A stretch of 64,000 nucleotides of DNA from Balneolaceae bacterium (GTDB lineage: Bacteria; Bacteroidota; Rhodothermia; Balneolales; Balneolaceae): the NCBI GenBank assembly GCA_017640665.1, contig JAEPQE010000001.1, positions 761,262-825,261 of the forward strand, written 5' to 3'. Positions 1 through 64,000 of this stretch are shown one piece after another. The translations under genes and the position numbers were made by a program. Each line of letters starts with the position of its first letter. Position 1 is the first letter of the stretch. The notes below the pieces were generated by a model. The model worked only from the letters and a program-made list of their open reading frames with translations, did not search any database and was not told where the DNA came from.

Positions 1-2
1 GG

Positions 3-206
3 GAAATCTGGGGCTTGCGGGTAAATGAATACCTGAATCTTATTGAGTCTTTATTCTGGCCAGACCTTTTTATTATTGGTGGGGGTGTCAGCAAAAAGTT
101 TGAAGACTTCAAAGAATATCTGGATGTTGAAGCAAGGATAGTTCCTGCAGCAAGCCGAAACCATGCTGGTATTATAGGCGCGGCTTTGGCCTCACTTAAT
201 CAATAG
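3..206 (+). CDS. ROK-family (polyphosphate glucokinase-like) protein, 3' end only
   Basis: C-terminal part of a gene that begins before the window. The frame is open from base 3, so the TTG at 15 is an internal codon. The visible 67 residues align with the C-terminus of polyphosphate glucokinases of the ROK family: a helix ending in an [12 protein letters not shown]-type strand and loop, and a closing [10 protein letters not shown] motif. They also align with the second ROK gene at 11058-11804. These C-terminal glycines are intact here and partly lost in that paralogue. The family phosphorylates glucose with polyphosphate or ATP in the cytoplasm. The catalytic half is outside the window, so activity cannot be judged. 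Confidence 0.8.
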
Positions 207-299
207 TATTCATCACTTTTATTAAATCATTTCCATTTTTCTATCTACATTCGCTCTTCGTAATTGTCCCCTGCTAATCATTCTCTGACGGCTTAGACT

Positions 300-1259
300 A
301 TGAAAAATGTCTTCCTGTTTTTGACCCCGGTTTTAATATGGGGTTCTACATGGTACGTAATCACATTCCAGATTGGAGATGTTGACCCTATGTATTCAGT
401 TGCCTATCGTTTCGCTATCGCCGGAGTACTGATGTTGGGCGTATCCAAAATCTGGGGTCTTAAACTGGATTTCTCAAAGAAAGAACATGGATTCATACTG
501 TTGCAAGGGCTGTTATTATTTGGTTTTAATTACTGGTGTATGTATTCAGCCGAGCTATATGTAACCAGTGGTTTGGTAGGTTTACTTTTCTCACTGCTTG
601 TCTTCATGAATATTATTAACGCCCGCATCTTCCTTAGGGCTTCCATTGAGATAAAAGTAATTCTTGGAGGAATCCTTGGTTTAATTGGAACCAGTTTAAT
701 CTTCAGGCAAGATCTTAGCCATTTTTCATTTTCTGATGGTAAGATTATAGGATTGATCCTCGCTGTTGTTGGTACCTACATTGCTTCTCTTGGAAATATT
801 ACCTCGGCGAGAAACCAAAAAGCTGGTATCCCTGTAATCTCTTCTAATGCGTACGGAATGACTTACGGTGCTCTTGCAATGTTTTTGATTGCTGTTATCA
901 ACGGCAAAGAAATGACTTTTATCACCGATATATCCTACGTTTCATCACTGTTATACCTTGCAATTTTTGGATCCGTAATTGCTTTTGGTGCATATCTTAC
1001 CTTAATCGGAAATATCGGGGCTGGAAAAGCAGCGTATGTATCGGTAATTGCACCTGTAATTGCCTTGGTCATATCTACCATTTTTGAAGATTACCAATGG
1101 TCGTCAAGTAGCTTGGCGGGAGCAGGACTTATTTTAGTTGGAAATGTGGTGGCATTACGGTCTTCTAAAAAGGATAAGAACTCATTTCCGAGAGTCCCGG
1201 AGATGAAAGCTCCTACTGAAGTACTTGAAGAAAATTTACCCGATCAACTTACTAAATAA
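300..1259 (+). CDS. EamA/DMT-superfamily transporter
   Basis: A 319-residue integral membrane protein with about ten hydrophobic segments arranged as two EamA repeats, the usual build and length of drug/metabolite transporter permeases. The first repeat starts at the N-terminus (LTPVLIWGSTWYV, the typical opening). The second ends with a hydrophobic segment near residue 285 and a short polar tail. Members export amino acids, metabolites or drugs; the substrate cannot be told from sequence. The 3' end overlaps the convergent hutG by 24 nt. It follows the ROK gene by 93 nt on the same strand, so co-transcription is possible but unproven. Confidence 0.88.
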   Translation: MKNVFLFLTPVLIWGSTWYVITFQIGDVDPMYSVAYRFAIAGVLMLGVSKIWGLKLDFSKKEHGFILLQGLLLFGFNYWCMYSAELYVTSGLVGLLFSLLVFMNIINARIFLRASIEIKVILGGILGLIGTSLIFRQDLSHFSFSDGKIIGLILAVVGTYIASLGNITSARNQKAGIPVISSNAYGMTYGALAMFLIAVINGKEMTFITDISYVSSLLYLAIFGSVIAFGAYLTLIGNIGAGKAAYVSVIAPVIALVISTIFEDYQWSSSSLAGAGLILVGNVVALRSSKKDKNSFPRVPEMKAPTEVLEENLPDQLTK

Positions 1260-2201
1260 AGATCCGGCTAATTTCGCTGTCTTTTTATGTTCATCAAAAG
1301 AAGGGTTAAGCTCACAAATATCGGCTGAGATTAGCTTTCCTGATTGTTTAACCAATTCGATAATATTCAACCCATGAATTAAATCTATCCCGTTCCAGGC
1401 AGGAGCGCTTACACCGGGAGCAACAGATGCCTTAAATACATCCAAACAAATGGTAAGATAAATATGTGTTCTCGAGTGAATGAATCGGCTAACGTTTTTC
1501 AAACATTCGGATTCTGAATTCATCACCTGGATATTTTCGCAATAACGAACATCCAGATCCTCAGCAGTTTTAAAAAGCGATGAAGTGTTGTTATCCCGGT
1601 TGATTCCATACACGAAATACTTCAGATCAAGATCGTTCTCTTTAGCATGTTCATGAGCTTGTAAGAATGGGGAACCTGAATGGGCAACTCCATTATACGG
1701 ACGTAAATCAAAGTGAGCGTCTATGTTCAGAATTCCGATTTTACAATCCGGTTCAGTTTCCTGAAGAAAACCTGCAATGCCAAGAAAGTGTCCGAAAGCC
1801 GTTTCGTGCCCTCCACCAATAACTGTTGGGATATTCCCTTTCTTCAAAAGAAGATGAATCGTTTTACCCAACTCCTGCTGAGCGGATTCCAGATTATTAT
1901 TCTTTGGGGTAATATTACCTGTATCGCAAAAGTCATCATCGCCATGCCAACTCAAAGAACCAATAGAAGAACTAAAATAATCTGGTCCTTCAGCAGCTCC
2001 CGTTCTCCCTCCATTTCGTTTCACTCCAATATCACACGGAAAACCCAAAAGCACCTTTTCATTTGAGGGAATTGAAGACCGTAAATCTGTTGTCTCTACA
2101 ACCTGATGATATCGGAATTGGCTCTGGTCTGTTTCGGAATCCACACGGCCTTTCCATAAAGAAGAATCAGGGGCCCGATAAAGATCAGATTTAAAACTCA
2201 A
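1236..2201 (-). CDS. hutG: Formimidoylglutamase (arginase family)
   Basis: A 321-residue ureohydrolase-fold protein. It is placed as the last step of histidine breakdown, N-formimidoyl-glutamate to glutamate plus formamide. Metal-site motifs are visible: GGGHE with His132, and NIDAHFD with Asp161, His163 and Asp165. The third block reads ICLDVF (Cys252, Asp254), where arginases carry Asp-x-Asp; I cannot tell whether this Cys is normal for this HutG subgroup. The start overlaps the end of hutI by 11 nt, which supports translational coupling and the HutG assignment over agmatinase or arginase. It is the distal gene of the leftward hut operon. Confidence 0.87.
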   Translation of the reverse strand: MSFKSDLYRAPDSSLWKGRVDSETDQSQFRYHQVVETTDLRSSIPSNEKVLLGFPCDIGVKRNGGRTGAAEGPDYFSSSIGSLSWHGDDDFCDTGNITPKNNNLESAQQELGKTIHLLLKKGNIPTVIGGGHETAFGHFLGIAGFLQETEPDCKIGILNIDAHFDLRPYNGVAHSGSPFLQAHEHAKENDLDLKYFVYGINRDNNTSSLFKTAEDLDVRYCENIQVMNSESECLKNVSRFIHSRTHIYLTICLDVFKASVAPGVSAPAWNGIDLIHGLNIIELVKQSGKLISADICELNPSFDEHKKTAKLAGSLFSKLIG

Positions 2202-3429
2202 AGCATTTCTCCTTAATTATGGTTGCTGCCGGTTTCAACTGACCTTGTTGATAAAAGATATCCCTGAAATCCTGAGTTTCGAAAACCGTGAAGGCGGCCG
2301 GATTATTTTCCTTTATCACTCCTCCTTCAATCCGCAGTGCAAACGCAGCTCTGAAAGTAATCGCGGCTAAGGTTTCTGCTATAGTAAGTTTTTCTGAAGC
2401 CCCCAAAACAGAAGCCTGTGTAATTAAATCTCCCATGGGAGCCGAACCCGGGTTCCAATCCGTTGCTATTGCCAGAGATGCACCGCCGTCCAGAAGTTTT
2501 CGGGCGGGAGTAAATTTCATGCCAAGTCCAAGCGAAGCACCAGGTAACGCAACTGCTACTGTTTTTGAGTTATTGAATACCTCAACACCTTTATCATCAG
2601 TAAATTCTAAATGATCTGCTGAAACACATCCGGTTTCATTGGCTATTTTCGATCCTCCGGGATGAAATTGATCTACATGCATCGTCATATCAAACCCAAG
2701 TTCGATCAGCTTTTCAGCATATTCTCTTGATTCCTCAGTCCCAAACGCTCCTTCTTCCACAAAGATATCCGCTCGTTTGGCTAATCCTTTTTCCTTGATT
2801 TCAGGAACTACTTCTCTGAGTAAAAAGTCCAGATATTCTTTATGAGAACCATCAAACTCTTTTGGTTTGATGTGGGCGCCAAGAAAGGTAGGAATTAGTT
2901 CGGCTTCCGTCTGCTCATTTGCTTCCTTAATACATTCGAGCATTTTCAACTCATCATTCAGGCTCAACCCATACCCGGATTTTACTTCAATGGTTGCAAT
3001 ACCCTGGCTGATATGTTGATTCGCTCTCTTCAGAATCCCCTTAATTAATTCTTCTTCTGAAGCTGATCTCGTTGCTGTAACCGTATCCATGATTCCCCCT
3101 CCAGCCGCAGCTATTTCGAGATAAGATTTACCCGCAACACGAAGAGCATAATCATTGATTCGGCTTCCTCCCCAACAAATATGGGTATGACAATCAATAA
3201 AGGCAGGTAAGGCTATAAGGTTTTTGTGATCATACAAATTTCTTTTTGCCTCAGGATATTTCTGAGCCAAAGTATCATACATATCAACTTCTGAGATTAC
3301 ACCAGCGTTAACGAGTACTCCTTGATTCCTCTGAACCTGAAGTTCCTCGTCTTTTAATGGGCCATGAAGAGGCAACCCTTCCATTGTAAGGAGTTGGGTA
3401 AAGGGACCGTAAAGGGTTTTGGAGTTCAT
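2191..3429 (-). CDS. hutI: Imidazolonepropionase
   Basis: A 412-residue amidohydrolase-superfamily enzyme that hydrolyses 4-imidazolone-5-propionate to N-formimidoyl-glutamate, step three of histidine degradation. The metal-binding HTHICWGG block (His81, His83) follows the usual N-terminal beta-sandwich. Further family motifs are the EVKSGYGL segment near residue 150, a MHVDQF histidine block and ATDWNPGS near the C-terminus. Length matches HutI. It overlaps hutG by 11 nt. The 132-nt gap upstream and the DUF559 gene beyond it separate hutI from hutU, so hutIG may need readthrough or an internal promoter. Confidence 0.95.
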   Translation of the reverse strand: MNSKTLYGPFTQLLTMEGLPLHGPLKDEELQVQRNQGVLVNAGVISEVDMYDTLAQKYPEAKRNLYDHKNLIALPAFIDCHTHICWGGSRINDYALRVAGKSYLEIAAAGGGIMDTVTATRSASEEELIKGILKRANQHISQGIATIEVKSGYGLSLNDELKMLECIKEANEQTEAELIPTFLGAHIKPKEFDGSHKEYLDFLLREVVPEIKEKGLAKRADIFVEEGAFGTEESREYAEKLIELGFDMTMHVDQFHPGGSKIANETGCVSADHLEFTDDKGVEVFNNSKTVAVALPGASLGLGMKFTPARKLLDGGASLAIATDWNPGSAPMGDLITQASVLGASEKLTIAETLAAITFRAAFALRIEGGVIKENNPAAFTVFETQDFRDIFYQQGQLKPAATIIKEKCFEF

Positions 3430-3449
3430 AATTAACCGACCCCTTCTGT

Positions 3450-3470
3450 CTTCCCCTTAATAAGGGGAAG
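3450..3470. repeat. Perfect short palindrome downstream of the DUF559 gene
   Basis: A 10+1+10 inverted repeat with arm CTTCCCCTTA lies between the DUF559 gene and hutI. It is not followed by a T-run on the minus strand, so it does not look like an intrinsic terminator of the hut transcript. Related short arms of the aaggggaag / ctcctcctt type occur in both flanks of the DUF559 gene and near 35.55-35.68 kb, suggesting a dispersed repeat family. Confidence 0.6.
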
Positions 3471-3471
3471 G

Positions 3472-3495
3472 ACTCGTTGTTTACAATATGATATA
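3472..3495. repeat. Left copy of a direct repeat flanking the DUF559 gene
   Basis: A 24-nt segment (core TTTACAATATGA) that matches 3954-3977 at 21 of 24 positions in the same orientation. The similarity continues more weakly into an A-rich stretch and a ctcctcctt / tcctcttcct stretch. The two copies bracket the DUF559 gene, as expected of a duplicated boundary or a repeat-bounded cassette. Confidence 0.6.
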
Positions 3496-3561
3496 TCTCC
3501 GATAAAAAAGCGCTCCTCCTTATGAAACCTTCCTGATCGGCAGATAGGGAGATCGAAACTC

Positions 3562-3924
3562 TTATACATAATTGGCTATTTCTTTTTTGATACGATCAAT
3601 TACGCTGTCCATATCATCTTCAATTTCACTGTTTCTGAATCTTAAAATGTGTATTCCGTTTCGTATTAAGAACACATCTTTGTTTACATCTTTTCTTTTT
3701 ATTTCTTCGAGATCATGAATACCGCCATCTATTTCAATACAAGTATTTGCCTGGGGAATGAAGAAGTCTAAAATATACGGTCCTATTCCATATTTTCTTT
3801 TAAAACGCACCCCAAGAATCTGCTTATTGCGTACTCTCTCCCAAAATAGCTTTTCTGCTGAAGTCATTGACCTTCTGAGGCTCCTTCTTTGATCTAAGCT
3901 ATTTCGCGGATTTTTAGTACCCAT
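3562..3924 (-). CDS. DUF559-domain, Vsr-like putative endonuclease
   Basis: A 120-residue protein of the DUF559 family, related to very-short-patch-repair (Vsr) and other PD-(D/E)xK nuclease folds. Visible features: a basic N-terminus, an RxxMTxAEKLFWE helix, FKRKYGIGPYILDFF with Asp53, CIEIDGGIH with Glu64, Asp66 and His70, and an ILRFRNSEI strand near the end. The length is normal for stand-alone DUF559 genes. It lies between hutU and hutI on the operon strand with 123-nt and 132-nt gaps, unlike the overlapping hutH/hutU and hutI/hutG junctions. Near-identical direct repeats lie outside both ends. No role in histidine degradation is expected; its function is unknown. Confidence 0.8.
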   Translation of the reverse strand: MGTKNPRNSLDQRRSLRRSMTSAEKLFWERVRNKQILGVRFKRKYGIGPYILDFFIPQANTCIEIDGGIHDLEEIKRKDVNKDVFLIRNGIHILRFRNSEIEDDMDSVIDRIKKEIANYV

Positions 3925-3953
3925 AAATATTTGATTCCTTCTAAAGATGAAGT

Positions 3954-3977
3954 ACTCGCTCTTTACAATATGAGATA
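3954..3977. repeat. Right copy of the direct repeat flanking the DUF559 gene
   Basis: Partner of 3472-3495 (21 of 24 identical, same orientation), just upstream of the DUF559 start. It is followed by an A-rich stretch and a tcctcttcct stretch that parallel the left flank. Confidence 0.6.
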
Positions 3978-4047
3978 AATTAAGTTAAAAAGTCCTCTTC
4001 CTTTTGAAGGAGGAGACAGAGGAGGTATTAAACACAAATGATTCACA

Positions 4048-5718
4048 TTAAATTATAAGGTTGTGTTCTCCACCTACTTCTGTTGCTTCTTCATAACCCG
4101 CATCATGATGACGGAAAATACCCATTGCAGGATCATTATGAAGTACTCTTTTCAGGCAGCGTTCAGCTCGGTCCGTTCCGTCTGCCAACACCACCATTCC
4201 TGCATGTTGGCTGTAACCCATTCCTACTCCTCCTCCATGATGAAAACTAACCCAGGTTGCACCTCCCGATGCATTTGAAAGTAGATTTAGTAATGGCCAG
4301 TCACTTACAGCATCCGTACCGTCTTTCATTCCTTCCGTTTCTCTGTTTGGGGATGCAACCGATCCACAATCAAGATGGTCGCGTCCTATCACGATTGGTG
4401 CCTTTACTTTTCCGGTTCTTACCAAATCGTTAAAAATGAGCCCTGCTTTTTCTCTTTCGCCCATTCCAAGCCAGCATATCCGGCATGGAAGCCCTTGAAA
4501 AGCCACTTTTTCTTTAGCTTCCTTTAACCAGTTAATCATGTTCTTGTTCTCTGGAAAAGCTTCTATCAAAGCCTGATCGGTTACATAAATATCTTCCGGA
4601 TCTCCCGAGAGTGCCGCCCATCGAAACGGACCTTTTCCTTCGCAAAAAAGCGGACGGATGTAAGCCGGTACAAAACCCGGGAAATCAAAAGCGTTTTCTA
4701 CGCCGCCCTGCTTAGCATAAGCCCGGAGGTTATTGCCATAATCAAAGGTAATGGCTCCCCGATTTTTGAGAGTTAACATGTGGCGAACATGACGAGCCAT
4801 ACTTTGTACAGATCGGCGCTCGTACTCTTTTGGATCGGACTTGCGAAGTTTCAAGGCTTCCTCAAGTGTGATTCCATTTGGTACATAACCGTTTAACGGG
4901 TCATGCGCTGAAGTTTGATCGGTTAGCACATCCGGTGTAATTCCATCTTCAATCAGTTTCTCCAGTACATCGCCGATATCACCAACCAACCCTACTGATA
5001 GATTTTCCTTTTTCTCTTTGGCTTCCATCGCCCACTGAATGGCCTCATCATAAGAGTGGGTCATCTTGTCAATGTATCGGGTTTTGATCCTTTTTTTGAT
5101 TCGCTCAGGATCAATATCCACACCAAGAAAGGTAGCGCCGGCCATAGTTGCTGCAAGAGGCTGAGCACCTCCCATGCCTCCGATTCCACCAGTTACCAGC
5201 AGTTTTCCACGGAGATCTTCCCCGAAGTGTTTTTCTCCGCAAGCCACAAACGTCTCGTACGTTCCCTGTAAGATTCCCTGCGTTCCAATGTAAATCCAGG
5301 AACCTGCCGTCATCTGACCGTACATCATCAACCCCTTTTCTTTCAGATCATTGAAGTGATTCCAGTTTGCCCACTCCGGAACTAAATTACTATTCGCAAT
5401 TAATACACGAGGTGCTTCAGGATGTGTTCGCACAATCCCTACCGGCTTCCCCGACTGCACCAACAGGCTGTGATGTTCATCCAACTCCATCAGGGTTTTG
5501 ATGATTTTTTCCAAAGCCTCCCTGCTTCTTACGGCCTGTCCGTTTCCTCCATAAACAATGAATTCTTCTGGATTTTCAGCCACATCCTGATCCAGATTAT
5601 TCAGGAGCATTCGAAGCGGTGCTTCCGTCTGCCAGCTTTTGGTGTTTAGCTTGCTCCCCTTCGGCGCTTTATAGTTGGGATGCGATGCGTATGTATTAAG
5701 AAAGTCGGAATAGTTCAT
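4048..5718 (-). CDS. hutU: Urocanate hydratase
   Basis: A 556-residue urocanase that converts urocanate to 4-imidazolone-5-propionate with tightly bound NAD+, step two of histidine degradation. Family blocks are visible: [10 protein letters not shown] near residue 55; the NAD-binding glycine-rich [23 protein letters not shown]; the [11 protein letters not shown] active-site block near residue 415; and the [13 protein letters not shown] signature near the C-terminus. Length is canonical. Its start overlaps the 3' end of hutH by 23 nt, so the two are very likely translationally coupled. DUF559 follows 123 nt downstream. Confidence 0.97.
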
Positions 5719-7267
5719 CGTAGGTTCCGTTTAAGTCGATATTATGCTGACTTGCTATATCTTGGGCAAGCTGCGTGAGTTTATAATTTTTGATTAATGC
5801 ATGCGCTTTGGAGATATCATCTGCAAATACCCGATCATTGTCGGCATGGTCGATGTAATCTCGAACCAATTCATGACAGGCTTCCAGAATAACTCCTGAT
5901 TTCATCGGTCTGCGAAAGTCAAATGCCTGCGCTGCTGTAACCAATTCTATTGCCAGAATTTGCTCCAGATTTCCAATCACCTGGTTTAATTTTCTGGCGC
6001 TGATGGAGCCCATGCTTACATGATCTTCCTGACCGAGTGAAGTTGGAATGCTATCTGCTGAAGCAGGAAAACACAGGGTTTTATTCTCACTTACTAAAGC
6101 CGCTGAAGTGTACTGAGGAATCATAAATCCAGAGTTCAGACCAATTTCATCCATTAGTAATTTTGGGAGCCCTTCGTGCCCTCCTTCAAGTAGCAAATAA
6201 ATCCTCCGGTCTGATATATTTCCAATTTCGTGGGCTGCCAAAGTAAGATAATCACAAGGAAGAGCGAGTGGCTGCCCGTGAAAGTTTCCTCCGCTGATGG
6301 TTTCTTTTTCTGAAAGGATGATCGGGTTATCGGTAACAGAGTTCATTTCCACATCAACTAATTCCTTCACATGAAGCCAGGCATTTCTGGATGATCCGTG
6401 AACCTGCGGAATACATCGTATAGAATAAGGGTCCTGAACCCTGCCACAGTTGGCATGAGACTGAACCATTTCTGAGTCTTTCAGTAACTCTCTTAAACGA
6501 CGGGCTACTAACAGGGACCCACTAAAGGGTCTGATTTTATGCAAATCTTCAATAAAAGGGCTTACACTTCCAAGCGCCCCCTCAAGGCTCATTGCCCCGA
6601 TAATGTCTGCCGTATTCAGCGCATGATGCAATCGATAAACAGCAGAAGCTGCATGAGCCGCAATAAATTGTGTTCCGTTAATAAGAGCCAGACCTTCTTT
6701 TGCTTTCAGTTGTAGTGGTTCCAGTCCAAGTTCGGAATAGACAACAGATGACTCTTTTCTTTCCTCTTTATATATCACTTCTCCTAAGCCAATCAGTGGC
6801 AAAAATAAATGGGCTAAAGGAGCCAAATCACCTGAAGCACCTACTGAACCTTGCTCGGGAACTATCGGTACAATATCATTTTGAATAAAGAAAATGATTC
6901 GATCTAAGGTTGATTCCTGAATCCCCGAAAAACCCATGCTCAGATTATGAACTTTGAGTACCATCATAGCCTTTGCTATTTCAGCAGCAATTGGTTTGCC
7001 AACCCCCACGCTGTGGCTTCTAAGAATATTATCCTGGAGCTTAGCTGTGTTCTCTTTTGAAATTACAGTATTACAAAGGGGACCGAAGCCTGTATTTACC
7101 CCATAGACTACATCTCCGTTTTCTATGATTTTTTCTACATACCCGGAGCTCTTCCTTACTTTTTCTCTGGCTTCCTCACCAAGCGATACTTCTACCTTAC
7201 CCCGGCAAATATCTACCAGATGTTGAATGGTTAGTGTATCTGTCCCGAATTTGAATTCCTTTGCCAC
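5696..7267 (-). CDS. hutH: Histidine ammonia-lyase
   Basis: A 523-residue member of the aromatic ammonia-lyase family, making urocanate and ammonia from histidine. The Ala144-Ser145-Gly146 triad that cyclises into the MIO electrophile is present in [14 protein letters not shown]. The N-terminal catalytic-loop Tyr55 lies in YGVNTGFG. Length is canonical. It is the first gene of the leftward operon. The 69-nt space to the divergent LysR gene at 7337 is AT-rich and must hold both promoters, so LysR control of hut is plausible, though not shown. Confidence 0.97.
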
Positions 7268-7336
7268 TTCTTTTTAAGAGAAGGTAGCATGAGATATTAA
7301 TGTTTTGAAATACTTAATAAACATATATTAATAATT

Positions 7337-8218
7337 ATGAGTAATAATTTAGAGCTTCGTCATCTCCGTTATTTTCTTACTGTAGCAGATGAACTACATT
7401 TCAGTAAATCTGCGAAAAAGCTGTTCATCACACAGCCTGCGTTGAGTCGGCAGATAAAACAACTCGAAAGTTATCTGAATACGGATTTGTTTGTTCGTGA
7501 TAAACGGAATGTCAGCCTAACTAAAACCGGTGAGTATTTAAAAGATGAAGCGGAGTTTCTATTTAATCATCTGGATTTTGTACAGCAGAATATTCTTCAT
7601 TTGAATGCAGGTGATAAGGGCCAGCTTCGGATTGGATTTGTTGGTTCGGCTATGCATTCTATAATTCCCGGTTTGTTGAAACAAATTCATGCTCAGTCGC
7701 CTGATATTCATACCGTATTAACCGAGTTGACTAATCAGGAACAAGTTGACCGGGTTCGTAAAGACGAACTTGATATAGGCTTCATCAGAACTATGAGGCT
7801 GCCGGATGGGCTTAGAAAAAAGGATGTTTATGAAGAGACTTTCTGCCTCGTACTCCCAAAAAATCATGCTTTGGATAAGCATAATTTTGACTCAGTAAAA
7901 GATCTGGAAGATGAAGCTTTTATTCTCTTTTCAAGTCAGTACAGCCACGGATATTATGAAAAGATTATGAGCATCTTCGAAGACCAGGGTTTTACTCCCA
8001 AAGTGGCGCATGAGTCTGTTCATGCTAATACGATTTTCAGGTTGGTAGAAAATGGCTTGGGAATTGGTATCGTGCCTAGTTCTTTAAAACAGGGATTCGA
8101 TCTTAGCATCAAGTTCATTGACCTGGTAGATATTCCACAGAGAACGACTCTTTCGGCTATCTGGAAGCAGGAAAACAGAAATCCCATTCTGAACCAAATA
8201 ATTAAGCTGCTAAAATAG
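7337..8218 (+). CDS. LysR-family transcriptional regulator
   Basis: A 293-residue LysR-type regulator. The N-terminal winged helix-turn-helix covers about residues 5-65 (LRYFLTVADELHFSKSAKKL, then TQPALSRQIKQLE). The effector-binding domain begins near residue 90 (GQLRIGFVGSA) and fills the rest. It is transcribed divergently from hutH across 69 nt, the classic arrangement for a regulator of the adjacent operon, so hut is the likely first target. The AhpD-like gene 118 nt downstream is another candidate target. The inducer is unknown; urocanate would be the obvious guess by analogy, but Hut systems elsewhere often use other regulator families. Confidence 0.93.
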   Translation: MSNNLELRHLRYFLTVADELHFSKSAKKLFITQPALSRQIKQLESYLNTDLFVRDKRNVSLTKTGEYLKDEAEFLFNHLDFVQQNILHLNAGDKGQLRIGFVGSAMHSIIPGLLKQIHAQSPDIHTVLTELTNQEQVDRVRKDELDIGFIRTMRLPDGLRKKDVYEETFCLVLPKNHALDKHNFDSVKDLEDEAFILFSSQYSHGYYEKIMSIFEDQGFTPKVAHESVHANTIFRLVENGLGIGIVPSSLKQGFDLSIKFIDLVDIPQRTTLSAIWKQENRNPILNQIIKLLK

Positions 8219-8257
8219 ATCCCCTAAAATCAGTGTAATAGATAGAGTCGATCAATA

Positions 8258-8293
8258 TAATGTTGCAACATTAATGTTTAAACATTAGTATTC
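8258..8293 (+). promoter_or_regulatory. Tandem palindromic operator overlapping a putative promoter
   Basis: Two 14-bp perfect palindromes abut at 8259-8272 and 8273-8286, both of form AATGTT-NN-AACATT (central GC, then TA). Each extends to 16 bp with a flanking T/A. A possible Bacteroidota-type promoter is superimposed: TTGC at 8263-8266, 19 nt, then TAGTATTC at 8286-8293, a moderate match to TAnnTTTG. A repressor bound here would block transcription of the AhpD-like gene starting at 8336. The MarR protein encoded at 8942 or the upstream LysR protein are candidate binders; this is inference. Confidence 0.55.
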
Positions 8294-8335
8294 CCGTGTT
8301 CAATTATTATTACAAACAATCAAAACAATATTATT

Positions 8336-8887
8336 ATGAAAACTTTTAATGTCCCCACCAGAGATCAGGTTAACGAAAACAATCAGCAGCTTTTTGATAA
8401 GCTCGAAAACATGGTAGGGTTTGTTCCGAATTTATATGCCACCTACGCCCATAATGAAACAGCATTGGGTGATTATCTGGAATTGCAAAACCGTAAGAGT
8501 ACTCTGTCGGCTGAAGAAAGAGAAATTATTAACCTTGTAGTGAGTGAAGTAAACCAATGCTATTACTGCCTATCTGCCCACACTGCTATTGGAAAAATGA
8601 ATGGCTTTAGTGATGATCAGATTTTGGAAATCAGACAGGCAGAAATCAATTTTGATGAAAAGTATGATGCACTCGCAACATTTGTGAAAAGCTCGGTTGA
8701 GAACAGAAGTAAACCTTCTGATGAAGCCACACATGCTTTATTTGAAGTCGGATATGATGAAGCTAATCTTATTGATATCATCATGGTTATTGGCGATAAA
8801 ATGATAAGTAACTTTATCCACGGGACTACAAAAATCCCAATCGATTTTCCTGAGGCACAACCTCTTGAAGAATTGATTGAAGCATAA
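8336..8887 (+). CDS. AhpD-like carboxymuconolactone decarboxylase-family protein
   Basis: A 183-residue all-helical protein of the CMD/AhpD superfamily. The redox motif is complete: Glu71, then Cys75-x-x-Cys78 and His82 in EVNQCYYCLSAH, the proton-relay pattern of alkylhydroperoxidase AhpD. The likely role is thiol-based peroxidase or reductase activity in the cytoplasm. The reading frame ends just before a strong hairpin, and a MarR gene and a VOC protein follow on the same strand. This grouping resembles small electrophile- or peroxide-response cassettes. Tandem palindromes upstream suggest tight repression. The exact substrate is unknown. Confidence 0.88.
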   Translation: MKTFNVPTRDQVNENNQQLFDKLENMVGFVPNLYATYAHNETALGDYLELQNRKSTLSAEEREIINLVVSEVNQCYYCLSAHTAIGKMNGFSDDQILEIRQAEINFDEKYDALATFVKSSVENRSKPSDEATHALFEVGYDEANLIDIIMVIGDKMISNFIHGTTKIPIDFPEAQPLEELIEA

Positions 8888-8895
8888 ACACCACC

Positions 8896-8929
8896 TTAAA
8901 CAGACCAACTAAATAGTTGGTCTGTTTAA
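8896..8929 (+). promoter_or_regulatory. Perfect 16+2+16 inverted repeat: attenuator/terminator or operator
   Basis: The arms (beginning TTAAACAGACCAACTA) are perfectly complementary around a 2-nt centre, between the AhpD-like gene and the MarR gene. As RNA this is a strong hairpin, but the tail after it is TTTAAAATTT-like rather than a clean U-run, so termination would be partial. As DNA, the central GACCAACTA / TAGTTGGTC dyad is of the size and symmetry bound by MarR or TetR dimers. Either reading would regulate the downstream marR gene. Confidence 0.5.
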
Positions 8930-8941
8930 AATTTCTACTCT

Positions 8942-9385
8942 ATGGATACTACAACTCCCGAGTCAAAACAGATTAACGAATGGGAACAGCTCAGAATAAA
9001 TTTACATCGCACCAGTAATTTGGTGAAAAATGAGATAAGAGCTTTTCTTGAACAATTTGATATAACTCCTCAGCAGTTTAGCATCCTTAATATACTTAGA
9101 GAAGCTGATGGGGAGCCACTCTCCACCAATGACATTTGTGAAAAAATGGTCGATAAAATGTCGGATACTTCAAGAATTGTAGACCGGCTCATTTCAAAAG
9201 ATCTGGCCTGGAAACAGCCTTGTTCACATGATGGAAGAAAAGTACAGGTTTTCTTAAGTAATGAGGGCAAGTATTTACTTTCCACAATAGATACTAAACT
9301 AAAGAATCTGAATTCAATTTTTTATAGCCTTTCCAAAGATGAAGCTAGCCAACTAAATGGCTTACTCGAAAAACTACGTCCTTGA
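8942..9385 (+). CDS. MarR-family transcriptional regulator
   Basis: A 147-residue MarR-type winged-helix regulator. Helical N-terminus (residues 10-40), then the recognition region QQFSILNILREADGEPLSTNDICEKM, the wing DRLISKDLAWKQPCSHDGRKVQVFLS with the conserved D-x-R-K wing tip, and a C-terminal dimerisation helix. Such proteins sense phenolics, peroxides or antibiotics. A single Cys in the wing region (PCSHDGRK) could be redox-sensitive but is not positioned like the N-terminal OhrR cysteine. It lies between the AhpD-like and VOC genes, making it the best candidate for the palindromes at 8259-8286 and 8896-8929. Confidence 0.92.
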   Translation: MDTTTPESKQINEWEQLRINLHRTSNLVKNEIRAFLEQFDITPQQFSILNILREADGEPLSTNDICEKMVDKMSDTSRIVDRLISKDLAWKQPCSHDGRKVQVFLSNEGKYLLSTIDTKLKNLNSIFYSLSKDEASQLNGLLEKLRP

Positions 9386-9431
9386 TTAATCTCCCCTATT
9401 CATCTACTATGCATTTTTAACTAAGCAATGG

Positions 9432-9821
9432 ATGATGAGCGAAGCAAAACACATTATCAGCTGGTTCGAGCTTCCGGTTTCTGATATGGATCGGGCCAAA
9501 ACCTTTTACGAAGCCATTTTTGATATAGAACTTCAACTAATGGATCTGGGTGAGAATTTTAAGATGGCTGTATTTCCGGGAGGTCAGTCTGTAGTGGGAG
9601 GGGCATTGGTTTGGAATGAAGGATATTACCGACCAAGTAGTACACATGGTCCGCTTATCCATTTTAATGCCAATCCCGATCTTCAAGTTGTACAAGACAG
9701 AATTGAAGATGCTGGGGGAACGGTGTCCATCCCAAAAAGAGAAATTGGTCCCGGAATGGGTTTCATGGCTATTTTTGAAGATCCAGAAGGTAACCGGGTA
9801 GCGTTGCATTCGGATCAATAG
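9432..9821 (+). CDS. VOC-superfamily (glyoxalase-like) protein
   Basis: A 129-residue single VOC-fold protein. It opens with an ISWFELPVSDMDRAKTFYEAIF strand-helix and ends with FEDPEGNRVALHS, the typical C-terminal strand with the Glu-x-Asn metal-side motif. Members are glyoxalases, dioxygenases or small-molecule binding proteins; the substrate is unknown. The start ATG at 9432 is chosen over the out-of-frame ATG at 9428. It follows marR by 46 nt and may share its transcript. A possible small ORF starts on the last base of its stop codon. Confidence 0.85.
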   Translation: MMSEAKHIISWFELPVSDMDRAKTFYEAIFDIELQLMDLGENFKMAVFPGGQSVVGGALVWNEGYYRPSSTHGPLIHFNANPDLQVVQDRIEDAGGTVSIPKREIGPGMGFMAIFEDPEGNRVALHSDQ

Positions 9822-9946
9822 TGGACACCTTCAACACAATCACCGTTATTACCAATATTCTTTTCGCTCGGTTAGGTGTTCGGCTTGTTAGAAAATATAT
9901 CTCCGCTAAACATGTTGATGAAACCAAAGACAACGATCAGTCGTAA
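9821..9946 (+). CDS. Possible small protein, 41 residues
   Basis: A GTG at 9821 overlaps the TAG stop of the VOC gene by one base (TAGTG), the same junction used at 56636 and similar to the one at 60432 in this window. The frame runs 41 codons to TAA. It encodes an amphipathic ITVITNILFARLGVRLV stretch, then a basic and finally acidic tail. It is too short for domain assignment and could be chance; the coupling-type start is the only positive signal. Confidence 0.25.
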   Translation: MDTFNTITVITNILFARLGVRLVRKYISAKHVDETKDNDQS

Positions 9947-9973
9947 CTCAGCCCGAACTTTAAATTGTTGGTC

Positions 9974-11056
9974 ATGCTATATCCTAAAAATCACTTGCCT
10001 CCTCTTGGTCTCTTTATAGGGCTTATTCTTTCCACAGCAGTTTTTGCTCAATCCTCTATCGATGAGGGTATTGCTCTTTTTGAAGACGGCAAGGTAAATG
10101 AAGCGAAAGGTTTTTTTGAAGACTTCATCAAAACTAATAAAAAGCACCCTGAAGCCAATTTTTATATGGGTAGAATTTATTTTGATGAAGATGAATTTGG
10201 CGATGCAATTGACTGGCTCGAAAAAGCAGCTAACTACGAATCCGGGAATTCGAAGTATTATATGTGGCTGGGGCATTCTTATGGAAGAAGGGCTCAAAAC
10301 GCCGGTAAACTTAAACAAGCATTTTATGCCAGAGATTCCAGAAAGAATTATGAAAAATCGGTAGAGCTGGATCCTGATAATGTGGAAGCTCGTGAAAGTG
10401 TGATGGAATTCTATTTACAGGCTCCGGGCTTTATGGGAGGCGGGCGAGATAAAGCAGAAAATCAGGCTCAAGCCATCATGAATCTTGATAAAGAAGCAGG
10501 ATATATGGCTTGGGGAAGAATCTACTCGTATTACGATGAAGACGATAAAGTTTTTGAAAATTACACCCAGGCAGTGCAGGAGTTCCCATCTGCAATGGGT
10601 CCTTACTATGAGCTTTTCAGCTACTATTTTAACAGACAAGAATACGAAAAAGCAGCCGAAATGGCTCGTAAACAGCTTACAGTGAATGATACAACGGCAG
10701 TAGTTTATTATAACCTGGGTAATGCGTTACAATGGGGTGAAGTATGGAGTGAATCAATAGAAGCCTATCAAAAGGCTCTGGAGATTGAGCCCGAATTCTA
10801 TAATACCTGGTACCAAATAGGGAGATTAGCCGCAGTTTCCGGAAATTATGAATCTGAAGGAGAAGAGTACTTAATCAAGCTAATCTCTCTGGATGACCCT
10901 TTAAATGATAATACTCTGGCCTGGTCACATTTCAGGCTTGGAACAATTTACGAATCGAAACAAAACCTGGAAGCAGCGGAAGAGCAATACAAGGCTGCTT
11001 TAAAAAAGGATAAAGACCACGAACAGGCAAAAGAAGCTTTAGATAGATTGAAGTAA
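9974..11056 (+). CDS. Exported tetratricopeptide-repeat protein
   Basis: A 360-residue protein starting at the ATG at 9974; upstream TTG codons in frame are less likely because the signal peptide begins at this Met. An N-terminal hydrophobic stretch ending AVFAQ is a probable signal peptide cleaved after VFA. The mature part is at least six TPR units: residues 27-95, then repeats with the N-Y-W-x-L-G-A pattern such as VVYYNLGNALQWGEVWSESIEAY and DNTLAWSHFRLGTIYE. It is a likely periplasmic scaffold. A GGGRDKA loop (about residue 155) resembles other bacterial TPR proteins of unknown role. It is convergent with the ROK gene, with a 1-nt gap. Confidence 0.85.
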   Translation: MLYPKNHLPPLGLFIGLILSTAVFAQSSIDEGIALFEDGKVNEAKGFFEDFIKTNKKHPEANFYMGRIYFDEDEFGDAIDWLEKAANYESGNSKYYMWLGHSYGRRAQNAGKLKQAFYARDSRKNYEKSVELDPDNVEARESVMEFYLQAPGFMGGGRDKAENQAQAIMNLDKEAGYMAWGRIYSYYDEDDKVFENYTQAVQEFPSAMGPYYELFSYYFNRQEYEKAAEMARKQLTVNDTTAVVYYNLGNALQWGEVWSESIEAYQKALEIEPEFYNTWYQIGRLAAVSGNYESEGEEYLIKLISLDDPLNDNTLAWSHFRLGTIYESKQNLEAAEEQYKAALKKDKDHEQAKEALDRLK

Positions 11057-11057
11057 A

Positions 11058-11804
11058 TTAAATAAGCTTCTGATTTTTTGCAGCATAATAAGCCGCACCA
11101 ACAATACTTGCATCTCTGCCAAATTCTGCTGGTTTAAGCTTTGTACTTATTTTGATATAGGGCATCACTTTCTCTGGTTTTTTACTAATCTGACCGCCGA
11201 GAATAAACATATCCGGATGAAACAGATGTTCGTAATGTTCCAGCACAAACTGAAGTCGTTTAGCCCAGGTTTTCTTCCGAACTCCCTCTTCTTTACGGGC
11301 CGTATTTGATGCCCGGTCTTCAATCTTAATTCCTTTAATCTCAATCTGTCCGAGCTCGGTATTTGGCACGAGGTTTCCATCCACAAAAATAGAAGACCCA
11401 ATTCCATCGCCAATGTTTAACACAACTACTGTTCCGGAGGCTTTCCGCCCCACACCAAAAGTCATTTCCGCGATACCGGTTGCGTCGGTTTGATTAATCA
11501 CATTTACTTTACAGCCTGTAATCTCAGAAAAGAGGTGCTCTGCATCGGCATCTACCCAGGCTTCATTAATTCGGTTGGCAGAAAGAATGATTCCTTTCGT
11601 GGTTGGAGCGGGAAATGAACATCCTACCGGACCTTTCCAGTCAAATTTCTTTACCACTTTATGAATCTTGGAAATGAGTTTATGAGGCCGGGAATCTTCT
11701 GCACTATCCGTAGATTTTTTGCCGGACACAATTTCCCCCTTCTCGGTATCAACAATTGCACCTTTAATACTTTTACCAACTATATCTATCCCCAGGACTT
11801 CCAC
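11058..11804 (-). CDS. Polyphosphate-glucokinase-like ROK protein with degraded catalytic motifs
   Basis: A 248-residue protein that aligns end to end with polyphosphate glucokinases, but the key motifs are altered. The phosphate-binding DxGG(S/T) is Asp7-Ile-Val9-Gly10-Lys11. The N-D-A-D catalytic block is Asn104-Gln105-Thr106-Asp107, replacing the general-base Asp with Gln. GTGIGSA is Gly132-Asp133-Gly134-Ile-Gly136, and the E-x-G-H metal/sugar block ends in Gln153. Fold elements (LVPNTE, PDMFILGG, IVGAA) are kept. I infer a non-catalytic or repurposed sugar-kinase fold. The normal-looking paralogue ends at 206. The gene is intact, with no frameshift. Confidence 0.8.
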   Translation of the reverse strand: MEVLGIDIVGKSIKGAIVDTEKGEIVSGKKSTDSAEDSRPHKLISKIHKVVKKFDWKGPVGCSFPAPTTKGIILSANRINEAWVDADAEHLFSEITGCKVNVINQTDATGIAEMTFGVGRKASGTVVVLNIGDGIGSSIFVDGNLVPNTELGQIEIKGIKIEDRASNTARKEEGVRKKTWAKRLQFVLEHYEHLFHPDMFILGGQISKKPEKVMPYIKISTKLKPAEFGRDASIVGAAYYAAKNQKLI

Positions 11805-11921
11805 TTAGCAGATTCGCTTAACAATTTCTTAATCTGGATTTCTATGATAAGGAATGCTTTCAAAAATCCAATGTTAAGTTTTTGACTTTTTGATTAGTCA
11901 GAAACAGTAGTCATAAATTGT

Positions 11922-14900
11922 TTACTTCTCTACCAGCACCCAACCTTCTTCATCAACCAGGCGCTTAGCATGCTTCCATTTGATTTCTTTGGTTGCACCA
12001 CTGCTCATGTTTTGAATGGTAACGTGATCGTTGCGTCCGGGCTCATCGGCTACTTCAACCGGTTTGCGTTTTACGTTCGGTCCTGCCGGACGTGGCTGAT
12101 TTCCATTCTCTGGCTGAGCAGGAGCCTGAAGTCCCATTCCGGTTGAATCGGCATGCTGAGTTTGCATTTTACTGGTATCAAAACGTGATTTCTGCTGCTG
12201 TGCTTGTTGTACCTGGTTGTCTCCCATTTGAGCTTCAGGGAAAGATTTCCAGATTAAAGAAATAGCTTCCTGGTTAATCATACCCAGCAACTGCTTGAAC
12301 ATATCGAACGCTTCGCGCTTGTATTCCAGCAACGGATCTTTCTGGGCGAATGATCTCAACCCAATCCCTTCTTTCACCGAATCCAGTTCCCGAAGATGCT
12401 GCATCCATTTATCATCAATCACAGAAAGTACCGCTGATTTTTCCAGCGCACGTGCAACTTCTCTGCCTTCATTTTCAAGTGCGGCTTCTACATCAACAAC
12501 CACCCGCATACGTCGGAGTCCATCACTGAAAATTACCTGAACTTTGTCTGGTCGCCGATCAGGATTTGACTCCGTGATTCTCTTCATCACTTCATAAAGC
12601 GGCTTTGCCATCATCTCTTCTTTGCGCTTGTACACTTCCAGCGCTCTGGCAATAATCATTTCCACCAGTTCATCCTCATCCATCTGACGCCATTTCTCCC
12701 CATCAAATTCAACATCAACAGCCAGGTTTCGGAGTATTTCAGAATGGAGTCCTTCATAGTCTCCGGCCATCACGTGATCCGTGACCATGTCTTCAACCAG
12801 CTCTTCCAACATCCCAAGGATATCGGTTCGCAGCTGATCTCCCAACAGGGCATGCTTACGGCGAGCATAAATCACATTCCGCTGATTATTCAACACATCA
12901 TCGTATTCCAACTGTCGTTTTCTGATGCTGAAGTTATTCTGCTCTACTTTTGATTGAGCCCTTTCCAACGACTTGGTTATCCACGGGTGGGTAATCACTT
13001 CGCCTTCTTCAAAGCTGAGCTTGTCCATCACATTGGCAACACGGTCGCTCATAAACAACGACATCAATTTATCTTCCAGAGACACAAAGAACTGCGATTC
13101 ACCGGGATCTCCCTGTCGACCGGAACGACCGCGAAGCTGCAAATCAATTCGGCGGGATTCGTGACGCTCGGTTCCTAAAATGGCAAGACCGCCGTTTTCT
13201 TTCACACCTGGTGCAAGCTTAATATCAGTACCACGACCGGCCATATTTGTAGCCACAGTTACTGCGCCGGGTTGACCGGCCTGCTTCACAATCTCACTTT
13301 CGCGCGCATGTTGCTTAGCATTCAAAACGTTATGAGCAATTCCTGCCCTCTGAAGCATACGACTCATCGTTTCGGAAACTTCCACACTGGTAGTTCCAAC
13401 CAGAACAGGCTGACCATTTTTATGATACTCTTCAATCTTATCGATTGAAGCCTTAAACTTTTCGCGCTTGGTTTTGAAAACCAAATCTTCTTTATCATCA
13501 CGCTGAATTGGGCGGTTGGTTGGAATTACCACCACATCAAGTTCATAAATTTCGTTGAATTCGCCCTCTTCCGTTTCAGCAGTCCCCGTCATACCCGAAA
13601 GCTTGTGGTACATTCGAAAATAGTTCTGCAAGGTGATGGTTGCATACGTCTGGGTAGATGCTTCTACTTTAACATTTTCTTTCGCTTCAATTGCCTGGTG
13701 TAAACCATCTGAATAACGCCGACCTGAAAGTACCCGTCCAGTATGTTCATCCACAATCTGAACTTTGCCATCCTGAACGATGTATTCTTCTTCCTTCTCG
13801 AAGTTGGTGTACGCTTTCAGAAGCTGATTTACCGTGTGAATACGGTCGCCACGCTCTGCAAACAATCGGTGTAGCTCGCTGAACTTACTCTCGCGTTCCT
13901 CTCGAACTTCAGTCTTAGCCTCGTCGATCTTCTTTTGCTTATATTCTTCGCTTAAGTCCTGAGCTTTAACTGCTTCAATTTTCTCCTTCTCCAGCTCTTC
14001 GACTTCCTTTTCAATTACAGAAGTTTCAACACCTAAATCCGGGATCACAAAAAACTCGGAATCTTCGTTTTTCTGAGTCACGAACTCCCTCCCTTTTTCT
14101 GTCATCTCGATGGAGTTCATCTTCATATCTACGGCATAGTACAAATATTCATCTACCACCGGCATGTTTTTGGCATTATCAGCTAAGTAGAAGGCTTCTG
14201 TTTTCTGGATCAGTTTCTGGATGCTCGGCTCCTGGAGCATCTTTTTGAATCGTGTGTTCTTCGGAAAACCGCGCTGTGCCCGGAAGAGTGCAAGTCCAGC
14301 TTCTTCTTCATTGCCCTCATCCAATAGTTTCTGACCTTCCTGAACGAGTTGCGCCACCAGCTTTTTTTGAGCTGCTACCAAAGCTTCAATCCTTGGCTTC
14401 ATCTCAATATACTTATCCGATTTATTATCATGAGGAACCGGGCCTGAAATGATAAGCGGGGTTCTGGCTTCATCAATTAAAATAGAATCCACCTCATCAA
14501 TAATCGTATAGTGATGTTCTTTCTGAACCAGTTGCTCCTTACCAATCACCATATTATCACGCAAATAGTCGAAGCCAAACTCGTTATTTGTTCCATAAGT
14601 GATGTCCGCGCGATAAGCTTTCCGGCGTTGCTCAGTATTTGGCTCGTATCGATCGATACAGTCTACATGTATGTCGTGGAAGTTGAAGATTGGCTCGTTC
14701 CACTCAGCATCTCGTTTTGCCAGATAGTTATTTACTGTAATTACATGAACTCCTTTGCCTGCAAGAGCATTCAAAAATGCCGGGAAAATAGCCACAAGTG
14801 TTTTACCCTCACCCGTTTTCATTTCGGCAATCTTTCCCTGGTGCAGCACAATCGCTCCCACTAATTGTACATCATAAGGAATCATATTCCATTCAACTTC

Positions 14901-15308
14901 ATCACCCGCTACTTTCCAGCTTTTACCGACAAATCGACGGCAGGTATCTTTAAGTACTGCATAAGCTTCGGGCAAAATGTCATTCAGTACACCTTCAATG
15001 ATGTCTAATTCCTGTTGTTCCAGCTTCTCAAGTTCATCAGCCAGATCCCGGTGCTCTGACGGTGATAAGTCCTCAATGTTGTCCAGTTGCTTCTTTACTT
15101 CATCAATTCGCTCTCTGGTTTCCTTTGTTGCTTCCTGGATTTCATTCTTGAAGCCTTCCGTTTTGGCTTTAAGTTGATCATCACTCAATTTCTCCATTTC
15201 AGGACCGTAAGACTTAATCTTGTCTACAATCGGCTGAATGGACTTAATGTCTTTCTCGCTCTTTGAGCCAAATATCTTGGTAATGAGCTTTCCTACTTTA
15301 TCAATCAT
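11922..15308 (-). CDS. secA: Preprotein translocase ATPase SecA
   Basis: A 1128-residue SecA, the motor for SecYEG export. The Walker A motif is at residues 164-170 (KTGEGKT); a DEVDS Walker B (VDSILIDEARTPLIISG) lies near 265; helicase motifs include GTDIKLAPGV and LQLRGRSGRQGDPG. The length exceeds the about 900 residues of E. coli because of the helical insertion typical of Bacteroidota (after ISGPVPHDN, rich in Glu and Lys). The usual GRND-PCPCGSGKK-type zinc-binding tail is absent: GRND is followed by a cysteine-free 30-residue tail ending EEGWVLVEK. A promoter is visible upstream at 15343-15374. Confidence 0.98.
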   Translation of the reverse strand: MIDKVGKLITKIFGSKSEKDIKSIQPIVDKIKSYGPEMEKLSDDQLKAKTEGFKNEIQEATKETRERIDEVKKQLDNIEDLSPSEHRDLADELEKLEQQELDIIEGVLNDILPEAYAVLKDTCRRFVGKSWKVAGDEVEWNMIPYDVQLVGAIVLHQGKIAEMKTGEGKTLVAIFPAFLNALAGKGVHVITVNNYLAKRDAEWNEPIFNFHDIHVDCIDRYEPNTEQRRKAYRADITYGTNNEFGFDYLRDNMVIGKEQLVQKEHHYTIIDEVDSILIDEARTPLIISGPVPHDNKSDKYIEMKPRIEALVAAQKKLVAQLVQEGQKLLDEGNEEEAGLALFRAQRGFPKNTRFKKMLQEPSIQKLIQKTEAFYLADNAKNMPVVDEYLYYAVDMKMNSIEMTEKGREFVTQKNEDSEFFVIPDLGVETSVIEKEVEELEKEKIEAVKAQDLSEEYKQKKIDEAKTEVREERESKFSELHRLFAERGDRIHTVNQLLKAYTNFEKEEEYIVQDGKVQIVDEHTGRVLSGRRYSDGLHQAIEAKENVKVEASTQTYATITLQNYFRMYHKLSGMTGTAETEEGEFNEIYELDVVVIPTNRPIQRDDKEDLVFKTKREKFKASIDKIEEYHKNGQPVLVGTTSVEVSETMSRMLQRAGIAHNVLNAKQHARESEIVKQAGQPGAVTVATNMAGRGTDIKLAPGVKENGGLAILGTERHESRRIDLQLRGRSGRQGDPGESQFFVSLEDKLMSLFMSDRVANVMDKLSFEEGEVITHPWITKSLERAQSKVEQNNFSIRKRQLEYDDVLNNQRNVIYARRKHALLGDQLRTDILGMLEELVEDMVTDHVMAGDYEGLHSEILRNLAVDVEFDGEKWRQMDEDELVEMIIARALEVYKRKEEMMAKPLYEVMKRITESNPDRRPDKVQVIFSDGLRRMRVVVDVEAALENEGREVARALEKSAVLSVIDDKWMQHLRELDSVKEGIGLRSFAQKDPLLEYKREAFDMFKQLLGMINQEAISLIWKSFPEAQMGDNQVQQAQQQKSRFDTSKMQTQHADSTGMGLQAPAQPENGNQPRPAGPNVKRKPVEVADEPGRNDHVTIQNMSSGATKEIKWKHAKRLVDEEGWVLVEK

Positions 15309-15342
15309 AATCTCGCGTGGAGTCAGGTTTATTTTTCTGCGC

Positions 15343-15374
15343 TAAAGGTAACCTTATATACAGGCTCGTTCAAC
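15343..15374 (-). promoter_or_regulatory. Probable secA promoter, Bacteroidota type
   Basis: On the minus strand the sequence reads GTTGA, then about 19 nt, then TACCTTTA, close to the Bacteroidota/Balneolota consensus TTTG-N19-TAnnTTTG. The -7 box lies about 35 nt upstream of the secA start codon, and the terminator of the preceding gene lies just upstream of the promoter. Confidence 0.5.
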
Positions 15375-15436
15375 AGCGCCACCTACCTTTAATCAAATAT
15401 TACGCCAGCCTGAATAAGTCTGTCAGATTGTGTTCA

Positions 15437-15470
15437 ATAAAAAACCCCTGACAAATTCCATTGTCAGGGG
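15437..15470 (-). terminator. Intrinsic terminator of the 188-residue protein gene
   Basis: On the minus strand, arms CCCCTGACA / TGTCAGGGG enclose an 8-nt loop and are followed by TTTTTTATT. It sits 24 nt after the stop codon at 15494 and isolates that gene from secA. Confidence 0.9.
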
Positions 15471-15493
15471 CTGTGTTACCTATGTTATAGAAG

Positions 15494-16060
15494 TTATGCT
15501 TCTTCAAACATATTCTTTGAACTCCAAGCTTTTTGAGTTTCTTTTAGAGCTTTTTCTGCTATTGCATTCACATCTGTATCAGATTCAGCTAGCTCCTCAG
15601 CTACTACAAAAGGTATCGTTTGATTAGTGTCTGTTATTAACTGCGCTACTCTTGTCAGACTATTCTGAGCAAAATTTGCGAGGTTTTCATTCTCATTTAC
15701 AAGTGCAGCAGTATACAACATGGTATATCCGCTGGATAGCATACTTAGCGCAATGTAGTCATCACGCAAAATTTTTGACACAGGATCTTTTCTAAGGGTA
15801 TCAATATTCCCTGCTATTGTGCCAAAAAGGGTTGCTGCTTTCTCTTTGAAAAATTCAAATCTTGATTCTTCAACAAAATCATCAAAATTTTCCAGCTCAT
15901 TTATTTGTGTTGTTAATGCAATATCTATGTTATGCAGTAGATCGACTGCCTTCGTGTTATTTAAGGTATCGGAAGTTTTCTGAGATCGTACTACACTTAA
16001 GAAGTGCTTATTAAAATTAAGTAGATCGTTAGTATATGTTATTACCTTCTCGTTACTCAT
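15494..16060 (-). CDS. Uncharacterised all-helical protein
   Basis: I do not recognise this 188-residue protein with certainty. It has no signal peptide or membrane segment. Predicted helices run through FNKHFLSVVRSQ, LTTQINELENFDDFVEESRFEFFKE, a central ILRDDYIALSMLSSGYTMLYTAALV and a C-terminal acidic helix. The central DDY...YTMLYTAAL pattern resembles helical-bundle (ferritin- or DUF892-like) proteins, but the metal-binding Glu/His pairs are not evident. It is a single-gene unit: a strong terminator follows, and a 167-nt gap separates it from the DUF7282-like gene. The start ATG is preceded by an AAGAAAAGGAA-like purine stretch on the coding strand. Confidence 0.75.
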   Translation of the reverse strand: MSNEKVITYTNDLLNFNKHFLSVVRSQKTSDTLNNTKAVDLLHNIDIALTTQINELENFDDFVEESRFEFFKEKAATLFGTIAGNIDTLRKDPVSKILRDDYIALSMLSSGYTMLYTAALVNENENLANFAQNSLTRVAQLITDTNQTIPFVVAEELAESDTDVNAIAEKALKETQKAWSSKNMFEEA

Positions 16061-16179
16061 AAATTCCTTTTCTTAGATTTTGATTATCAAGTTCACCTAT
16101 ATAATGGGTGTAAGCCTATAATCATTCGAAAAAAGCCTTCGATGATACCAATAAGGTGTATAAGTACTCCCTATAGCAA

Positions 16180-16207
16180 AAAGCCCGGCAGGATTCTGCC
16201 GGGCTTT
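16180..16207 (-). terminator. Intrinsic terminator of the DUF7282-like lipoprotein gene
   Basis: Perfect 11-bp stem with arm AAAGCCCGGCA and a 6-nt loop, followed by TTGC on the minus strand, 20 nt after the stop codon. The A/T ends of the stem supply the U-run. It is the only strong signal in the 167-nt space 16061-16227. Confidence 0.85.
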
Positions 16208-16227
16208 AAGTCTTTTGCTACAACTTG

Positions 16228-17736
16228 TTATTGAATTGTAAATTGAACCATTACGATGTTTTCACTTTCAATAACCGGAGGATCGTTAGAACCTTCACTC
16301 CCATCAAACTCATAAGAACCAATGGTTCCATTATCGATATGAAGCATAGCCCATACTTTATCGCCTGATTCTAGTGTTTCACCACTATTTAAAGTGATTT
16401 CTACATCGGAATTAGCACCAAGGTAAACCTGAGCTTTTCCAATTTCATCGGGTACAACAGGCGCATTACTTCCATTATCTCTGTGGAGAACAATAAATCC
16501 GATTTGCTTGGTATTCACTTCATCGATTGTAACCATAGTTCCATTTGATGATTGATCAGACGCTACTACTGATGCTTCAGGAGTAGCTCCCATCACTGTA
16601 ATAGAAGTCATAAGAATTCCATTCGCAGTAATTACAGGCTGGTCGTTAACACCAACTCCATCAAATTCGTACTCTCCTTTTACACCGGTATCGTAATGAA
16701 CCATTGGCCATAACTGTTCGCCGTCTTCAACTACTTCACCTTCATTAAACATGATTTCTACATCGGTGTTCATTCCGGTTGTAATATGAGCTTTACCAAT
16801 AATCTCAGGAACCTGAGGACCATCATTAGTAGCGTTTGAGCGGTGTACGACAACCCAACCATCGGTGTCTGAGTTTACATCAACCATCATGGAGTTGTTC
16901 ATGATCATTTGATCTTCAGCTGTGAGAGAAGACATATTTGCCTGAACTTCGAATGAGGTCAGCACAATATCTGTACCTGAAAGTACAGGACCGTCAAATC
17001 CGTTTTGTCCGTCAAACTCATACTCTCCTTCTGTTCCTGTATCAAAGTGGAGCATAGGGTATAACATATCTCCAGTCTGTACATTTGCTTCGCTGTCTAC
17101 CGAGATTTCAACTCCGGTATTTGTTCCGGCCATTACAGGAGCTTTACCAATAATTTCAGGAACTTGAGGTCCATCATTAGTGGCATTTGATGCATGAATC
17201 ACAATCCAGCCATCTTCAGCTGCATTAACATCCACCACAAAAATATTGCCCATATTTACCTGATCTTCTGATGTAATCATAGGATCGGTTTGAGAAATTG
17301 AAAATGAAGTCATTACAATTTCTTCTTCAAAAATAACCGGGCCGTCAAAGCCATTCTGGCCATCAAACTCATACTCTCCGATAGTTCCATCATCTATATG
17401 AAGCATTGCCCATAGTTTTTCATTATTGGAAACACCTTCTTCAAGCTGAATTGCTACTGAGGTATTTTCGCCTTCGCTAACTTGTGCCTTTCCAATAATA
17501 TCCGGAACCAAAGGTCCGTCATTATTGGAGTTTGAACGGTGGATTACAATCCATCCATCCTGAGGAGCTGTCACTCCGGAAATCATAACCTGATTTCCAT
17601 TCATAGTTCCCTGTGTTGATACTGATACTTCGGGAATAACAGTCATTTCATCTCCACCTGTAGAACTCTCGTCACAAGCAAAGAATGGTACCGTTAGTAC
17701 CAAAGTTAAGATTATAATTTTCTTTAGTGATTTCAT
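16228..17736 (-). CDS. Lipoprotein with four tandem DUF7282-like repeats
   Basis: A 502-residue protein with a lipoprotein signal peptide (VPFFAC, lipidated Cys21), then a Ser/Gly/Asp linker. Four repeats of about 115-120 residues start near 38, 150, 270 and 390. Each carries GWIVIHRSN-type, NDGPxVPxIIGKA, a Glu-rich strand, LWxMLHxDxGTxGEYEFDG and a final MTSF strand. This resembles DUF7282, best known from haloarchaeal surface proteins. The repeats are mutually very similar, so the array looks recently amplified. The fourth is the most diverged. It is anchored at the cell envelope; the function is unknown. Confidence 0.75.
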   Translation of the reverse strand: MKSLKKIIILTLVLTVPFFACDESSTGGDEMTVIPEVSVSTQGTMNGNQVMISGVTAPQDGWIVIHRSNSNNDGPLVPDIIGKAQVSEGENTSVAIQLEEGVSNNEKLWAMLHIDDGTIGEYEFDGQNGFDGPVIFEEEIVMTSFSISQTDPMITSEDQVNMGNIFVVDVNAAEDGWIVIHASNATNDGPQVPEIIGKAPVMAGTNTGVEISVDSEANVQTGDMLYPMLHFDTGTEGEYEFDGQNGFDGPVLSGTDIVLTSFEVQANMSSLTAEDQMIMNNSMMVDVNSDTDGWVVVHRSNATNDGPQVPEIIGKAHITTGMNTDVEIMFNEGEVVEDGEQLWPMVHYDTGVKGEYEFDGVGVNDQPVITANGILMTSITVMGATPEASVVASDQSSNGTMVTIDEVNTKQIGFIVLHRDNGSNAPVVPDEIGKAQVYLGANSDVEITLNSGETLESGDKVWAMLHIDNGTIGSYEFDGSEGSNDPPVIESENIVMVQFTIQ

Positions 17737-17851
17737 TGTTTTCTTGATGTTTAATAGTTCTTATTCTGACTGTTAGTACGAAGTCTTTCCCGAAGCAGAT
17801 TGGCTCTTTTTTTATTCTCTCCGATTATTTAAAGAAATACTATTGTTAAGG

Positions 17852-17882
17852 TTCGTTTTGTATGAATTTCTCCTTATATTTG
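17852..17882 (+). promoter_or_regulatory. Probable rpmH-rnpA-yidC promoter
   Basis: TTCG at 17852-17855, exactly 19 nt, then TATATTTG at 17875-17882: a full match to the TAnnTTTG -7 box and a 3-of-4 match to the -33 box of Bacteroidota-type promoters. It lies 45 nt upstream of the rpmH start. Confidence 0.65.
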
Positions 17883-17927
17883 AAGCCTTTTTGGATTACG
17901 AAATCGAACCGAAAATTATCCTGATTC

Positions 17928-18086
17928 ATGAAACGTACATTTCAACCTAGTAATAGAAAGCGCAAGAACAAGCACGGGTTCCGTAAGCGAATGTCTTCTG
18001 CAAACGGACAAAAAGTAGTCGCTGGCCGCCGTGCAAAAGGTCGCCATAAGCTTACTGTAAGTGATGAGAAAAAAGGAGCCAAGTAA
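17928..18086 (+). CDS. rpmH: 50S ribosomal protein L34
   Basis: A 52-residue basic protein. It begins [21 protein letters not shown] and contains the family block [22 protein letters not shown], diagnostic of L34, which binds 23S rRNA in the large subunit. The C-terminal SDEKKGAK is a short extension beyond the usual 44-46 residues. The rnpA start codon lies inside this extension, so the two genes overlap by 23 nt. First gene of the rpmH-rnpA-yidC unit, behind a good promoter. Confidence 0.97.
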
Positions 18087-18501
18087 TTTTACTGCTCCTT
18101 CTCCTCGTAGGTTTACTTTACCTAAGTCTCATATCTTACGGGGCAGACGGAATTTCCAGCAACTCTTTGAGAGCAGGAAATTCATCAATACGCCAACAAT
18201 TTCTGTTCGCTTTGCAGTTTACTCTTCAAACAAAGAAGGTTTCAAAGTTGGCTTTATCTCACCCAAAAAAATTGGCAATGCCGTTCAACGAAATCGTTAT
18301 AAGCGATTGATGCGTGAAGCTTACCGATTAAATAAACACACATTGTCGGAAGCAATGAATAATTTTGAAGGCTCACTACATGTTGTTTGTATTGCCCGAC
18401 ACACTAAACCAGATTATCATGCAATCGAAAATGACATGGTAACTCTGCTCGGGGATTTGCGTAGCCGCATCCTTTCCGCTAATAAATCTGAAGAATTTTA
18501 A
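18064..18501 (+). CDS. rnpA: Ribonuclease P protein component
   Basis: A 145-residue protein subunit of RNase P, which matures tRNA 5' ends with the rnpB RNA (35157-35523). The RNR signature is present in [21 protein letters not shown] (about residues 68-88), preceded by the [13 protein letters not shown] motif. The ATG at 18064 is preferred to the GTG at 18061. Either start overlaps rpmH; no later start codon would keep the N-terminal domain. The basic N-terminal extension of about 20 residues is poorly conserved. Confidence 0.94.
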
Positions 18502-18513
18502 ATACGCTGACTT

Positions 18514-20304
18514 TTGGATAAAAATACCGTAATCGGATTTTCACTCATTTTTCTACTCATGCTTGGCTGGTTTTATTTCACCATGCCCAGTGAAGAGCAA
18601 TTAGCTGAACAACGCCGGCTACAAGCTGTTCAGGATAGCCTCGCTCTTGTTCAGGACATGGAAGACGCAGCTGTCGCCGAAGAAGAGGCCACTGCACAAA
18701 CCGAAACATTTATTGAAGATGCTGAAGAAGAGGAAGTAGCTCCTGCCGGAATGTTTGGAGTAACTCAGGATAGCATCCAGACAGAATTCACCGTTGAGAC
18801 TCCTTTATATTCTGCGGTATTTACCAATAAAGGTGCCGGACCTTCACAATTCATTTTAAAAACTCACCAAACCTGGGATGGACAACCCGTCCAGTTGGTT
18901 GGTGATACAACCCGTTCAGCTTATAACACCGGGTTCCTTACCACCGAGAACTACAATATCGAGACCCAGAATCTCATCTTCAGACAGGTTAATGCCGGAA
19001 GCTCGGTAACCGTAGCTGAAGGTGATAGCAAAGAACTTACCTATGTTCTTGATCTGGAAAACGGCCGGAGACTGGAATATACCTATACCTTTTTTGGCGA
19101 TAACTATGAGGTAGATCTGGATGTTCGTTTTGTTGGGCTTCGTGATTACATCATTGGAAGAGAAATAGATTTTGGCTGGAATACCCCTCTTCGTTTTACT
19201 GAACTTGATCGTGTTCAGGAAGCTTTGGCAACATCCGCCTATCTTTACGCGGGTGAAGAGCTGGAGCAATTAAAAGCCGATGATTTTGAAGAAAATAATG
19301 GGTTAAAAGAGCAACGAATAAACGGAACTATTGATTGGGTAGCTACCAAAACCAAATTCTTTGCACAGATTATTCAGCCGGTTACACCTTCGGTTGGAGC
19401 CTATTTAAAAGGACAGGTTAACGGCGAAGTAGATGACCCATTTACCGATCATAGTTATTCAGCTTCTGTAACTTCTGATATTCCGAGTGATGGAACGGTT
19501 TCTTTTGAGCTCTACCTTGGCCCTATGAAATATTACGATGTGAAGGACTTCAACGAACACGCTTTTGATATGGTTGAAGTGGGATATGGCTGGCTGCGTT
19601 GGTTCTCTGATCCATTTGTGCGCTTTATCGTGATTCCGTTTTTCACCTTCTTTAGTGGTTTCATCTCCAATTACGGGGTTTTGATTATCATCTTTGCTGC
19701 CTCCGTTAAACTGATTCTATCTCCACTTACCATTAAGAGTTATCGAAGTATGGCGGCCATGAAAGAGCTTCAACCACAGATGAAGGAAATTCAGGAGAAG
19801 TACAAAGACAATCCCCAGAAGCAACAAAAAGCTACGATGGATCTCTATCGTAAGAATAAAGTGAATCCATTGGGCGGTTGTTTGCCTATGCTCCTGCAGT
19901 TCCCGATCCTTATTACTCTCTGGAGATTCTTCCAGAATTCTATTCTTCTCCGTCAGGAATCATTCATGTGGGTAAGTGATTTATCTGCGCCGGATTATAT
20001 CATTAGCTTACCTTTTTCCATTCCTTTTCTTGGTGATCAGATTGCCGGTCTTGTTTTATTGATGACTGCCTCTATGGTTCTCCAAAGTAAACTTACGGCA
20101 GGAGCATCAGGAGGTGGAGCTTCAAATCCAATGGCACAACAAATGAAAGTAATGCAGTACTTTCTGCCCATTATGCTGTTGTTCGTCTTCAACAACTTTG
20201 CCTCAGGATTGAGTTTGTATTATTTGATTTTCAACCTGCTTTCAATCGTTCAGCAGTTATACATCAACAAAACTACACACGAAGCTGCTGTAGCTAAAAC
20301 GTAG
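18514..20304 (+). CDS. yidC: Membrane protein insertase YidC
   Basis: A 596-residue Gram-negative-type YidC starting at a TTG codon 13 nt after rnpA. The N-terminal signal anchor (TVIGFSLIFLLMLGWFYF) gives the correct start. A Glu/Ala linker follows, then the large periplasmic domain (about 60-345), then the conserved five-helix insertase core with GCLPMLLQFPILITLWRFF. The C-terminal SNPMAQQMKVMQYFLPIML is typical. It inserts and folds inner-membrane proteins, with or without SecYEG. No yidD lies between rnpA and yidC and no mnmE follows, unlike the common order. Confidence 0.97.
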   Translation: MDKNTVIGFSLIFLLMLGWFYFTMPSEEQLAEQRRLQAVQDSLALVQDMEDAAVAEEEATAQTETFIEDAEEEEVAPAGMFGVTQDSIQTEFTVETPLYSAVFTNKGAGPSQFILKTHQTWDGQPVQLVGDTTRSAYNTGFLTTENYNIETQNLIFRQVNAGSSVTVAEGDSKELTYVLDLENGRRLEYTYTFFGDNYEVDLDVRFVGLRDYIIGREIDFGWNTPLRFTELDRVQEALATSAYLYAGEELEQLKADDFEENNGLKEQRINGTIDWVATKTKFFAQIIQPVTPSVGAYLKGQVNGEVDDPFTDHSYSASVTSDIPSDGTVSFELYLGPMKYYDVKDFNEHAFDMVEVGYGWLRWFSDPFVRFIVIPFFTFFSGFISNYGVLIIIFAASVKLILSPLTIKSYRSMAAMKELQPQMKEIQEKYKDNPQKQQKATMDLYRKNKVNPLGGCLPMLLQFPILITLWRFFQNSILLRQESFMWVSDLSAPDYIISLPFSIPFLGDQIAGLVLLMTASMVLQSKLTAGASGGGASNPMAQQMKVMQYFLPIMLLFVFNNFASGLSLYYLIFNLLSIVQQLYINKTTHEAAVAKT

Positions 20305-20307
20305 TTT

Positions 20308-20373
20308 GGATAATTGAAACTCGTTAATCGTTATTTGTTATTATTATCAACGAATAACGATTAACAATTATCC
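20308..20373. repeat. 66-nt palindromic repeat between yidC and the HsdR-N-like gene
   Basis: Outer arms GGATAATTG / CAATTATCC and inner arms GTTAATCGTTATT / AATAACGATTAAC form one long imperfect hairpin with an AT-rich loop. It starts 4 nt after the yidC stop and ends on the base before the next ATG, so it could serve as yidC's terminator and as the leader of the next gene. A related half-unit (caattaacgaataacgaaac) lies near 22590, which suggests a dispersed element. Confidence 0.7.
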
Positions 20374-21279
20374 ATGCGCAGCAAAGCACTCCATCACTTT
20401 CCTCACATTTCCTTTAAAGGGGAAGAGAAACTGCTTTGGAATCCGGTTTTAAAGAAAGCGTTCAAGAATCTTCCCGAAGAACGGGTTCGTCTTCAATTGG
20501 TTGATTACTTAATCGAGGAATCCGGTTTTTCGCAGCATCGTATTTCGTTAGAATCGCCTGTTAAGCTTCCACGAGATAAATCAAAATCCCGTACTGATCT
20601 CATTTGTTATAACGATGCATTCAATCCTCTGCTTTTGGTTGAATGCAAAGCTCCTGAGATTCGACTTGATGCTAAGGTCGCCCTACAGATTGCTAGATAT
20701 AACCAACAGGTGGAAGCCCCTTTTCTTTTGGTAACAAACGGCCTTTCTGAGTTCTGGTTTTCTCAGGAAAACGAGGCCCTCCATTTCCTTGATGTGATTC
20801 CTGAACCCTTTAATTCTTCGCAGACTGTTGATCGGAATTTTGAGTATTGGTCGAAGCGGGGATTCGCTGGAAAGAACTCCCATCCCCAAACAAGAATATG
20901 GATCACTGAAAGCTGTCTTAGTCTTTTTTGTGATGAAGTTTCTACTCCAAAATTCTTCAGCTTTGAAGGAACCTCCCCAGAACTTGGTCTTGCCAATTAT
21001 TATCAGATTTTTGAAGTCGGCGAGAATAATCGTTTAGCTCTTTCGCTCAGCTCAACCCCATTCGGCGCCACAAGACTAAATGCAATCCTGAATAATGAAG
21101 GTGAAAATGTAGCACTTCTCTCTGTTTCTTTGGATTTAGTCGCTTCAGAAGAACCAAGGAATACCATCATTCATTCTGCCTCCGGATTTCATCACCTGGA
21201 TATCAAAGATGAAATCGGGTTTGGTTTTGAACAGGAACTAGCTAGTTATGTGACGGCTATTTCAGATTTGATGGATTGA
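20374..21279 (+). CDS. Orphan HsdR N-terminal-like (PD-(D/E)xK) protein
   Basis: A 301-residue protein whose first 130 residues match the nuclease domain of type I restriction HsdR subunits. Visible: RLQLVDYLIEESGFSQHRI, then RTDLICY with Asp75, LLLVECKAP with Glu90-x-Lys92, and ALQIARYNQQV. These give a full PD-(D/E)xK core plus the following Gln motif. No helicase domain, hsdM or hsdS is nearby. The C-terminal 160 residues are not recognised. Stand-alone proteins of this type are common in Bacteroidota. The start ATG directly follows a palindromic repeat, with no visible ribosome binding site. Confidence 0.8.
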   Translation: MRSKALHHFPHISFKGEEKLLWNPVLKKAFKNLPEERVRLQLVDYLIEESGFSQHRISLESPVKLPRDKSKSRTDLICYNDAFNPLLLVECKAPEIRLDAKVALQIARYNQQVEAPFLLVTNGLSEFWFSQENEALHFLDVIPEPFNSSQTVDRNFEYWSKRGFAGKNSHPQTRIWITESCLSLFCDEVSTPKFFSFEGTSPELGLANYYQIFEVGENNRLALSLSSTPFGATRLNAILNNEGENVALLSVSLDLVASEEPRNTIIHSASGFHHLDIKDEIGFGFEQELASYVTAISDLMD

Positions 21280-21281
21280 TT

Positions 21282-21905
21282 TTATTCGTCATCCTGTCTG
21301 TCGGTTTTTTCTAAAGACCTTCTCCATGCCAAGTATCCTGCAAAAGCTAAACCTGTAAAGATCAGAAACTGAAAGCTCGTCAACACTAGTCCCTTATAAA
21401 AGTACAGGGGTATTGAAATCAGGTCAGTAATAATCCACGCGATCCAGCTTTCGAGTTTTTTGCGAGCCATTAGCCACATTCCAAGTATAGCAAAACAGGT
21501 AGTGGTAGCATCCCAGATTGGGACATCACTATCAGTGAAGTGCATTAACACAAAAACCAAAACAAAAAACGAACCAACCAGCAAGCCTATTGAAATCCAC
21601 CACTCTTTTAAAGAATTAGTAGTAACCGGAATCTGAGCTCTGTTTTCATCCTCTGTATTGGTCCAATGGTACCAACCATACACACTCATCACAAAGTAAT
21701 AACTGTTCACACCCATATCGGCATAGAGCTGATAATTGAACCCGAAATAGACATAAATCAAAACGCTGATGATCCCGGTTGGATACACCAGTATATTTTC
21801 TTTCATGGAAAACCAAACGCTCATCAAACCGGTTATAACAGCGATCCACTCCAAAGCCGTAGTTTGATAAATACCAGCAATTATGCCGTCGATGATTGGG
21901 TGCAT
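21282..21905 (-). CDS. pnuC: Nicotinamide riboside transporter PnuC
   Basis: A 207-residue membrane protein of the PnuC family with about seven hydrophobic segments. The family motifs are present: ALEWIAVITGLMSVWF at the start, SVYGWYHWTN with the substrate-contacting Trp residues, and SWIAWIITDLISIPLYFYKG. It mediates facilitated uptake of nicotinamide riboside for NAD synthesis, normally trapped by the NadR kinase (not in this window). A thiamine-linked PnuT is less likely because no TPP riboswitch or thi gene is adjacent. It is convergent with the HsdR-N-like gene, with a 2-nt gap. Confidence 0.9.
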   Translation of the reverse strand: MHPIIDGIIAGIYQTTALEWIAVITGLMSVWFSMKENILVYPTGIISVLIYVYFGFNYQLYADMGVNSYYFVMSVYGWYHWTNTEDENRAQIPVTTNSLKEWWISIGLLVGSFFVLVFVLMHFTDSDVPIWDATTTCFAILGMWLMARKKLESWIAWIITDLISIPLYFYKGLVLTSFQFLIFTGLAFAGYLAWRRSLEKTDRQDDE

Positions 21906-22054
21906 GTATTTTACTTTTTGTCAACCTCTCCATCATCCTGAACTTGTTTCAAGATATGTGATGATCGAATCGCTGGCATAGATAAGAATTAAATCGAAGA
22001 ATCACACCCCGCAGTATTAGCCCCGAATCGACATCCTTCAAAGGAGGACTTAAT

Positions 22055-22585
22055 CTAATCCCGAAATTTATTTATTAAATTGGCCATTGTTTCTTCATCT
22101 GTGATTTCGATCCAACCAACAAATACCCAAATTAGATACGGATTATGATCTTCATACCAATCGGATCCTAATGCCCAACATACGAAAGCGGCATCTTGGT
22201 AATATGGATTCGCATATTCTCTCTCTACACCGTTTATTCGAAAGTTAATATTGCCTGAATGATACTCATCTAACAAGTTTTGCCATCTATTAGACCTTGT
22301 TGAATATACCTTCCTTTCATTTCCATTGACTTCCATGCTGAAAACAGTATCCAATGCAGCAATTGAGGTTGACCAAAATCTTTCCCCAATATATGAATAA
22401 GTAGTATCCTCATAGGTTTCTTGGAACAATACTTTTCCATCAATTTCAGGCGAACACATTTCGGTTCCCTCCAAATACTCATAACCTTTAACCAGTAACC
22501 GCTCAGTTCCCCAAATCCACCAAGTCAAGGCATGGAGCACAAAGAACCCGATCACAAACAACAGTATTTTCTTCCTAAAACTCAT
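22055..22585 (-). CDS. Uncharacterised single-pass membrane protein
   Basis: A 176-residue protein of unknown function. One N-terminal hydrophobic segment (ILLFVIGFFVLHALTWWIW, residues 6-24) is probably an uncleaved anchor. The rest is soluble, acidic and aromatic-rich, with a YEDTTYSYIGERFWSTSI stretch and a PYLIWVFVGWIEI segment near the end. No motif is recognised. It is transcribed alone between the divergent symporter gene at 22692 and the 149-nt space before pnuC. That space contains only a degenerate fragment of the GTCAT-type dispersed repeat (around 21940-21965). Confidence 0.65.
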   Translation of the reverse strand: MSFRKKILLFVIGFFVLHALTWWIWGTERLLVKGYEYLEGTEMCSPEIDGKVLFQETYEDTTYSYIGERFWSTSIAALDTVFSMEVNGNERKVYSTRSNRWQNLLDEYHSGNINFRINGVEREYANPYYQDAAFVCWALGSDWYEDHNPYLIWVFVGWIEITDEETMANLINKFRD

Positions 22586-22691
22586 TGAATTACAATTAAC
22601 GAATAACGAAACCCAATTAACTAAAAAAATTCATTATACTCGCATCGGTAACATTTTAAATTTTTCATTGAATCATTCTTAATTCAAAATA

Positions 22692-24395
22692 ATGCCATTC
22701 AATACCCTCGATTACTTCGTTATTGCTGCTTATGTAGTACTGCTTATCGTTGTCGCGTACATCGCTAAGAAAAGAGGTCAGCAGTCGCTGGACGATTACT
22801 TTGCCGGAGGGAAAGATCTCCCCTGGTGGCTGGTTGGGGTTTCGATGGTAGCAACCACTTTTGCCGCAGATACTCCCCTTGCAATCACCGGAATTGTCGC
22901 CTCACAAGGAATTGCCGGAAACTGGTTTTGGTGGAGCTGGATGATTTCCGGAATAATTACCGTATTTATCTACGCTAAACTTTGGAAGCGGGCGGATGTT
23001 TTAACTGATTGTGAATTCATAGAGCTGCGATACGGAGGTAAACCAGCCAGCTTTCTGCGTGGATTCCGGGCACTCTATTTCGCATTTCCATTCAACTGTG
23101 TGATAATGGGATGGGTAACTGTTGGAATGGCCAAAGTGATGTCAGTAATTACAGGAGCAAGTCAGTGGGAAATCATTATTGTTTTATATGGAATGACGGC
23201 TTTATACATCGCAATCTCAGGACTTTGGGGAGTTGTAGTAACTGATTTCATACAGTTTTTTATCGCGATGATTGGTTCTATCGCCCTGGCATATTTTGCG
23301 GTAGATCACGTAGGAGGGCTGGATGCTCTTAAATCACAACTTGGGGATGTGGTCGAATTTGATATTCTGAGTTTCAATCCATTCAACAATCCTGAAATCC
23401 CCATTGTTACTGCACTTATTTGGGTTGGGATGGCCTGGTGGGCAGCCTGGTATCCGGGCGCTGAGCCCGGTGGAGGTGGCTATATTGCACAAAGGATGTT
23501 TTCGGCCAAAGATGAGCGTAACGCCGTTGGTGGAACTCTTCTTTTTAACATTGCGAATTATGCGGTTCGCCCATGGCCCTGGATCTTAGTAGCACTGGTT
23601 TCGCTCGTGGTTTTCCCCGAGCTCACCGATAAAGAAGCCGGTTATCCAATGATGATGGCTGAAGTACTTCCTGTAGGTTGGTTCGGATTACTGTGCGTAG
23701 CTTTTCTCTCTGCTTTTGTCTCTACTATTTCAACTCAGCTTAACTGGGGAACTTCTTATGTGATTAATGATTTCTACGCACGCTTCATCAAAAAAGAAAA
23801 TGAATTTGATTCTCCTGAAGCGGCTCAAAAGCATTATGTCTTCATCTCGCGAATCGCCACCATTGGTATGGCCGGAGTGGCCATTGTTGTTTCTTATTTC
23901 TTTGATTCGGTAAAAGGGGGCTGGGAATTCATTTTATCTCTCAGCGCCGGGATTGGTGGAGTAATGCTATTGCGTTGGTTCTGGTGGCGTATCAATGCCT
24001 GGAGTGAAATCTCAGCAATGATTGCCGCTACTGTAGGAGCTATCGTGTCTAAAGTAATCGGGCTGGACTTTGCAGGAAGTATGATTGCAACAACTTCTTT
24101 TTCAACCGTTGTCTGGTTGATCGCTACCTTTATTACCAAACCCGAAACTGAAGAAACTTTATCGACCTATTTTGCTCAGGTTCGTCCGATGGGTAAAGGC
24201 TGGGCTCCCTTCTCTGGCGGGAAACTGTCTCACGAACGTTTGTTCCCTGCCCTGCTTGATGTAGCCCTTTCATTGATGGCTATTATCTCTTTTTTGATGG
24301 GAATGGGTGAATTGTTCTTTGGAGACCTTATTACCGGAATCAGCTTTTTAGTTGGTGGAACCATCGCAACCTGGGTGGTGGTTCGGAAAATTTAG
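22692..24395 (+). CDS. Sodium:solute symporter family protein
   Basis: A 567-residue member of the SSS family (LeuT-like fold) with about 13 membrane segments. It opens TLDYFVIAAYVVLLIVVAYIAKKRG and carries the early DDYFAGGKDLPWWLVGVSMVATTFAADTP block, the family's Na+/substrate-binding TM1 region. Later, FLSAFVSTISTQLNWG corresponds to the conserved TM8 Na2-site Ser/Thr region. It uses the sodium gradient, in keeping with the NQR pump in this window, to import a substrate that cannot be named. It overlaps the convergent cytochrome c gene by 4 nt. Confidence 0.92.
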   Translation: MPFNTLDYFVIAAYVVLLIVVAYIAKKRGQQSLDDYFAGGKDLPWWLVGVSMVATTFAADTPLAITGIVASQGIAGNWFWWSWMISGIITVFIYAKLWKRADVLTDCEFIELRYGGKPASFLRGFRALYFAFPFNCVIMGWVTVGMAKVMSVITGASQWEIIIVLYGMTALYIAISGLWGVVVTDFIQFFIAMIGSIALAYFAVDHVGGLDALKSQLGDVVEFDILSFNPFNNPEIPIVTALIWVGMAWWAAWYPGAEPGGGGYIAQRMFSAKDERNAVGGTLLFNIANYAVRPWPWILVALVSLVVFPELTDKEAGYPMMMAEVLPVGWFGLLCVAFLSAFVSTISTQLNWGTSYVINDFYARFIKKENEFDSPEAAQKHYVFISRIATIGMAGVAIVVSYFFDSVKGGWEFILSLSAGIGGVMLLRWFWWRINAWSEISAMIAATVGAIVSKVIGLDFAGSMIATTSFSTVVWLIATFITKPETEETLSTYFAQVRPMGKGWAPFSGGKLSHERLFPALLDVALSLMAIISFLMGMGELFFGDLITGISFLVGGTIATWVVVRKI

Positions 24396-24874
24396 TTTGG
24401 CATGTTTAGCGCAGGCTTTACATCTCCACGATGGCATGTAGTACAGTTAACCGCTACTCTCCGATCACTTAATTCATCGATACCCCTCAATTCCATATTT
24501 ATAGTCCGACCCATTTCAGACATTTTCCTTGTTATGATCTTTTCTTTCTTCTCATCGCTGCTCCAGTCATCAGGATTGTGACAATGAGTACATGTTACCC
24601 CAAGCGACCGTGAATATCCCATTTCCATAATTCTAAGCAATCGACCTGCAGGAACATCTTTAAGAAATTGAATATTGGTATAAACTTCAGAGGACGGTTC
24701 ATTTTCATACCCTTTTATTTGCTCGCGGAGTTCAGCCAGTGCTTTCTCCTGATCAAACTCAGAAGTATCCGGTTGCGAAGTAGTTACAATAGTTGAAGGT
24801 TTAACTTCAGGCTCTGTATTTGACCAAAACATTCCAAAGCAGAAAGTGATTAGAAGAATAAGAAATGATTTCAT
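24392..24874 (-). CDS. Exported dihaem cytochrome c (reaction-centre cytochrome-like)
   Basis: A 160-residue protein with an N-terminal hydrophobic segment (SFLILLITFCFGMFW) for export or anchoring. Two c-type haem motifs are visible, Cys95-Thr-His-Cys98-His99 and Cys144-Thr-Thr-Cys147-His148. Each has nearby Met residues (Met83/Met85, Met118/Met121) that could be axial ligands. The LKDVPAGRLLRIMEMGYSRSLGVTCTHCH arrangement is like one half of the tetrahaem cytochrome subunit of photosynthetic reaction centres, a domain found in many non-phototrophs. A periplasmic electron carrier of unknown partner is the best description. Confidence 0.88.
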   Translation of the reverse strand: MKSFLILLITFCFGMFWSNTEPEVKPSTIVTTSQPDTSEFDQEKALAELREQIKGYENEPSSEVYTNIQFLKDVPAGRLLRIMEMGYSRSLGVTCTHCHNPDDWSSDEKKEKIITRKMSEMGRTINMELRGIDELSDRRVAVNCTTCHRGDVKPALNMPN

Positions 24875-25039
24875 AATACTGGTATTGGTTTCACTTCAAA
24901 TCTAATAAAGAAATAATCAGATGCAATCGAAAACCTGCGATTGTCACTTTTATGCTCATTATTTAAAAAAATAATTCTACTCTAATTGAAACTTTTATTG
25001 GAATGAACGTATTTGTTCTAAATTTTAAAACTAATATCT

Positions 25040-25375
25040 ATGAATATTCTTTCACGAATGGAGGAGCTCATTCTTCTCTCTGTCTGGAAGCTACAGGGCG
25101 AGGCTTATGGACTTCAGATCAGAACATACCTTTCCGAGTTAGTTGAGCAGGAATTATCGGTTGGGGCAGTATATGTGCCATTAAAACGGCTCAAAAAGAG
25201 AGGGTATCTGAGTTCTTGGGACAGCGATCCCACGGATGAGCGCGGAGGCAGAACTAAACGCTTTTATAAGCTAACTGAAAAAGGAGTAACGGCTTTACAA
25301 CAGGTAAAAACCGTTCAGGAAAATGCCTGGTCTGGTCTCCCTGACCTTGGCTTAGGCTGGAATCCTTCAATTTAG
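25040..25375 (+). CDS. PadR-family transcriptional regulator
   Basis: A 111-residue PadR winged-helix protein. It starts MNILSRMEELILLSVWKLQGEAYG, has the helix-turn-helix through LSVGAVYVPLKRLKKRGYLSS and the wing DERGGRTKRFYKLTEKG. It lacks the long C-terminal helix of larger PadR proteins. It ends 1 nt before the permease start, so the two form one unit. In Bacteroidota and Acidobacteria this PadR type is habitually paired with permease-prefix FtsX proteins and is thought to control them. Confidence 0.93.
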   Translation: MNILSRMEELILLSVWKLQGEAYGLQIRTYLSELVEQELSVGAVYVPLKRLKKRGYLSSWDSDPTDERGGRTKRFYKLTEKGVTALQQVKTVQENAWSGLPDLGLGWNPSI

Positions 25376-25376
25376 A

Positions 25377-27992
25377 GTGATGAAGAAGCCATCTTTAATA
25401 ATCCGGATTCTCGATAGTTTACTCCCTCCAGACCTTCATCATCTGATTGGAGATATGGAAGAAGAATTTATCCATACCAAAGAATATTCAGGAATCGCTA
25501 CAGCCCGATTTCGTTTTTGGTCTCAGCTAATCCGCTCAGCCCCCTGGTTAATCTTTCAATCAATAATCTGGAATACCGAAATGCTATTTAATTACCTTAA
25601 AATCACCTGGCGAAATTTTAAAAAATACACCTCTTTTTCTTTGATCAATATTGTTGGGCTGTCCGCAAGCATGTCAGTCTGTTTACTCATTATCCTCTTC
25701 CTGGTCGATCAAAAAAGCTATGATCATTTCCATCAAAACTCAGACCGGATTGTACGTGTTATCTCCGACTTTAAGTCTGCCAGTAACTTCAATAGCAGCC
25801 TCTATGCAACCTCACCTCATGTTCTTGCAGATTTAATCGATGAGCAGTTTCCCGTAGCTGAGAAGACTGTAAAAGTAAGAGGGAATTTCGGAGGGGAGTT
25901 CAGAAACGAAAATATAACTGTTCCGGTCTCGGGTATTTACGCCGATGATAACTTCTTCTCCGTTTTCGATTTTGAACTTGCAACTGGAAATCCTTCTACT
26001 GCATTGCTAAATCCGGGGAGTGTGATTTTAACCTCTGAAGCTGCCATTCGTTTATTTGGTACTGAAGATGCATTAAACAAAAGCTTTACCGGGCTCGGAG
26101 ACCGGGAATACACCGTAACCGGCATTATTGAAGACAAGTATCGTACGCACTTTGCTTTTGAAGCGATTGCTTCCCTTTCTACCTTACTTGCAGACCCTGA
26201 AGTAGAAGAGAGGCTGAATGTCTGGAACTCCAGTATTTTTGATTCTTACACCTATGTTCTTCTACAAGAAAATACCGATTTAGATCGCTTTGAAGTAGAT
26301 CTTCAGTCACTTATTGCAAATAATTTTATAGATACCGAAAGAGATTACGTGATTGAAAAGCTAGTCGTTCAACCGCTTACTTCTATTAATCTAGGGCCAG
26401 AGTCATCAAATGAAGTAGGAATCGTTGTTCCCGCAGTTGTTGCCTATTTCCTTGGTGGATTATGCCTGATTATTATCCTTATTGCCATTTTTAATTACGT
26501 AAGCCTGACGATCGCACGTTCTCTTAATCGGGGAAAAGAAGTGGGTATCAGAAAGGTCTTGGGGGCTCACCGTTCAAGGGTGATACACCAGTTTCTGTTT
26601 GAGTCAGTGTTAGTAGCTTTTATCGCTCTCTTTTTTGGAATAGCCCTGCTGAGATGGTTACTCCCTGAATTTAACAGCCTGTTCTTTATCAGTTTTACTG
26701 ATAATCAGGTTGAAGCTAATCTTCTTCTAAATCCATGGACGATTCTCATCTTTTTCAGTTTCACACTATTTGTAGGAATCATAGCCGGGCTGTATCCATC
26801 TTTATATTTATCCCGGTTCAATCCTGCTCTTATTCTGAAAGGATTATTCAATTCAGGAAATATTTCCGGTCAGTTACTCAAAAAAATAATAACGGTAGGT
26901 CAATTCAGTTTCTCTATCATTTTTATTATCACTTCTATCATTTTAGTGAGACAGTTTAAGTTCATGACCACTTCTGATTATGGCTTCGAGCAGGAAAATA
27001 TAATCCATATTGAAAATCAGGATATACCTTATGATCAGATCAGAGAAATTTTAAACCGCAGCCCCAGAGTAATTCAGGCTTCAGTAACTTCAACTGTACC
27101 GGCATTGGGATCTATTCAAACTTCGAATCTCACGTCAGATTCAACCGATCAGGTTTTTACCAGCCATACCTACAACGTAGATGAAAACTATATTTCTGTA
27201 ATGGGGTTAAATCTGGTAGCAGGAAGAAATTTTAACCCGGACATGACTACTGATTCAACGCAATCTGCAATTATAAGTACTGAAACAGCTTCTATGCTTG
27301 GCTTTAAGAACCCTGTTCAGGCTATCGGAAATATAATTTATACCTCTGATGAGTCTGAACTTACAATAATTGGTGTAATTAACGGATTCATTTCTTCTGA
27401 TCCATTATCCAATGATGATCCAATTACTTTGTTTTTTACACCGGAGCGATCTAACTATACAATCGCTAAAATCAGACAAGGCCAAACGCTGGATTTTATT
27501 TCCGAAATGGAAGAGCAATGGGCAAACACCGGTAGTGTCTTTTCTTTAAAGTTCCGGGTTTTTGACGAACAACTTGAAGAAAGCCCTGCTCTTATTGTGT
27601 TTATAGATTTCATTAAAATCATCTCTTTGACCGGAATATTTTCTGTTCTTATTTCATGCCTGGGCCTTTTGGGGATGGCCATGTATTCGGCAGAAAACCG
27701 GGTGAAAGAAATTGGTATCAGAAAAGTTCTGGGAGCAACAGAAAACAATATCATCTACCTCCTTTCAAAAGAATGTCTGGTATTAATTTTGATTTCGATA
27801 TGTATTGGAGTTCCGCTTGCGTATCTGGCTAATAATCTTTGGCTTCAAAATGTGAGCAACAAGCTCGAAATCGACCCTTCAATCTTCCTCATTGGTATCG
27901 GGGGAACCTTATTATTGGCAATGCTTACAATTGGAAGTCAGGCTATGAAAGCAGCTAAGGCTAATTCAATTGATAATCTAAGAAGTGAATAA
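25377..27992 (+). CDS. FtsX-like ABC permease with N-terminal prefix domain
   Basis: An 871-residue macrolide-export (MacB)-type permease. Residues 1-75 form the soluble prefix domain characteristic of PadR-linked permeases (RILDSLLPPDLHHLIGDMEEEF). Two FtsX/MacB-periplasmic halves follow: a TM near 95, a periplasmic domain to about 350, three TMs (350-490), then a second copy ending in three TMs. The paired signature GKEVGIRKVLGAHR / VKEIGIRKVLGATE closes each half. No ATPase gene is adjacent, so it must use one encoded elsewhere. It probably exports peptides, lipids or toxic compounds. Confidence 0.9.
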   Translation: MMKKPSLIIRILDSLLPPDLHHLIGDMEEEFIHTKEYSGIATARFRFWSQLIRSAPWLIFQSIIWNTEMLFNYLKITWRNFKKYTSFSLINIVGLSASMSVCLLIILFLVDQKSYDHFHQNSDRIVRVISDFKSASNFNSSLYATSPHVLADLIDEQFPVAEKTVKVRGNFGGEFRNENITVPVSGIYADDNFFSVFDFELATGNPSTALLNPGSVILTSEAAIRLFGTEDALNKSFTGLGDREYTVTGIIEDKYRTHFAFEAIASLSTLLADPEVEERLNVWNSSIFDSYTYVLLQENTDLDRFEVDLQSLIANNFIDTERDYVIEKLVVQPLTSINLGPESSNEVGIVVPAVVAYFLGGLCLIIILIAIFNYVSLTIARSLNRGKEVGIRKVLGAHRSRVIHQFLFESVLVAFIALFFGIALLRWLLPEFNSLFFISFTDNQVEANLLLNPWTILIFFSFTLFVGIIAGLYPSLYLSRFNPALILKGLFNSGNISGQLLKKIITVGQFSFSIIFIITSIILVRQFKFMTTSDYGFEQENIIHIENQDIPYDQIREILNRSPRVIQASVTSTVPALGSIQTSNLTSDSTDQVFTSHTYNVDENYISVMGLNLVAGRNFNPDMTTDSTQSAIISTETASMLGFKNPVQAIGNIIYTSDESELTIIGVINGFISSDPLSNDDPITLFFTPERSNYTIAKIRQGQTLDFISEMEEQWANTGSVFSLKFRVFDEQLEESPALIVFIDFIKIISLTGIFSVLISCLGLLGMAMYSAENRVKEIGIRKVLGATENNIIYLLSKECLVLILISICIGVPLAYLANNLWLQNVSNKLEIDPSIFLIGIGGTLLLAMLTIGSQAMKAAKANSIDNLRSE

Positions 27993-27994
27993 AG

Positions 27995-29041
27995 CTAGTT
28001 AGTCAAAGTTACTTTGAGGCATTTATCTTTTTCTTCATCAAAAAAACGGTATGCCTCTTCGCCGTCATCCAGGCTAAAAGTATGGGTAACAACGTCTGAT
28101 AAATCAAGGGTCTTATTTTGGACCAGTGGGATTAGCTTTTCTGCGTAGTACCGTGATGAACATCTTCCGGCTTTAAAGGTTATGTTTTTATCATACATTT
28201 CCTGCGGAGAGAAAGGAAGCTTATCAAATGCCTGAACTCCAACTGATGCGAGGATTCCTCCGGGTCGCAGTAGTTCGAATGCCGTGTGCATTGAGCTTTT
28301 ACTTCCAACGGCTTCAATTACACAATCAGCCCCCCGGTAACTTGTCTTCTTTTTTATTCTTTCTAATGATTGTTCTTTTGAATAGTTAACAGGAATCGCA
28401 CCTTGTTTTTGTGCCAGATTAAGCCTGAAATCAAATTGATCTATCGCAAAAATCGTTTTTGCTCCCAGATACACTGCGGCTTTTATTGCCATAATACCTA
28501 CCGGGCCACAACCAATCACAACACAAACATCAGAATCTTTAATTTCTGCCATTTCAGCTCCGAAATATCCTGTAGAAGCTATATCTGCCAGTAGATTCCC
28601 TTCTGTCCAACTCAATTCTTTCGGCAGCTCAATAAGTGTACTATCAGCCATTGGAACCCTTACATACTCGGCATGAACCCCTTGTAATCCGATACCCTGT
28701 TCAACCCACCCATATAATGCACTTTTGACGCAACGCGCAGTTAAGTTTTTCTTACAAAAAAAACACTCACCACAATTTACAGTAAAAGGTGATATCACCC
28801 GATCACCAGGTTTAAATTTACTTATGTTGTCTCCTACCTCAATAACAGACCCTGAAAATTCGTGGCCCATGGTAGTACCAACATCTATTCCTGTTTCTCT
28901 GCCATGAAATACATGCATATCTGAACCGCAAATAGCTGCACTTTCAACTTTTATAACGGCATCAGAAGCGCTCGTAATCTTGGGTTCGGGGACATCTGCA
29001 AGCTTTACATTTTTAACCCCTTTAAAAACGAGTGCTTTCAT
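27995..29041 (-). CDS. Zinc-dependent alcohol/polyol dehydrogenase
   Basis: A 348-residue medium-chain dehydrogenase. Catalytic zinc ligands are Cys38 (AAICGSD) and His60-Glu61 (GHEFSG). All four structural-zinc cysteines are present (Cys90, 93, 96, 104). The NAD(P)-binding VVIGCGPVGIMAIKAA motif is near residue 175, followed by an acidic AIDQ at the strand end, which favours NAD. The substrate could be an alcohol, polyol or formaldehyde adduct. Its start overlaps the DUF3052 stop by 4 nt, so the two are coupled. It is convergent with the permease, with a 2-nt gap. Confidence 0.9.
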   Translation of the reverse strand: MKALVFKGVKNVKLADVPEPKITSASDAVIKVESAAICGSDMHVFHGRETGIDVGTTMGHEFSGSVIEVGDNISKFKPGDRVISPFTVNCGECFFCKKNLTARCVKSALYGWVEQGIGLQGVHAEYVRVPMADSTLIELPKELSWTEGNLLADIASTGYFGAEMAEIKDSDVCVVIGCGPVGIMAIKAAVYLGAKTIFAIDQFDFRLNLAQKQGAIPVNYSKEQSLERIKKKTSYRGADCVIEAVGSKSSMHTAFELLRPGGILASVGVQAFDKLPFSPQEMYDKNITFKAGRCSSRYYAEKLIPLVQNKTLDLSDVVTHTFSLDDGEEAYRFFDEEKDKCLKVTLTN

Positions 29042-29448
29042 CGGTCTTCTTTTCTATACATAAATTTAAGACCGCTCCAGTCTTCATCAACAGCACAAAC
29101 TTTCACATCCACTAAACCAATTTGAAGTCCGTAACTTCGGACTTCTGTTTCCGTGAACGTCCAATCGTAGTTTTTGGATGCTTTCTTGATCCAGGAGATC
29201 CAGATCATTCCGTTTTTGGCAAGCTTTTCTTTTAATATCGGAAAAAGGTTATGCAGCTCGTCAAGATCCCGGCAGAAATAGTGAATGAAATTAATGGATT
29301 CAGAATAGTCTATTGTGACTGTATCTATATCACCCTGATTCTCTCCGAGCATATCAAAATAATGGTCAGGCTGGTTTATAAGAAGCACCTTGTTTTCGGG
29401 TTTTATGCCCAGCTTTCTTATTAGTGGTGTCCCCGAATATCCTGCCAT
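29038..29448 (-). CDS. DUF3052-family protein
   Basis: A 136-residue cytoplasmic protein. It begins MAGYSGTPLIRKLGIKPENKV, typical of DUF3052, and contains IHYFCRDLDELHNLFPILKEKLAKNGMIWISWIKK and a C-terminal VDVKVCAVDEDWSGLKFMYRK. The fold looks like a small Rossmann- or methyltransferase-like domain without a cofactor motif. The function is unknown; members are often found singly. It is the first gene of a two-gene unit with the dehydrogenase. Confidence 0.85.
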   Translation of the reverse strand: MAGYSGTPLIRKLGIKPENKVLLINQPDHYFDMLGENQGDIDTVTIDYSESINFIHYFCRDLDELHNLFPILKEKLAKNGMIWISWIKKASKNYDWTFTETEVRSYGLQIGLVDVKVCAVDEDWSGLKFMYRKEDR

Positions 29449-29461
29449 AAATGTCGGTTTA

Positions 29462-29592
29462 AATTAATACGAGTTCGAATTAAGAATATTCTCAATACAC
29501 CAAAAGGTCATTCCCGTCTACACGGGAATGACTTGAGGTTTAATTGGGTGCTCTATTCAATAATTCTTATTTCAAACTCACGCTAAATTATT
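29462..29592. repeat. MITE-like 131-nt imperfect palindrome
   Basis: Outer arms (GAGTTCGAATTAAGAAT on the left, its imperfect complement on the right) enclose a perfect 11+4+11 inner palindrome with arm GTCATTCCCGT at 29507-29532. There is no coding capacity. The whole could fold into one long hairpin. It occupies most of the 230-nt gap between the DUF3052 and SirB1-like genes and could also act as a transcription barrier. Confidence 0.6.
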
Positions 29593-29678
29593 ATTGATAC
29601 TAGACATAACACCTTCACACTTAAAAGTGCTATAGTTTGAGAATTTTATTGAGTTAGAATTCTGAGCTAATCAAATAG

Positions 29679-30533
29679 CTACACATCATACATTTCAGCA
29701 ATTGCCAATAGCTTGTTTAAATCTTCAACTCGTTCAGGTTCTTCTTTCCTTTCGTAACTATGAATCAGATTACGGATACATCGTATTAAAATCTCTATAT
29801 CAGAAGCTATGCGGAAGTGATCCGGCTTTGGTTCAATATTGTTCTTCTTAAGGAAGAAATAGCATTGATCATACGTAACGATTGCACCATTGTCATAGGG
29901 GTCGATCAACACTTCCTCTTTGTCGCTGATGTAATTCAGCATGAAATGGATCGGCATATTCACTCCAAAAAAAGGCATTTCCAGACGGCGAGCTAAAAAC
30001 ATAACCACCATACTTAACGTAATCGGAAGCCCTCTTCTGCGGTTTATTACCTGATCCATAAAGCAGTTATGCGGATTGTGATAATCGTCGGTATCCCCAC
30101 TGAAGTTTAAATCCTCGAACACAAATTTAACGAGTTGCTTCATCTTGCGTCGCTCATCTAGTCGATACCGGATAGTCGGCTCTACCATTTCCGCAAAGTG
30201 ATCCAGTTTCTGAGAATAATCACTACCCCTTAACGTAGGATTTCCAAATCGTGCTAAAGTAAAAGCCGCTGTCTCTAAATGCTTTCTGTTTTTGATTCCA
30301 CCTTCAAGTAATTCATAAAAATCAGAGCGAAGCGTTTCGAAAGTAAGCTGATGGATAATACGCCCCACGCGCTTCTTTTCTTTCGGGTTTTTAATCTCCA
30401 GGCGATATTCATCCAGAATTGGAACCGCATTTTCTCCCAGTTCATCAAACCTGCTTTGTACACTCTCCTGTATAAATGGATCGGGATCATCCATCAAAAG
30501 TAGCAACGACTGTATTTCAGATTTACTTGTCAT
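29679..30533 (-). CDS. SirB1/transglutaminase-like family protein
   Basis: A 284-residue protein of the SirB1 family with a transglutaminase-like core. An N-terminal HEAT-like helical region (FIQESVQSRFDELGENAVPILDEYRLE) precedes YHNPHNCFMDQVINRRRGLPITLSMVVM, the family signature with the pseudo-catalytic Cys. FFGVNMPIHFMLNY and EEVLIDPYDNGAI follow with the His and Asp. The C-terminal TPR-like tail of other family members is short here. The ATG at 30533 is chosen over an upstream TTG (30557) because an AAGAGGA ribosome-binding site sits 7-13 nt before it. Role unknown. Confidence 0.85.
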   Translation of the reverse strand: MTSKSEIQSLLLLMDDPDPFIQESVQSRFDELGENAVPILDEYRLEIKNPKEKKRVGRIIHQLTFETLRSDFYELLEGGIKNRKHLETAAFTLARFGNPTLRGSDYSQKLDHFAEMVEPTIRYRLDERRKMKQLVKFVFEDLNFSGDTDDYHNPHNCFMDQVINRRRGLPITLSMVVMFLARRLEMPFFGVNMPIHFMLNYISDKEEVLIDPYDNGAIVTYDQCYFFLKKNNIEPKPDHFRIASDIEILIRCIRNLIHSYERKEEPERVEDLNKLLAIAEMYDV

Positions 30534-30648
30534 AATCTTTTCCTCTTGCTCGCACAAAGATAGATATTCATTTCCTCAATTACCGTTTAAAAATGGTTCG
30601 TCTAAGCCCTATATTTAGTGCTTTAACCAGTAATTTGAAAATGACTTT

Positions 30649-31884
30649 ATGAACATAAACGTTTCTTCTGAAATTGGTCACCTTAACGGAGTGATTGTAC
30701 ACACTCCTGGACATGAAGTATCGCTTGTAAACCCGGAATTGAAAGACGAATTACTTTTTGACGACATCATTTTTGAAGAAGATGCGAGAGGTGAACATCT
30801 GGATATGCTGGAAGTTTTCAGGGCAGCTATGCCGGGTTCTGGCAAGGTTTTGGAAATTGTGGATTTATTTGCCGAAACCATTAAAAAGGAAGACGCCCGA
30901 GCCTATTTTATCGAGCAGTTAATCAAAGAATTTCCTGAAGAAAATCTTTCTGTTATCGAAGGGGAATTAAAGTCACTTGATCCAACTGAGCTCCTCACAT
31001 TCAGCACGCAAGGTACCTTAAAAGGATCTACCGAGTTTAACCTTCATCCTTCTCCAAACCTGCTTTTCACCAGAGATCTGGCCGCTGTTGTGGGAGACAA
31101 TATCCTGGTTTCTAGAGCTGCTACCAAAGCCCGACTGCGTGAATCTCTAATGATGGAAACCCTGGTGAGTTATCATCCCCTTTTCGAAGGTGTAAAAGAC
31201 AACGCAATCCGGATTTCCGGACATCAATCCATCGAAGGTGGAGATGTTCTTGTTGAATCTGATAAACTGGTACTCATTGGAATGAGTGAAAGAACATCAT
31301 TTACAGGTTTAATGAAAGCTGCAGAAGGTTTGTTAAGCAGTGGAGTAGAAACCGTACTCGCTGTTGATATTCCTAAGCAACGCGCTTCGATGCATCTGGA
31401 TACTATCTTTACTTTCGCAAGTGCTAATGAATGTATAGCCTTCCCTCCTGCCATTTTGGAGCAACATGACAATGTAGTGGCCCTTCAAAAAAATGGAGAC
31501 CATATTGTGGCCGACTCACGATCTTCCCTTAAGTCCGCTCTTAACGAGTTTTCAGGAAAAGACTATACGTTTATCAAGTGTGGTGGTGAGAATCGTACCA
31601 GTCAGTTCCGTGAACAATGGACAGACGGAGCCAATGTATTTGCTCTTGCGCCGGGTGTGATTGTGGGGTACGAACGAAATACCAAAACCTTCAACACCTT
31701 GGTGGATCATGGGTATTCTTACATGAATCAATTTGAATTTATTGAAGAATACGCTGATAAATCTCTTGAGGTGAATGCTGAAAATAAGATTGCTGTTAGT
31801 TTTCAAGGACATGAATTATGCCGTGGACGAGGCGGTGCCCGATGTATGACCATGCCTATTTCAAGAGAAGCCTTAACTACTTAA
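30649..31884 (+). CDS. arcA: Arginine deiminase
   Basis: A 411-residue guanidino-group hydrolase converting arginine to citrulline and ammonia. Family blocks run from MNINVSSEIGHLNGVIVHTPGHEV through LLFTRDLAAVV, the RISGHQSIEGGDVLV core, a THLD-like block (SMHLDTIFTF) with the catalytic His, and the C-terminal CRGRGGARCMTMPI with the nucleophile Cys399. No arcB or arcC is adjacent, so ATP-yielding fermentation cannot be assumed. A TATATTTA box at 30610-30617 is a possible -7 element. Confidence 0.95.
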   Translation: MNINVSSEIGHLNGVIVHTPGHEVSLVNPELKDELLFDDIIFEEDARGEHLDMLEVFRAAMPGSGKVLEIVDLFAETIKKEDARAYFIEQLIKEFPEENLSVIEGELKSLDPTELLTFSTQGTLKGSTEFNLHPSPNLLFTRDLAAVVGDNILVSRAATKARLRESLMMETLVSYHPLFEGVKDNAIRISGHQSIEGGDVLVESDKLVLIGMSERTSFTGLMKAAEGLLSSGVETVLAVDIPKQRASMHLDTIFTFASANECIAFPPAILEQHDNVVALQKNGDHIVADSRSSLKSALNEFSGKDYTFIKCGGENRTSQFREQWTDGANVFALAPGVIVGYERNTKTFNTLVDHGYSYMNQFEFIEEYADKSLEVNAENKIAVSFQGHELCRGRGGARCMTMPISREALTT

Positions 31885-31894
31885 ACTCCTTGTA

Positions 31895-33148
31895 TTGAAT
31901 CAGGAACCCAAAGAATCTTTTTATTATCCCGAGCCAGAGAGAAAACCGGAACCGGAAGTCTTTGTACCACCGAAGAAGAATAGTCCCAATAGGAAAACTA
32001 TTCTGAAACACCTTGGACTTTTCGTTCTAACATTTATTTCGGTTTCAACTGTAAGCACTATTTTGGTTGGTTTGCCTTCAGAAACAGCGTTCTGGGGATT
32101 TATTCCTACTTCGGAAGAAGGCTTTCTTAGAGGTATTTTATTCGCAACGCTCCTTCTCACCTTTCTCACTTTTCATGAATTCGGGCATTATTTTGCTGCT
32201 GTGTACCACAAGGTGGAGGTTTCTCTTCCTTATTATATCCCGCTTCCGGTTGGTATCGGAACGCTGGGTGCAGTCATACGCATCAAAGAACAAATCCATG
32301 AAACAAAGAAGCTGTTCGACATAGGGGCAGCCGGACCTATCGCAGGCTTTATCGTTTCGCTGATCGTTCTTTTTATTGGTTTTGCCACTCTACCTGGTGT
32401 CGAATATTTGAATGAATTCGGGGACCACAATTATGTGGTTGAATACTATAATCAAACAGGAGAATATCCTGAGGAACCTCAAATTGAGGAAGGCACCTCA
32501 GTATTCTTTTTTGGAGGAACACCGCTCTACAATTTTCTTTCCTCGTTGTTTGAAGGAGCCCCTCCGTTGTGGGAGATACAACACTACCCATTTCTGATTG
32601 CAGGCTGGTTCGGATTGTTCTTCACTGCTCTTAATCTGATGCCGGTTGGTCAACTTGATGGTGGGCATATTCTTTATTCCCTAATCGGTTATAAAAAGCA
32701 CAAAATTGTAGCCCGATTATTCTTTTCAGCAATTACCATTTTAGCGGGAATTGAGGCTATCCCGTTACTCCATGATTACCTTGTGACAAAGAGCTGGGAT
32801 AATGACTTTGGAGTACTTTCCTGGCTTATCTGGATCGGGGTATTATTCCTGATTATGCAAAAAGCATTTTATCGTGAGCAATACTGGGTAGCTTCCATGC
32901 TTCCCACTTCGCTTATCGGCTCGGCTTTTTACCTCTATGTGATTCGGGCAAATTCAGATCCTGAGTCTTCGCTAATCTGGGTTTTCTGGACTTTTTTCAT
33001 CGCTTTTGTCGTAAAAGTAGAACATCCTCCCGTTTTGATAGAGAAACCGCTCACGCCCACAAGAAAAGTGATTGGCTGGCTAAGTATGCTTATATTTGTG
33101 CTTTGTATCAGCCTGAATCCATTATCCTTTAAAACATTTGGTCCATGA
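31895..33148 (+). CDS. Site-2-protease-type (M50) membrane metalloprotease
   Basis: A 417-residue intramembrane zinc protease. The first TM (about 38-60) follows a Pro/Glu-rich cytosolic tail. Zinc motif His94-Glu95-Phe-Gly-His98 lies in TM2, and the third ligand block NLMPVGQLDGGH lies near residue 260. Six or more further TMs follow, with no PDZ domain. It resembles the EGY1-like/S2P group rather than RseP. The start is TTG at 31895; no ATG occurs before the zinc motif. It overlaps the downstream lipoprotein by 4 nt (ATGA), so they are co-expressed. The substrate is unknown. Confidence 0.9.
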   Translation: MNQEPKESFYYPEPERKPEPEVFVPPKKNSPNRKTILKHLGLFVLTFISVSTVSTILVGLPSETAFWGFIPTSEEGFLRGILFATLLLTFLTFHEFGHYFAAVYHKVEVSLPYYIPLPVGIGTLGAVIRIKEQIHETKKLFDIGAAGPIAGFIVSLIVLFIGFATLPGVEYLNEFGDHNYVVEYYNQTGEYPEEPQIEEGTSVFFFGGTPLYNFLSSLFEGAPPLWEIQHYPFLIAGWFGLFFTALNLMPVGQLDGGHILYSLIGYKKHKIVARLFFSAITILAGIEAIPLLHDYLVTKSWDNDFGVLSWLIWIGVLFLIMQKAFYREQYWVASMLPTSLIGSAFYLYVIRANSDPESSLIWVFWTFFIAFVVKVEHPPVLIEKPLTPTRKVIGWLSMLIFVLCISLNPLSFKTFGP

Positions 33149-33564
33149 AACGAATTCTTATAGCTCTGTTAGTAATTGGAGCTTCTGCCTGTTCGCAACA
33201 ACAAGAACGAGCACCACAAAATTTAGCTACTCAAATTGATGCACTCATAGAGAAAGACATGTATGTTGATGCTTTAAATACGTTGGAGGGATTAGAAACA
33301 TCCGATGAAGTAGCTACACTTAAAGAGAAAGTTCACCTTAATTACGGACTATACCTTGAATATCGCGATTCAAACACCACTAATATGCGGGATAAGATGA
33401 ATGGTGCCCTCGCTCAGTATATTGAAGTGTTGAAACTGAATCCTGATAACGAGAAAGCTATCAGTGAAATTGAACAGATTTTAGGAATTTATGCATCCTT
33501 CCCTGATCGCAGCCCTGAAGAATCTATCGTTCAGGAGCTTCAGGCACTTGGGTTTGAGGTCTAA
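33145..33564 (+). CDS. Small lipoprotein with TPR-like helices
   Basis: A 139-residue protein with a lipoprotein signal (VIGASAC, lipidated Cys16, Ser at +2). The mature part is helical: IDALIEKDMYVDALNTLEGLE and ALAQYIEVLKLNPDNEKAISEI resemble one or two tetratricopeptide units. There is no enzymatic motif. The ATGA overlap with the M50 protease suggests a functional tie, perhaps as an envelope partner or substrate of that protease (inference). Confidence 0.75.
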   Translation: MKRILIALLVIGASACSQQQERAPQNLATQIDALIEKDMYVDALNTLEGLETSDEVATLKEKVHLNYGLYLEYRDSNTTNMRDKMNGALAQYIEVLKLNPDNEKAISEIEQILGIYASFPDRSPEESIVQELQALGFEV

Positions 33565-33581
33565 CCTGAGGTTTTCTTAAA

Positions 33582-33653
33582 GTCATCCTGAGGATGCTTC
33601 CGAAGGATCTTGCTAGATACTCATCAAGATCCTTCACTTACGCTCAGAACGAC
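33582..33653. repeat. GTCAT-type dispersed palindromic repeat
   Basis: Imperfect inverted repeat: GTCATCCTGAGG...GAAGGATCTTG on the left, and CAAGATCCTTC...CTCAGAACGAC on the right. It lies between the lipoprotein and smpB. Repeats of this kind (GTCAT...GGATCTTG) are common in Bacteroidota-like genomes. A distorted relative occurs near 21940. It may double as a transcript end for the M50 operon. Confidence 0.7.
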
Positions 33654-33663
33654 CCCTTATATC

Positions 33664-34137
33664 ATGTCAGAAAAAACAAACACACCAACCATCCAGAACC
33701 GTAAGGCTTACCACGACTATTCCATCGAGGAAACATACGAGGCTGGGATTGTTCTGCAGGGCACTGAGGTGAAGTCTATCCGCCAGGGAAAGGCTAGCTT
33801 CACAGACGCCTTTGCCTTTATTCAGGGAGACGAAGTGTTTTTGAGAGAGCTGTATATCAAACCCTATGAGCAGGGATCGTATTACAATCATGATCCTCGC
33901 CGCCCACGAAAGTTACTCCTCAATAAAAAGGAAATTCGTGAACTTGATAAAGCGGTTGCCCAAAAAGGAAATACGATTATCCCCCTTAAAATCTATTTTA
34001 AAAAAGGCTACGCAAAAGTGCTAATCGGAGTGGCAAGAGGTAAAAAACAATACGATAAACGAGACAGCATAAAAGAGAAAGATGTAAAGCGGCAACTCGA
34101 CCGCAATGTGAAAGGGAGCTATAAGGTTAATCTTTGA
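33664..34137 (+). CDS. smpB: SsrA-binding protein SmpB
   Basis: A 157-residue oligonucleotide-binding-barrel protein that delivers tmRNA to stalled ribosomes. Family blocks: NRKAYHDYSIEETYEAGIVLQGTEVKSIRQGKA, YIKPYEQGSYYNHDPRRPRKLLL, and a basic C-terminal tail with ARGKKQYDKRDSIKEKD. The ATG at 33664 is chosen because the upstream in-frame extension from 33610 lies in the dispersed repeat and is not protein-like. The tmRNA gene is not seen in this window. Confidence 0.97.
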   Translation: MSEKTNTPTIQNRKAYHDYSIEETYEAGIVLQGTEVKSIRQGKASFTDAFAFIQGDEVFLRELYIKPYEQGSYYNHDPRRPRKLLLNKKEIRELDKAVAQKGNTIIPLKIYFKKGYAKVLIGVARGKKQYDKRDSIKEKDVKRQLDRNVKGSYKVNL

Positions 34138-35076
34138 TTATTTGATCAAAGTGAACCTTTTGGTGAGTATCCCATTACTTGTTTTAAGCCGATAAATGTA
34201 AGTGCCACTGGACAGTTCTTCCGAACCCAGCTTTACTGAGTGCAAACCAGAAATCATTCTACTTTCCACTAACGTTTTTATCCTCCGCCCCATTAAATCA
34301 AATACTGTTAATTCCACAAACCCCGCTTGTTCAAGGCTAAATTCAATTGTTGTCTCAGGATTAAATGGATTTGGATAGTTTTGCGATAATGAAAATTGGC
34401 CTCTTTCCCCCTTCTGATCTTCAACAGACGTCCTAATAACGTTTATACTTTCGATTCGATATCTGCCTTTCACATCTGATTCTAAAACCTTATCGTCATT
34501 TGATAGTCTACTAATCAAAGAATCTACTAACATACTGTCCACATCCCAGAAGTATCCAGGATGTCTTGGCATATATCCATCATAGTCTTCACTAATCTCC
34601 ACATTTAACGAATCAGCGTAATATTTAGCCTCAGTTGTATCTACGATATCCCGATCAAAATATACATAAACCTTTCCTCCTATATATCTTTCTGCCATAA
34701 ACTTGACGGAGTCAGTCACTCCCCATATCTGCATTTTTATAGTTTGTTCCCCTGTAAATGTTGGAAAGCTTGTAAGTTCAGGTACAACCTGCCAGGTTAC
34801 TTCAATTGATTGACCTTGACAAAGTGTATCTCTTTGTTCATCCAGTGTCCATATTCTTGGACTGGTATCAATACCTGAAAATGATTTAACGTAAGATAAA
34901 CCCGTAGATGGCCCCCTATATGAGAAGGGTTCATCAGAGGTATTTGTTATTTTCAAGGTCACTTCCATTACCTCTCCGTACATATATTCGGATTTATTGG
35001 ATGTTGCCTCAGTATCAATCTGAGCCAGTAAAATTGTCGGGAGCAAAGCAAAAAATATGGCTAAGAATACCCTCAT
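34138..35076 (-). CDS. Secreted BsuPI-like protein with T9SS sorting domain
   Basis: A 312-residue exported protein. Signal peptide (FLAIFFALLPTILLAQ), then a beta-sandwich (about 20-125) with YMYGEVMEVTLKITNTSDEP that resembles the BsuPI proteinase-inhibitor family. An acidic middle region (130-215) follows. The C-terminus is a type A T9SS sorting domain: LSQNYPNPFNPETTIEFSL, a Leu/Val-rich strand, GRRIKTLV, and a terminal SSGTYIYRLKTSNGILTKRFTLIK split over two strands. It is probably released or anchored outside the cell. It is convergent with smpB, with zero gap. Confidence 0.82.
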   Translation of the reverse strand: MRVFLAIFFALLPTILLAQIDTEATSNKSEYMYGEVMEVTLKITNTSDEPFSYRGPSTGLSYVKSFSGIDTSPRIWTLDEQRDTLCQGQSIEVTWQVVPELTSFPTFTGEQTIKMQIWGVTDSVKFMAERYIGGKVYVYFDRDIVDTTEAKYYADSLNVEISEDYDGYMPRHPGYFWDVDSMLVDSLISRLSNDDKVLESDVKGRYRIESINVIRTSVEDQKGERGQFSLSQNYPNPFNPETTIEFSLEQAGFVELTVFDLMGRRIKTLVESRMISGLHSVKLGSEELSSGTYIYRLKTSNGILTKRFTLIK

Positions 35077-35116
35077 AGGAAGTAATTTCTATCAATGTAG
35101 TCTAAATTAAATAAAA

Positions 35117-35147
35117 ACAAAACCCCGCCCTTTTGGGACGGGGTTTT
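35117..35147 (-). terminator. Intrinsic terminator of rnpB
   Basis: On the minus strand, arms AAAACCCCGTCCC / GGGCGGGGTTTT (one mismatch) enclose AAAA and are followed by GTTTTTATTT. It lies about 10 nt beyond the rnpB 3' end. Confidence 0.9.
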
Positions 35148-35156
35148 CATGTTTTA

Positions 35157-35523
35157 GCAGGAAAGCCTGTAAGCCGGATTTTGTTCCTCCGTCAGCTGAC
35201 GGATTCGGTAATCATTTATCTGGTGCACTCCACCCGGTGGCGTCACGACAAGCGGCGCATACCACCTACATGAGCTTGCACCCCGCGAGGTTTACCTAGC
35301 TCCCGACTTCGCAGTACGAGACGGTGAGCTCTTACCTCACCTTTTCACCCTTACCCCACCGCATTGCGATGTGGCGGTTTATTTTCTGTTGCACTTTCTA
35401 TCCCGGCAAGATCACTCCATCCGGGCCTCAACTTCGCCCGAAGGATCGTTGAGCGCGGTACTTGTTGGTGTCCGGACTTTCCTCCCCGCACATAAGTGCG
35501 AAGCGATTACCCGGCTTTCCTGG
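35157..35523 (-). ncRNA. rnpB: RNase P RNA, bacterial type A
   Basis: Catalytic RNA of RNase P. On the minus strand it begins CCAGGAAAGCCGGGTAATC and contains the hallmark GAGGAAAGTCCGGAC. The central AGTGCAACAGAAA (P10/P11 region) and the late AGGTAAACCTCGCGGGGTG-type elements are present. The 3' end carries ATCCGGCTTACAGGCTTTCC, whose last bases pair with the 5' end to form P1. Ends are set from that pairing and may be off by a few nt. A TATCTTAA box at 35527-35534 (minus) sits at the right distance for a promoter. Confidence 0.95.
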
Positions 35524-35526
35524 AAA

Positions 35527-35534
35527 TTAAGATA
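35527..35534 (-). promoter_or_regulatory. Possible rnpB -7 box
   Basis: TATCTTAA on the minus strand lies 4 nt upstream of the inferred 5' end of rnpB and matches TAnnTTTG at 5 of 6 fixed positions if the final A is allowed for G, otherwise 4. A -33 element was not clear. Confidence 0.35.
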
Positions 35535-35553
35535 AGGCTTATTACCCACTAAG

Positions 35554-35676
35554 TCTCCCCTTGAGGGGAGATGAAAGTTCAAACAGGTACTTTGAACTTT
35601 CTGAGGGGTGTTTGTGGGGCTGAAACTCCTTGAACACCCTCTTCCCCCTTCGGCCCCCCTCTCTCAAAGGAGGGCT
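35554..35676. repeat. Composite of short inverted repeats upstream of rnpB
   Basis: Contains TCTCCCC-TTGA-GGGGAGA (35554-35571), AAAGTTCAAA / TTTGAACTTT arms at 35574-35583 and 35591-35600, and GGGTGTT / AACACCC arms. It closes with a CCCTCTCTCAAAGGAGGG-like block. Non-coding. The ctcc/ggag themes recur around the DUF559 gene at 3.45-4.03 kb. It fills most of the gap between rnpB and the terminator at 35696. Confidence 0.55.
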
Positions 35677-35695
35677 TTTCTTCATCAAACAAAAA

Positions 35696-35724
35696 AAGAG
35701 AGCCCCAACCAGGACTCCCTTTAA
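35696..35724 (-). terminator. Intrinsic terminator of the nif3-like/zinc-ribbon-family operon
   Basis: On the minus strand AGGGAGTCC and GGGCTCTCT form a 9-10-bp stem with two G-U pairs, followed by TTTTTTTG. It lies 25 nt after the stop codon at 35749. Confidence 0.75.
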
Positions 35725-35748
35725 AAAATGGTGCTGATCACCTTAATG

Positions 35749-36498
35749 TCAGATCGTTAACTGCTCTTTGGCAGTATCAAAAAAGGATTGATCGACTACA
35801 ATACGACCACTGTTCTCATCAAAGATGATTTTATTCATTCGGCGGACTTCAACTTGAGTTTGCGGAGGAAGCGCCATTCCCAATGCAGCTCCACGATCCA
35901 TAGCAACAACAGCAATACCATTGTTAAGACCGTTTCTGAGTCGCTTATAGTTACGCATATATCGCTCATCAATGCCTTTCTCTACATCTTTTCTCTTCTT
36001 AACAAGTACATCTTCTTCGTCTTCGGTAGATTTCATTACTTTTTCAAGACTGTTTTGCTTTTGCTCATATAAAGCTTTGGTTTGAGCAAGCTCTTCTTTA
36101 GCTGCTTCAAGCTCCGGACCAATTTCTTCTTTTCTTTTCTCTACTTCTTCGATACGGGATTTAGCGTTTTCAATCACTTGCTTCTGAGCTTCAATCTCTT
36201 TTGTTAAAGCATCATACTCTCTATTGTTTCGGACCGCAAGTTGCTGATCTTCGTACTTACTCACTTTCTCTTCAGAGCTCTGAATTTCCAGTTTGAGACT
36301 ATCATACTCAACGGTAAGATCTGTCTCTTCTTTTTCTAATTTGGCTAGTTTAGCTTCGCCCCGGGCGATGTCTGTTTCAATATCCAGAATTTCTTCCGGC
36401 AAATCTCCCCTGAGCTGCTTTATCTCATCGATTCTGCTATCGATATATTGTAAATTTGCTAGTTGTTGTAATACTTCTTTCATGGGTGGCTTGGTCAA
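35749..36498 (-). CDS. Coiled-coil protein of the C4 zinc-ribbon family, cysteines lost
   Basis: A 249-residue protein. Residues 10-180 are a long antiparallel coiled coil (LEKEETDLTVEYDSLKLEIQ and similar). The C-terminus aligns with the family zinc ribbon (GxCxGCxxxLPPQ...EVRR...IxxCExCGRIL). Here all four ligand positions are substituted: Ala205, Met208, Asp227, Ser230 in GAALGMALPPQ and IIFDENSGRIVV. The fold appears kept and zinc binding lost. Its start overlaps the Nif3-like gene by 4 nt, the usual pairing in Bacteroidota. Related proteins have been linked to nucleic-acid or flagellar/secretion roles elsewhere; the function here is unknown. Confidence 0.85.
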   Translation of the reverse strand: MTKPPMKEVLQQLANLQYIDSRIDEIKQLRGDLPEEILDIETDIARGEAKLAKLEKEETDLTVEYDSLKLEIQSSEEKVSKYEDQQLAVRNNREYDALTKEIEAQKQVIENAKSRIEEVEKRKEEIGPELEAAKEELAQTKALYEQKQNSLEKVMKSTEDEEDVLVKKRKDVEKGIDERYMRNYKRLRNGLNNGIAVVAMDRGAALGMALPPQTQVEVRRMNKIIFDENSGRIVVDQSFFDTAKEQLTI

Positions 36499-37556
36499 CT
36501 TGGATGGATAGGTTGAGGTTCAATTTCAGACACGTAAATTTTCATTGGATTTGTTACCGTTTGGGTAACAGAAACGTTGATTTCTTCAAACGCATCAGCG
36601 AGTTCATTCTTCATAGCTTCAGCGATAGGAAACTCGCTTTCATAATGGCCTACATCAACAAGTAAGAAATCCTCTTTTTCAGTAAAGTAATCATGATACT
36701 TGATGTCTGCAGTAACAAAGGCCTGTGCACCGGCTGCAATAGCAGCGTTCTTTAATGAAATCCCTGAGCCTCCACACACGGCTACTCTTTGAATTCGATC
36801 TACATTTCCGGAATACCGAACTGAACGTACGTTAAGTGCCTTAGAAACTAAATGCAGGAATTCGTTTTTACCAACTCCACCTTCGGGATACTCTCCAACT
36901 ACTCCCATCCCGAAATTCTTTGAAGTCGAAGCCAGCTCTGTTACCTGAAACGATCCGGCTTTAAGCAACCCTTCCTTTTTCAGGCCTGCTCGTAAGGCAG
37001 CCACATGGTGCTTATCAATAATAGCTTCGAAACATTTTAAGCCATGCTGGCGATTTTCCACTTCAAAATAATGCGCTTCTTCAGCTGAATAGTAATTCAG
37101 GATTTTAAGAACTGCTCCAGCATCTTCTTCATCAGTAACTAGTCTTATTTTTCTGCTGATCTCGTAGCTTTTATCCAAAAAACTGAGGTTATCGAGCCCC
37201 AGGATGTTGGCTAGTACAAATGAAACTCCGTCAAGTGCGGCATCAAGATTGGTATGAGCCACTAACAAGCCAATATCATTTTTAATCAATTTATAAATGA
37301 TTCGACCTTGCTCATTCGTTGGATTGATAGACCCGATTTTATTAAAAATGAGCGGGTGGTGAGCGACAATAAGTTCGCAGTCTTTGTTGATTGCTTCAGC
37401 AACAACTTCATCAGTTATATCAAGACAGGTTAGAATAGAAGTTACTTCAGTATCTGGGTCTCCTACTAGTAATCCAACATTGTCGTAGTCCAATTTGATA
37501 TTTGGGGGAGCCCATTGATTCAAAAAGGTAGAGATATGTCGGATTCTGGTTGCCAC
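36495..37556 (-). CDS. Nif3-like dinuclear metal-centre protein
   Basis: A 353-residue member of the Nif3/YbgI (GTP cyclohydrolase I type 2) family, which forms hexameric toroids with two metals per subunit. Metal-site motifs: LIVAHHPLIF near residue 65, LLVAHTNLDAALDGVS near 100, and VDVGHYESEFPIAEAM near the C-terminus. The central insertion (about 130-245, LRAGLKKEGLLKAGSFQVTELAS) is the PII-like domain seen in the longer Nif3 class. Biochemical function is unsettled in the family. It is the first gene of a two-gene operon with the coiled-coil protein. Confidence 0.93.
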   Translation of the reverse strand: MATRIRHISTFLNQWAPPNIKLDYDNVGLLVGDPDTEVTSILTCLDITDEVVAEAINKDCELIVAHHPLIFNKIGSINPTNEQGRIIYKLIKNDIGLLVAHTNLDAALDGVSFVLANILGLDNLSFLDKSYEISRKIRLVTDEEDAGAVLKILNYYSAEEAHYFEVENRQHGLKCFEAIIDKHHVAALRAGLKKEGLLKAGSFQVTELASTSKNFGMGVVGEYPEGGVGKNEFLHLVSKALNVRSVRYSGNVDRIQRVAVCGGSGISLKNAAIAAGAQAFVTADIKYHDYFTEKEDFLLVDVGHYESEFPIAEAMKNELADAFEEINVSVTQTVTNPMKIYVSEIEPQPIHPS

Positions 37557-37749
37557 TTATCTTACACTTTCAAAATTAGGTTTCGATAAATAGCCCGACA
37601 AGGGATGTATGGTAGCGTAGAAGTTCAGTATCAACTGGTAATAAATTTACGTCTTCTTTGAGCTTCCAAAAATAAGGCTTATTAGTGAATTATAAAAGCC
37701 TATCTTTATGTTGATATTTTAAAATTAACTCTAAAACTAACTTCTTACT

Positions 37750-38454
37750 ATGGCAGAGAGTTCAATCCGTGAAAATCTAGCAGAAATCAAGGAAAGAATT
37801 CGGGCAGCTTGTAATAAATCGGGACGTAGCCCTGAGGATGTTACTTTGATTGCTGTAAGCAAAACCAAACCAAATGATGCTATTATTGAAGCATGCATCG
37901 CCGGGCAACTTCACTTTGGTGAAAACCGGATGCAGGAACTACAGGATAAGATGGAGAGTATTGAGCTTCCTGGAATTAAATGGCACATGATCGGTACTAT
38001 GCAATCCAACAAGATCAAATATATCGCTGATCGGGTTGATTGGATTCATTCCGTTTCAAAAAAGAAGTATTTAGATGAAATTGAAAAAAGAGCTGTTTCG
38101 GCTGACCGTACGATAAATGCCCTAATCCAAGTTAATATTAGTGGGGAAGACCAAAAAAGCGGATGTGAAATTGATGCTTTGGAGGGAATTCTTACTCACG
38201 CTAAAGATCTGTCACACGTAAAAATCTGTGGCCTCATGGGAATGGCAACCTTTACAGATAACCCAGAAGATGTACGGGAAGAATTTGCCTTGCTTCGTAC
38301 AACCATGGAAAGTCATCAATATCTGAATGGTGGCAATATCCAACTAGAAGAACTTTCTATGGGTATGAGCGGCGATTTTGAAGTCGCGATAGAGGAAGGT
38401 TCAACAATGGTGAGGGTAGGAAGTGCGATTTTCGGTTCCCGAAACTATGGTTGA
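37750..38454 (+). CDS. YggS-family pyridoxal-phosphate homeostasis protein
   Basis: A 234-residue single-domain alanine-racemase-fold protein. The PLP lysine lies in VTLIAVSKTKPNDAI (Lys near residue 37), and HFGENRMQEL, WHMIGTMQSNKIKYI, INISGEDQKSGC and SMGMSGDFEVAIEEGSTMVRVGSAIFG are the family signatures. It buffers PLP rather than catalysing a reaction. It opens a rightward cluster with two small membrane proteins, divIVA and PNP. yggS (ylmE) also precedes divIVA in Gram-positive ylm clusters. A TATCTTTA box at 37701-37708 is a weak promoter candidate. Confidence 0.95.
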   Translation: MAESSIRENLAEIKERIRAACNKSGRSPEDVTLIAVSKTKPNDAIIEACIAGQLHFGENRMQELQDKMESIELPGIKWHMIGTMQSNKIKYIADRVDWIHSVSKKKYLDEIEKRAVSADRTINALIQVNISGEDQKSGCEIDALEGILTHAKDLSHVKICGLMGMATFTDNPEDVREEFALLRTTMESHQYLNGGNIQLEELSMGMSGDFEVAIEEGSTMVRVGSAIFGSRNYG

Positions 38455-38506
38455 TTTATTGCGTAAGGAATCTCACTTTATCTTATAACCTTTAATTTTG
38501 GGCATT

Positions 38507-38815
38507 ATGTTTTTTGGGCTACCCTGGTTCGCTGTTGTTGCAATTGTAGGAATCCTAATTCCAATCAGTGCAATGTTTTACTCTTTTAAAGAAAAGGAGT
38601 TGAAAATGGAAGAAAAGCGCTATACTAGCGCAAAAGAGTCTCAAGAGCTTAGGAAGATGATCCTAAATCTCAAATCAAGAATTGAAAATCTTGAAGCTAT
38701 CGTAACCGAAACAGCATCTGAGACAGAAAAAGCTGATATTTCTCTTGATGAAATTGAGATTAAGAATGATCTTGATGAGAATGAAACTACGAACAGAGCT
38801 AAAGTAAGAGGTTAA
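38507..38815 (+). CDS. PspB-like small membrane protein with coiled coil
   Basis: A 102-residue protein starting at ATG 38507 (an upstream in-frame TTG at 38498 adds only MGI). An N-terminal TM (about 5-27, FAVVAIVGILIPISAMFYSF) is followed by a basic-acidic linker and an amphipathic helix ESQELRKMILNLKSRIENLEAIV. This architecture and the MxxRIxxLExI pattern resemble phage-shock protein PspB. An acidic tail of about 35 residues is extra. No pspA or pspC is adjacent. It is followed 4 nt later by a second protein with the same RIxNLEAIV motif, so they look like diverged duplicates. Confidence 0.65.
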   Translation: MFFGLPWFAVVAIVGILIPISAMFYSFKEKELKMEEKRYTSAKESQELRKMILNLKSRIENLEAIVTETASETEKADISLDEIEIKNDLDENETTNRAKVRG

Positions 38816-38819
38816 TTTA

Positions 38820-39173
38820 ATGCAAGAAGAAGAGTTTATAGTAGCGCTGGTTGCCATTGTTTTTGGGGTAGGCCTTGGAGGCTTTTTCTTACATAATGTT
38901 TTTAGTGTTATTAAGGCCTGGATCAATAAAAAGAGTGGTACCTCTTCGGGTGATATCAATCCGCAGTTCTTTAAAGCCTTGGGGGAATTCAAAAAGTCTA
39001 CCGAACGAAGGATTGCCAATCTCGAAGCCATTGTTTCGGAATTGGAAGAAGAGAAAATTCGAATCCCTGAATCAGCAGACTCGAATGCTGAAATAACCAT
39101 CGAAGAACAGGAAGTTCGGGAAGAAGCAAAAAAAGAGGATAACAGCAATCTAAGGAACATGTTAAACGAATAA
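38820..39173 (+). CDS. Second PspB-like membrane protein with coiled coil
   Basis: A 117-residue protein with one N-terminal TM (about 7-29, FIVALVAIVFGVGLGGFFLHNVF). A basic stretch, a helix FKALGEFKKSTERRIANLEAIVSELEEEK matching the coiled coil of the preceding gene, and a charged tail follow. The tail is rich in Glu and probably disordered. Placed 4 nt after the first PspB-like gene and 45 nt before divIVA, it is almost surely on the same transcript. The shared motif suggests the two proteins pair through their coiled coils (inference). Confidence 0.65.
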   Translation: MQEEEFIVALVAIVFGVGLGGFFLHNVFSVIKAWINKKSGTSSGDINPQFFKALGEFKKSTERRIANLEAIVSELEEEKIRIPESADSNAEITIEEQEVREEAKKEDNSNLRNMLNE

Positions 39174-39218
39174 GTGTTACTTTAATTAAGCATTTTGACT
39201 CTTTAAAGGCACTTAATC

Positions 39219-39905
39219 ATGAAACTCACACCATTAGAAATTAAGCAGCAACAATTTGAAAAATCCCTGAGAGGATATGATGTTGCAGATGTACAGGCTT
39301 TTCTTACACTAGTATCAAACGAATACGAGCACCTGCTTACCAAAAATAAAGAGCTCGATGAACAAATTGAAAAGCTAAGCGATCGTGTCAGGCATTACGA
39401 AAGAGTTGAGGAAGCTCTCCACGAAACCCTTCAGACTACGAAAGAGTCCCTAGCTCAAAAAATGGATAATGCAAGACTTGAGGCAAAAAACACTACCGAT
39501 AAAGCTCAAATGGAAGCCGAGTCTATTATTTCTGAAGCAAATCAACAACGGAATCAAATCCGGCAGAGCATTTTACGACTTCTGGATCGCAGGGATGAAA
39601 TTATTGCCGGAATCTCTTCTTATCTGGACAATGCAAAGAACTCTGTTGATAAGTTTTCAAAAGATGAGATGTCCATCTTTACGCTTCCCTCTGATGAGAC
39701 TGAAGCTGCGGCTTTAGAAGAAGTGATTGAAGAACATGAAGAAGTTTCGGAAGAAAAAAATGGGTCTCGTTTTGCTCTTGATGAAGAAGAACTGGGAGAA
39801 ACCGAAGGGGTGACTTCCACTGAGCTTAAAGATGAGGCGGAAGATGATAATGCTTTTCCTCCTGGTACCGATCGGTTAAACGACATTCTTGATGAGATCG
39901 ACTAA
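39219..39905 (+). CDS. DivIVA-domain protein
   Basis: A 228-residue protein. The N-terminal lipid-binding DivIVA domain is plain: MKLTPLEIKQQQFEKSLRGYDVADVQAFL, with the xxFxxxxxGYDxxxVxxFL signature. A coiled coil (25-130) and an acidic, low-complexity C-terminus follow. DivIVA proteins sense negative membrane curvature and recruit partners to poles or septa in Gram-positives; Gram-negative members are less studied. Its neighbours are yggS and two small coiled-coil membrane proteins upstream and PNP downstream. Confidence 0.92.
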   Translation: MKLTPLEIKQQQFEKSLRGYDVADVQAFLTLVSNEYEHLLTKNKELDEQIEKLSDRVRHYERVEEALHETLQTTKESLAQKMDNARLEAKNTTDKAQMEAESIISEANQQRNQIRQSILRLLDRRDEIIAGISSYLDNAKNSVDKFSKDEMSIFTLPSDETEAAALEEVIEEHEEVSEEKNGSRFALDEEELGETEGVTSTELKDEAEDDNAFPPGTDRLNDILDEID

Positions 39906-39942
39906 AAAAGACTATCTTCAGTCTTAACTAATATCTTTTAAT

Positions 39943-40779
39943 ATGGCTTTTGATACTGTAAAAGAATTCCGGGCAAAACGCGATCAAGCAGTGGAGTTTA
40001 TTACCAGTCAGACAACTTTTCAACCTGAATATCTACTTATTCTGGGAACTGGTTTAGGGCAGCTTGCTGACGAAATTGAAGCTGAATATATAATCTCTTA
40101 CGACCAAATTCCTCACTTTCCGGTTTCAACGGTTGAGAGCCATGCCGGCAGGCTAATCTTCGGAGAACTTGGGGGTAAATCGGTTGTCGCAATGCAGGGG
40201 CGTTTTCACTATTACGAAGGGTATACCATGCAGCAGATTGCTTTTCCGGTTCGGGTAGCAAAAGCTTTGGGGGTTCAAACCTTAATGGTAAGTAATGCCT
40301 GCGGAGGCTTGAACCCTAATTTCAACCGCGGAGATGTGATGATCATCAACGATCATATTAATTTCCTTGGTGATAATCCGCTCATCGGGCCAAACGATGA
40401 AGAACTTGGTCCTCGCTTTCCTGATATGAGCGAACCTTATACCGAGCGACTTATCGAAACTGCTGAAAATGTGGCGCTCGATCATGCCATTAAGCTTCAC
40501 AAAGGAGTTTATCTTTCGGTATCAGGCCCTACACTAGAAACAAAAGCTGAATACCGTTATATGCGCCAATTGGGTGCTGATGTTGTAGGAATGAGCACGG
40601 TTCCCGAGGTCATCGCCGCTGTACACATGGGCCTCGATGTTTTGGGGATTTCTGTAATCACTGACGAATGCTTTCCAGATGCGCTTGAACCTGTTAGTAT
40701 CGAAGATGTATTGGAGGCAGCGGCAATGGCCGAACCTAAACTGACCCAGATTGTTGTAGGAGTTTTAGAAAAATTATAG
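39943..40779 (+). CDS. Purine-nucleoside phosphorylase, trimeric type
   Basis: A 278-residue PNP of the mammalian-like trimeric class, cleaving inosine and guanosine with phosphate for purine salvage. Motifs: LILGTGLGQLADEI (phosphate-binding loop), STVESHAGRLIFGEL, MQGRFHYYEGYTMQQI, LMVSNACGGLNPNF, and the purine-binding SGPTLETKAEYRYMRQLGADVVGMSTVPEV. Glu and the Asn-like base-contact (here ITDECFPD, Asp/Glu region) lie near residue 240. Length matches the family. It follows divIVA by 37 nt. Confidence 0.95.
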   Translation: MAFDTVKEFRAKRDQAVEFITSQTTFQPEYLLILGTGLGQLADEIEAEYIISYDQIPHFPVSTVESHAGRLIFGELGGKSVVAMQGRFHYYEGYTMQQIAFPVRVAKALGVQTLMVSNACGGLNPNFNRGDVMIINDHINFLGDNPLIGPNDEELGPRFPDMSEPYTERLIETAENVALDHAIKLHKGVYLSVSGPTLETKAEYRYMRQLGADVVGMSTVPEVIAAVHMGLDVLGISVITDECFPDALEPVSIEDVLEAAAMAEPKLTQIVVGVLEKL

Positions 40780-40881
40780 ACTTTTTTATCCACAAAAAGC
40801 GTTATTTTTCCACGTACTATTGCAATCGATATTTGAATTTCGTTTCTATAGTAAACCACTAACCATCGATAACTGTCATAT

Positions 40882-41646
40882 ATGCACCTAGATGGAAGCA
40901 GCGATGAGCTTTGGGATGAACACAAATGGGAAGCTCATTTAAACGAAGTCGAAAAGAAGAGTGATCAACTTCGGAAATTTATCTCATCCGATCCTAAAGG
41001 AAATATCCCGCGCTGGATAACTCTCCTTGAAGAAAGTTTAAGTGAAGACGATGCTTTTGAAGCTTATGTTGAGGAAGAGCTCCTGCTCGATGAAGCTTAT
41101 TTCCCGGAAGATGAAGATTGGGACGATGAAGATGATTTTGATGACGATGAGGACTTTCTGTTTGGCCTGGATGACGAACTCTCAGATCTTGATGAAGGTG
41201 AAGATTACGATTCCGGAGAAGAATGGAAATCTTTAAGTGAAGATTTTGCAGATTCAGATTATGGTTCTCTGGAAAACCTGATTATCTACAACGAGGCAAA
41301 ACAGCTAGCTGTCGATGTGTTAAAATGGGCCGAAGAAGTGCCACCTAAAGCGCAGACCAAAGTCTTTCAGGAGTTTGTTGGCGAAGCACTTAAGATAGGG
41401 GCGAAATTAGCTGGTGGATATTCCTTTGGATTTGAAGCGGAATATTTAGGTGCCAATATCGCTTACACTAAGAAAGCTCTGAAGTGTGCAAATATGTGCC
41501 TTGGGCATTTTCAAACACTAAAGAGTAAGAAACTACTTACTAAAGCAGAATACCAAGACTTTCACGGGCGATTTTTCGAACTCAGAAACGATATTGGTGT
41601 ATATGTTCAGGAATTAAGAGATCGATTCAATTTCAGAATTGATTGA
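40882..41646 (+). CDS. Uncharacterised protein with acidic central region
   Basis: A 254-residue soluble protein I do not recognise. Residues 1-45 are helical and mixed-charge. Residues 50-120 are extremely Asp/Glu-rich, with runs such as EDEDWDDEDDFDDDEDF. The C-terminal 130 residues look like a four-helix bundle (QLAVDVLKWAEEVPPKAQTKVFQEF, IAYTKKALKCANMCLGHFQTL, and a last helix ending RDRFNFRID). No enzymatic motif is seen. The acidic linker could bind metal or basic partners. It lies 102 nt after PNP. Confidence 0.7.
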   Translation: MHLDGSSDELWDEHKWEAHLNEVEKKSDQLRKFISSDPKGNIPRWITLLEESLSEDDAFEAYVEEELLLDEAYFPEDEDWDDEDDFDDDEDFLFGLDDELSDLDEGEDYDSGEEWKSLSEDFADSDYGSLENLIIYNEAKQLAVDVLKWAEEVPPKAQTKVFQEFVGEALKIGAKLAGGYSFGFEAEYLGANIAYTKKALKCANMCLGHFQTLKSKKLLTKAEYQDFHGRFFELRNDIGVYVQELRDRFNFRID

Positions 41647-41654
41647 TCTACGGT

Positions 41655-42668
41655 TTATTCATCAGCGTAAATTGCTACTACCTCATTTCCATCTGAATCC
41701 GCCGATGCCCTAAACATGGATCCGGTGTTTGTCTCCATCGAGATGTTACCATCTTTATCAACAGCTATAAATCCCGCTTCTTTAGGATTTAATACATCAT
41801 TTACAAGATAATCCATTGACTCGTCCAACGTAGCTTCTTTAAACCTCATATAGCTCGCCAGGGTATGGGCTGATACATTCAACATAATCTTCTCTCCCCA
41901 TCCCGTTGCAGAAACCGCGACTAAATCATCGGCATAGGTTCCGGATCCGATGATAGGCACATCACCAACACGGCCAAATTTCTTGTTTGTCATACCTCCG
42001 GTTGAAGTACCCGCTACCAGATTACCATCTTTATCGAGTGCAACACATCCAACAGTTCCGAACTTCCAGCTATTGTCTTCGGAACCCTCCAGAAGCATCC
42101 CTTCTCCTGCATTTCTTCTTTTCCAGGCTTCGTATCTACGTTCTACTTTAAAGTATTCGGGATCAACACGTTCTACTGTGGTTTGATCTGCGAACTCTTC
42201 TGCCCCTTCAGCAGCAAAAAATACATGTGTTGATTCCTCCATTACCTTTCTGGCCAAAGAGATCGGATTTTTAACAGTAGTTACCCCTGTAATAGCCCCC
42301 GCATTCATCTGACTACCATCCATGATAGCCGCATCTAATTCATTCTTCCCCTCACTAGTGAAAACAGCCCCTCTTCCTGCATTAAAAAGCTCGTTGTTCT
42401 CCAGGTAATTAATTGTTTGTTCAACGGCATCTAACGCAGAACCCCCTTCTTCCAGAATTTTCGATCCAATACTCAATGCTTCAGCCAGAGCTTCTTCATA
42501 TTGTTTAGTTCGTTCTTCAGAAGCATCTACCGGATAATTTCCAGCACCACCGTGCAATGCGATAGCCCATTCTTTAGGTGCATTTGTTGCTTCTTCAGTA
42601 TCAGTGGTTACAAATCCAAGAGATAGAATAACTAATAGGATTATGGAGAGTATATAGAAACGTTTCAT
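41655..42668 (-). CDS. Isoaspartyl peptidase / plant-type L-asparaginase (T2 family)
   Basis: A 337-residue Ntn-hydrolase precursor. A signal-like hydrophobic N-terminus (YILSIILLVILSLGFV) suggests export. Family blocks: IALHGGAGNYP, LFNAGRGAVFTSEGKNELDAAIMDG, and the autocleavage site FGTVGCVALDKDGNL with nucleophile Thr205. The oxyanion/substrate loop GGMTNKKFGRVGDVPIIGSGTYAD follows. Cleavage before Thr205 would give alpha and beta subunits. It hydrolyses isoaspartyl dipeptides and asparagine. It is convergent with the acidic protein gene. Confidence 0.92.
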   Translation of the reverse strand: MKRFYILSIILLVILSLGFVTTDTEEATNAPKEWAIALHGGAGNYPVDASEERTKQYEEALAEALSIGSKILEEGGSALDAVEQTINYLENNELFNAGRGAVFTSEGKNELDAAIMDGSQMNAGAITGVTTVKNPISLARKVMEESTHVFFAAEGAEEFADQTTVERVDPEYFKVERRYEAWKRRNAGEGMLLEGSEDNSWKFGTVGCVALDKDGNLVAGTSTGGMTNKKFGRVGDVPIIGSGTYADDLVAVSATGWGEKIMLNVSAHTLASYMRFKEATLDESMDYLVNDVLNPKEAGFIAVDKDGNISMETNTGSMFRASADSDGNEVVAIYADE

Positions 42669-42717
42669 GGGAGTCTTTATTTATAATATGATCCCATAAG
42701 CTACAAAATACCAGACA

Positions 42718-42746
42718 TAAAAAAAGGGACCGCAATGCGTCCCTTT
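42718..42746 (-). terminator. Intrinsic terminator of the YceI gene
   Basis: On the minus strand AAAGGGAC / GTCCCTTT arms enclose an 8-nt loop and are followed by TTTTATG. It lies 22 nt after the stop at 42768. Confidence 0.85.
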
Positions 42747-42767
42747 CTTCTCTTGATGATGAGATAG

Positions 42768-43307
42768 TTAAGATTGTACAACCTGTACATTCATAATAAG
42801 CTTTACGGTATCACCTACAACAACACTACCTGCCTCAGTAACCGCGCTCCAGGTAAGTCCAAATTCTTTTCTGTTGATTTCTCCGCTGATTTCAAAGCCT
42901 GCTTTGGTTTGTCCGTATGGATCTTCAACTGTTCCTCCATGTTCTACATCCAAAATTACTTCTCTGGTTGTATCTTTGATTGTTAAATGACCTCTTAACT
43001 TATAAGTACTGTCTCCGGTCTTCTCAAATGAAGTAGAATCAAAAGTAAGTTTTGGAAAGTTTTCAGCATCAAAGAAGTCTGCAGATTTAAGATGATTGTC
43101 ACGATCTTCCACACCTGTTAAAATACTTGCGATTTCGGCGTTAAACTTCACATCTGCGCCTTCAAAAGTTCCATCTTCTGTTTCTAGTGATGCATCAAAC
43201 TCTGTAAACTTTCCGGTTACTGTTGAGATTACAAGATGCTTCACCTTGAATTCAATCTCAGAGTGAGTAGGATCAATTTTCCATAATGTTTTTGTTGCAG
43301 TTGCCAT
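42768..43307 (-). CDS. YceI-family lipid-binding protein
   Basis: A 179-residue lipocalin-like YceI protein. It begins TLWKIDPTHSEIEFKVKHLVISTVTGKF, contains the ADVKFNAEIASILTGVEDRDNHLKSADFFDAENFPKLTFDS repeat typical of the family, and ends with FGLTWSAV...VVGDTVKLIMNVQVV. These proteins bind isoprenoid or fatty-acid-type lipids. No signal peptide is apparent, unlike periplasmic E. coli YceI, so a cytoplasmic location is likely. It is a single-gene unit with its own terminator. Confidence 0.92.
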   Translation of the reverse strand: MATATKTLWKIDPTHSEIEFKVKHLVISTVTGKFTEFDASLETEDGTFEGADVKFNAEIASILTGVEDRDNHLKSADFFDAENFPKLTFDSTSFEKTGDSTYKLRGHLTIKDTTREVILDVEHGGTVEDPYGQTKAGFEISGEINRKEFGLTWSAVTEAGSVVVGDTVKLIMNVQVVQS

Positions 43308-43426
43308 AGGTAATAATATTTAGTTAGTATTAAATAATTTAATATTGAACTAATAATATCTCATTATTCGTTCCTTACCTAATCGAAAAAAATTATCTGG
43401 TTGATATGAAAGTGCCTATCAAAAAA

Positions 43427-43451
43427 AAAGCCACTCATTTTGGAGTGGCTT
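43427..43451 (-). terminator. Intrinsic terminator of tRNA-Arg
   Basis: On the minus strand AAAGCCACTCC / GGAGTGGCTTT-type arms (plus-strand agccactc...gagtggct) enclose a short loop and are followed by a run of T residues. It begins about 5 nt after the tRNA 3' end. Confidence 0.8.
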
Positions 43452-43455
43452 TAAG

Positions 43456-43529
43456 TACGCCCGGGAGGGTTCGAACCCCCAACCCCCAGAGCCGAAATCT
43501 GGTACTCTATCCAGTTGAGCTACGGGCGC
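43456..43529 (-). tRNA. tRNA-Arg (anticodon UCG)
   Basis: A 74-nt cloverleaf on the minus strand. Acceptor 5' GCGCCCG pairs with 3' CGGGCGT (one G-U), discriminator A, CCA not encoded. The D-arm is GCTC...GAGT. The anticodon stem CCAGA/TCTGG encloses TTTCGGC (anticodon TCG). The T-arm is GGGGG-TTCGAAC-CCCTC. It decodes CGA/CGN arginine codons. A run of A residues (43422-43431) and the AGCCACTC / GAGTGGCT hairpin at 43432-43451 follow its 3' end on the minus strand and make a likely terminator. Confidence 0.96.
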
Positions 43530-43578
43530 TAATAAAATCTTTCGCTAAACACTCCCTTTTTAAGCTCTTTTCGGCTCT

Positions 43579-43624
43579 GCCAAAATCTGTACTTCCCGAT
43601 CTGTCGGGATTGAGCTACGGGCGC
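43579..43624 (-). pseudogene. Partial tRNA-Arg-like remnant
   Basis: Fifteen bases at 43610-43624 are identical to the 5' end of the tRNA-Arg gene (43515-43529). Bases 43579-43594 resemble its anticodon-arm segment with small changes. Between them the D-loop is replaced by a CCCGA-tctg-TCGGG hairpin, and there is no T-arm or 3' acceptor. It is thus a broken partial copy 95 nt upstream of the intact tRNA. The rest of the 43530-43763 spacer shows nothing else recognisable apart from the promoter region of the NqrM-like gene. Confidence 0.6.
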
Positions 43625-43763
43625 GTTTATCAATACCTCTCTTTATTCAAGAGGGCAACAAATATAAGGAACCCTTCACTCATACGCATCCGAAATTATA
43701 TCCGATTTATTGCCGTTCATTAGATAAATGCCGAACTTTAAGAGTTAAATCAGAGAGCCTGTT

Positions 43764-44006
43764 ATGAGTACTGTTTTATTAACCACCGTATTAGCAATTA
43801 CATTAGTTGGAATCGGATTCGCCGGTATAGCCGTAAAAATATGGGCTAAAAAAGATGGTGAGTTTTCTGGCACTTGTGCCAGCAATAGTCCTTTCCTAAA
43901 CAAAGAGGGAGAGCCTTGCAGCTTTTGTGGAGCCTTACCTGAAGAAAAGTGTAAAAGTGATGATCAGAAGAAGCGGGAAGGTGAATTTAGTCCTTTTGTG
44001 GCGTAG
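43764..44006 (+). CDS. Four-cysteine membrane protein, probable NqrM-type maturation factor
   Basis: An 80-residue protein: one N-terminal TM (about 5-27, LLTTVLAITLVGIGFAGIAV), then GEFSGTCASNSPFLNKEGEP and CSFCG...EEKC. The four cysteines (38, 52, 55, 63) all follow the membrane segment. NqrM is likewise a short single-TM protein with four cysteines, needed to deliver iron to the Cys4[Fe] centre between NqrD and NqrE. Genomic placement next to apbE and the nqr operon supports this. The assignment is inferred from architecture and neighbours, not from a clear sequence match. It is convergent with apbE. Confidence 0.6.
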   Translation: MSTVLLTTVLAITLVGIGFAGIAVKIWAKKDGEFSGTCASNSPFLNKEGEPCSFCGALPEEKCKSDDQKKREGEFSPFVA

Positions 44007-44108
44007 CTTCACAATACTATCGGATTCTTTAGGGCAACTACCAAAAGATTGCTTCGTCGAGTTTTTACGAGATCTTACCAGGATTCAAGACTTCTCGCAA
44101 AGACTCTT

Positions 44109-45116
44109 TTAATTCTTGATGTAGTCTTCGAATCCCGGTGTGGTAAAAACCTCCCATTCATCTTCATCATTGGTAAAGACTAAGTAGCCTTCCAAACCGT
44201 CTTTACTTTCCAGAAATGTTTTGCAGTCTTCCAGGCCCTTCACCATGCAGACCGTTGCATAGGCATCGGCATCCATTACGTTTTTTGCGATAATTGATGC
44301 ACTGAGCAACCGATTTAAAGCGGGAGTTCCGGTGTGCGGATCAATGGTATGCGAGTATTTTGTTCCTGTTTCTTCATCTACCCAGTACTTACGATAGTTT
44401 CCGGAAGTAGCAATTCCGGAATCCTTTAGCTCGAGAATAAACTGAAATCGATCTTGCTGGTCTATCTCATTCTGAGGCTTATCCACTCCAATGCTCCAGA
44501 TTCTTTGTTTATCGTTCAATCCCAGAGCCCTGACTTCCCCGCCTACTTCTACCATATAGTTTTCAATTCCCTGAGACTCCAGGTACTCTGCAATAACATC
44601 TACCGTATAACCCTGCGCCAGCGCATTGAAATCGAGAGAAAACCCTTCCGGGATCATTACTTTGTTCTCATCAATCTGTACTTCTGAATATCCGGTTTTT
44701 GATTTTACTTCCTCAATCATTTCGGGACCAACATCTCCGCGAACTTCTTCAAAACCAAATCCCCAGATTGCTACAAGCGGGCCTACCGTAGGATCGAAAT
44801 CTCCCTCTGTTTCTTTAGCTATTTCTAAAGATCGGTTTAGGACCTCCATAAATCTTGTATCAACTTCTATCCAACTGGCACCTTTGTTAATCTCTGAGAT
44901 TAAAGATGTAGGCACGTACGTGCTCATAGACTCATCAATCTCTTGGAAGATCGTTGCTATTTCTTCTGCAAAGTTCTGGGTTTTTGCTGTCAGATACTTG
45001 ATTTGGTAGGTAGAGCCCTGAGCATAGCCGGAATTTTCAACGAGCACCGGCTCTTTCTGAGTTGTACAAGAAGCTAAAAGTAAAACCGATAGAATAAGCG
45101 TAATTGATAATCTCAT
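44109..45116 (-). CDS. apbE: FAD:protein FMN transferase (lipoprotein)
   Basis: A 335-residue ApbE. The start is the ATG at 45116, giving a lipoprotein signal (SVLLLASC, Cys17). The longer in-frame extension to 45143 runs into the nqrF terminator. Motifs: GSTYQIKY, LISEINKGASW, FDPTVGPLVAIWGFG, SLDFNALAQGYTVDVIAEYL, the YMVEVGGEVRALG block, and a C-terminal TKYSHTIDPHTGTPA plus DADAYATVCMV that hold the Mg/FAD site. It covalently attaches FMN to Thr of NqrB and NqrC. It lies directly downstream of nqrF but is separated by a terminator. Confidence 0.95.
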   Translation of the reverse strand: MRLSITLILSVLLLASCTTQKEPVLVENSGYAQGSTYQIKYLTAKTQNFAEEIATIFQEIDESMSTYVPTSLISEINKGASWIEVDTRFMEVLNRSLEIAKETEGDFDPTVGPLVAIWGFGFEEVRGDVGPEMIEEVKSKTGYSEVQIDENKVMIPEGFSLDFNALAQGYTVDVIAEYLESQGIENYMVEVGGEVRALGLNDKQRIWSIGVDKPQNEIDQQDRFQFILELKDSGIATSGNYRKYWVDEETGTKYSHTIDPHTGTPALNRLLSASIIAKNVMDADAYATVCMVKGLEDCKTFLESKDGLEGYLVFTNDEDEWEVFTTPGFEDYIKN

Positions 45117-45130
45117 ATCCCTAAAATAAA

Positions 45131-45159
45131 AAACCCCGCTCAAATAAATGAGCGGGGTT
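45131..45159 (-). terminator. Intrinsic terminator of the nqr operon
   Basis: Arms AACCCCGCTCA / TGAGCGGGGTT with an AT-rich 6-nt loop and a TTTTTATTTT tail on the minus strand, 8 nt after the nqrF stop. It separates nqrABCDEF from apbE, which must have its own start or depend on readthrough. Confidence 0.92.
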
Positions 45160-45166
45160 AGTTTCT

Positions 45167-46480
45167 TTATCCTCCAAAGTCATCAAAGGCGACATTCTCT
45201 TCAGGAACGCCCCATTCGTCGCACATTTTTAATACGGCCTGATTCATTAACGGAGGTCCACAGAAATAGAACTCAATCTCTTCCGGTTCCGGGTGGTTAA
45301 CCAGATATTGATCAATCACCGCCTGATGCACAAAGCCCAGGAAGCCATCACCTTCTTCATCCTGCATGTCTTTCTTTTCTACCCAATTATCTTCCTCAAG
45401 CGGTTCAGAAAGCACTACATAGAACTTGAAGTTATCAAACTTGTCTTCTAACTGTTTGAAGTGATCAAGATAGAATAATTCTCTCTTAGAACGACCGCCG
45501 TACCAGTACGTGACTTTACGACCTGTTTCAAGGGTTTTAAATAAGTGATAGAGATGCGAACGCATCGGAGCCATTCCTGCACCACCACCTATATATAACA
45601 TCTCGCTTTCAGTTTTTTCCTTAATGAAAAACTCTCCATACGGACCTGAAATAATTACTTTATCTCCTGGTTTTTGAGCGAATATATAAGATGAAGCAAT
45701 GCCAGGATTTACATCCATCCACTTATTCTTATCTCTGTCCCATGGTGGAGTCGCAATTCGAACATTCAGCATAATTCGTCGACCCTCTGCAGGATAGCTG
45801 GCCATTGAATACGCACGTTCTACCGTCTCATCATTTTTCATCTTTAAGTCCCAAAGACCAAATTTGTCCCACTCAAGCTGGAATTTCTCTGGCTCGCCCG
45901 GGTGCTCTTCGGGATGAGCTGTAATGTCAATATCCTTATAGTCGATTTCACACGGAGGGATTTCAATCTGGATGTATCCACCAGCTTCGTAATCCATGTC
46001 TTCCGGAATCTCAACAATAAACTCTTTGATAAATGAAGCAACGTTGTAATTAGAAACAACTTTAGCTTCCCACTTTTTGATTCCGAATACTTCTTCAGGA
46101 ATGGAGATGTCCATATCCTGTTTCACTTTAACCTGACAGCCTAGCCTCCAGTTTTCTGCCTGTTCCTTTCTTGTAAAGTGAGGTTTTTCGGTTGGAAGAA
46201 TTTCTCCACCACCCTCGTGCACCTGGCATTTACACTGAACACAGGTTCCGCCTCCACCACATGCGGATGGAAGGAATATCTTGTTGTCTCCAAGCGTACT
46301 AAGTATTGTTCCTCCGGAATCAACTTCGATTTCTTTTTCGCCGTTGATGCGGATTTTAACTGGCCCTGATGGAGCTAATACAGCTTTCGCGCTCAGAAGA
46401 AGTGATACTAGTAGGATAATCACCAAAAAAAAGACGACTACACTAGAAATAATTACGGTTGATGTTGCGGCAAATATCAT
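45167..46480 (-). CDS. nqrF: Na+-translocating NADH:quinone reductase subunit F
   Basis: A 437-residue NADH-oxidising subunit. One N-terminal TM (8-33), then a ferredoxin domain with 2Fe-2S ligands Cys74, Cys80, Cys83 and Cys115. A flavodoxin-reductase-like FAD domain ([11 protein letters not shown]) and NADH domain ([34 protein letters not shown]) follow, ending VAFDDFGG as usual. Electrons pass NADH to FAD to 2Fe-2S and on to the membrane subunits. It is the last gene of the leftward nqrABCDEF operon. Confidence 0.98.
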
Positions 46481-46504
46481 GATGTAAAACTCTTCCTGAT
46501 AAGA

Positions 46505-47122
46505 TTATAACTTGATACCCATAAACGACATGAAGGCAATACCCATCAAGCCGGTTACGATAAATGTAATTCCGAGGCCTTTAAGTGGAGCAGGCACATC
46601 AGAGTATTGAATTTTTTCACGGATAGCCGCGATAGCTACAATAGCTAAAAACCAACCGATTCCGCTTCCAAAACCGAATACTGTCGCTTCAGTAATGTTT
46701 GCGTAATTTCTTTCCTGCATGAATAACGATCCACCTAAAATTGCGCAGTTTACAGCAATCAATGGAAGGAAAATTCCCAATGCGCCATACAATGCCGGAG
46801 CGAATTTCTCTACCGCCATTTCTACTAACTGCACCATAGATGCGATTACAGCTATAAATAAAATGAAGGACAGAAAGCTCAAATCAACTTCAGCAAATTC
46901 CGGGCTTATCCATGATAATGCACCTTCTTGCAATACAAAATTTTGAAGAAGATAGTTTGCCGGAACTGTTACGGTAAGTACAAAGATTACAGCCAATCCA
47001 AGACCAACACCTGTAGTTACTTTTTTTGATACAGCCAGATAAGAACACATGCCTAAGAAGTAGGCAAAGATCATGTTCTCAACAAATATCGCTTTTACAA
47101 ATATATTAATGAGTTCTTGCAT
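46505..47122 (-). CDS. nqrE: Na+-translocating NADH:quinone reductase subunit E
   Basis: A 205-residue, six-TM subunit homologous to NqrD and RnfA. It starts [34 protein letters not shown] with the conserved Cys that contributes to the intramembrane Fe site. A second conserved Cys lies in [12 protein letters not shown]. The ATG at 47122 is preferred to an in-frame TTG at 47137, which lies inside nqrD. With NqrD it forms the Cys4[Fe] centre and part of the sodium path. Four-nt gap after nqrD. Confidence 0.97.
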
Positions 47123-47126
47123 AGCC

Positions 47127-47825
47127 TTAGTCCTCAATCAATTTAGTGTTACGAGAACGCTGTACCCATATAATGATACCCACTGTGATCAATGCCATAG
47201 GAGGTAGTAGCATAAAACCATTATTGCTATAAAAGCCTCCATTAGCAATGTACCAGCTATCCGGGATTACCTGATAGCCGAATAGAGTCCCTGAACCCAA
47301 CAACTCCCTGAAGAATGATACCGCAAGCAAAATCCAGGCGTAACCAAAAGCGTTTCCAATTCCATCCAGGAATGATTTCCAAACTCCGTTTCCTAATGCG
47401 AAAGCCTCGAGTCTACCCATGATGATACAGTTGGTAATAATCAATCCTACAAATACGGAAAGCTCTTTCGACACATCGTAAGCAAATGCTTTTAACACCT
47501 GATCTACCAGCGCCACTAAAGAGGCTACCACTACCAACTGAACGATAATTCTGATTCGGTTTGGGATTAAGTTTCTCATAAGAGAAACGATCACATTCCC
47601 TGCGGCCATTACAAATAGCACAGAAACAGACATCACCAAAGCGGGATAGAGTTTAACCGTAATTGCCAGCGCCGAACAAATTCCCAAAACCTGCACAGTA
47701 ATTGGATTGTCATCATTCATCGGGTCGCTGAGGAGCTTTCTGTTCTTTTTACTGAACAAAGGCTCTTTAGGAACTTTATCGATTAGTTCCTCTTTTGTTG
47801 ATTCTTTTTCTAAAACTTCTGCCAT
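47127..47825 (-). CDS. nqrD: Na+-translocating NADH:quinone reductase subunit D
   Basis: A 232-residue membrane subunit. A soluble N-terminal extension of about 40 residues ([23 protein letters not shown]) precedes [25 protein letters not shown], with the first conserved Cys. [22 protein letters not shown] carries the second. These complete the NqrD/E iron site. Six TMs are visible. It lies 31 nt after nqrC and 4 nt before nqrE. Confidence 0.97.
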
Positions 47826-47856
47826 AATATTTTAATAAGTGTCGGCTATTGAAGGA

Positions 47857-48576
47857 TTAAAGTTCCGCACCGGAAGTGGTGTTGTTACGTATATAGTCTT
47901 TCAGGAATGGGATGTAGGCCTGTAAGTTTTCTGAAATCATAGCTTCAACTCCATCAGAAGTGATGGTTCCTCCGCCAATTCCGTCAACCTCGTTGTATTC
48001 CTCTGCGTCACCTTTTCGAACATCAATACCAACTAATTCGCCATTCTCGTTAAGAATTTCTTTTCCTTTGAACTGCTCAGTAAATACAGGGAATTTTATC
48101 TCTGCACCTAGTCCAGGGGTTTCTTTTTGATGATCAAATACAGCTCCATAAATAGTGCTTAGGTCCTGCTCCAAGGAAATGTATCCCCAAATAGGCCCCC
48201 AAAGCCCCTGACCTCTAAGTGGGATTATGAAATAGGTCTTCCCATCTTTACTAGCAATGTATAGAGGTGCACTTCTTTCATCAATTGGCTTTCCGATCTC
48301 TTTAGCCATATCGATTGTAAAAGCATCTACGCCTTCTTTAAGTTGATTATCACTTATTACCAATGCTTCAGTCACGTACTCAGGGTATAATTCTTCTGCT
48401 TTTTCCCTGGTTGTTTCAATTTCAATTGAACTTAGAATGTTTTGCTTTTTCTCCTGCTCCACATTTTTTTCCTGAGCTGGCTTAAGCGAAGTTGCTGCCC
48501 ATGAGAGTGCAACTGCGACCACAACAACCATAACAGAGGCAAACATAAATGTGTAGCTGTTCTTATTTACATCCAT
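47857..48576 (-). CDS. nqrC: Na+-translocating NADH:quinone reductase subunit C
   Basis: A 239-residue subunit with one N-terminal TM (about 10-30) and a periplasmic FMN-binding domain. The flavinylation motif is IGGGTITSDGV with acceptor Thr204; the canonical Ser-Gly-Ala-Thr reads Gly-Gly-Gly-Thr, while the Thr and following residues are kept. GQGLWGPIWGYISL and TPGLGAEI are family blocks. ApbE encoded at 44109-45116 would load the FMN. It lies 2 nt after nqrB. Confidence 0.96.
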   Translation of the reverse strand: MDVNKNSYTFMFASVMVVVVAVALSWAATSLKPAQEKNVEQEKKQNILSSIEIETTREKAEELYPEYVTEALVISDNQLKEGVDAFTIDMAKEIGKPIDERSAPLYIASKDGKTYFIIPLRGQGLWGPIWGYISLEQDLSTIYGAVFDHQKETPGLGAEIKFPVFTEQFKGKEILNENGELVGIDVRKGDAEEYNEVDGIGGGTITSDGVEAMISENLQAYIPFLKDYIRNNTTSGAEL

Positions 48577-48578
48577 GA

Positions 48579-49772
48579 TTATGCTCCTGCCGTTTTAAGT
48601 TCTAATCTTTTCTGTCGCTTTTTAATATTCGCTTCCACTACGTAATGGTCAATCAATGGCGCCATCGTATTCATAAATAAAATCGCCAACATAATTCCTT
48701 CCGGATAAGCCGGGTTGAACACTCTGATCATGATTGCGAAGAACCCAATCAAAAATCCGTATACCCACTTTCCTTTTTCAGTTTGAGAACCCGAAACCGG
48801 GTCAGTTGCCATAAATACAATTCCAAATGCAAACCCACCAAAAATAAGTTGTTGCCAGAAAGGCACTGCCATAAATGCTTGTTGCTCTGGGGAGATTGCG
48901 TAAGGAGCTACCAGATTAAAGATAACCCCCATCGTTGCTCCACCAATCACACCGCTCAACATAATTTTCCAACTTCCAATACCAGTGAAAATCAAAAGTC
49001 CTGCACCCGCAATAATCAGTAAAGTTGATGTTTCACCAACAGAACCGGGAATCAATCCTAAGAATGCTTCAAATGCTGAGTATGAAGTGGCTCCGGTTGT
49101 AGCAAGGTCACCAAGAATTGTTGCTCCTGAGAATCCATCTACAACAGCCTGTCCTTCGGCGACATCTGTATTAATCCAAACTTTATCACCAGACATCCAG
49201 GTTGGGTATGCAAAGAATGCAAATGCTCGAGCCAGCAGCGCCGGGTTAAAGATATTCATTCCCGTTCCACCAAAAACCTCTTTTCCAATTACAACAGCAA
49301 AGATTACAGAAAGAGCTAACATCCAAAGTGGAAGATCAACAGGCATAATTAATGGAATTAACATCCCGGTTACCAGATATCCTTCCTCTATCTGATGTCC
49401 TTTTAGTACACAGAAAAGAAATTCAATACCGAGTCCGACTCCATAGGAAACAATAACCATTGGGATGACTTTAATCGCACCAAATAAGAACTGGTCAAAG
49501 AAGGTTACATCCATGCCAAGTGCATTGTAATGATGATAACCTACGTTCCACATTCCAAATAACAAACATGGAATAAGAGCGGTAATTACTGTGTTCATTG
49601 TTCTTTTCAGATCAATACCATCACGGATATGCGCACCGCTATGGGCTGTATGTCCCGGCACAAAAAGAAAGGTGTACAAACCATCGTACACCGGCCACAG
49701 TTTTTCCAGCTTTGCGCCTTCCTCAAAGTTTGGCTTAATCTTACCTTCTACAAAATTGTGTAATGCTTTCAT
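48579..49772 (-). CDS. nqrB: Na+-translocating NADH:quinone reductase subunit B
   Basis: A 397-residue membrane subunit with about ten TMs. The FMN-acceptor motif is FSGATIL with Thr218. The RDGIDLKRTMNTVITALIPCLLFG opening and FGGTGMNIFNPALLARAF block are typical. NqrB also binds riboflavin and carries the main sodium channel. It lies 26 nt after nqrA. Confidence 0.98.
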   Translation of the reverse strand: MKALHNFVEGKIKPNFEEGAKLEKLWPVYDGLYTFLFVPGHTAHSGAHIRDGIDLKRTMNTVITALIPCLLFGMWNVGYHHYNALGMDVTFFDQFLFGAIKVIPMVIVSYGVGLGIEFLFCVLKGHQIEEGYLVTGMLIPLIMPVDLPLWMLALSVIFAVVIGKEVFGGTGMNIFNPALLARAFAFFAYPTWMSGDKVWINTDVAEGQAVVDGFSGATILGDLATTGATSYSAFEAFLGLIPGSVGETSTLLIIAGAGLLIFTGIGSWKIMLSGVIGGATMGVIFNLVAPYAISPEQQAFMAVPFWQQLIFGGFAFGIVFMATDPVSGSQTEKGKWVYGFLIGFFAIMIRVFNPAYPEGIMLAILFMNTMAPLIDHYVVEANIKKRQKRLELKTAGA

Positions 49773-49798
49773 TAGTTACTTTCAGCTTGTTTAATTCA

Positions 49799-51160
49799 CT
49801 AACCTACTTCTTCTTTCATCAGAGCGAGTCCTTTTCGAACCGTTTCCTGAACCGGAATTTTTGATGTGCAAACTACTTCACACAAAGCAAAATCTTCTTC
49901 AACTACCTCGTAAATACCGAGGTTTTCCATGCGCTCGATATCGTTGGTCATAATAGCCTTGATAAGCTGTACCGGGTAAATATCGAATGGAAATACTTCT
50001 TCGTATTGACCTGTTACTACAAAGGCACGTCGTTCACCATGAAGATTGGTATCCAACTCATAGGTTGGGTTTCCAATCTGTCGTTGAAACCACGATGGAA
50101 GTGCTCTTGAAATGCTGAACTTGTCTGGTTTTGGAATCAACCAGCCAAACATCTCCGGGTCTTCCCCTTCCGGAATTACCGTAATCTGTCGGTCATAAGT
50201 TCCAAGGTATCCTTCTGAATCAATTTTAGTACCTGTAAGAACATTTCCGGAAATTATCCGGTTTTTCTTATCTGAAGTATTCCCTTCTATGAAGTTTTTA
50301 ACCGCAGCGCCAAGAATGGTCGCATAGTACTTCCTCTCTTTTACTTCCGATCCCGCCATCGCAATGTTGATGCGGGCATCAAACTTTCCTTCAAGGAACA
50401 ACCGACCGATAATAACTACATGCTCCGGGTTGATTGTCCATACAGTTTCGCCTTTATTAATCGGATCATTTTTGGCGATTTGAACTCCTACTAATCCCGC
50501 CGGATGTGGACCTTCGTATTTAGATACTTTCACTCCTTTCACACTGGAAAGTACCCGCCCTACAGGCTTGGAAGCATTCAATCCAAGATGAACCTGTCCT
50601 GAGGTCAACTTGGCAAGTGCATTAATCCCCGTTTGAAACTCCTTTTCATTCCCATCCAGCAACACACCTAAATCCGGAGCTAATGGAGCGGAATCGAATC
50701 CTGAGATAAAAATCGCTTTAGGAGTTTTTGAAGTTTCTGCTACAATATTATAAGGACGTTGCTTAAGAAAAGTCCAGCAACCTGAAGCAGCCATTTTCTC
50801 TACGACCTGTTCTCTTTCCAGAGCAACAGGATCGGCAGATCCGAAGTCTTCAAATTCGTTTTTCTTATCTGCAAGAACACGAACTTCGAGAATTTTCCGC
50901 TTTGCCCCGCGAACGACTTGTGCAACTTCACCGCTTACCGGAGAGGTAAACTTAACAGCTTCATCGTCTTTATTATATAAAAGTGGAGTTCCGGCTTTAA
51001 CTTCATCGCCTTCTTTTACAGAAAGCTTGAAACGAACCCCTTTAAAATCGGTTGGTTTTATAGCTGCAGTTTCAACAGAGACAGGGGCTGCAAATTCTTC
51101 TTCAGCTTTCCCCACCAGGTTAATGTCTACACCGCGCTTAATCTTTATAACGTCTGACAT
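49799..51160 (-). CDS. nqrA: Na+-translocating NADH:quinone reductase subunit A
   Basis: A 453-residue cytosolic/peripheral subunit, first gene of the operon. It starts MSDVIKIKRGVDINLVGKAEEEF and contains GVRFKLSVKEGDEVKAGTPLLYNKD (biotinyl-lipoyl-like domain) and RPYNIVAETSKTPKAIFISGFDSAPLAPD. GTYDRQITVIPEGEDPEMFGW and the C-terminal LCEVVCTSKIPVQETVRKGL close it. It shapes the quinone site. A TATCTTTA box on the minus strand at 51243-51250 is a possible -7 promoter element, giving a leader of about 80 nt. The rest of 51161-51386 holds nothing recognisable. Confidence 0.97.
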   Translation of the reverse strand: MSDVIKIKRGVDINLVGKAEEEFAAPVSVETAAIKPTDFKGVRFKLSVKEGDEVKAGTPLLYNKDDEAVKFTSPVSGEVAQVVRGAKRKILEVRVLADKKNEFEDFGSADPVALEREQVVEKMAASGCWTFLKQRPYNIVAETSKTPKAIFISGFDSAPLAPDLGVLLDGNEKEFQTGINALAKLTSGQVHLGLNASKPVGRVLSSVKGVKVSKYEGPHPAGLVGVQIAKNDPINKGETVWTINPEHVVIIGRLFLEGKFDARINIAMAGSEVKERKYYATILGAAVKNFIEGNTSDKKNRIISGNVLTGTKIDSEGYLGTYDRQITVIPEGEDPEMFGWLIPKPDKFSISRALPSWFQRQIGNPTYELDTNLHGERRAFVVTGQYEEVFPFDIYPVQLIKAIMTNDIERMENLGIYEVVEEDFALCEVVCTSKIPVQETVRKGLALMKEEVG

Positions 51161-51386
51161 TTATAATTCAGAAATCGATTATTAGGTTTAGGTATGAATC
51201 AGCCGTTCTAACACCGAACGGAAACAAATAATTCAAGGGCGGTAAAGATACTAATTTTTTAAGGTGATTTCGTAACGTTTTCATTGAAAAACATTTTGAG
51301 GATGCAAGCTTACACCAAAAGCGCTTTTCTGTATAGACAGGGGTCTCAGTAACTCTCTATCGCCGATTATTTTAGAATCATTCTAA

Positions 51387-52388
51387 CTAAAGGATCAGCA
51401 TCCCATCCCCAAATGAATAGAACCGGTATTTCTGTGCAATGGCATGCTGATAAAGCCGATGCATCTCCTCAAAACCCATAAAAGCTGAGACTAGCATGAG
51501 CAACGTACTTTTAGGTAAATGAAAGTTGGTGATGAGTGAATCTACCGCTTTAAACTCATACCCCGGCGTAATGAAAATGTCAGTATCTCCATTACCCTGA
51601 TTAAAATTCTTATTCGAACCTGCAATAGATTCTAATACCCGAACACTGGTTGTGCCGACTGCAGTAAGGTGTTTAGCTTGATTTAATTCTGTTGCTGTTT
51701 TCTCGTCCAGCTGATACCACTCGCTATGCATAACGTGCTCATCCAACTTTTCCGTTTTAACCGGAGCGAAGGTGCCAAGTCCGACATGAAGTGTGACTTC
51801 CGCTTTTTTTATTCCCTGTTGATGGAGCGTCTCCAGAAGCTCATCAGTGAAATGAAGCCCTGCCGTAGGCGCAGCTTTGCTTCCTAAATCCTTTGCATAC
51901 ACCGTTTGATATTCATCTGCCAGTGATTCATCTTGCTCGATATAAGGCGGAAATGGAGTGTATTTAAAAGGCTCAAATTCCGGAGCATCTAAATCATGAG
52001 AAAGGATAATGGTCCGAAGTCCATCCTTTGCAACGTGCGTTACTTTTGCGGTGATTCCACCTTCAAGTTCAACTTCCTTTCCTTCCCTAAATTTCTTACC
52101 GGGTCGGACCAATGCTTCCACCATATTATTATTCCGAACAGAAGTGACAAAGAGTTCTTTTTTCCCCCCATCAAACATCAGCCTGCATTTTTCTACCTTG
52201 CTGTTATTTACTACCAGTGTGGTTTCGGGACGAAGATATTGCCCGAGATTGTAGAAATAGTCGTCTTTAATTCCCTTGGTTGACCGATCATAAACCAGCA
52301 AGCGCGCATGATCTCGTGGATGTACCGGGGACTGGGCGATGAGTTCTTCGGGGAGTGTAAAATCGAAATCGGAGAGGGTGTAGTGCAT
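51387..52388 (-). CDS. queA: S-adenosylmethionine:tRNA ribosyltransferase-isomerase
   Basis: A 333-residue QueA that makes epoxyqueuosine on tRNA by transferring the ribosyl group of SAM to preQ1 at position 34. Family blocks: FDFTLPEELIAQSPVHPRDHARLL, KAAPTAGLHFTDELL, VTLHVGLGTFAPVK, MHSEWYQL and NFHLPKSTLLMLVSAFMG. The ATG at 52388 is used in preference to an upstream TTG (52394). It is the third gene of an xseB-dxs-queA run, 11 nt after dxs. Confidence 0.97.
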   Translation of the reverse strand: MHYTLSDFDFTLPEELIAQSPVHPRDHARLLVYDRSTKGIKDDYFYNLGQYLRPETTLVVNNSKVEKCRLMFDGGKKELFVTSVRNNNMVEALVRPGKKFREGKEVELEGGITAKVTHVAKDGLRTIILSHDLDAPEFEPFKYTPFPPYIEQDESLADEYQTVYAKDLGSKAAPTAGLHFTDELLETLHQQGIKKAEVTLHVGLGTFAPVKTEKLDEHVMHSEWYQLDEKTATELNQAKHLTAVGTTSVRVLESIAGSNKNFNQGNGDTDIFITPGYEFKAVDSLITNFHLPKSTLLMLVSAFMGFEEMHRLYQHAIAQKYRFYSFGDGMLIL

Positions 52389-52399
52389 CCTCAAAAATA

Positions 52400-54319
52400 C
52401 TATGCTTTAATCAGAACTTTCCTGACGTTCTTGATAATCCCCTCAACATCAATCCCAACTTCAGCGTGCAGTTCTTCCTGGGTTCCGTGTTCGATAATTC
52501 GATCAGGGAGCCCCATGATCTTTAAAGTAGGTTTGCTCTCTTTTTCAGCTAAATATTCTGCAACGGCACTTCCGAAGCCACCAAGTCTGGCTCCGTCTTC
52601 CAATGTAATAATATGATCGTATTTCCGGCAGATTTCGTCCAGAAGCTCTTCATCAATCGGCTTGGCAAAACGCATATCATAGTGCCCGATTTCAATTCCT
52701 TCTTCAGAAAGCTGATCTGCTGCTTCAGTAACATACTTTCCAATTGGACCAAAACTTAATATTGCTACGCTTTCTCCTTCTCTCAGGCAAATTCCCTTTC
52801 CAATTTCCATGGATTGAAATCCTTTCCGCACTTCCATCCCCGTTGAAGCTCCTCTTGGATAACGGATTGCCCAGGCTTGTTCATCATATTCAGAGGCAGT
52901 AAACATCATATCCCGTAGGTCTTGCTCGTTGAGCGGAGAGGAGATAATCAGATTTGGAATCGAACGCATGTAAGAAGTATCGTAAGCCCCGTGATGCGTT
53001 GGACCATCGGCACCAACAACTCCGGCTCTGTCAATACAAAATACTACTGGTAGTTTCTGAATTGCTACATCATGCACCAACTGATCAAATCCACGTTGAA
53101 GAAAAGTTGAGTAAATCGCACAAAAAGCTTTTTTGCCTTCGGTAGCCAATCCTGCTGCGAAAGTAACCGCATGTTGCTCAGCTATTCCCACATCAAAAGC
53201 TCGTTCCGGGAACCGATTCATCATTGGCCACAGGCTGGAACCACTTGGCATTGCCGGAGTCATACTCACAATTCGCTCATCTTTTTCAGCGAGCTCGACC
53301 AACGCCTCTCCAAATACATCCTGATACTTCGGAGCTGATTTCTTAATTGAATTTGGCTTCAGTGAATCACCAGTAATTTTATCAAACGGGCTACTTTGGG
53401 CATGCCACTTGGTTTGTTCTCTTTCCGCAGGAGCAAATCCTTTTCCTTTTACGGTAACAATGTGGAGCAGCTTAGGGCCTTTAACTTCTTTCAGGTCTTC
53501 CAGTGTTTTTCGAAGTCCGTTTACATCATGACCATCCATGGGACCGTAGTATTTAAAGCCCAGCGACCGGAATAGAGAACCGGGTGTAAGTGCCGCGAGC
53601 ATCGCAGACTCTAACCGAGAAGCGACTTTCCTCATCTTCTCCCCGGCAGATTTGAAGTGCCCGAGCAAATCATACACTTCATCCCGGAATTTATTGAAGG
53701 TTCGGCTTGAAGTTACATCTGCTAAATATTCTTTGAGTGCCCCCACGTTAGGATCAATAGACATGCGGTTGTCGTTCAAAATCACCAGGATATCACTTTT
53801 CATCCCACCGGCATTATTCAACGCTTCAAAAGCCTGGCCGCCGGTCATTGCTCCATCACCAATAATCGCTATCGCTTTATTATTCTTGCCGTTCAAATCG
53901 TGGGCTACTGCCATCCCCAGAGCAGCAGAAATAGAAGTTGATGAATGCCCTACTCCAAACGCATCATATTCGCTCTCCGAGCGTTTTGGGAAGCCCGAGA
54001 TCCCACCATAGGTTCTATTGGTATGAAAGTCGTCTCGTCTACCTGTTAAGATTTTATGGCCATAAGCCTGGTGACCAACATCCCATACAATTTTATCCTC
54101 CGGAGCATTATACACATAATGCAGTGCGGTGGTAAGTTCTACTACTCCAAGACTGGCTCCGAAGTGACCCCCGTATACTGAAACAATATCAATAATATAG
54201 TCTCTGAGTTCATCACACACATCCTGCAATTGCTCCGGAGCTAATTTCTTCAGGTCATCTGGAGAATCTATCTTCGCTAACAGCTGACCTGGTTTGGGGA
54301 TGTATTCGTTATTCAACAT
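52400..54319 (-). CDS. dxs: 1-deoxy-D-xylulose-5-phosphate synthase
   Basis: A 639-residue thiamine-diphosphate enzyme joining pyruvate and glyceraldehyde-3-phosphate, entry step of the MEP isoprenoid pathway. TPP motif GDGAMTGGQAFEALNNAG...ILNDN; YGGHFGASLGVVELTTALHYV with the N-terminal catalytic His; transketolase block AEQHAVTFAAGLATEG; and DRAGVVGADGPTHHGAYD. Length is standard. It lies 23 nt after xseB and 11 nt before queA. Confidence 0.98.
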   Translation of the reverse strand: MLNNEYIPKPGQLLAKIDSPDDLKKLAPEQLQDVCDELRDYIIDIVSVYGGHFGASLGVVELTTALHYVYNAPEDKIVWDVGHQAYGHKILTGRRDDFHTNRTYGGISGFPKRSESEYDAFGVGHSSTSISAALGMAVAHDLNGKNNKAIAIIGDGAMTGGQAFEALNNAGGMKSDILVILNDNRMSIDPNVGALKEYLADVTSSRTFNKFRDEVYDLLGHFKSAGEKMRKVASRLESAMLAALTPGSLFRSLGFKYYGPMDGHDVNGLRKTLEDLKEVKGPKLLHIVTVKGKGFAPAEREQTKWHAQSSPFDKITGDSLKPNSIKKSAPKYQDVFGEALVELAEKDERIVSMTPAMPSGSSLWPMMNRFPERAFDVGIAEQHAVTFAAGLATEGKKAFCAIYSTFLQRGFDQLVHDVAIQKLPVVFCIDRAGVVGADGPTHHGAYDTSYMRSIPNLIISSPLNEQDLRDMMFTASEYDEQAWAIRYPRGASTGMEVRKGFQSMEIGKGICLREGESVAILSFGPIGKYVTEAADQLSEEGIEIGHYDMRFAKPIDEELLDEICRKYDHIITLEDGARLGGFGSAVAEYLAEKESKPTLKIMGLPDRIIEHGTQEELHAEVGIDVEGIIKNVRKVLIKA

Positions 54320-54342
54320 GAATCAAAAAATATAATTACTGA

Positions 54343-54540
54343 TTAAGCTTCGTTTACCTGTTCTATACGAAGCTCAGCCTGTTCGAGGATTTCAGTACAA
54401 AATTTAGACAACTCAATACCTTTCTCATACAGTTTTACAGAATCTTCCAGTGTTATTTCTTCGTTTTCTAATTGTGTCACTATCAATTCCAATTCCTTTA
54501 AAGCCTCTTCGAAGCTCGGGCGTTCCTTTTCTTCCATCAA
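54343..54540 (-). CDS. xseB: Exodeoxyribonuclease VII small subunit
   Basis: A 65-residue two-helix protein with the diagnostic FEEALKELELIVTQLENEEITLEDSVKLYEKG and an LEQAELRIEQV tail. Several XseB subunits bind one XseA to degrade single-stranded DNA. xseA is not adjacent and must lie elsewhere. It is the first gene of the xseB-dxs-queA run, a common grouping. Confidence 0.95.
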   Translation of the reverse strand: MMEEKERPSFEEALKELELIVTQLENEEITLEDSVKLYEKGIELSKFCTEILEQAELRIEQVNEA

Positions 54541-54625
54541 TTAATCGCTGATAAGGTATAAATACTTTTTTGTCTTTTTTGTTCCTTCCAAAAATACCGC
54601 TTTTTAAGGAGAATGCCATTCAACA

Positions 54626-54658
54626 AAAAAAGGCGAGAGATGTCATCCCTCGCCTTTT
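54626..54658 (-). terminator. Intrinsic terminator of the DUF4097 gene
   Basis: On the minus strand AAAAGGCGAG / CTCGCCTTTT arms enclose an 11-13-nt partly paired loop and are followed by TTTG. It lies about 36 nt after the stop at 54694 and isolates xseB. Confidence 0.9.
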
Positions 54659-54693
54659 GGCTTTGTAACTAACTAATCTTAGAGTTAACGTGT

Positions 54694-55623
54694 CTATAAA
54701 TACTTTAAATTGATGGAACCGCCGGATGTTCTCGCTCTGAGTTTTGTTCCTCCTCCATTCATCTTTCCTTCCATATCGTTTTTGTCTAACTCGCCCTGAA
54801 AGTTGTGCAGATCAGCGCGAACTCTGTTTCCACCTAAATCAATATCGTAGCCTAAATCTTTTGGAACATACACAGTTATACTTCCTCCCGAAGTTCTGAG
54901 TTCAATGAAATCATCCGGATCTAATACTTCTGCTTCAATGCTTCCACCACTAGTTTTAGCCTCTACATTGCCTGAGACTCTTTCCAGCGTAATACTTCCG
55001 CCACTTGTTCGTGCGTCAATACCGCCTGTTACGTTTTCAGCTCTGATTCTTCCGCCGCTGGTGTTTGCTTCCACGGTACCTTCAATATCGTTGATCGTAA
55101 TACTTCCACCCGAGGTCTTCAGCTTGATATCTCCCCCGATATTATCAGCTTCGATACTTCCACCACTGGTTCTGGCCATTTGATCACCTTGAAGGTTTTC
55201 AAGATGAAGGCTTCCACCAGAAGTTCTTAAGTCCGTTTTTGATTTGACTGGCGCGTATACCTTAAAAGAAATGCTCAAGTTGTTGTTTCCCCAGCTTCGA
55301 CCTTCCCTTTTAGCAATCGCATATACGGTACTACCTTGTTTTTCAATTCGGATATCCCATTCATCCAAGTCTGTATCTCCCTGATCTAATAATTTCCCCC
55401 TTTTCCGTACGTACATTTCTACACGTACTTCATCAGTGTTTTCACCAAACACCTCAATGCTTCCCCCTGAAGTTCTCACTTCAATATTAGAGTTATCTGA
55501 TACGCTAAATTCCTGAGTTGAGTAAGCCTGGCGTGCCAAAGTATCTACTGTCATCATTAAAACAAATGCAGCAACAAGGCTCGCTGCATATACACTTTTA
55601 AAAAAAACTTTTACTGATTTCAT
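54694..55623 (-). CDS. Exported DUF4097-family beta-repeat protein
   Basis: A 309-residue protein with a signal peptide (about 1-31, AASLVAAFVLMMTVDTLARQ). A right-handed parallel beta repeat follows, in which TSGGSI or TSGGRI recurs about ten times at 16-22-residue spacing (for example LRTSGGSLHLEN, ARTSGGSIEADN, ANTSGGRIRAEN). This is the DUF4097 (putative adhesin) solenoid. A short charged insert is near 270. The protein is probably cell-envelope located; the ligand is unknown. It is a single-gene unit with its own terminator. Confidence 0.88.
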   Translation of the reverse strand: MKSVKVFFKSVYAASLVAAFVLMMTVDTLARQAYSTQEFSVSDNSNIEVRTSGGSIEVFGENTDEVRVEMYVRKRGKLLDQGDTDLDEWDIRIEKQGSTVYAIAKREGRSWGNNNLSISFKVYAPVKSKTDLRTSGGSLHLENLQGDQMARTSGGSIEADNIGGDIKLKTSGGSITINDIEGTVEANTSGGRIRAENVTGGIDARTSGGSITLERVSGNVEAKTSGGSIEAEVLDPDDFIELRTSGGSITVYVPKDLGYDIDLGGNRVRADLHNFQGELDKNDMEGKMNGGGTKLRARTSGGSINLKYL

Positions 55624-55781
55624 AATATCCCAATTTTGTTAACGAGAGTCCCGTACGCACAACTCTCCGGTTAGTTTCATTAGTTAGACGCTTCTATTTT
55701 CTGAACGTTACTATAAATTTCCTTGTAGGAAGAAAGCTTCTGTATTCCGTATTTTTATCTAATAACTAATTATAGATGTGA

Positions 55782-56636
55782 ATGAAACTACCTTTTGTGC
55801 TCGCCAAGCGGTTTGTAGCTGGCGAAAATTTTCAGGAATCAATTCCAAAAGCTCAATATCTCAATAATAAAAACCTTCGTCTTACACTCGATCTTCTCGG
55901 GGAGAACGTAAAGGATAAAGCCACCGCTGATGAAACCGTTGATTCTTACATCCACTTGCTAAATGGGATTAAAGAGCATGAACTGTTAAGCAGTATTTCC
56001 ATCAAGCTAACCATGATGGGATTGGATATCGATCAGGGTTATTGTAGAGAAAACCTGTTCAAGCTTCTGGATGTAGCAAGTGAGCACAACCAGTTCGTGC
56101 GGGTTGACATGGAGGGAAGCGACTATACTCAGGTTACTATAGACTTAGTTAAGGAAGCACATGAAAAGTATGGAGCAAAACACATTGGAACGGTAATCCA
56201 ATCCATGCTTCACCGAAGTATTGATGATGTCAAAGAACTTGCAGAACTCGGCGTTGACATCCGGCTTGTAAAAGGTGCTTATAAAGAACCCGCTGAAATA
56301 GCCCATCAGGATATGCCAACTATCCGTGAGGCATGGAAAGAATGCGCAAAGATTCTTCTTGCAAAAACCAAATTTCCACGATTTGGAACCCATGATGATG
56401 AGCTTATAAACTGGCTACGGGGATACACTGCTGATCAGAATATCGCTTCTGATTCATTTGAAATTCAAATGCTATATGGCCTCCGTGAACAAACAATGGT
56501 CGATTTAACCGGGCTTGGATACCGAACCAGAGTCTATGTTCCCTTCGGGTCAGATTGGTTTCCCTACTTCAGTCGTCGCTTAATGGAGCGTAAAGAAAAT
56601 ATCTTTTTTGTACTCACAGCAATGTTCAAGAAATAG
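55782..56636 (+). CDS. Proline dehydrogenase family protein
   Basis: A 284-residue flavin-dependent TIM barrel of the short ProDH class, oxidising L-proline to pyrroline-5-carboxylate. Blocks: LPFVLAKRFVAGENFQESI, ISIKLTMMGLDID, FVRVDMEGSDYTQVTIDL, IQSMLHRSIDDVKEL, VRLVKGAYKEP, and the proline-binding YRTRVYVPFGSDWFPYFSRRLMER. The last is the canonical Y-x-R-x-R-type C-terminal motif (RRLMER). No P5C dehydrogenase is adjacent. A DoxX-like gene starts on the last base of its stop codon. Confidence 0.92.
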   Translation: MKLPFVLAKRFVAGENFQESIPKAQYLNNKNLRLTLDLLGENVKDKATADETVDSYIHLLNGIKEHELLSSISIKLTMMGLDIDQGYCRENLFKLLDVASEHNQFVRVDMEGSDYTQVTIDLVKEAHEKYGAKHIGTVIQSMLHRSIDDVKELAELGVDIRLVKGAYKEPAEIAHQDMPTIREAWKECAKILLAKTKFPRFGTHDDELINWLRGYTADQNIASDSFEIQMLYGLREQTMVDLTGLGYRTRVYVPFGSDWFPYFSRRLMERKENIFFVLTAMFKK

Positions 56637-57022
56637 TGACCACCTTTTTCTCTGATATATCGAATCATGTCTTTTTAATTGGAGGGATGTTTATTGTTAC
56701 AGGGGTCCTGCATTTCATATTTCCCAAAACTTATAAGAAGATAATGCCCGATTATGTGCCTCATCATAAAGCTATGGTATTGTGGAGTGGAGTTTTTGAG
56801 GTGCTTGGAGGAATTGGCATAATGATTCCATTCAGTAAAACTTTCTCTGCTATCGGACTTATTCTTTTATTGATCGCTGTATTCCCCGCAAATATTGATA
56901 TGTTCAGAAAAGCTTACAAAAACAGAGGGTTCACTCTATTTACTCTTGCAACACTAATTCGGCTCCCGATTCAGTTTTGGCTGATGTATTGGGTGTTCGC
57001 CGCTGCTGAATTGAGAACGTAG
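56636..57022 (+). CDS. DoxX-like small membrane protein
   Basis: A 128-residue protein with four hydrophobic segments (for example HVFLIGGMFIVTGVLHFIF, ALVLWSGVFEVLGGIGIMI-like, AIGLILLLIAVFPANIDMF). It matches the DoxX/MauE-type membrane family. The GTG start overlaps the ProDH stop by one base (TAGTG), so translation is coupled. Members have been linked to redox or envelope-stress roles; a direct link to proline oxidation is inference from the overlap. Confidence 0.8.
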   Translation: MTTFFSDISNHVFLIGGMFIVTGVLHFIFPKTYKKIMPDYVPHHKAMVLWSGVFEVLGGIGIMIPFSKTFSAIGLILLLIAVFPANIDMFRKAYKNRGFTLFTLATLIRLPIQFWLMYWVFAAAELRT

Positions 57023-57077
57023 TAGATACAAAGACGGTAATTCCTTATCTACCAGCTTACAATCATACTCTGGGTTC

Positions 57078-59195
57078 TTGAAAAAAGTGATAAGAAATTT
57101 AGTTCCTGTTTTTCTGGGATGCCTGTTCCTGCCTCTTCCCTTGCTGGGTGATTTCCATTTTGAATCTGCCATTCTTGCTGCGGTATTTGGTTGTTTTTGG
57201 GGAGGAATTTCAGCTTCCCGGCTGGTTCTCAAGAGCGACATAAAAATCATCACCAAAGTTCTTCGGGCTATTTTCCTGTTTGGACTGCCTTTCTTTCTAT
57301 TTTCGCTTTTCAGAGGATGTTTTACCTGGCATGGACTTAGCTTTTGGATTCTGATTCCTGTTCCTGCCGTGCTTTTCGGGATAGCCATTGGCCGTTTTTA
57401 CCGGAAGATAATGGCTCCCATCCCGGCTGTACTTACAGCGCTTACTCTGCTTTTTGTCTCTATCGGCATGCTTTTGATCGAGTTTTTGACGCTTCCCCAT
57501 GTATATTTTTTTAATCATGTATGGGGCACATGGCCCGGGCCTATTTATGATGAAACGGTAACCATAGGCTGGAACCTGATTTTGTTTCGGGCTATCACCT
57601 TCGCGTGGATTCTCTTTCTCTGGTTTTTACCTGATTGGAAAAAGTCTTTTAGAGTAAGATTAACCCTGATTTTCTCTATCCTGATTTTATTTCCTTCCTA
57701 TTTATTCCTTTCCGAGTCGGGAATTATCACTCCAAGAAGCGCGCTACAAGACAAACTTGAAGCATATCAAACAGAACACTTTGATCTCTACTATGCGAAT
57801 TCTCAGTTTTCTCATCAAGAAATTGATTATTGGGCGCTGAAGCATGAATTTCATTTTCAACAGATTGTTGACGAGCTTGAAATTGACTGGCCTGAAGGTA
57901 GAAAGATTGAAAGTTACTTGTATGCGAGTGCGTGGCAGAAGAAAGCTTGGGTAGGCGCTAAGTTCACCAGTTATGTTCCTATTTGGCTGGAACAGGATCA
58001 ACTTCATATCGCGAAAGAGCATTTGGATGGCGTGCTCAAACATGAGATGGTTCATGTGATTTCCAAGCAGTTCGGGAATACCTTATTCAATGGAAGCTGG
58101 AGTATTGGTTTGATTGAAGGCCTTGCTGAGGGAATTGCCAAAGATGCATCACCAGAATCCACTCTGGATCAAATCATGGCAGCTGAACCTCCTTATCCTA
58201 CCGTTGAACAAATGGAAGCAGCTCTTTCTTTCAAGGGGTTCTACTCAAGCGCCGGAGCCATCAGTTATACAACGGCAGGTTCTTTTGTGAATCATTTGCT
58301 GGAACAATACCCGGTATCCAATTTCAAAGAAGCGTACGCCAACTCTGATTTTGAATCTGCTTACCTAATTCCATTCGATAGCCTGGTTTCCGGCTGGCAG
58401 CAATCATTGCCACAAGTGTCCCTTGATTCTCTGGATCAACAAAACTCAGCATTTATTTTTAGTCAGCGCTCCATCTTCCAGAAAGCTTGCCCACATGTGG
58501 TTAGTCCGATTATGCAGCTTTGGGATGATATTCGCTTTCTGGAAACTCTAGCCATATATGGAGAAGCATTGCCTATCGTTGAACAACTATATCAAATGGC
58601 GCCGGAGAACACGATCATCAAACAAAAATGGCTGCAGTATCACCTTCGTTTTGATGGATATGAAAGCATAGTTGAAAAAGTAAGCCTGAACGATTCAATC
58701 CCACAATTTCTCTTGATGAAGGCCGATGCTTTTGCTTTTCAGGGTGATTGGGATCGTGCATACATCGAATTAGAAAATGCATGGGATGTTCTTCCCGATC
58801 CATCGCCGGGAAATTTTAGATACTCATTTGAACTCCGAGCCGATACGCTCAATTGGAAAGTTTTTATTCGAAGCCGATATCAGGATCTGCTTCCTAATGC
58901 TGTTTCTTCCAATTTCAACCTTCCGAATAAAATACTACTTTCACAAAAAGCCATTGAACTGCAGCGACTCGATGTACTCCCGGCGTACTCCGCCCTTCTT
59001 ATTAATGAAGAATTAAATACAGACTGGTTTAATCAATACCTCTCACTTATAGACCGTCTGGTTTTCCTGAAAGAGTTCGAGGAAGCACGACAATGGGTCG
59101 ACCTCGTTTCTGCTCTTGAACTTCGTCCAAGATATCAGGAGCGACTTCAGCAACAACAAGAGTGGCTTCAGTTTATGATGAGGGTTGAGGGTTGA
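57078..59195 (+). CDS. Membrane protein with gluzincin-type peptidase domain
   Basis: A 705-residue protein, TTG start at 57078. Residues 1-220 hold about seven hydrophobic segments. Residues 225-400 are a peptidase-like domain with His322-Glu323-Met-Val-His326 and a downstream GLIEGLAEG (Glu347/Glu351), the spacing of a gluzincin third ligand. Residues 400-705 are helical, with TPR-like packing (LLMKADAFAFQGDWDRAYIELENAW). I know no named family for the whole. An integral membrane metallopeptidase with a long solenoid tail is the best description. The substrate and side of the membrane are unknown. Confidence 0.7.
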   Translation: MKKVIRNLVPVFLGCLFLPLPLLGDFHFESAILAAVFGCFWGGISASRLVLKSDIKIITKVLRAIFLFGLPFFLFSLFRGCFTWHGLSFWILIPVPAVLFGIAIGRFYRKIMAPIPAVLTALTLLFVSIGMLLIEFLTLPHVYFFNHVWGTWPGPIYDETVTIGWNLILFRAITFAWILFLWFLPDWKKSFRVRLTLIFSILILFPSYLFLSESGIITPRSALQDKLEAYQTEHFDLYYANSQFSHQEIDYWALKHEFHFQQIVDELEIDWPEGRKIESYLYASAWQKKAWVGAKFTSYVPIWLEQDQLHIAKEHLDGVLKHEMVHVISKQFGNTLFNGSWSIGLIEGLAEGIAKDASPESTLDQIMAAEPPYPTVEQMEAALSFKGFYSSAGAISYTTAGSFVNHLLEQYPVSNFKEAYANSDFESAYLIPFDSLVSGWQQSLPQVSLDSLDQQNSAFIFSQRSIFQKACPHVVSPIMQLWDDIRFLETLAIYGEALPIVEQLYQMAPENTIIKQKWLQYHLRFDGYESIVEKVSLNDSIPQFLLMKADAFAFQGDWDRAYIELENAWDVLPDPSPGNFRYSFELRADTLNWKVFIRSRYQDLLPNAVSSNFNLPNKILLSQKAIELQRLDVLPAYSALLINEELNTDWFNQYLSLIDRLVFLKEFEEARQWVDLVSALELRPRYQERLQQQQEWLQFMMRVEG

Positions 59196-59255
59196 CTTAG
59201 AGAGCCTGATTACGTTAGTTTTTGATATTAATTTCCAACACTCAACTTTCCATTT

Positions 59256-59678
59256 ATGAAGAAGCTTTGTTTTCTCTCATTCCTGCTTTTTGCTGCAAGC
59301 AATACATTTGCTCAGGATTCCACCTCAACACAACAGCCCGAAACCTTTGATATGGAATGGGGCGGGGAAAATATTACCATGCAGAAGTACTTTATAGTTT
59401 TTCTGAAAAGTGGACCAAGCCGTTCACAAAGTGAAGAAGAAGCGGCTTCTTTGCAGCAACAACATTTGGCTTATCTCGGAGGATTGTACGAGCAGGGAAT
59501 CATCAACCTGAATGGGCCAACTGGAGGCGAAGGAGATCTTCGGGGATTTTCCGTGTACAACGTGGCAACTATGGAGCAGGCGGTTGAATATGCCAACAAT
59601 GACCCAATGGTTAAAGCGGGCCGTTTGGTTGTGGAGATCCACCCTTGGTGGCTGGCAAAAGGTTCCGGAGTTAAATGA
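59256..59678 (+). CDS. Exported YciI-like protein
   Basis: A 140-residue protein with a signal peptide (LSFLLFAASNTFAQ) and a YCII-related ferredoxin-like fold. Blocks: QKYFIVFLKSGPSRSQSEEEAASLQQQHLAYLGGLYEQGIINLNGP, FSVYNVATMEQAVEYANNDPMVKAGRLVVEIHPWW. The His/Asp positions of YciI are partly kept (QQHLAYL; NNDPMV). Export is unusual for the family, but similar secreted forms exist in Bacteroidota. Function unknown. Confidence 0.82.
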   Translation: MKKLCFLSFLLFAASNTFAQDSTSTQQPETFDMEWGGENITMQKYFIVFLKSGPSRSQSEEEAASLQQQHLAYLGGLYEQGIINLNGPTGGEGDLRGFSVYNVATMEQAVEYANNDPMVKAGRLVVEIHPWWLAKGSGVK

Positions 59679-59679
59679 T

Positions 59680-59710
59680 AGTTGACTGAATGATAATTCA
59701 TTTATCAACT
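59680..59710. repeat. Short imperfect palindrome after the YciI gene
   Basis: AGTTGA...AATGA-taa-TTCATT...TCAACT forms a 31-nt imperfect hairpin right after the stop codon. No clear T-run follows. It may be a dispersed repeat or a weak transcript-end structure. Confidence 0.4.
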
Positions 59711-59763
59711 CTCAACTCTCGTTATATATGCTTAGCTTTCGGGAAAAGTAGAATCCTGTTTTA

Positions 59764-60432
59764 ATGAAAGAACCTAATTTCGTTCCTTTAACTTCGTACA
59801 AAGAATATCCACCTGAAGAGATGCTCAACCGAGCTGAGGAATTCTATGAGCTTATCGAATCCCGCCGAACAGTGCGGGAATTTTCAGACCGTCCTGTAGA
59901 CCGTAAAGTGATTGAACAATGTATACTGGCAGCGGGAACTGCTCCCAATGGCGCCAACAAACAACCCTGGCATTTTGCTGTAGTTTCTGATTCGGATATT
60001 AAAAAAAAGATTCGTGAAGCGGCTGAAGAAGAAGAACGTGAATTTTATCACCGACGAGCTCCTGAAGACTGGTTGGAAGACCTCCGTCCTTTTGGCACTG
60101 ACGAACACAAGCCTTTCCTGGAAAAAGCTCCGTATTTGATTGGAATTTTCGCACAGAGCTTTCATTTGAATGAAGATGGAGAAAAGGAAAAGCATTACTA
60201 TGTAAAAGAATCAGTAGGGATTGCCACTGGCATACTGATTACGGCTCTCCATAATGCGGGATTAGCCACACTTACCCATACTCCAAGCCCAATGGGGTTT
60301 TTAACTGAGATTATGAAACGACCATCTCATGAAAAACCTTTTTTGTTATTAGTAGTAGGTTACCCGGAAAAGGGTACCAAGGTCCCTGATATAACTAAGA
60401 AATCACTTGACGAAATTTCTTCTTTTCTCTGA
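59764..60432 (+). CDS. Nitroreductase-family FMN oxidoreductase
   Basis: A 222-residue FMN-dependent nitroreductase-fold enzyme. [43 protein letters not shown] carries the FMN-binding Arg-Arg and Asn-Gln pattern. A charged lid (about 85-125, [23 protein letters not shown]) follows. [28 protein letters not shown] and [12 protein letters not shown] complete the fold. The lid resembles iodotyrosine deiodinase/BluB-like subgroups, so the substrate is uncertain. It overlaps the TlpA-like gene by one base (TGATG). Confidence 0.9.
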
Positions 60433-61034
60433 TGAGTTCTGAACCCGACAAAAAATCTCCCAATCAGTTTAAAAAGGCCGTTTGGGAATGGGGCATTATT
60501 CTTGGAATATTTGGAATTCTTTATATCACCGGACTTCATACCGAAGTGATTGGCGGGCTTCAGCGGGTGCTTTTATCAACCGGTATTCTACGTCCGGATA
60601 CAGAGGTTGATCCCGGAGAGACTCGAAAGGCAAACTACAATATGCCACTCATCACTTTAGATGGCGACCGAACCTCCCTTTCTGAGTTTGAAGGCAAAAC
60701 GATCTTTCTAAATTTCTGGGCTACATGGTGCCCTCCTTGTATTGCTGAAATGCCGAATATTCAGAAACTATATGACCAACTTGAGGATGAAGAGAAAGTC
60801 GTATTTGTAATGCTTTCTCTGGATGAAGACCCGGAGAAAGCCCGTGCTTATATGGATCGAAAAGAATTTACCATGCCTGTTTACTTTTTAGCCGGAAGAC
60901 AACCCGGAGTGTACAACAGTACCGTTGTACCAACTACTTATGTGATTTCTCCCGAAGGAGATATCGTGGTAGAAAAAAGAGGAATGGCTAAGTATAACAC
61001 GGATGAGTTCCGTAATTTTTTGCTTAGTTTATAG
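60432..61034 (+). CDS. TlpA-family membrane-anchored thiol:disulfide oxidoreductase
   Basis: A 200-residue protein: cytoplasmic N-terminus, one TM (about 18-36, WEWGIILGIFGILYITGLH), then a periplasmic thioredoxin fold. The active site is WATWCPPC with Cys100 and Cys103. The cis-Pro loop VVPTTYVISPEGDIV follows. Such proteins reduce periplasmic disulfides, often for cytochrome c maturation. It is coupled to the nitroreductase by a TGATG junction. Confidence 0.92.
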   Translation: MSSEPDKKSPNQFKKAVWEWGIILGIFGILYITGLHTEVIGGLQRVLLSTGILRPDTEVDPGETRKANYNMPLITLDGDRTSLSEFEGKTIFLNFWATWCPPCIAEMPNIQKLYDQLEDEEKVVFVMLSLDEDPEKARAYMDRKEFTMPVYFLAGRQPGVYNSTVVPTTYVISPEGDIVVEKRGMAKYNTDEFRNFLLSL

Positions 61035-61058
61035 TATCAAAATTTGTTCAAACTTTTG

Positions 61059-61129
61059 GTCATTCCCGCGTTCGCGGTAAAATAAAAGCTTTTACGAACA
61101 ATCTAGATATCCGCCTACGCGAGGATGAC
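61059..61129. repeat. GTCAT-type dispersed palindromic repeat
   Basis: GTCATTCCCGCGTTCGCGG on the left pairs imperfectly with CCGCCTACGCGAGGATGAC on the right across an AT-rich centre. It belongs to the same GTCATTCCCG family as the inner palindrome at 29507-29532. Confidence 0.7.
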
Positions 61130-61156
61130 TTTAGAATAAAACATCAAAAATTGACT

Positions 61157-62224
61157 ATGGAAAAAGTAATATCAGGGATTCAACAAATCGGAATCGGAAA
61201 TCCTAATGTTGAAGAAGCCACTGAGTGGTATCGCAAGTATTTCGGGATGGATATCAAGGTGTTTGATGATTCTGCGGTTGCTGATCTGATGCTTCCGTAC
61301 ACCGGGGGAAAACCTCATGAGCGACGTGCAATTCTTACGCTAAGTATGCGAGGCGGAGGGGGGTTTGAAATTTGGCAATATACAAGCCGTACTCCGGTCG
61401 CCCCGAATTTCGATGTACAACTTGGAGATCTTGGAATCAACATCGCAAAAATAAAATCTATAGATGTTCAGGAAACCTACGAGCAATTTAATGGTGCCGG
61501 ACTTAATGTTCTGACTTCACTTCGGGAAAACCCTGCCGGTGATATCAACTTCTTTGTTGAAGATTTGAACGGCAATATCTTTAATGTGGTGAAAGGGCTT
61601 GACTGGTTCAAAAAGAAAGAACCTAAAACAACAGGCGGAGTTTCGGGTGCAATTATTGGTTCTACAGATATTGAGAAATCAAAAACATTGTATACCGATA
61701 TTCTCGGCTATGATGAAGTTGTGTATGACGAGTCAGATGCTTTCGCTGATTTTGAAGGTCTGCCCGGGGGAGATCAAAAATATCGACGGGTCCTTCTTAG
61801 ACACAGTAAACCAAGAGATGGTGCATTTGTAAAACTCTTTGGCCCCACTGAAATAGAGTTGGTTCAATGCCTGGATGGACGGCGCAAACCCAAACTCATT
61901 TTTGAAGACCGTTTCTGGGGAGATCTGGGATTCATCCATCTCTGTTTTGATGTTCAGGGAATGGATTCCCTGAAAGAAGAATGTGAAGCTGCCGGATTCA
62001 AATTCACCGTAGACAGCGCCGATAGCTTTGACATGGGCGAAGCAGCCGGACGATTTACTTACATCGAAGACCCGGATGGAACCCTGATCGAATTTGTAGA
62101 AACCCACAAAGTTCCGATTGCAAAAAAATTAGGCCTCTTTATCGATATGACGAAAAGAGACCCAAAAAAGTCGCTCCCAACCTGGATGTTGAGAGCCTTT
62201 AGTGTAAACCGGATGAAAGACTGA
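61157..62224 (+). CDS. Two-domain VOC-superfamily protein
   Basis: A 355-residue protein with two glyoxalase/dioxygenase-type halves. The first half is about 1-145 (GIQQIGIGNPNVEEATEWYRKYFGM...EDLNGNIFNVVKG). The second is 160-325 (SGAIIGSTDIEKSKTLYTDILGYDE...FTYIEDPDGTLIEFVETHK). Each carries His/Glu-type metal positions seen in extradiol dioxygenases and 4-HPPD-like folds. The ATG at 61157 is used rather than a TTG 6 nt upstream. The substrate is unknown. The 3' end abuts the convergent T9SS gene. Confidence 0.85.
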   Translation: MEKVISGIQQIGIGNPNVEEATEWYRKYFGMDIKVFDDSAVADLMLPYTGGKPHERRAILTLSMRGGGGFEIWQYTSRTPVAPNFDVQLGDLGINIAKIKSIDVQETYEQFNGAGLNVLTSLRENPAGDINFFVEDLNGNIFNVVKGLDWFKKKEPKTTGGVSGAIIGSTDIEKSKTLYTDILGYDEVVYDESDAFADFEGLPGGDQKYRRVLLRHSKPRDGAFVKLFGPTEIELVQCLDGRRKPKLIFEDRFWGDLGFIHLCFDVQGMDSLKEECEAAGFKFTVDSADSFDMGEAAGRFTYIEDPDGTLIEFVETHKVPIAKKLGLFIDMTKRDPKKSLPTWMLRAFSVNRMKD

Positions 62225-64000
62225 TTATTTAATCAGCAGCATCTTTTTGGTTTGAAGGTGACTTCCTGCTTGTAAACGATAAATATACATTCCGCTTGCT
62301 AGTCTGGATGCGTCAAAGGCTACCGTATGACTCCCTGAGTTCAGTCTTCCATTCACCAGTGTTACTACTTCCTGTCCGAGCAGGTTGTACACTTTCAAGG
62401 TCACCTCTCCAGAAGATGGAAGATTGAATGAAATGTTCGTGCTCGGGTTGAATGGATTCGGATAGTTTTGGGAAAGCCTGAACTCATTTGGGTTTACTTC
62501 CTCTTCAGTACCAACCGCAAACTGTTCGTTTACAAATTCTACCTCAGCAGTTACAAAAGTTTCTCCGCGAATTGCTTTGTAAGTCATTGGAGATGGATTC
62601 GTTTCATCGACTACCCAGAAAAAGCGCCTTGTTTCGGGGTCGAAGGTAGCAGTTGATGGCATATTAGAAACCTCCACAGTGGGAATCGTCATATCCGGAC
62701 TCATAGCGCTAACATATAAACTTACCGTGTCTCCCGGGCTGATCAGGATCGGCCCATCATTAAATACTCCCGGATAACTAGTATATAGGCTCATTGACCG
62801 GTTAATGGCTTCCTGGTTACCAATAAAGGATTTATTGACAGTTTGATTGAAGCTTTGTCCTTCACCTCCTGAGATTCTCCTATTATAAATCCGGTAACTC
62901 TTCAGCAGCAACCTTTTCTCGCTAAAGTCCCAGTCGAATCTCACCTCTATGGTACTTCCATCAGAAAGCAGATCTCTCTGAATATGAAAGCCGAATGTAG
63001 TGTCTCCTTCTGCATTAAATGAAAAATTCTTAGAACCCTGATATGATCCATCACTACCATACAAGGTTTCATTTACTCCTGAATGATAGATTTCTCCGGT
63101 AAAAAAGTCTCTTGTATATGTTTCTTGCTTGGTTTGAGCAAAATAAGATTCATTATTAAAATTGGTAAACTCCCTGAACATTCGCACCGTTTTATTATTC
63201 AGCCTGAGAGTGTCATCAATAATGCTGAAGTTCCGTACTTCCACCTGATTAGCATGCTCGTCATAATCCATTTCAGTTTTAATGGATACCCGCTTCCTTT
63301 CGGGCTCCATAGTTTCTTCATTTTCTCCAATTTCGAATACCAATATAGAATCCACAACCATATCCCCTACAGGATGCTCTCTTTGATAACTTGTGTATGC
63401 ATTATAAAACACCCAGGTAGAATCATCCCAGAAAAAACCTTCTGCATCGGTATAAGAATCGTCCGGTGCGTAAGTGAAGTGGAGACTGTCTTCTCCAACA
63501 TAATTCATTCCTTCTGAATCATACTCTTTACTTATCTGATAAATATACCGACCTCCGTCTCCAAGCTTTGTATAATCAAAGTATCCGCTGGTTTGCATAC
63601 CTTCACCGTCAAAGTATTTAACTCTCCTTAGCAGATATTCTAATGTGTTTTCCTGTAGCTCTGTTGAGTTTAAAATTCCCCCGAAATAACCTTCGTTATA
63701 GAAGTAGTAATAGTTCTCTGCATTTTTTCTTCTCTGCAAAGAGTTAAGCTGATAATCCATTAACTCAGGTTCGTACTGGTAAGACAGACGCAGTGTGTCC
63801 CACCCAAACTCGTCCTGATACGATAAATCACGTGAGCCCTTTTGCCAACCATTATCAGGAGAGTAATAATCCCAGAATTGCTCCCTGGTTGCGCCTTCCG
63901 CTGGGACTCCGGGCGTTATTGAGCGCTGACCTGTGTAGGGCTCAACATAAGGGGACTGATAGAAATAAGTTGTTGAGCTATCATTATGACCTTCAGAAAA
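62225..64000 (-). CDS. Secreted protein with T9SS sorting domain, 5' end outside window
   Basis: At least 592 residues; the frame stays open past the Met at 63760 to the right edge, so the N-terminus lies beyond 64000. The visible part has a Tyr/Phe/Asp-rich repetitive region with antiparallel-strand character. A PTVEVSNMPSTATFDPETRRFFW segment (Ig/cadherin-like) and a classic type A T9SS sorting domain complete it: LSQNYPNPFNPSTNISF, then a VYNLLGQEVVTLVNG strand and a SGMYIYRLQAG ending. It is exported by T9SS. No enzymatic motif is recognised. Confidence 0.88.
   Translation of the reverse strand, partial: FSEGHNDSSTTYFYQSPYVEPYTGQRSITPGVPAEGATREQFWDYYSPDNGWQKGSRDLSYQDEFGWDTLRLSYQYEPELMDYQLNSLQRRKNAENYYYFYNEGYFGGILNSTELQENTLEYLLRRVKYFDGEGMQTSGYFDYTKLGDGGRYIYQISKEYDSEGMNYVGEDSLHFTYAPDDSYTDAEGFFWDDSTWVFYNAYTSYQREHPVGDMVVDSILVFEIGENEETMEPERKRVSIKTEMDYDEHANQVEVRNFSIIDDTLRLNNKTVRMFREFTNFNNESYFAQTKQETYTRDFFTGEIYHSGVNETLYGSDGSYQGSKNFSFNAEGDTTFGFHIQRDLLSDGSTIEVRFDWDFSEKRLLLKSYRIYNRRISGGEGQSFNQTVNKSFIGNQEAINRSMSLYTSYPGVFNDGPILISPGDTVSLYVSAMSPDMTIPTVEVSNMPSTATFDPETRRFFWVVDETNPSPMTYKAIRGETFVTAEVEFVNEQFAVGTEEEVNPNEFRLSQNYPNPFNPSTNISFNLPSSGEVTLKVYNLLGQEVVTLVNGRLNSGSHTVAFDASRLASGMYIYRLQAGSHLQTKKMLLIK

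Follow-up and report, generated by a model that had tools for sequence, protein, structure and literature searches.

A secA-linked protein of polyphosphate glucokinase descent in the Balneolales is a probable pseudokinase maintained by selection

The best solved relative of the protein described here is the inorganic polyphosphate/ATP glucomannokinase of Arthrobacter sp. KM (1woq), with which, as with the polyphosphate-glucose phosphotransferases of model NF045942, it aligns over its full length and has the short ROK fold in common. The residues on which catalysis depends in such kinases have been studied by mutagenesis of PsNagK, where the change D105N, equivalent to loss of the catalytic Asp, lowers activity below detection (at least 1000-fold), the equivalent of Asp7 is essential, and the changes T10V/T132V, both affecting phosphate-coordinating Thr residues, lower kcat 11–16 fold (PMC10031466). 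The conserved connect-1 Asp is also cited as essential in polyphosphate glucokinases (PPGKs) in the paper on All1371 (PMC4252912). A non-kinase ROK fold with a ligand cleft is known from the ROK regulators Mlc, NagC, Lmo0178, and MecR2. Outside the ROK family, in eukaryotic hexokinases, the sensor AtHXK1 and the protein TbHXK2 are proteins with a sugar-kinase fold that retain a role in signalling or as a partner in the absence of catalysis, with the inactive TbHXK2 acting on TbHXK1 as a hetero-oligomer partner (PMC8256278). The protein reported here resembles them in this respect, but their function has been demonstrated, whereas for our protein it is inferred. No bacterial ROK pseudokinase of a comparable kind was found in the literature searched.

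The window, i.e., the whole stretch of 64,000 nucleotides from a Balneolaceae bacterium that was analyzed, contains on its minus strand an open reading frame of 248 aa, which begins with GTG and is free of stop codons (Table 1). The original prediction, which gave no strand, had described this frame as intact and the protein as a full-length match to polyphosphate glucokinases, and both statements are borne out: the match to 1woq extends over residues 3–247 (E 2.5e-48), and stops are absent from every orthologue. The protein belongs to the ROK fold family by its score against PF00480 (49.5 bits; cut-off 22.9), and it passes the NCBIfam model NF045942 marginally (251.1 bits; cut-off 250), with the orthologues from its sister species falling under this cut-off (246.8 and 236.3 bits). 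A second protein without the catalytic Asp (locus L105 of genome G067) also scores above it (256.6 bits), and this equivalog model thus assigns the name polyphosphate-glucose phosphotransferase to catalytically broken proteins. In the AlphaFold2 model, built with 57 natural sequences (mean pLDDT 95.1), the predicted fold is that of the active enzymes: 1woq ranks first by Foldseek (TM 0.95) and superimposes by VIA-align with a Z score of 37.3 and an rmsd of 1.2 Å over 245 residues. The same fold is predicted for the most diverged Asp-less orthologue, from G035 (pLDDT 94.8). The Z scores against the ROK regulators Lmo0178 and MecR2 were 27.2 and 23.3, respectively. The protein differs from these regulators in that its sequence is closest to PPGKs and not to repressors, and in the absence of a DNA-binding domain; in the model the kinase fold begins at residue 1, with no N-terminal helix-turn-helix or other extra domain.

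Table 1. Positions in the window of the secA-linked gene, its motifs, and the neighboring genes discussed in the text.
Feature	Position	Strand	Basis or remark
CDS of secA-linked ROK/PPGK-derived putative pseudokinase	11058..11804	(-)	ORF, translation, PF00480, NF045942, AF2 model
Phosphate-1 loop D7-I-V-G-K11	11772..11786	(-)	Active PPGKs have DxGG[ST], most orthologues DIGSY
Catalytic segment N104-Q105-T-D107	11484..11495	(-)	Gln for catalytic Asp; N104 and D107 invariant
Phosphate-2 loop G132-D133-G-I-G136	11397..11411	(-)	GTGIG in active PPGKs
Sugar motif E150-L-G-Q153 (ExGH)	11346..11357	(-)	Alignment of orthologues
secA, conserved upstream neighbor	11922..15308	(-)	ORF list, synteny; same strand as the gene above
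Intact PPGK paralogue, not secA-linked, 3' end	1..206	(+)	Full CDS L005:8734-9468; NF045942 322 bits

The readings of the motifs made in the original prediction, including the retained segments PDMFILGG and IVGAA, are all correct in the translation. Unlike 1woq, the protein carries Gln in place of Asp123, Lys in place of T22, Asp in place of T151, and Gln in place of both G223 and H171, and its gene is linked to secA. It therefore has neither the catalytic Asp of the ND motif nor the DxGG[ST] and GTG phosphate loops of functional PPGKs (EC 2.7.1.63). As Gln105, K11, and D133 occupy the three functional positions of PsNagK (K11 and D133 corresponding to its T10 and T132), there is a strong case that the protein is inactive. 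The prediction had, in addition, counted four degraded motifs, and this view holds in part. The changes at V9/K11, Q105, and D133 are recent, but the remainder of what was taken for degradation is ancestral: within the family (f1), DIGSY in place of DIGGS, a C-terminal GGQ in place of GGG, and an ExGH motif without its His are near-universal, with loop 1 mostly DIGSY and the His mostly replaced in members that keep the Asp as well. Members of f4 and f5, two other families of the order, mostly carry DIGG[ST] and NDAD.

To place these changes on a tree, 59 distinct secA-linked orthologues were aligned with 27 other PPGKs, 1woq among the latter. The catalytic Asp is kept in 52 of the 59 orthologues and it is missing in seven proteins, viz. 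those from the window's genus (Q, Q, and K), G011 and G026 (A in both), G067 (N), and G035 (G); all of the other 79 aligned proteins possess it. In a tree built after removal of the motif columns, the seven proteins correspond to four independent losses, and these losses, with five different replacement residues, indicate that position 105 is simply free. In answer to the check proposed in the original prediction, N-Q-T-D is not fixed across the Balneolota. Retention of the Asp by most orthologues, which is what we observe, had been named there as a refutation, being a sign of local decay or a sequencing error; in the strict sense this outcome has occurred, but the conclusion attached to it is excluded by strong constraint on the protein and by the sister-species assemblies: NQTD is encoded in two independent assemblies, by CAA in one and CAG in the other, and a third species has NKTD. 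The metal ligand Asp7 and Lys14 are retained in the window's genus; in G011 and G026 Asp7 is also gone (VIEED), and Lys14 is present in six of the seven Asp-less copies and replaced by Arg in the remaining one. Four further orthologues, L107 (G070), L104 (G069), L023 (G007), and L027 (G016), are graded intermediates which keep the Asp and have a broken phosphate-2 loop; in that of G070 the phosphate-1 loop is broken too.

The distribution of the changes within the Asp-less proteins is uneven. Among sites that are at least 90% conserved in the other 79 proteins, ten lie in the donor loops or at the catalytic base and 49 elsewhere. The numbers of these sites changed in the two classes are, respectively, 4 and 1 in G000, 7 and 1 in G011, 7 and 0 in G026, 4 and 2 in G067, and 7 and 9 in G035, and across the seven Asp-less copies the concentration in the donor loops is significant with the base omitted (Fisher p 1e-4). 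None of the seven has a change at Asn104, Asp107, Pro147, Asn148, Glu150, Arg170, or Trp180. A ligand-binding role is supported mainly by this loss of donor and catalytic sites together with the retention of the sugar-side Asn and Glu. The Glu of ExGH is among the residues kept in every Asp-less copy, and its His is variable throughout the orthologue group; the absence of His at position 153 makes glucose less secure as the ligand.

Selection on the Asp-less proteins was estimated from likelihood profiles, as synonymous sites were saturated under pairwise NG86/YN00. The values of omega between Asp-less orthologues were 0.021 (G000–G002) and 0.022 (G011–G026), with upper limits of about 0.04; these point values are rough owing to the saturation, but neutrality is clearly rejected, the fit at omega=1 being poorer by 160 and 163 log units, respectively. 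For G067, omega measured against Asp-keeping relatives was 0.09–0.12. The Asp-less copy is also more conserved than the intact paralogue of the same genomes, the identities being 90.3% versus 81.1% within the window's genus and 93.8% versus 84.9% between G011 and G026. In relative-rate tests of the Asp-less stems against close Asp-keeping relatives, the unique changes were 37:3, 35:13, and 37:17, and for the stem of G035, where the comparator was a more distant Asp-keeping relative, they were 76:24. No such stem acceleration was observed in either paralogue comparison (window's genus and G011). Rapid change on the stem with strong constraint thereafter, as found for the window's genus and for G011/G026 (G035 and G067 being single sequences), indicates at the sequence level a functional transition and not decay. 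The loss of catalytic residues from a fold that is kept under purifying selection is the pattern expected of a pseudoenzyme, and it is very probable on these grounds that the protein is catalytically dead and yet selected.

The association of this gene with secA is a second distinctive feature. In the families f1, f2, f4, and f5 of the order, secA is followed immediately at its 3' side by the orthologue, which has the same orientation. The distance between the two genes is usually 2–240 bp, and among the genomes checked several show as little as 2 to 12 bp; the window has 117 bp at this point, without a terminator-like hairpin. The secA-linked proteins form a clade with an SH-aLRT value of 100, from which the paralogue branches separately, and the gene is vertically inherited within the order, its hosts being marine and saline bacteria. 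Adjacency to secA was seen in none of the 26 PPGK loci read outside the order (20 class or phylum regions and six more distant named loci), all 26 of which keep ND. Some genomes of the order are without the secA-linked gene, so that the lineage can dispense with it. In G011 and G026, both Asp-less, an insert of 3–4.3 kb separates secA from the gene. In G011 the insert contains a CBASS-type defence cassette (L087:3874-7737) comprising a CapH and CapP-like pair, a patatin-type phospholipase effector, a CD-NTase, and an E2-like protein; that of G026 (3 kb) includes a REP-type transposase-like ORF at L086:5513-6061, which was identified by eye and gave no PADLOC hit.

Based upon these observations, the protein is probably a pseudokinase of PPGK descent, encoded beside secA, which has kept its ligand cleft for a non-catalytic role. 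The ancestor would have been a ROK-family polyphosphate/ATP glucokinase, encoded directly downstream of secA before the families of the order split. In the window's genus, with the general base gone and both phosphate-binding loops altered, sugar phosphorylation would have been lost, but the two-domain ROK cleft is predicted to be still folded, with the sugar contacts Asn104 and Glu150 kept under purifying selection for a non-catalytic job. Before the Asp was lost, the secA-linked ROK protein probably already had a further function that does not depend on catalysis. That selection acts on a non-catalytic role had been anticipated in the original prediction, and the dN/dS estimate that it called for (omega 0.02), the predicted intact fold, the four losses, and the preservation of the rest of the protein all agree with it. 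The likeliest mechanism, by analogy with the ROK regulators and with hexokinases that signal without catalysis (PMC8256278), is that of a sensor: a sugar or sugar-like ligand would bind, causing a conformational change that is signalled to a partner, probably a protein, since no DNA-binding domain is present. This partner could be the paralogue with intact motifs, a product co-expressed with secA, or a further regulator. The assignment as a sugar-binding sensor or regulator, which had been suggested previously and is possible by this analogy, is more tentative, somewhat short of an even chance, and the ligand may be other than glucose, as neither this protein nor most of its orthologues have the ExGH His, which contacts the sugar in ROK kinases. 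The secA linkage itself may be no more than co-expression. A speculative and unlikely extension is that in the Balneolales a sugar-responsive pseudokinase encoded with secA couples protein export, or else the intact paralogue, to carbohydrate status; if true, the role would depend so little on catalysis that the active site was given up on four separate occasions.

The paralogue is central to two other explanations. The 3' end of this gene at base 206 agrees with what was noted earlier; the encoded protein is 40% identical to the pseudokinase, and its motifs are intact at both ends. It resembles PPGKs of the wider class, and in several relatives as well as in the window's genus its gene adjoins one for an EamA transporter. 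The linkage proposed between the two genes holds by position, as they lie 11 kb apart in the window, but the meaningful linkage, seen across the order and not mentioned in the original prediction, is to secA. One explanation, modelled on TbHXK2, is that the inactive copy tunes the intact PPGK as its partner in hetero-oligomers. Both genes occur in ten genomes, the secA-linked copy being Asp-less in six, and the paralogue accompanies all but one of the seven Asp-less proteins, corresponding to three of the four loss events, versus four of the 52 Asp-keeping ones, with the two genes roughly 10–20 kb apart in G000, G001, G002, G011, and G014. However, this association is not significant allowing for relatedness (four events; sign test p 0.5), the two proteins are only 40% identical, and G067 has lost the Asp with no paralogue or other ROK glucokinase detected, which also contradicts a strict requirement of the paralogue for the loss; we consider such a partnership rather unlikely. 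Alternatively, the paralogue could have made the secA-linked kinase redundant, so that it is now in early decay. The occurrence of the losses mostly in paralogue-bearing genomes, the accelerated stems, and the graded erosion of motifs in G007, G016, G069, and G070 are all compatible with this. Nevertheless, an omega of 0.02 without stops, conservation exceeding that of the paralogue, and the concentration of changes at donor and catalytic sites largely refute it for the window's genus and G011/G026, leaving it a very small overall probability.

Selection for a non-catalytic job must also be weighed against readings in which phosphate is still handled. The residue D107, two positions past 105 and invariant in every aligned protein, the Asp-less ones included, could in principle serve as an alternative base, and with Asp7 and Lys14 kept in the window's genus a phosphate transfer or another reaction at a rebuilt site can be envisaged. 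This is improbable in view of the five unrelated residues at position 105, the phosphate loops that differ between Asp-less lineages with no new motif in common, and the loss in G011/G026 of Asp7, whose PsNagK equivalent is essential. A sensor of polyphosphate instead of sugar, which was also suggested earlier, would accord with descent from a polyphosphate-using family and with the near-constant Lys14, the equivalent of the phosphate-binding Lys25 of GMK (PMC4252912). It is not favored, and is in our view quite improbable, because the eroding parts are the phosphate loops themselves and orthologues persist in genomes where PPK1, and PPK2 over its cut-off, are not detected. In genus g6 this applies to seven of 12 genomes (G007, G025, G034, G064, G067, G068, and G072), which retain the secA-linked gene, mostly with its catalytic Asp. 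Loss of polyphosphate as the driver of Asp loss was likewise rejected, as the six relatives of the Asp-less G067 among these genomes keep the Asp.

For the preferred reading of a selected pseudokinase, the order offers a natural replicated experiment in the change from sugar kinase to pseudoenzyme, in which a single syntenic gene is represented by 59 sequences, with graded intermediates and four independent losses among them and with close Asp-keeping relatives as controls. The proposed second function is testable in cultivated relatives, e.g., Gracilimonas and Fodinibius.

Two other genes of the window, both on the minus strand, may be mentioned. A small DUF559-like ORF, named by eye, is present at 3562-3924 between hutI and hutU of a histidine-degradation cluster, and in a sister species (L074) the hutI–hutU gap is too short for it. 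At 16228-17736 there is a gene for a secreted-looking protein of 502 aa with four DUF7282 repeats.
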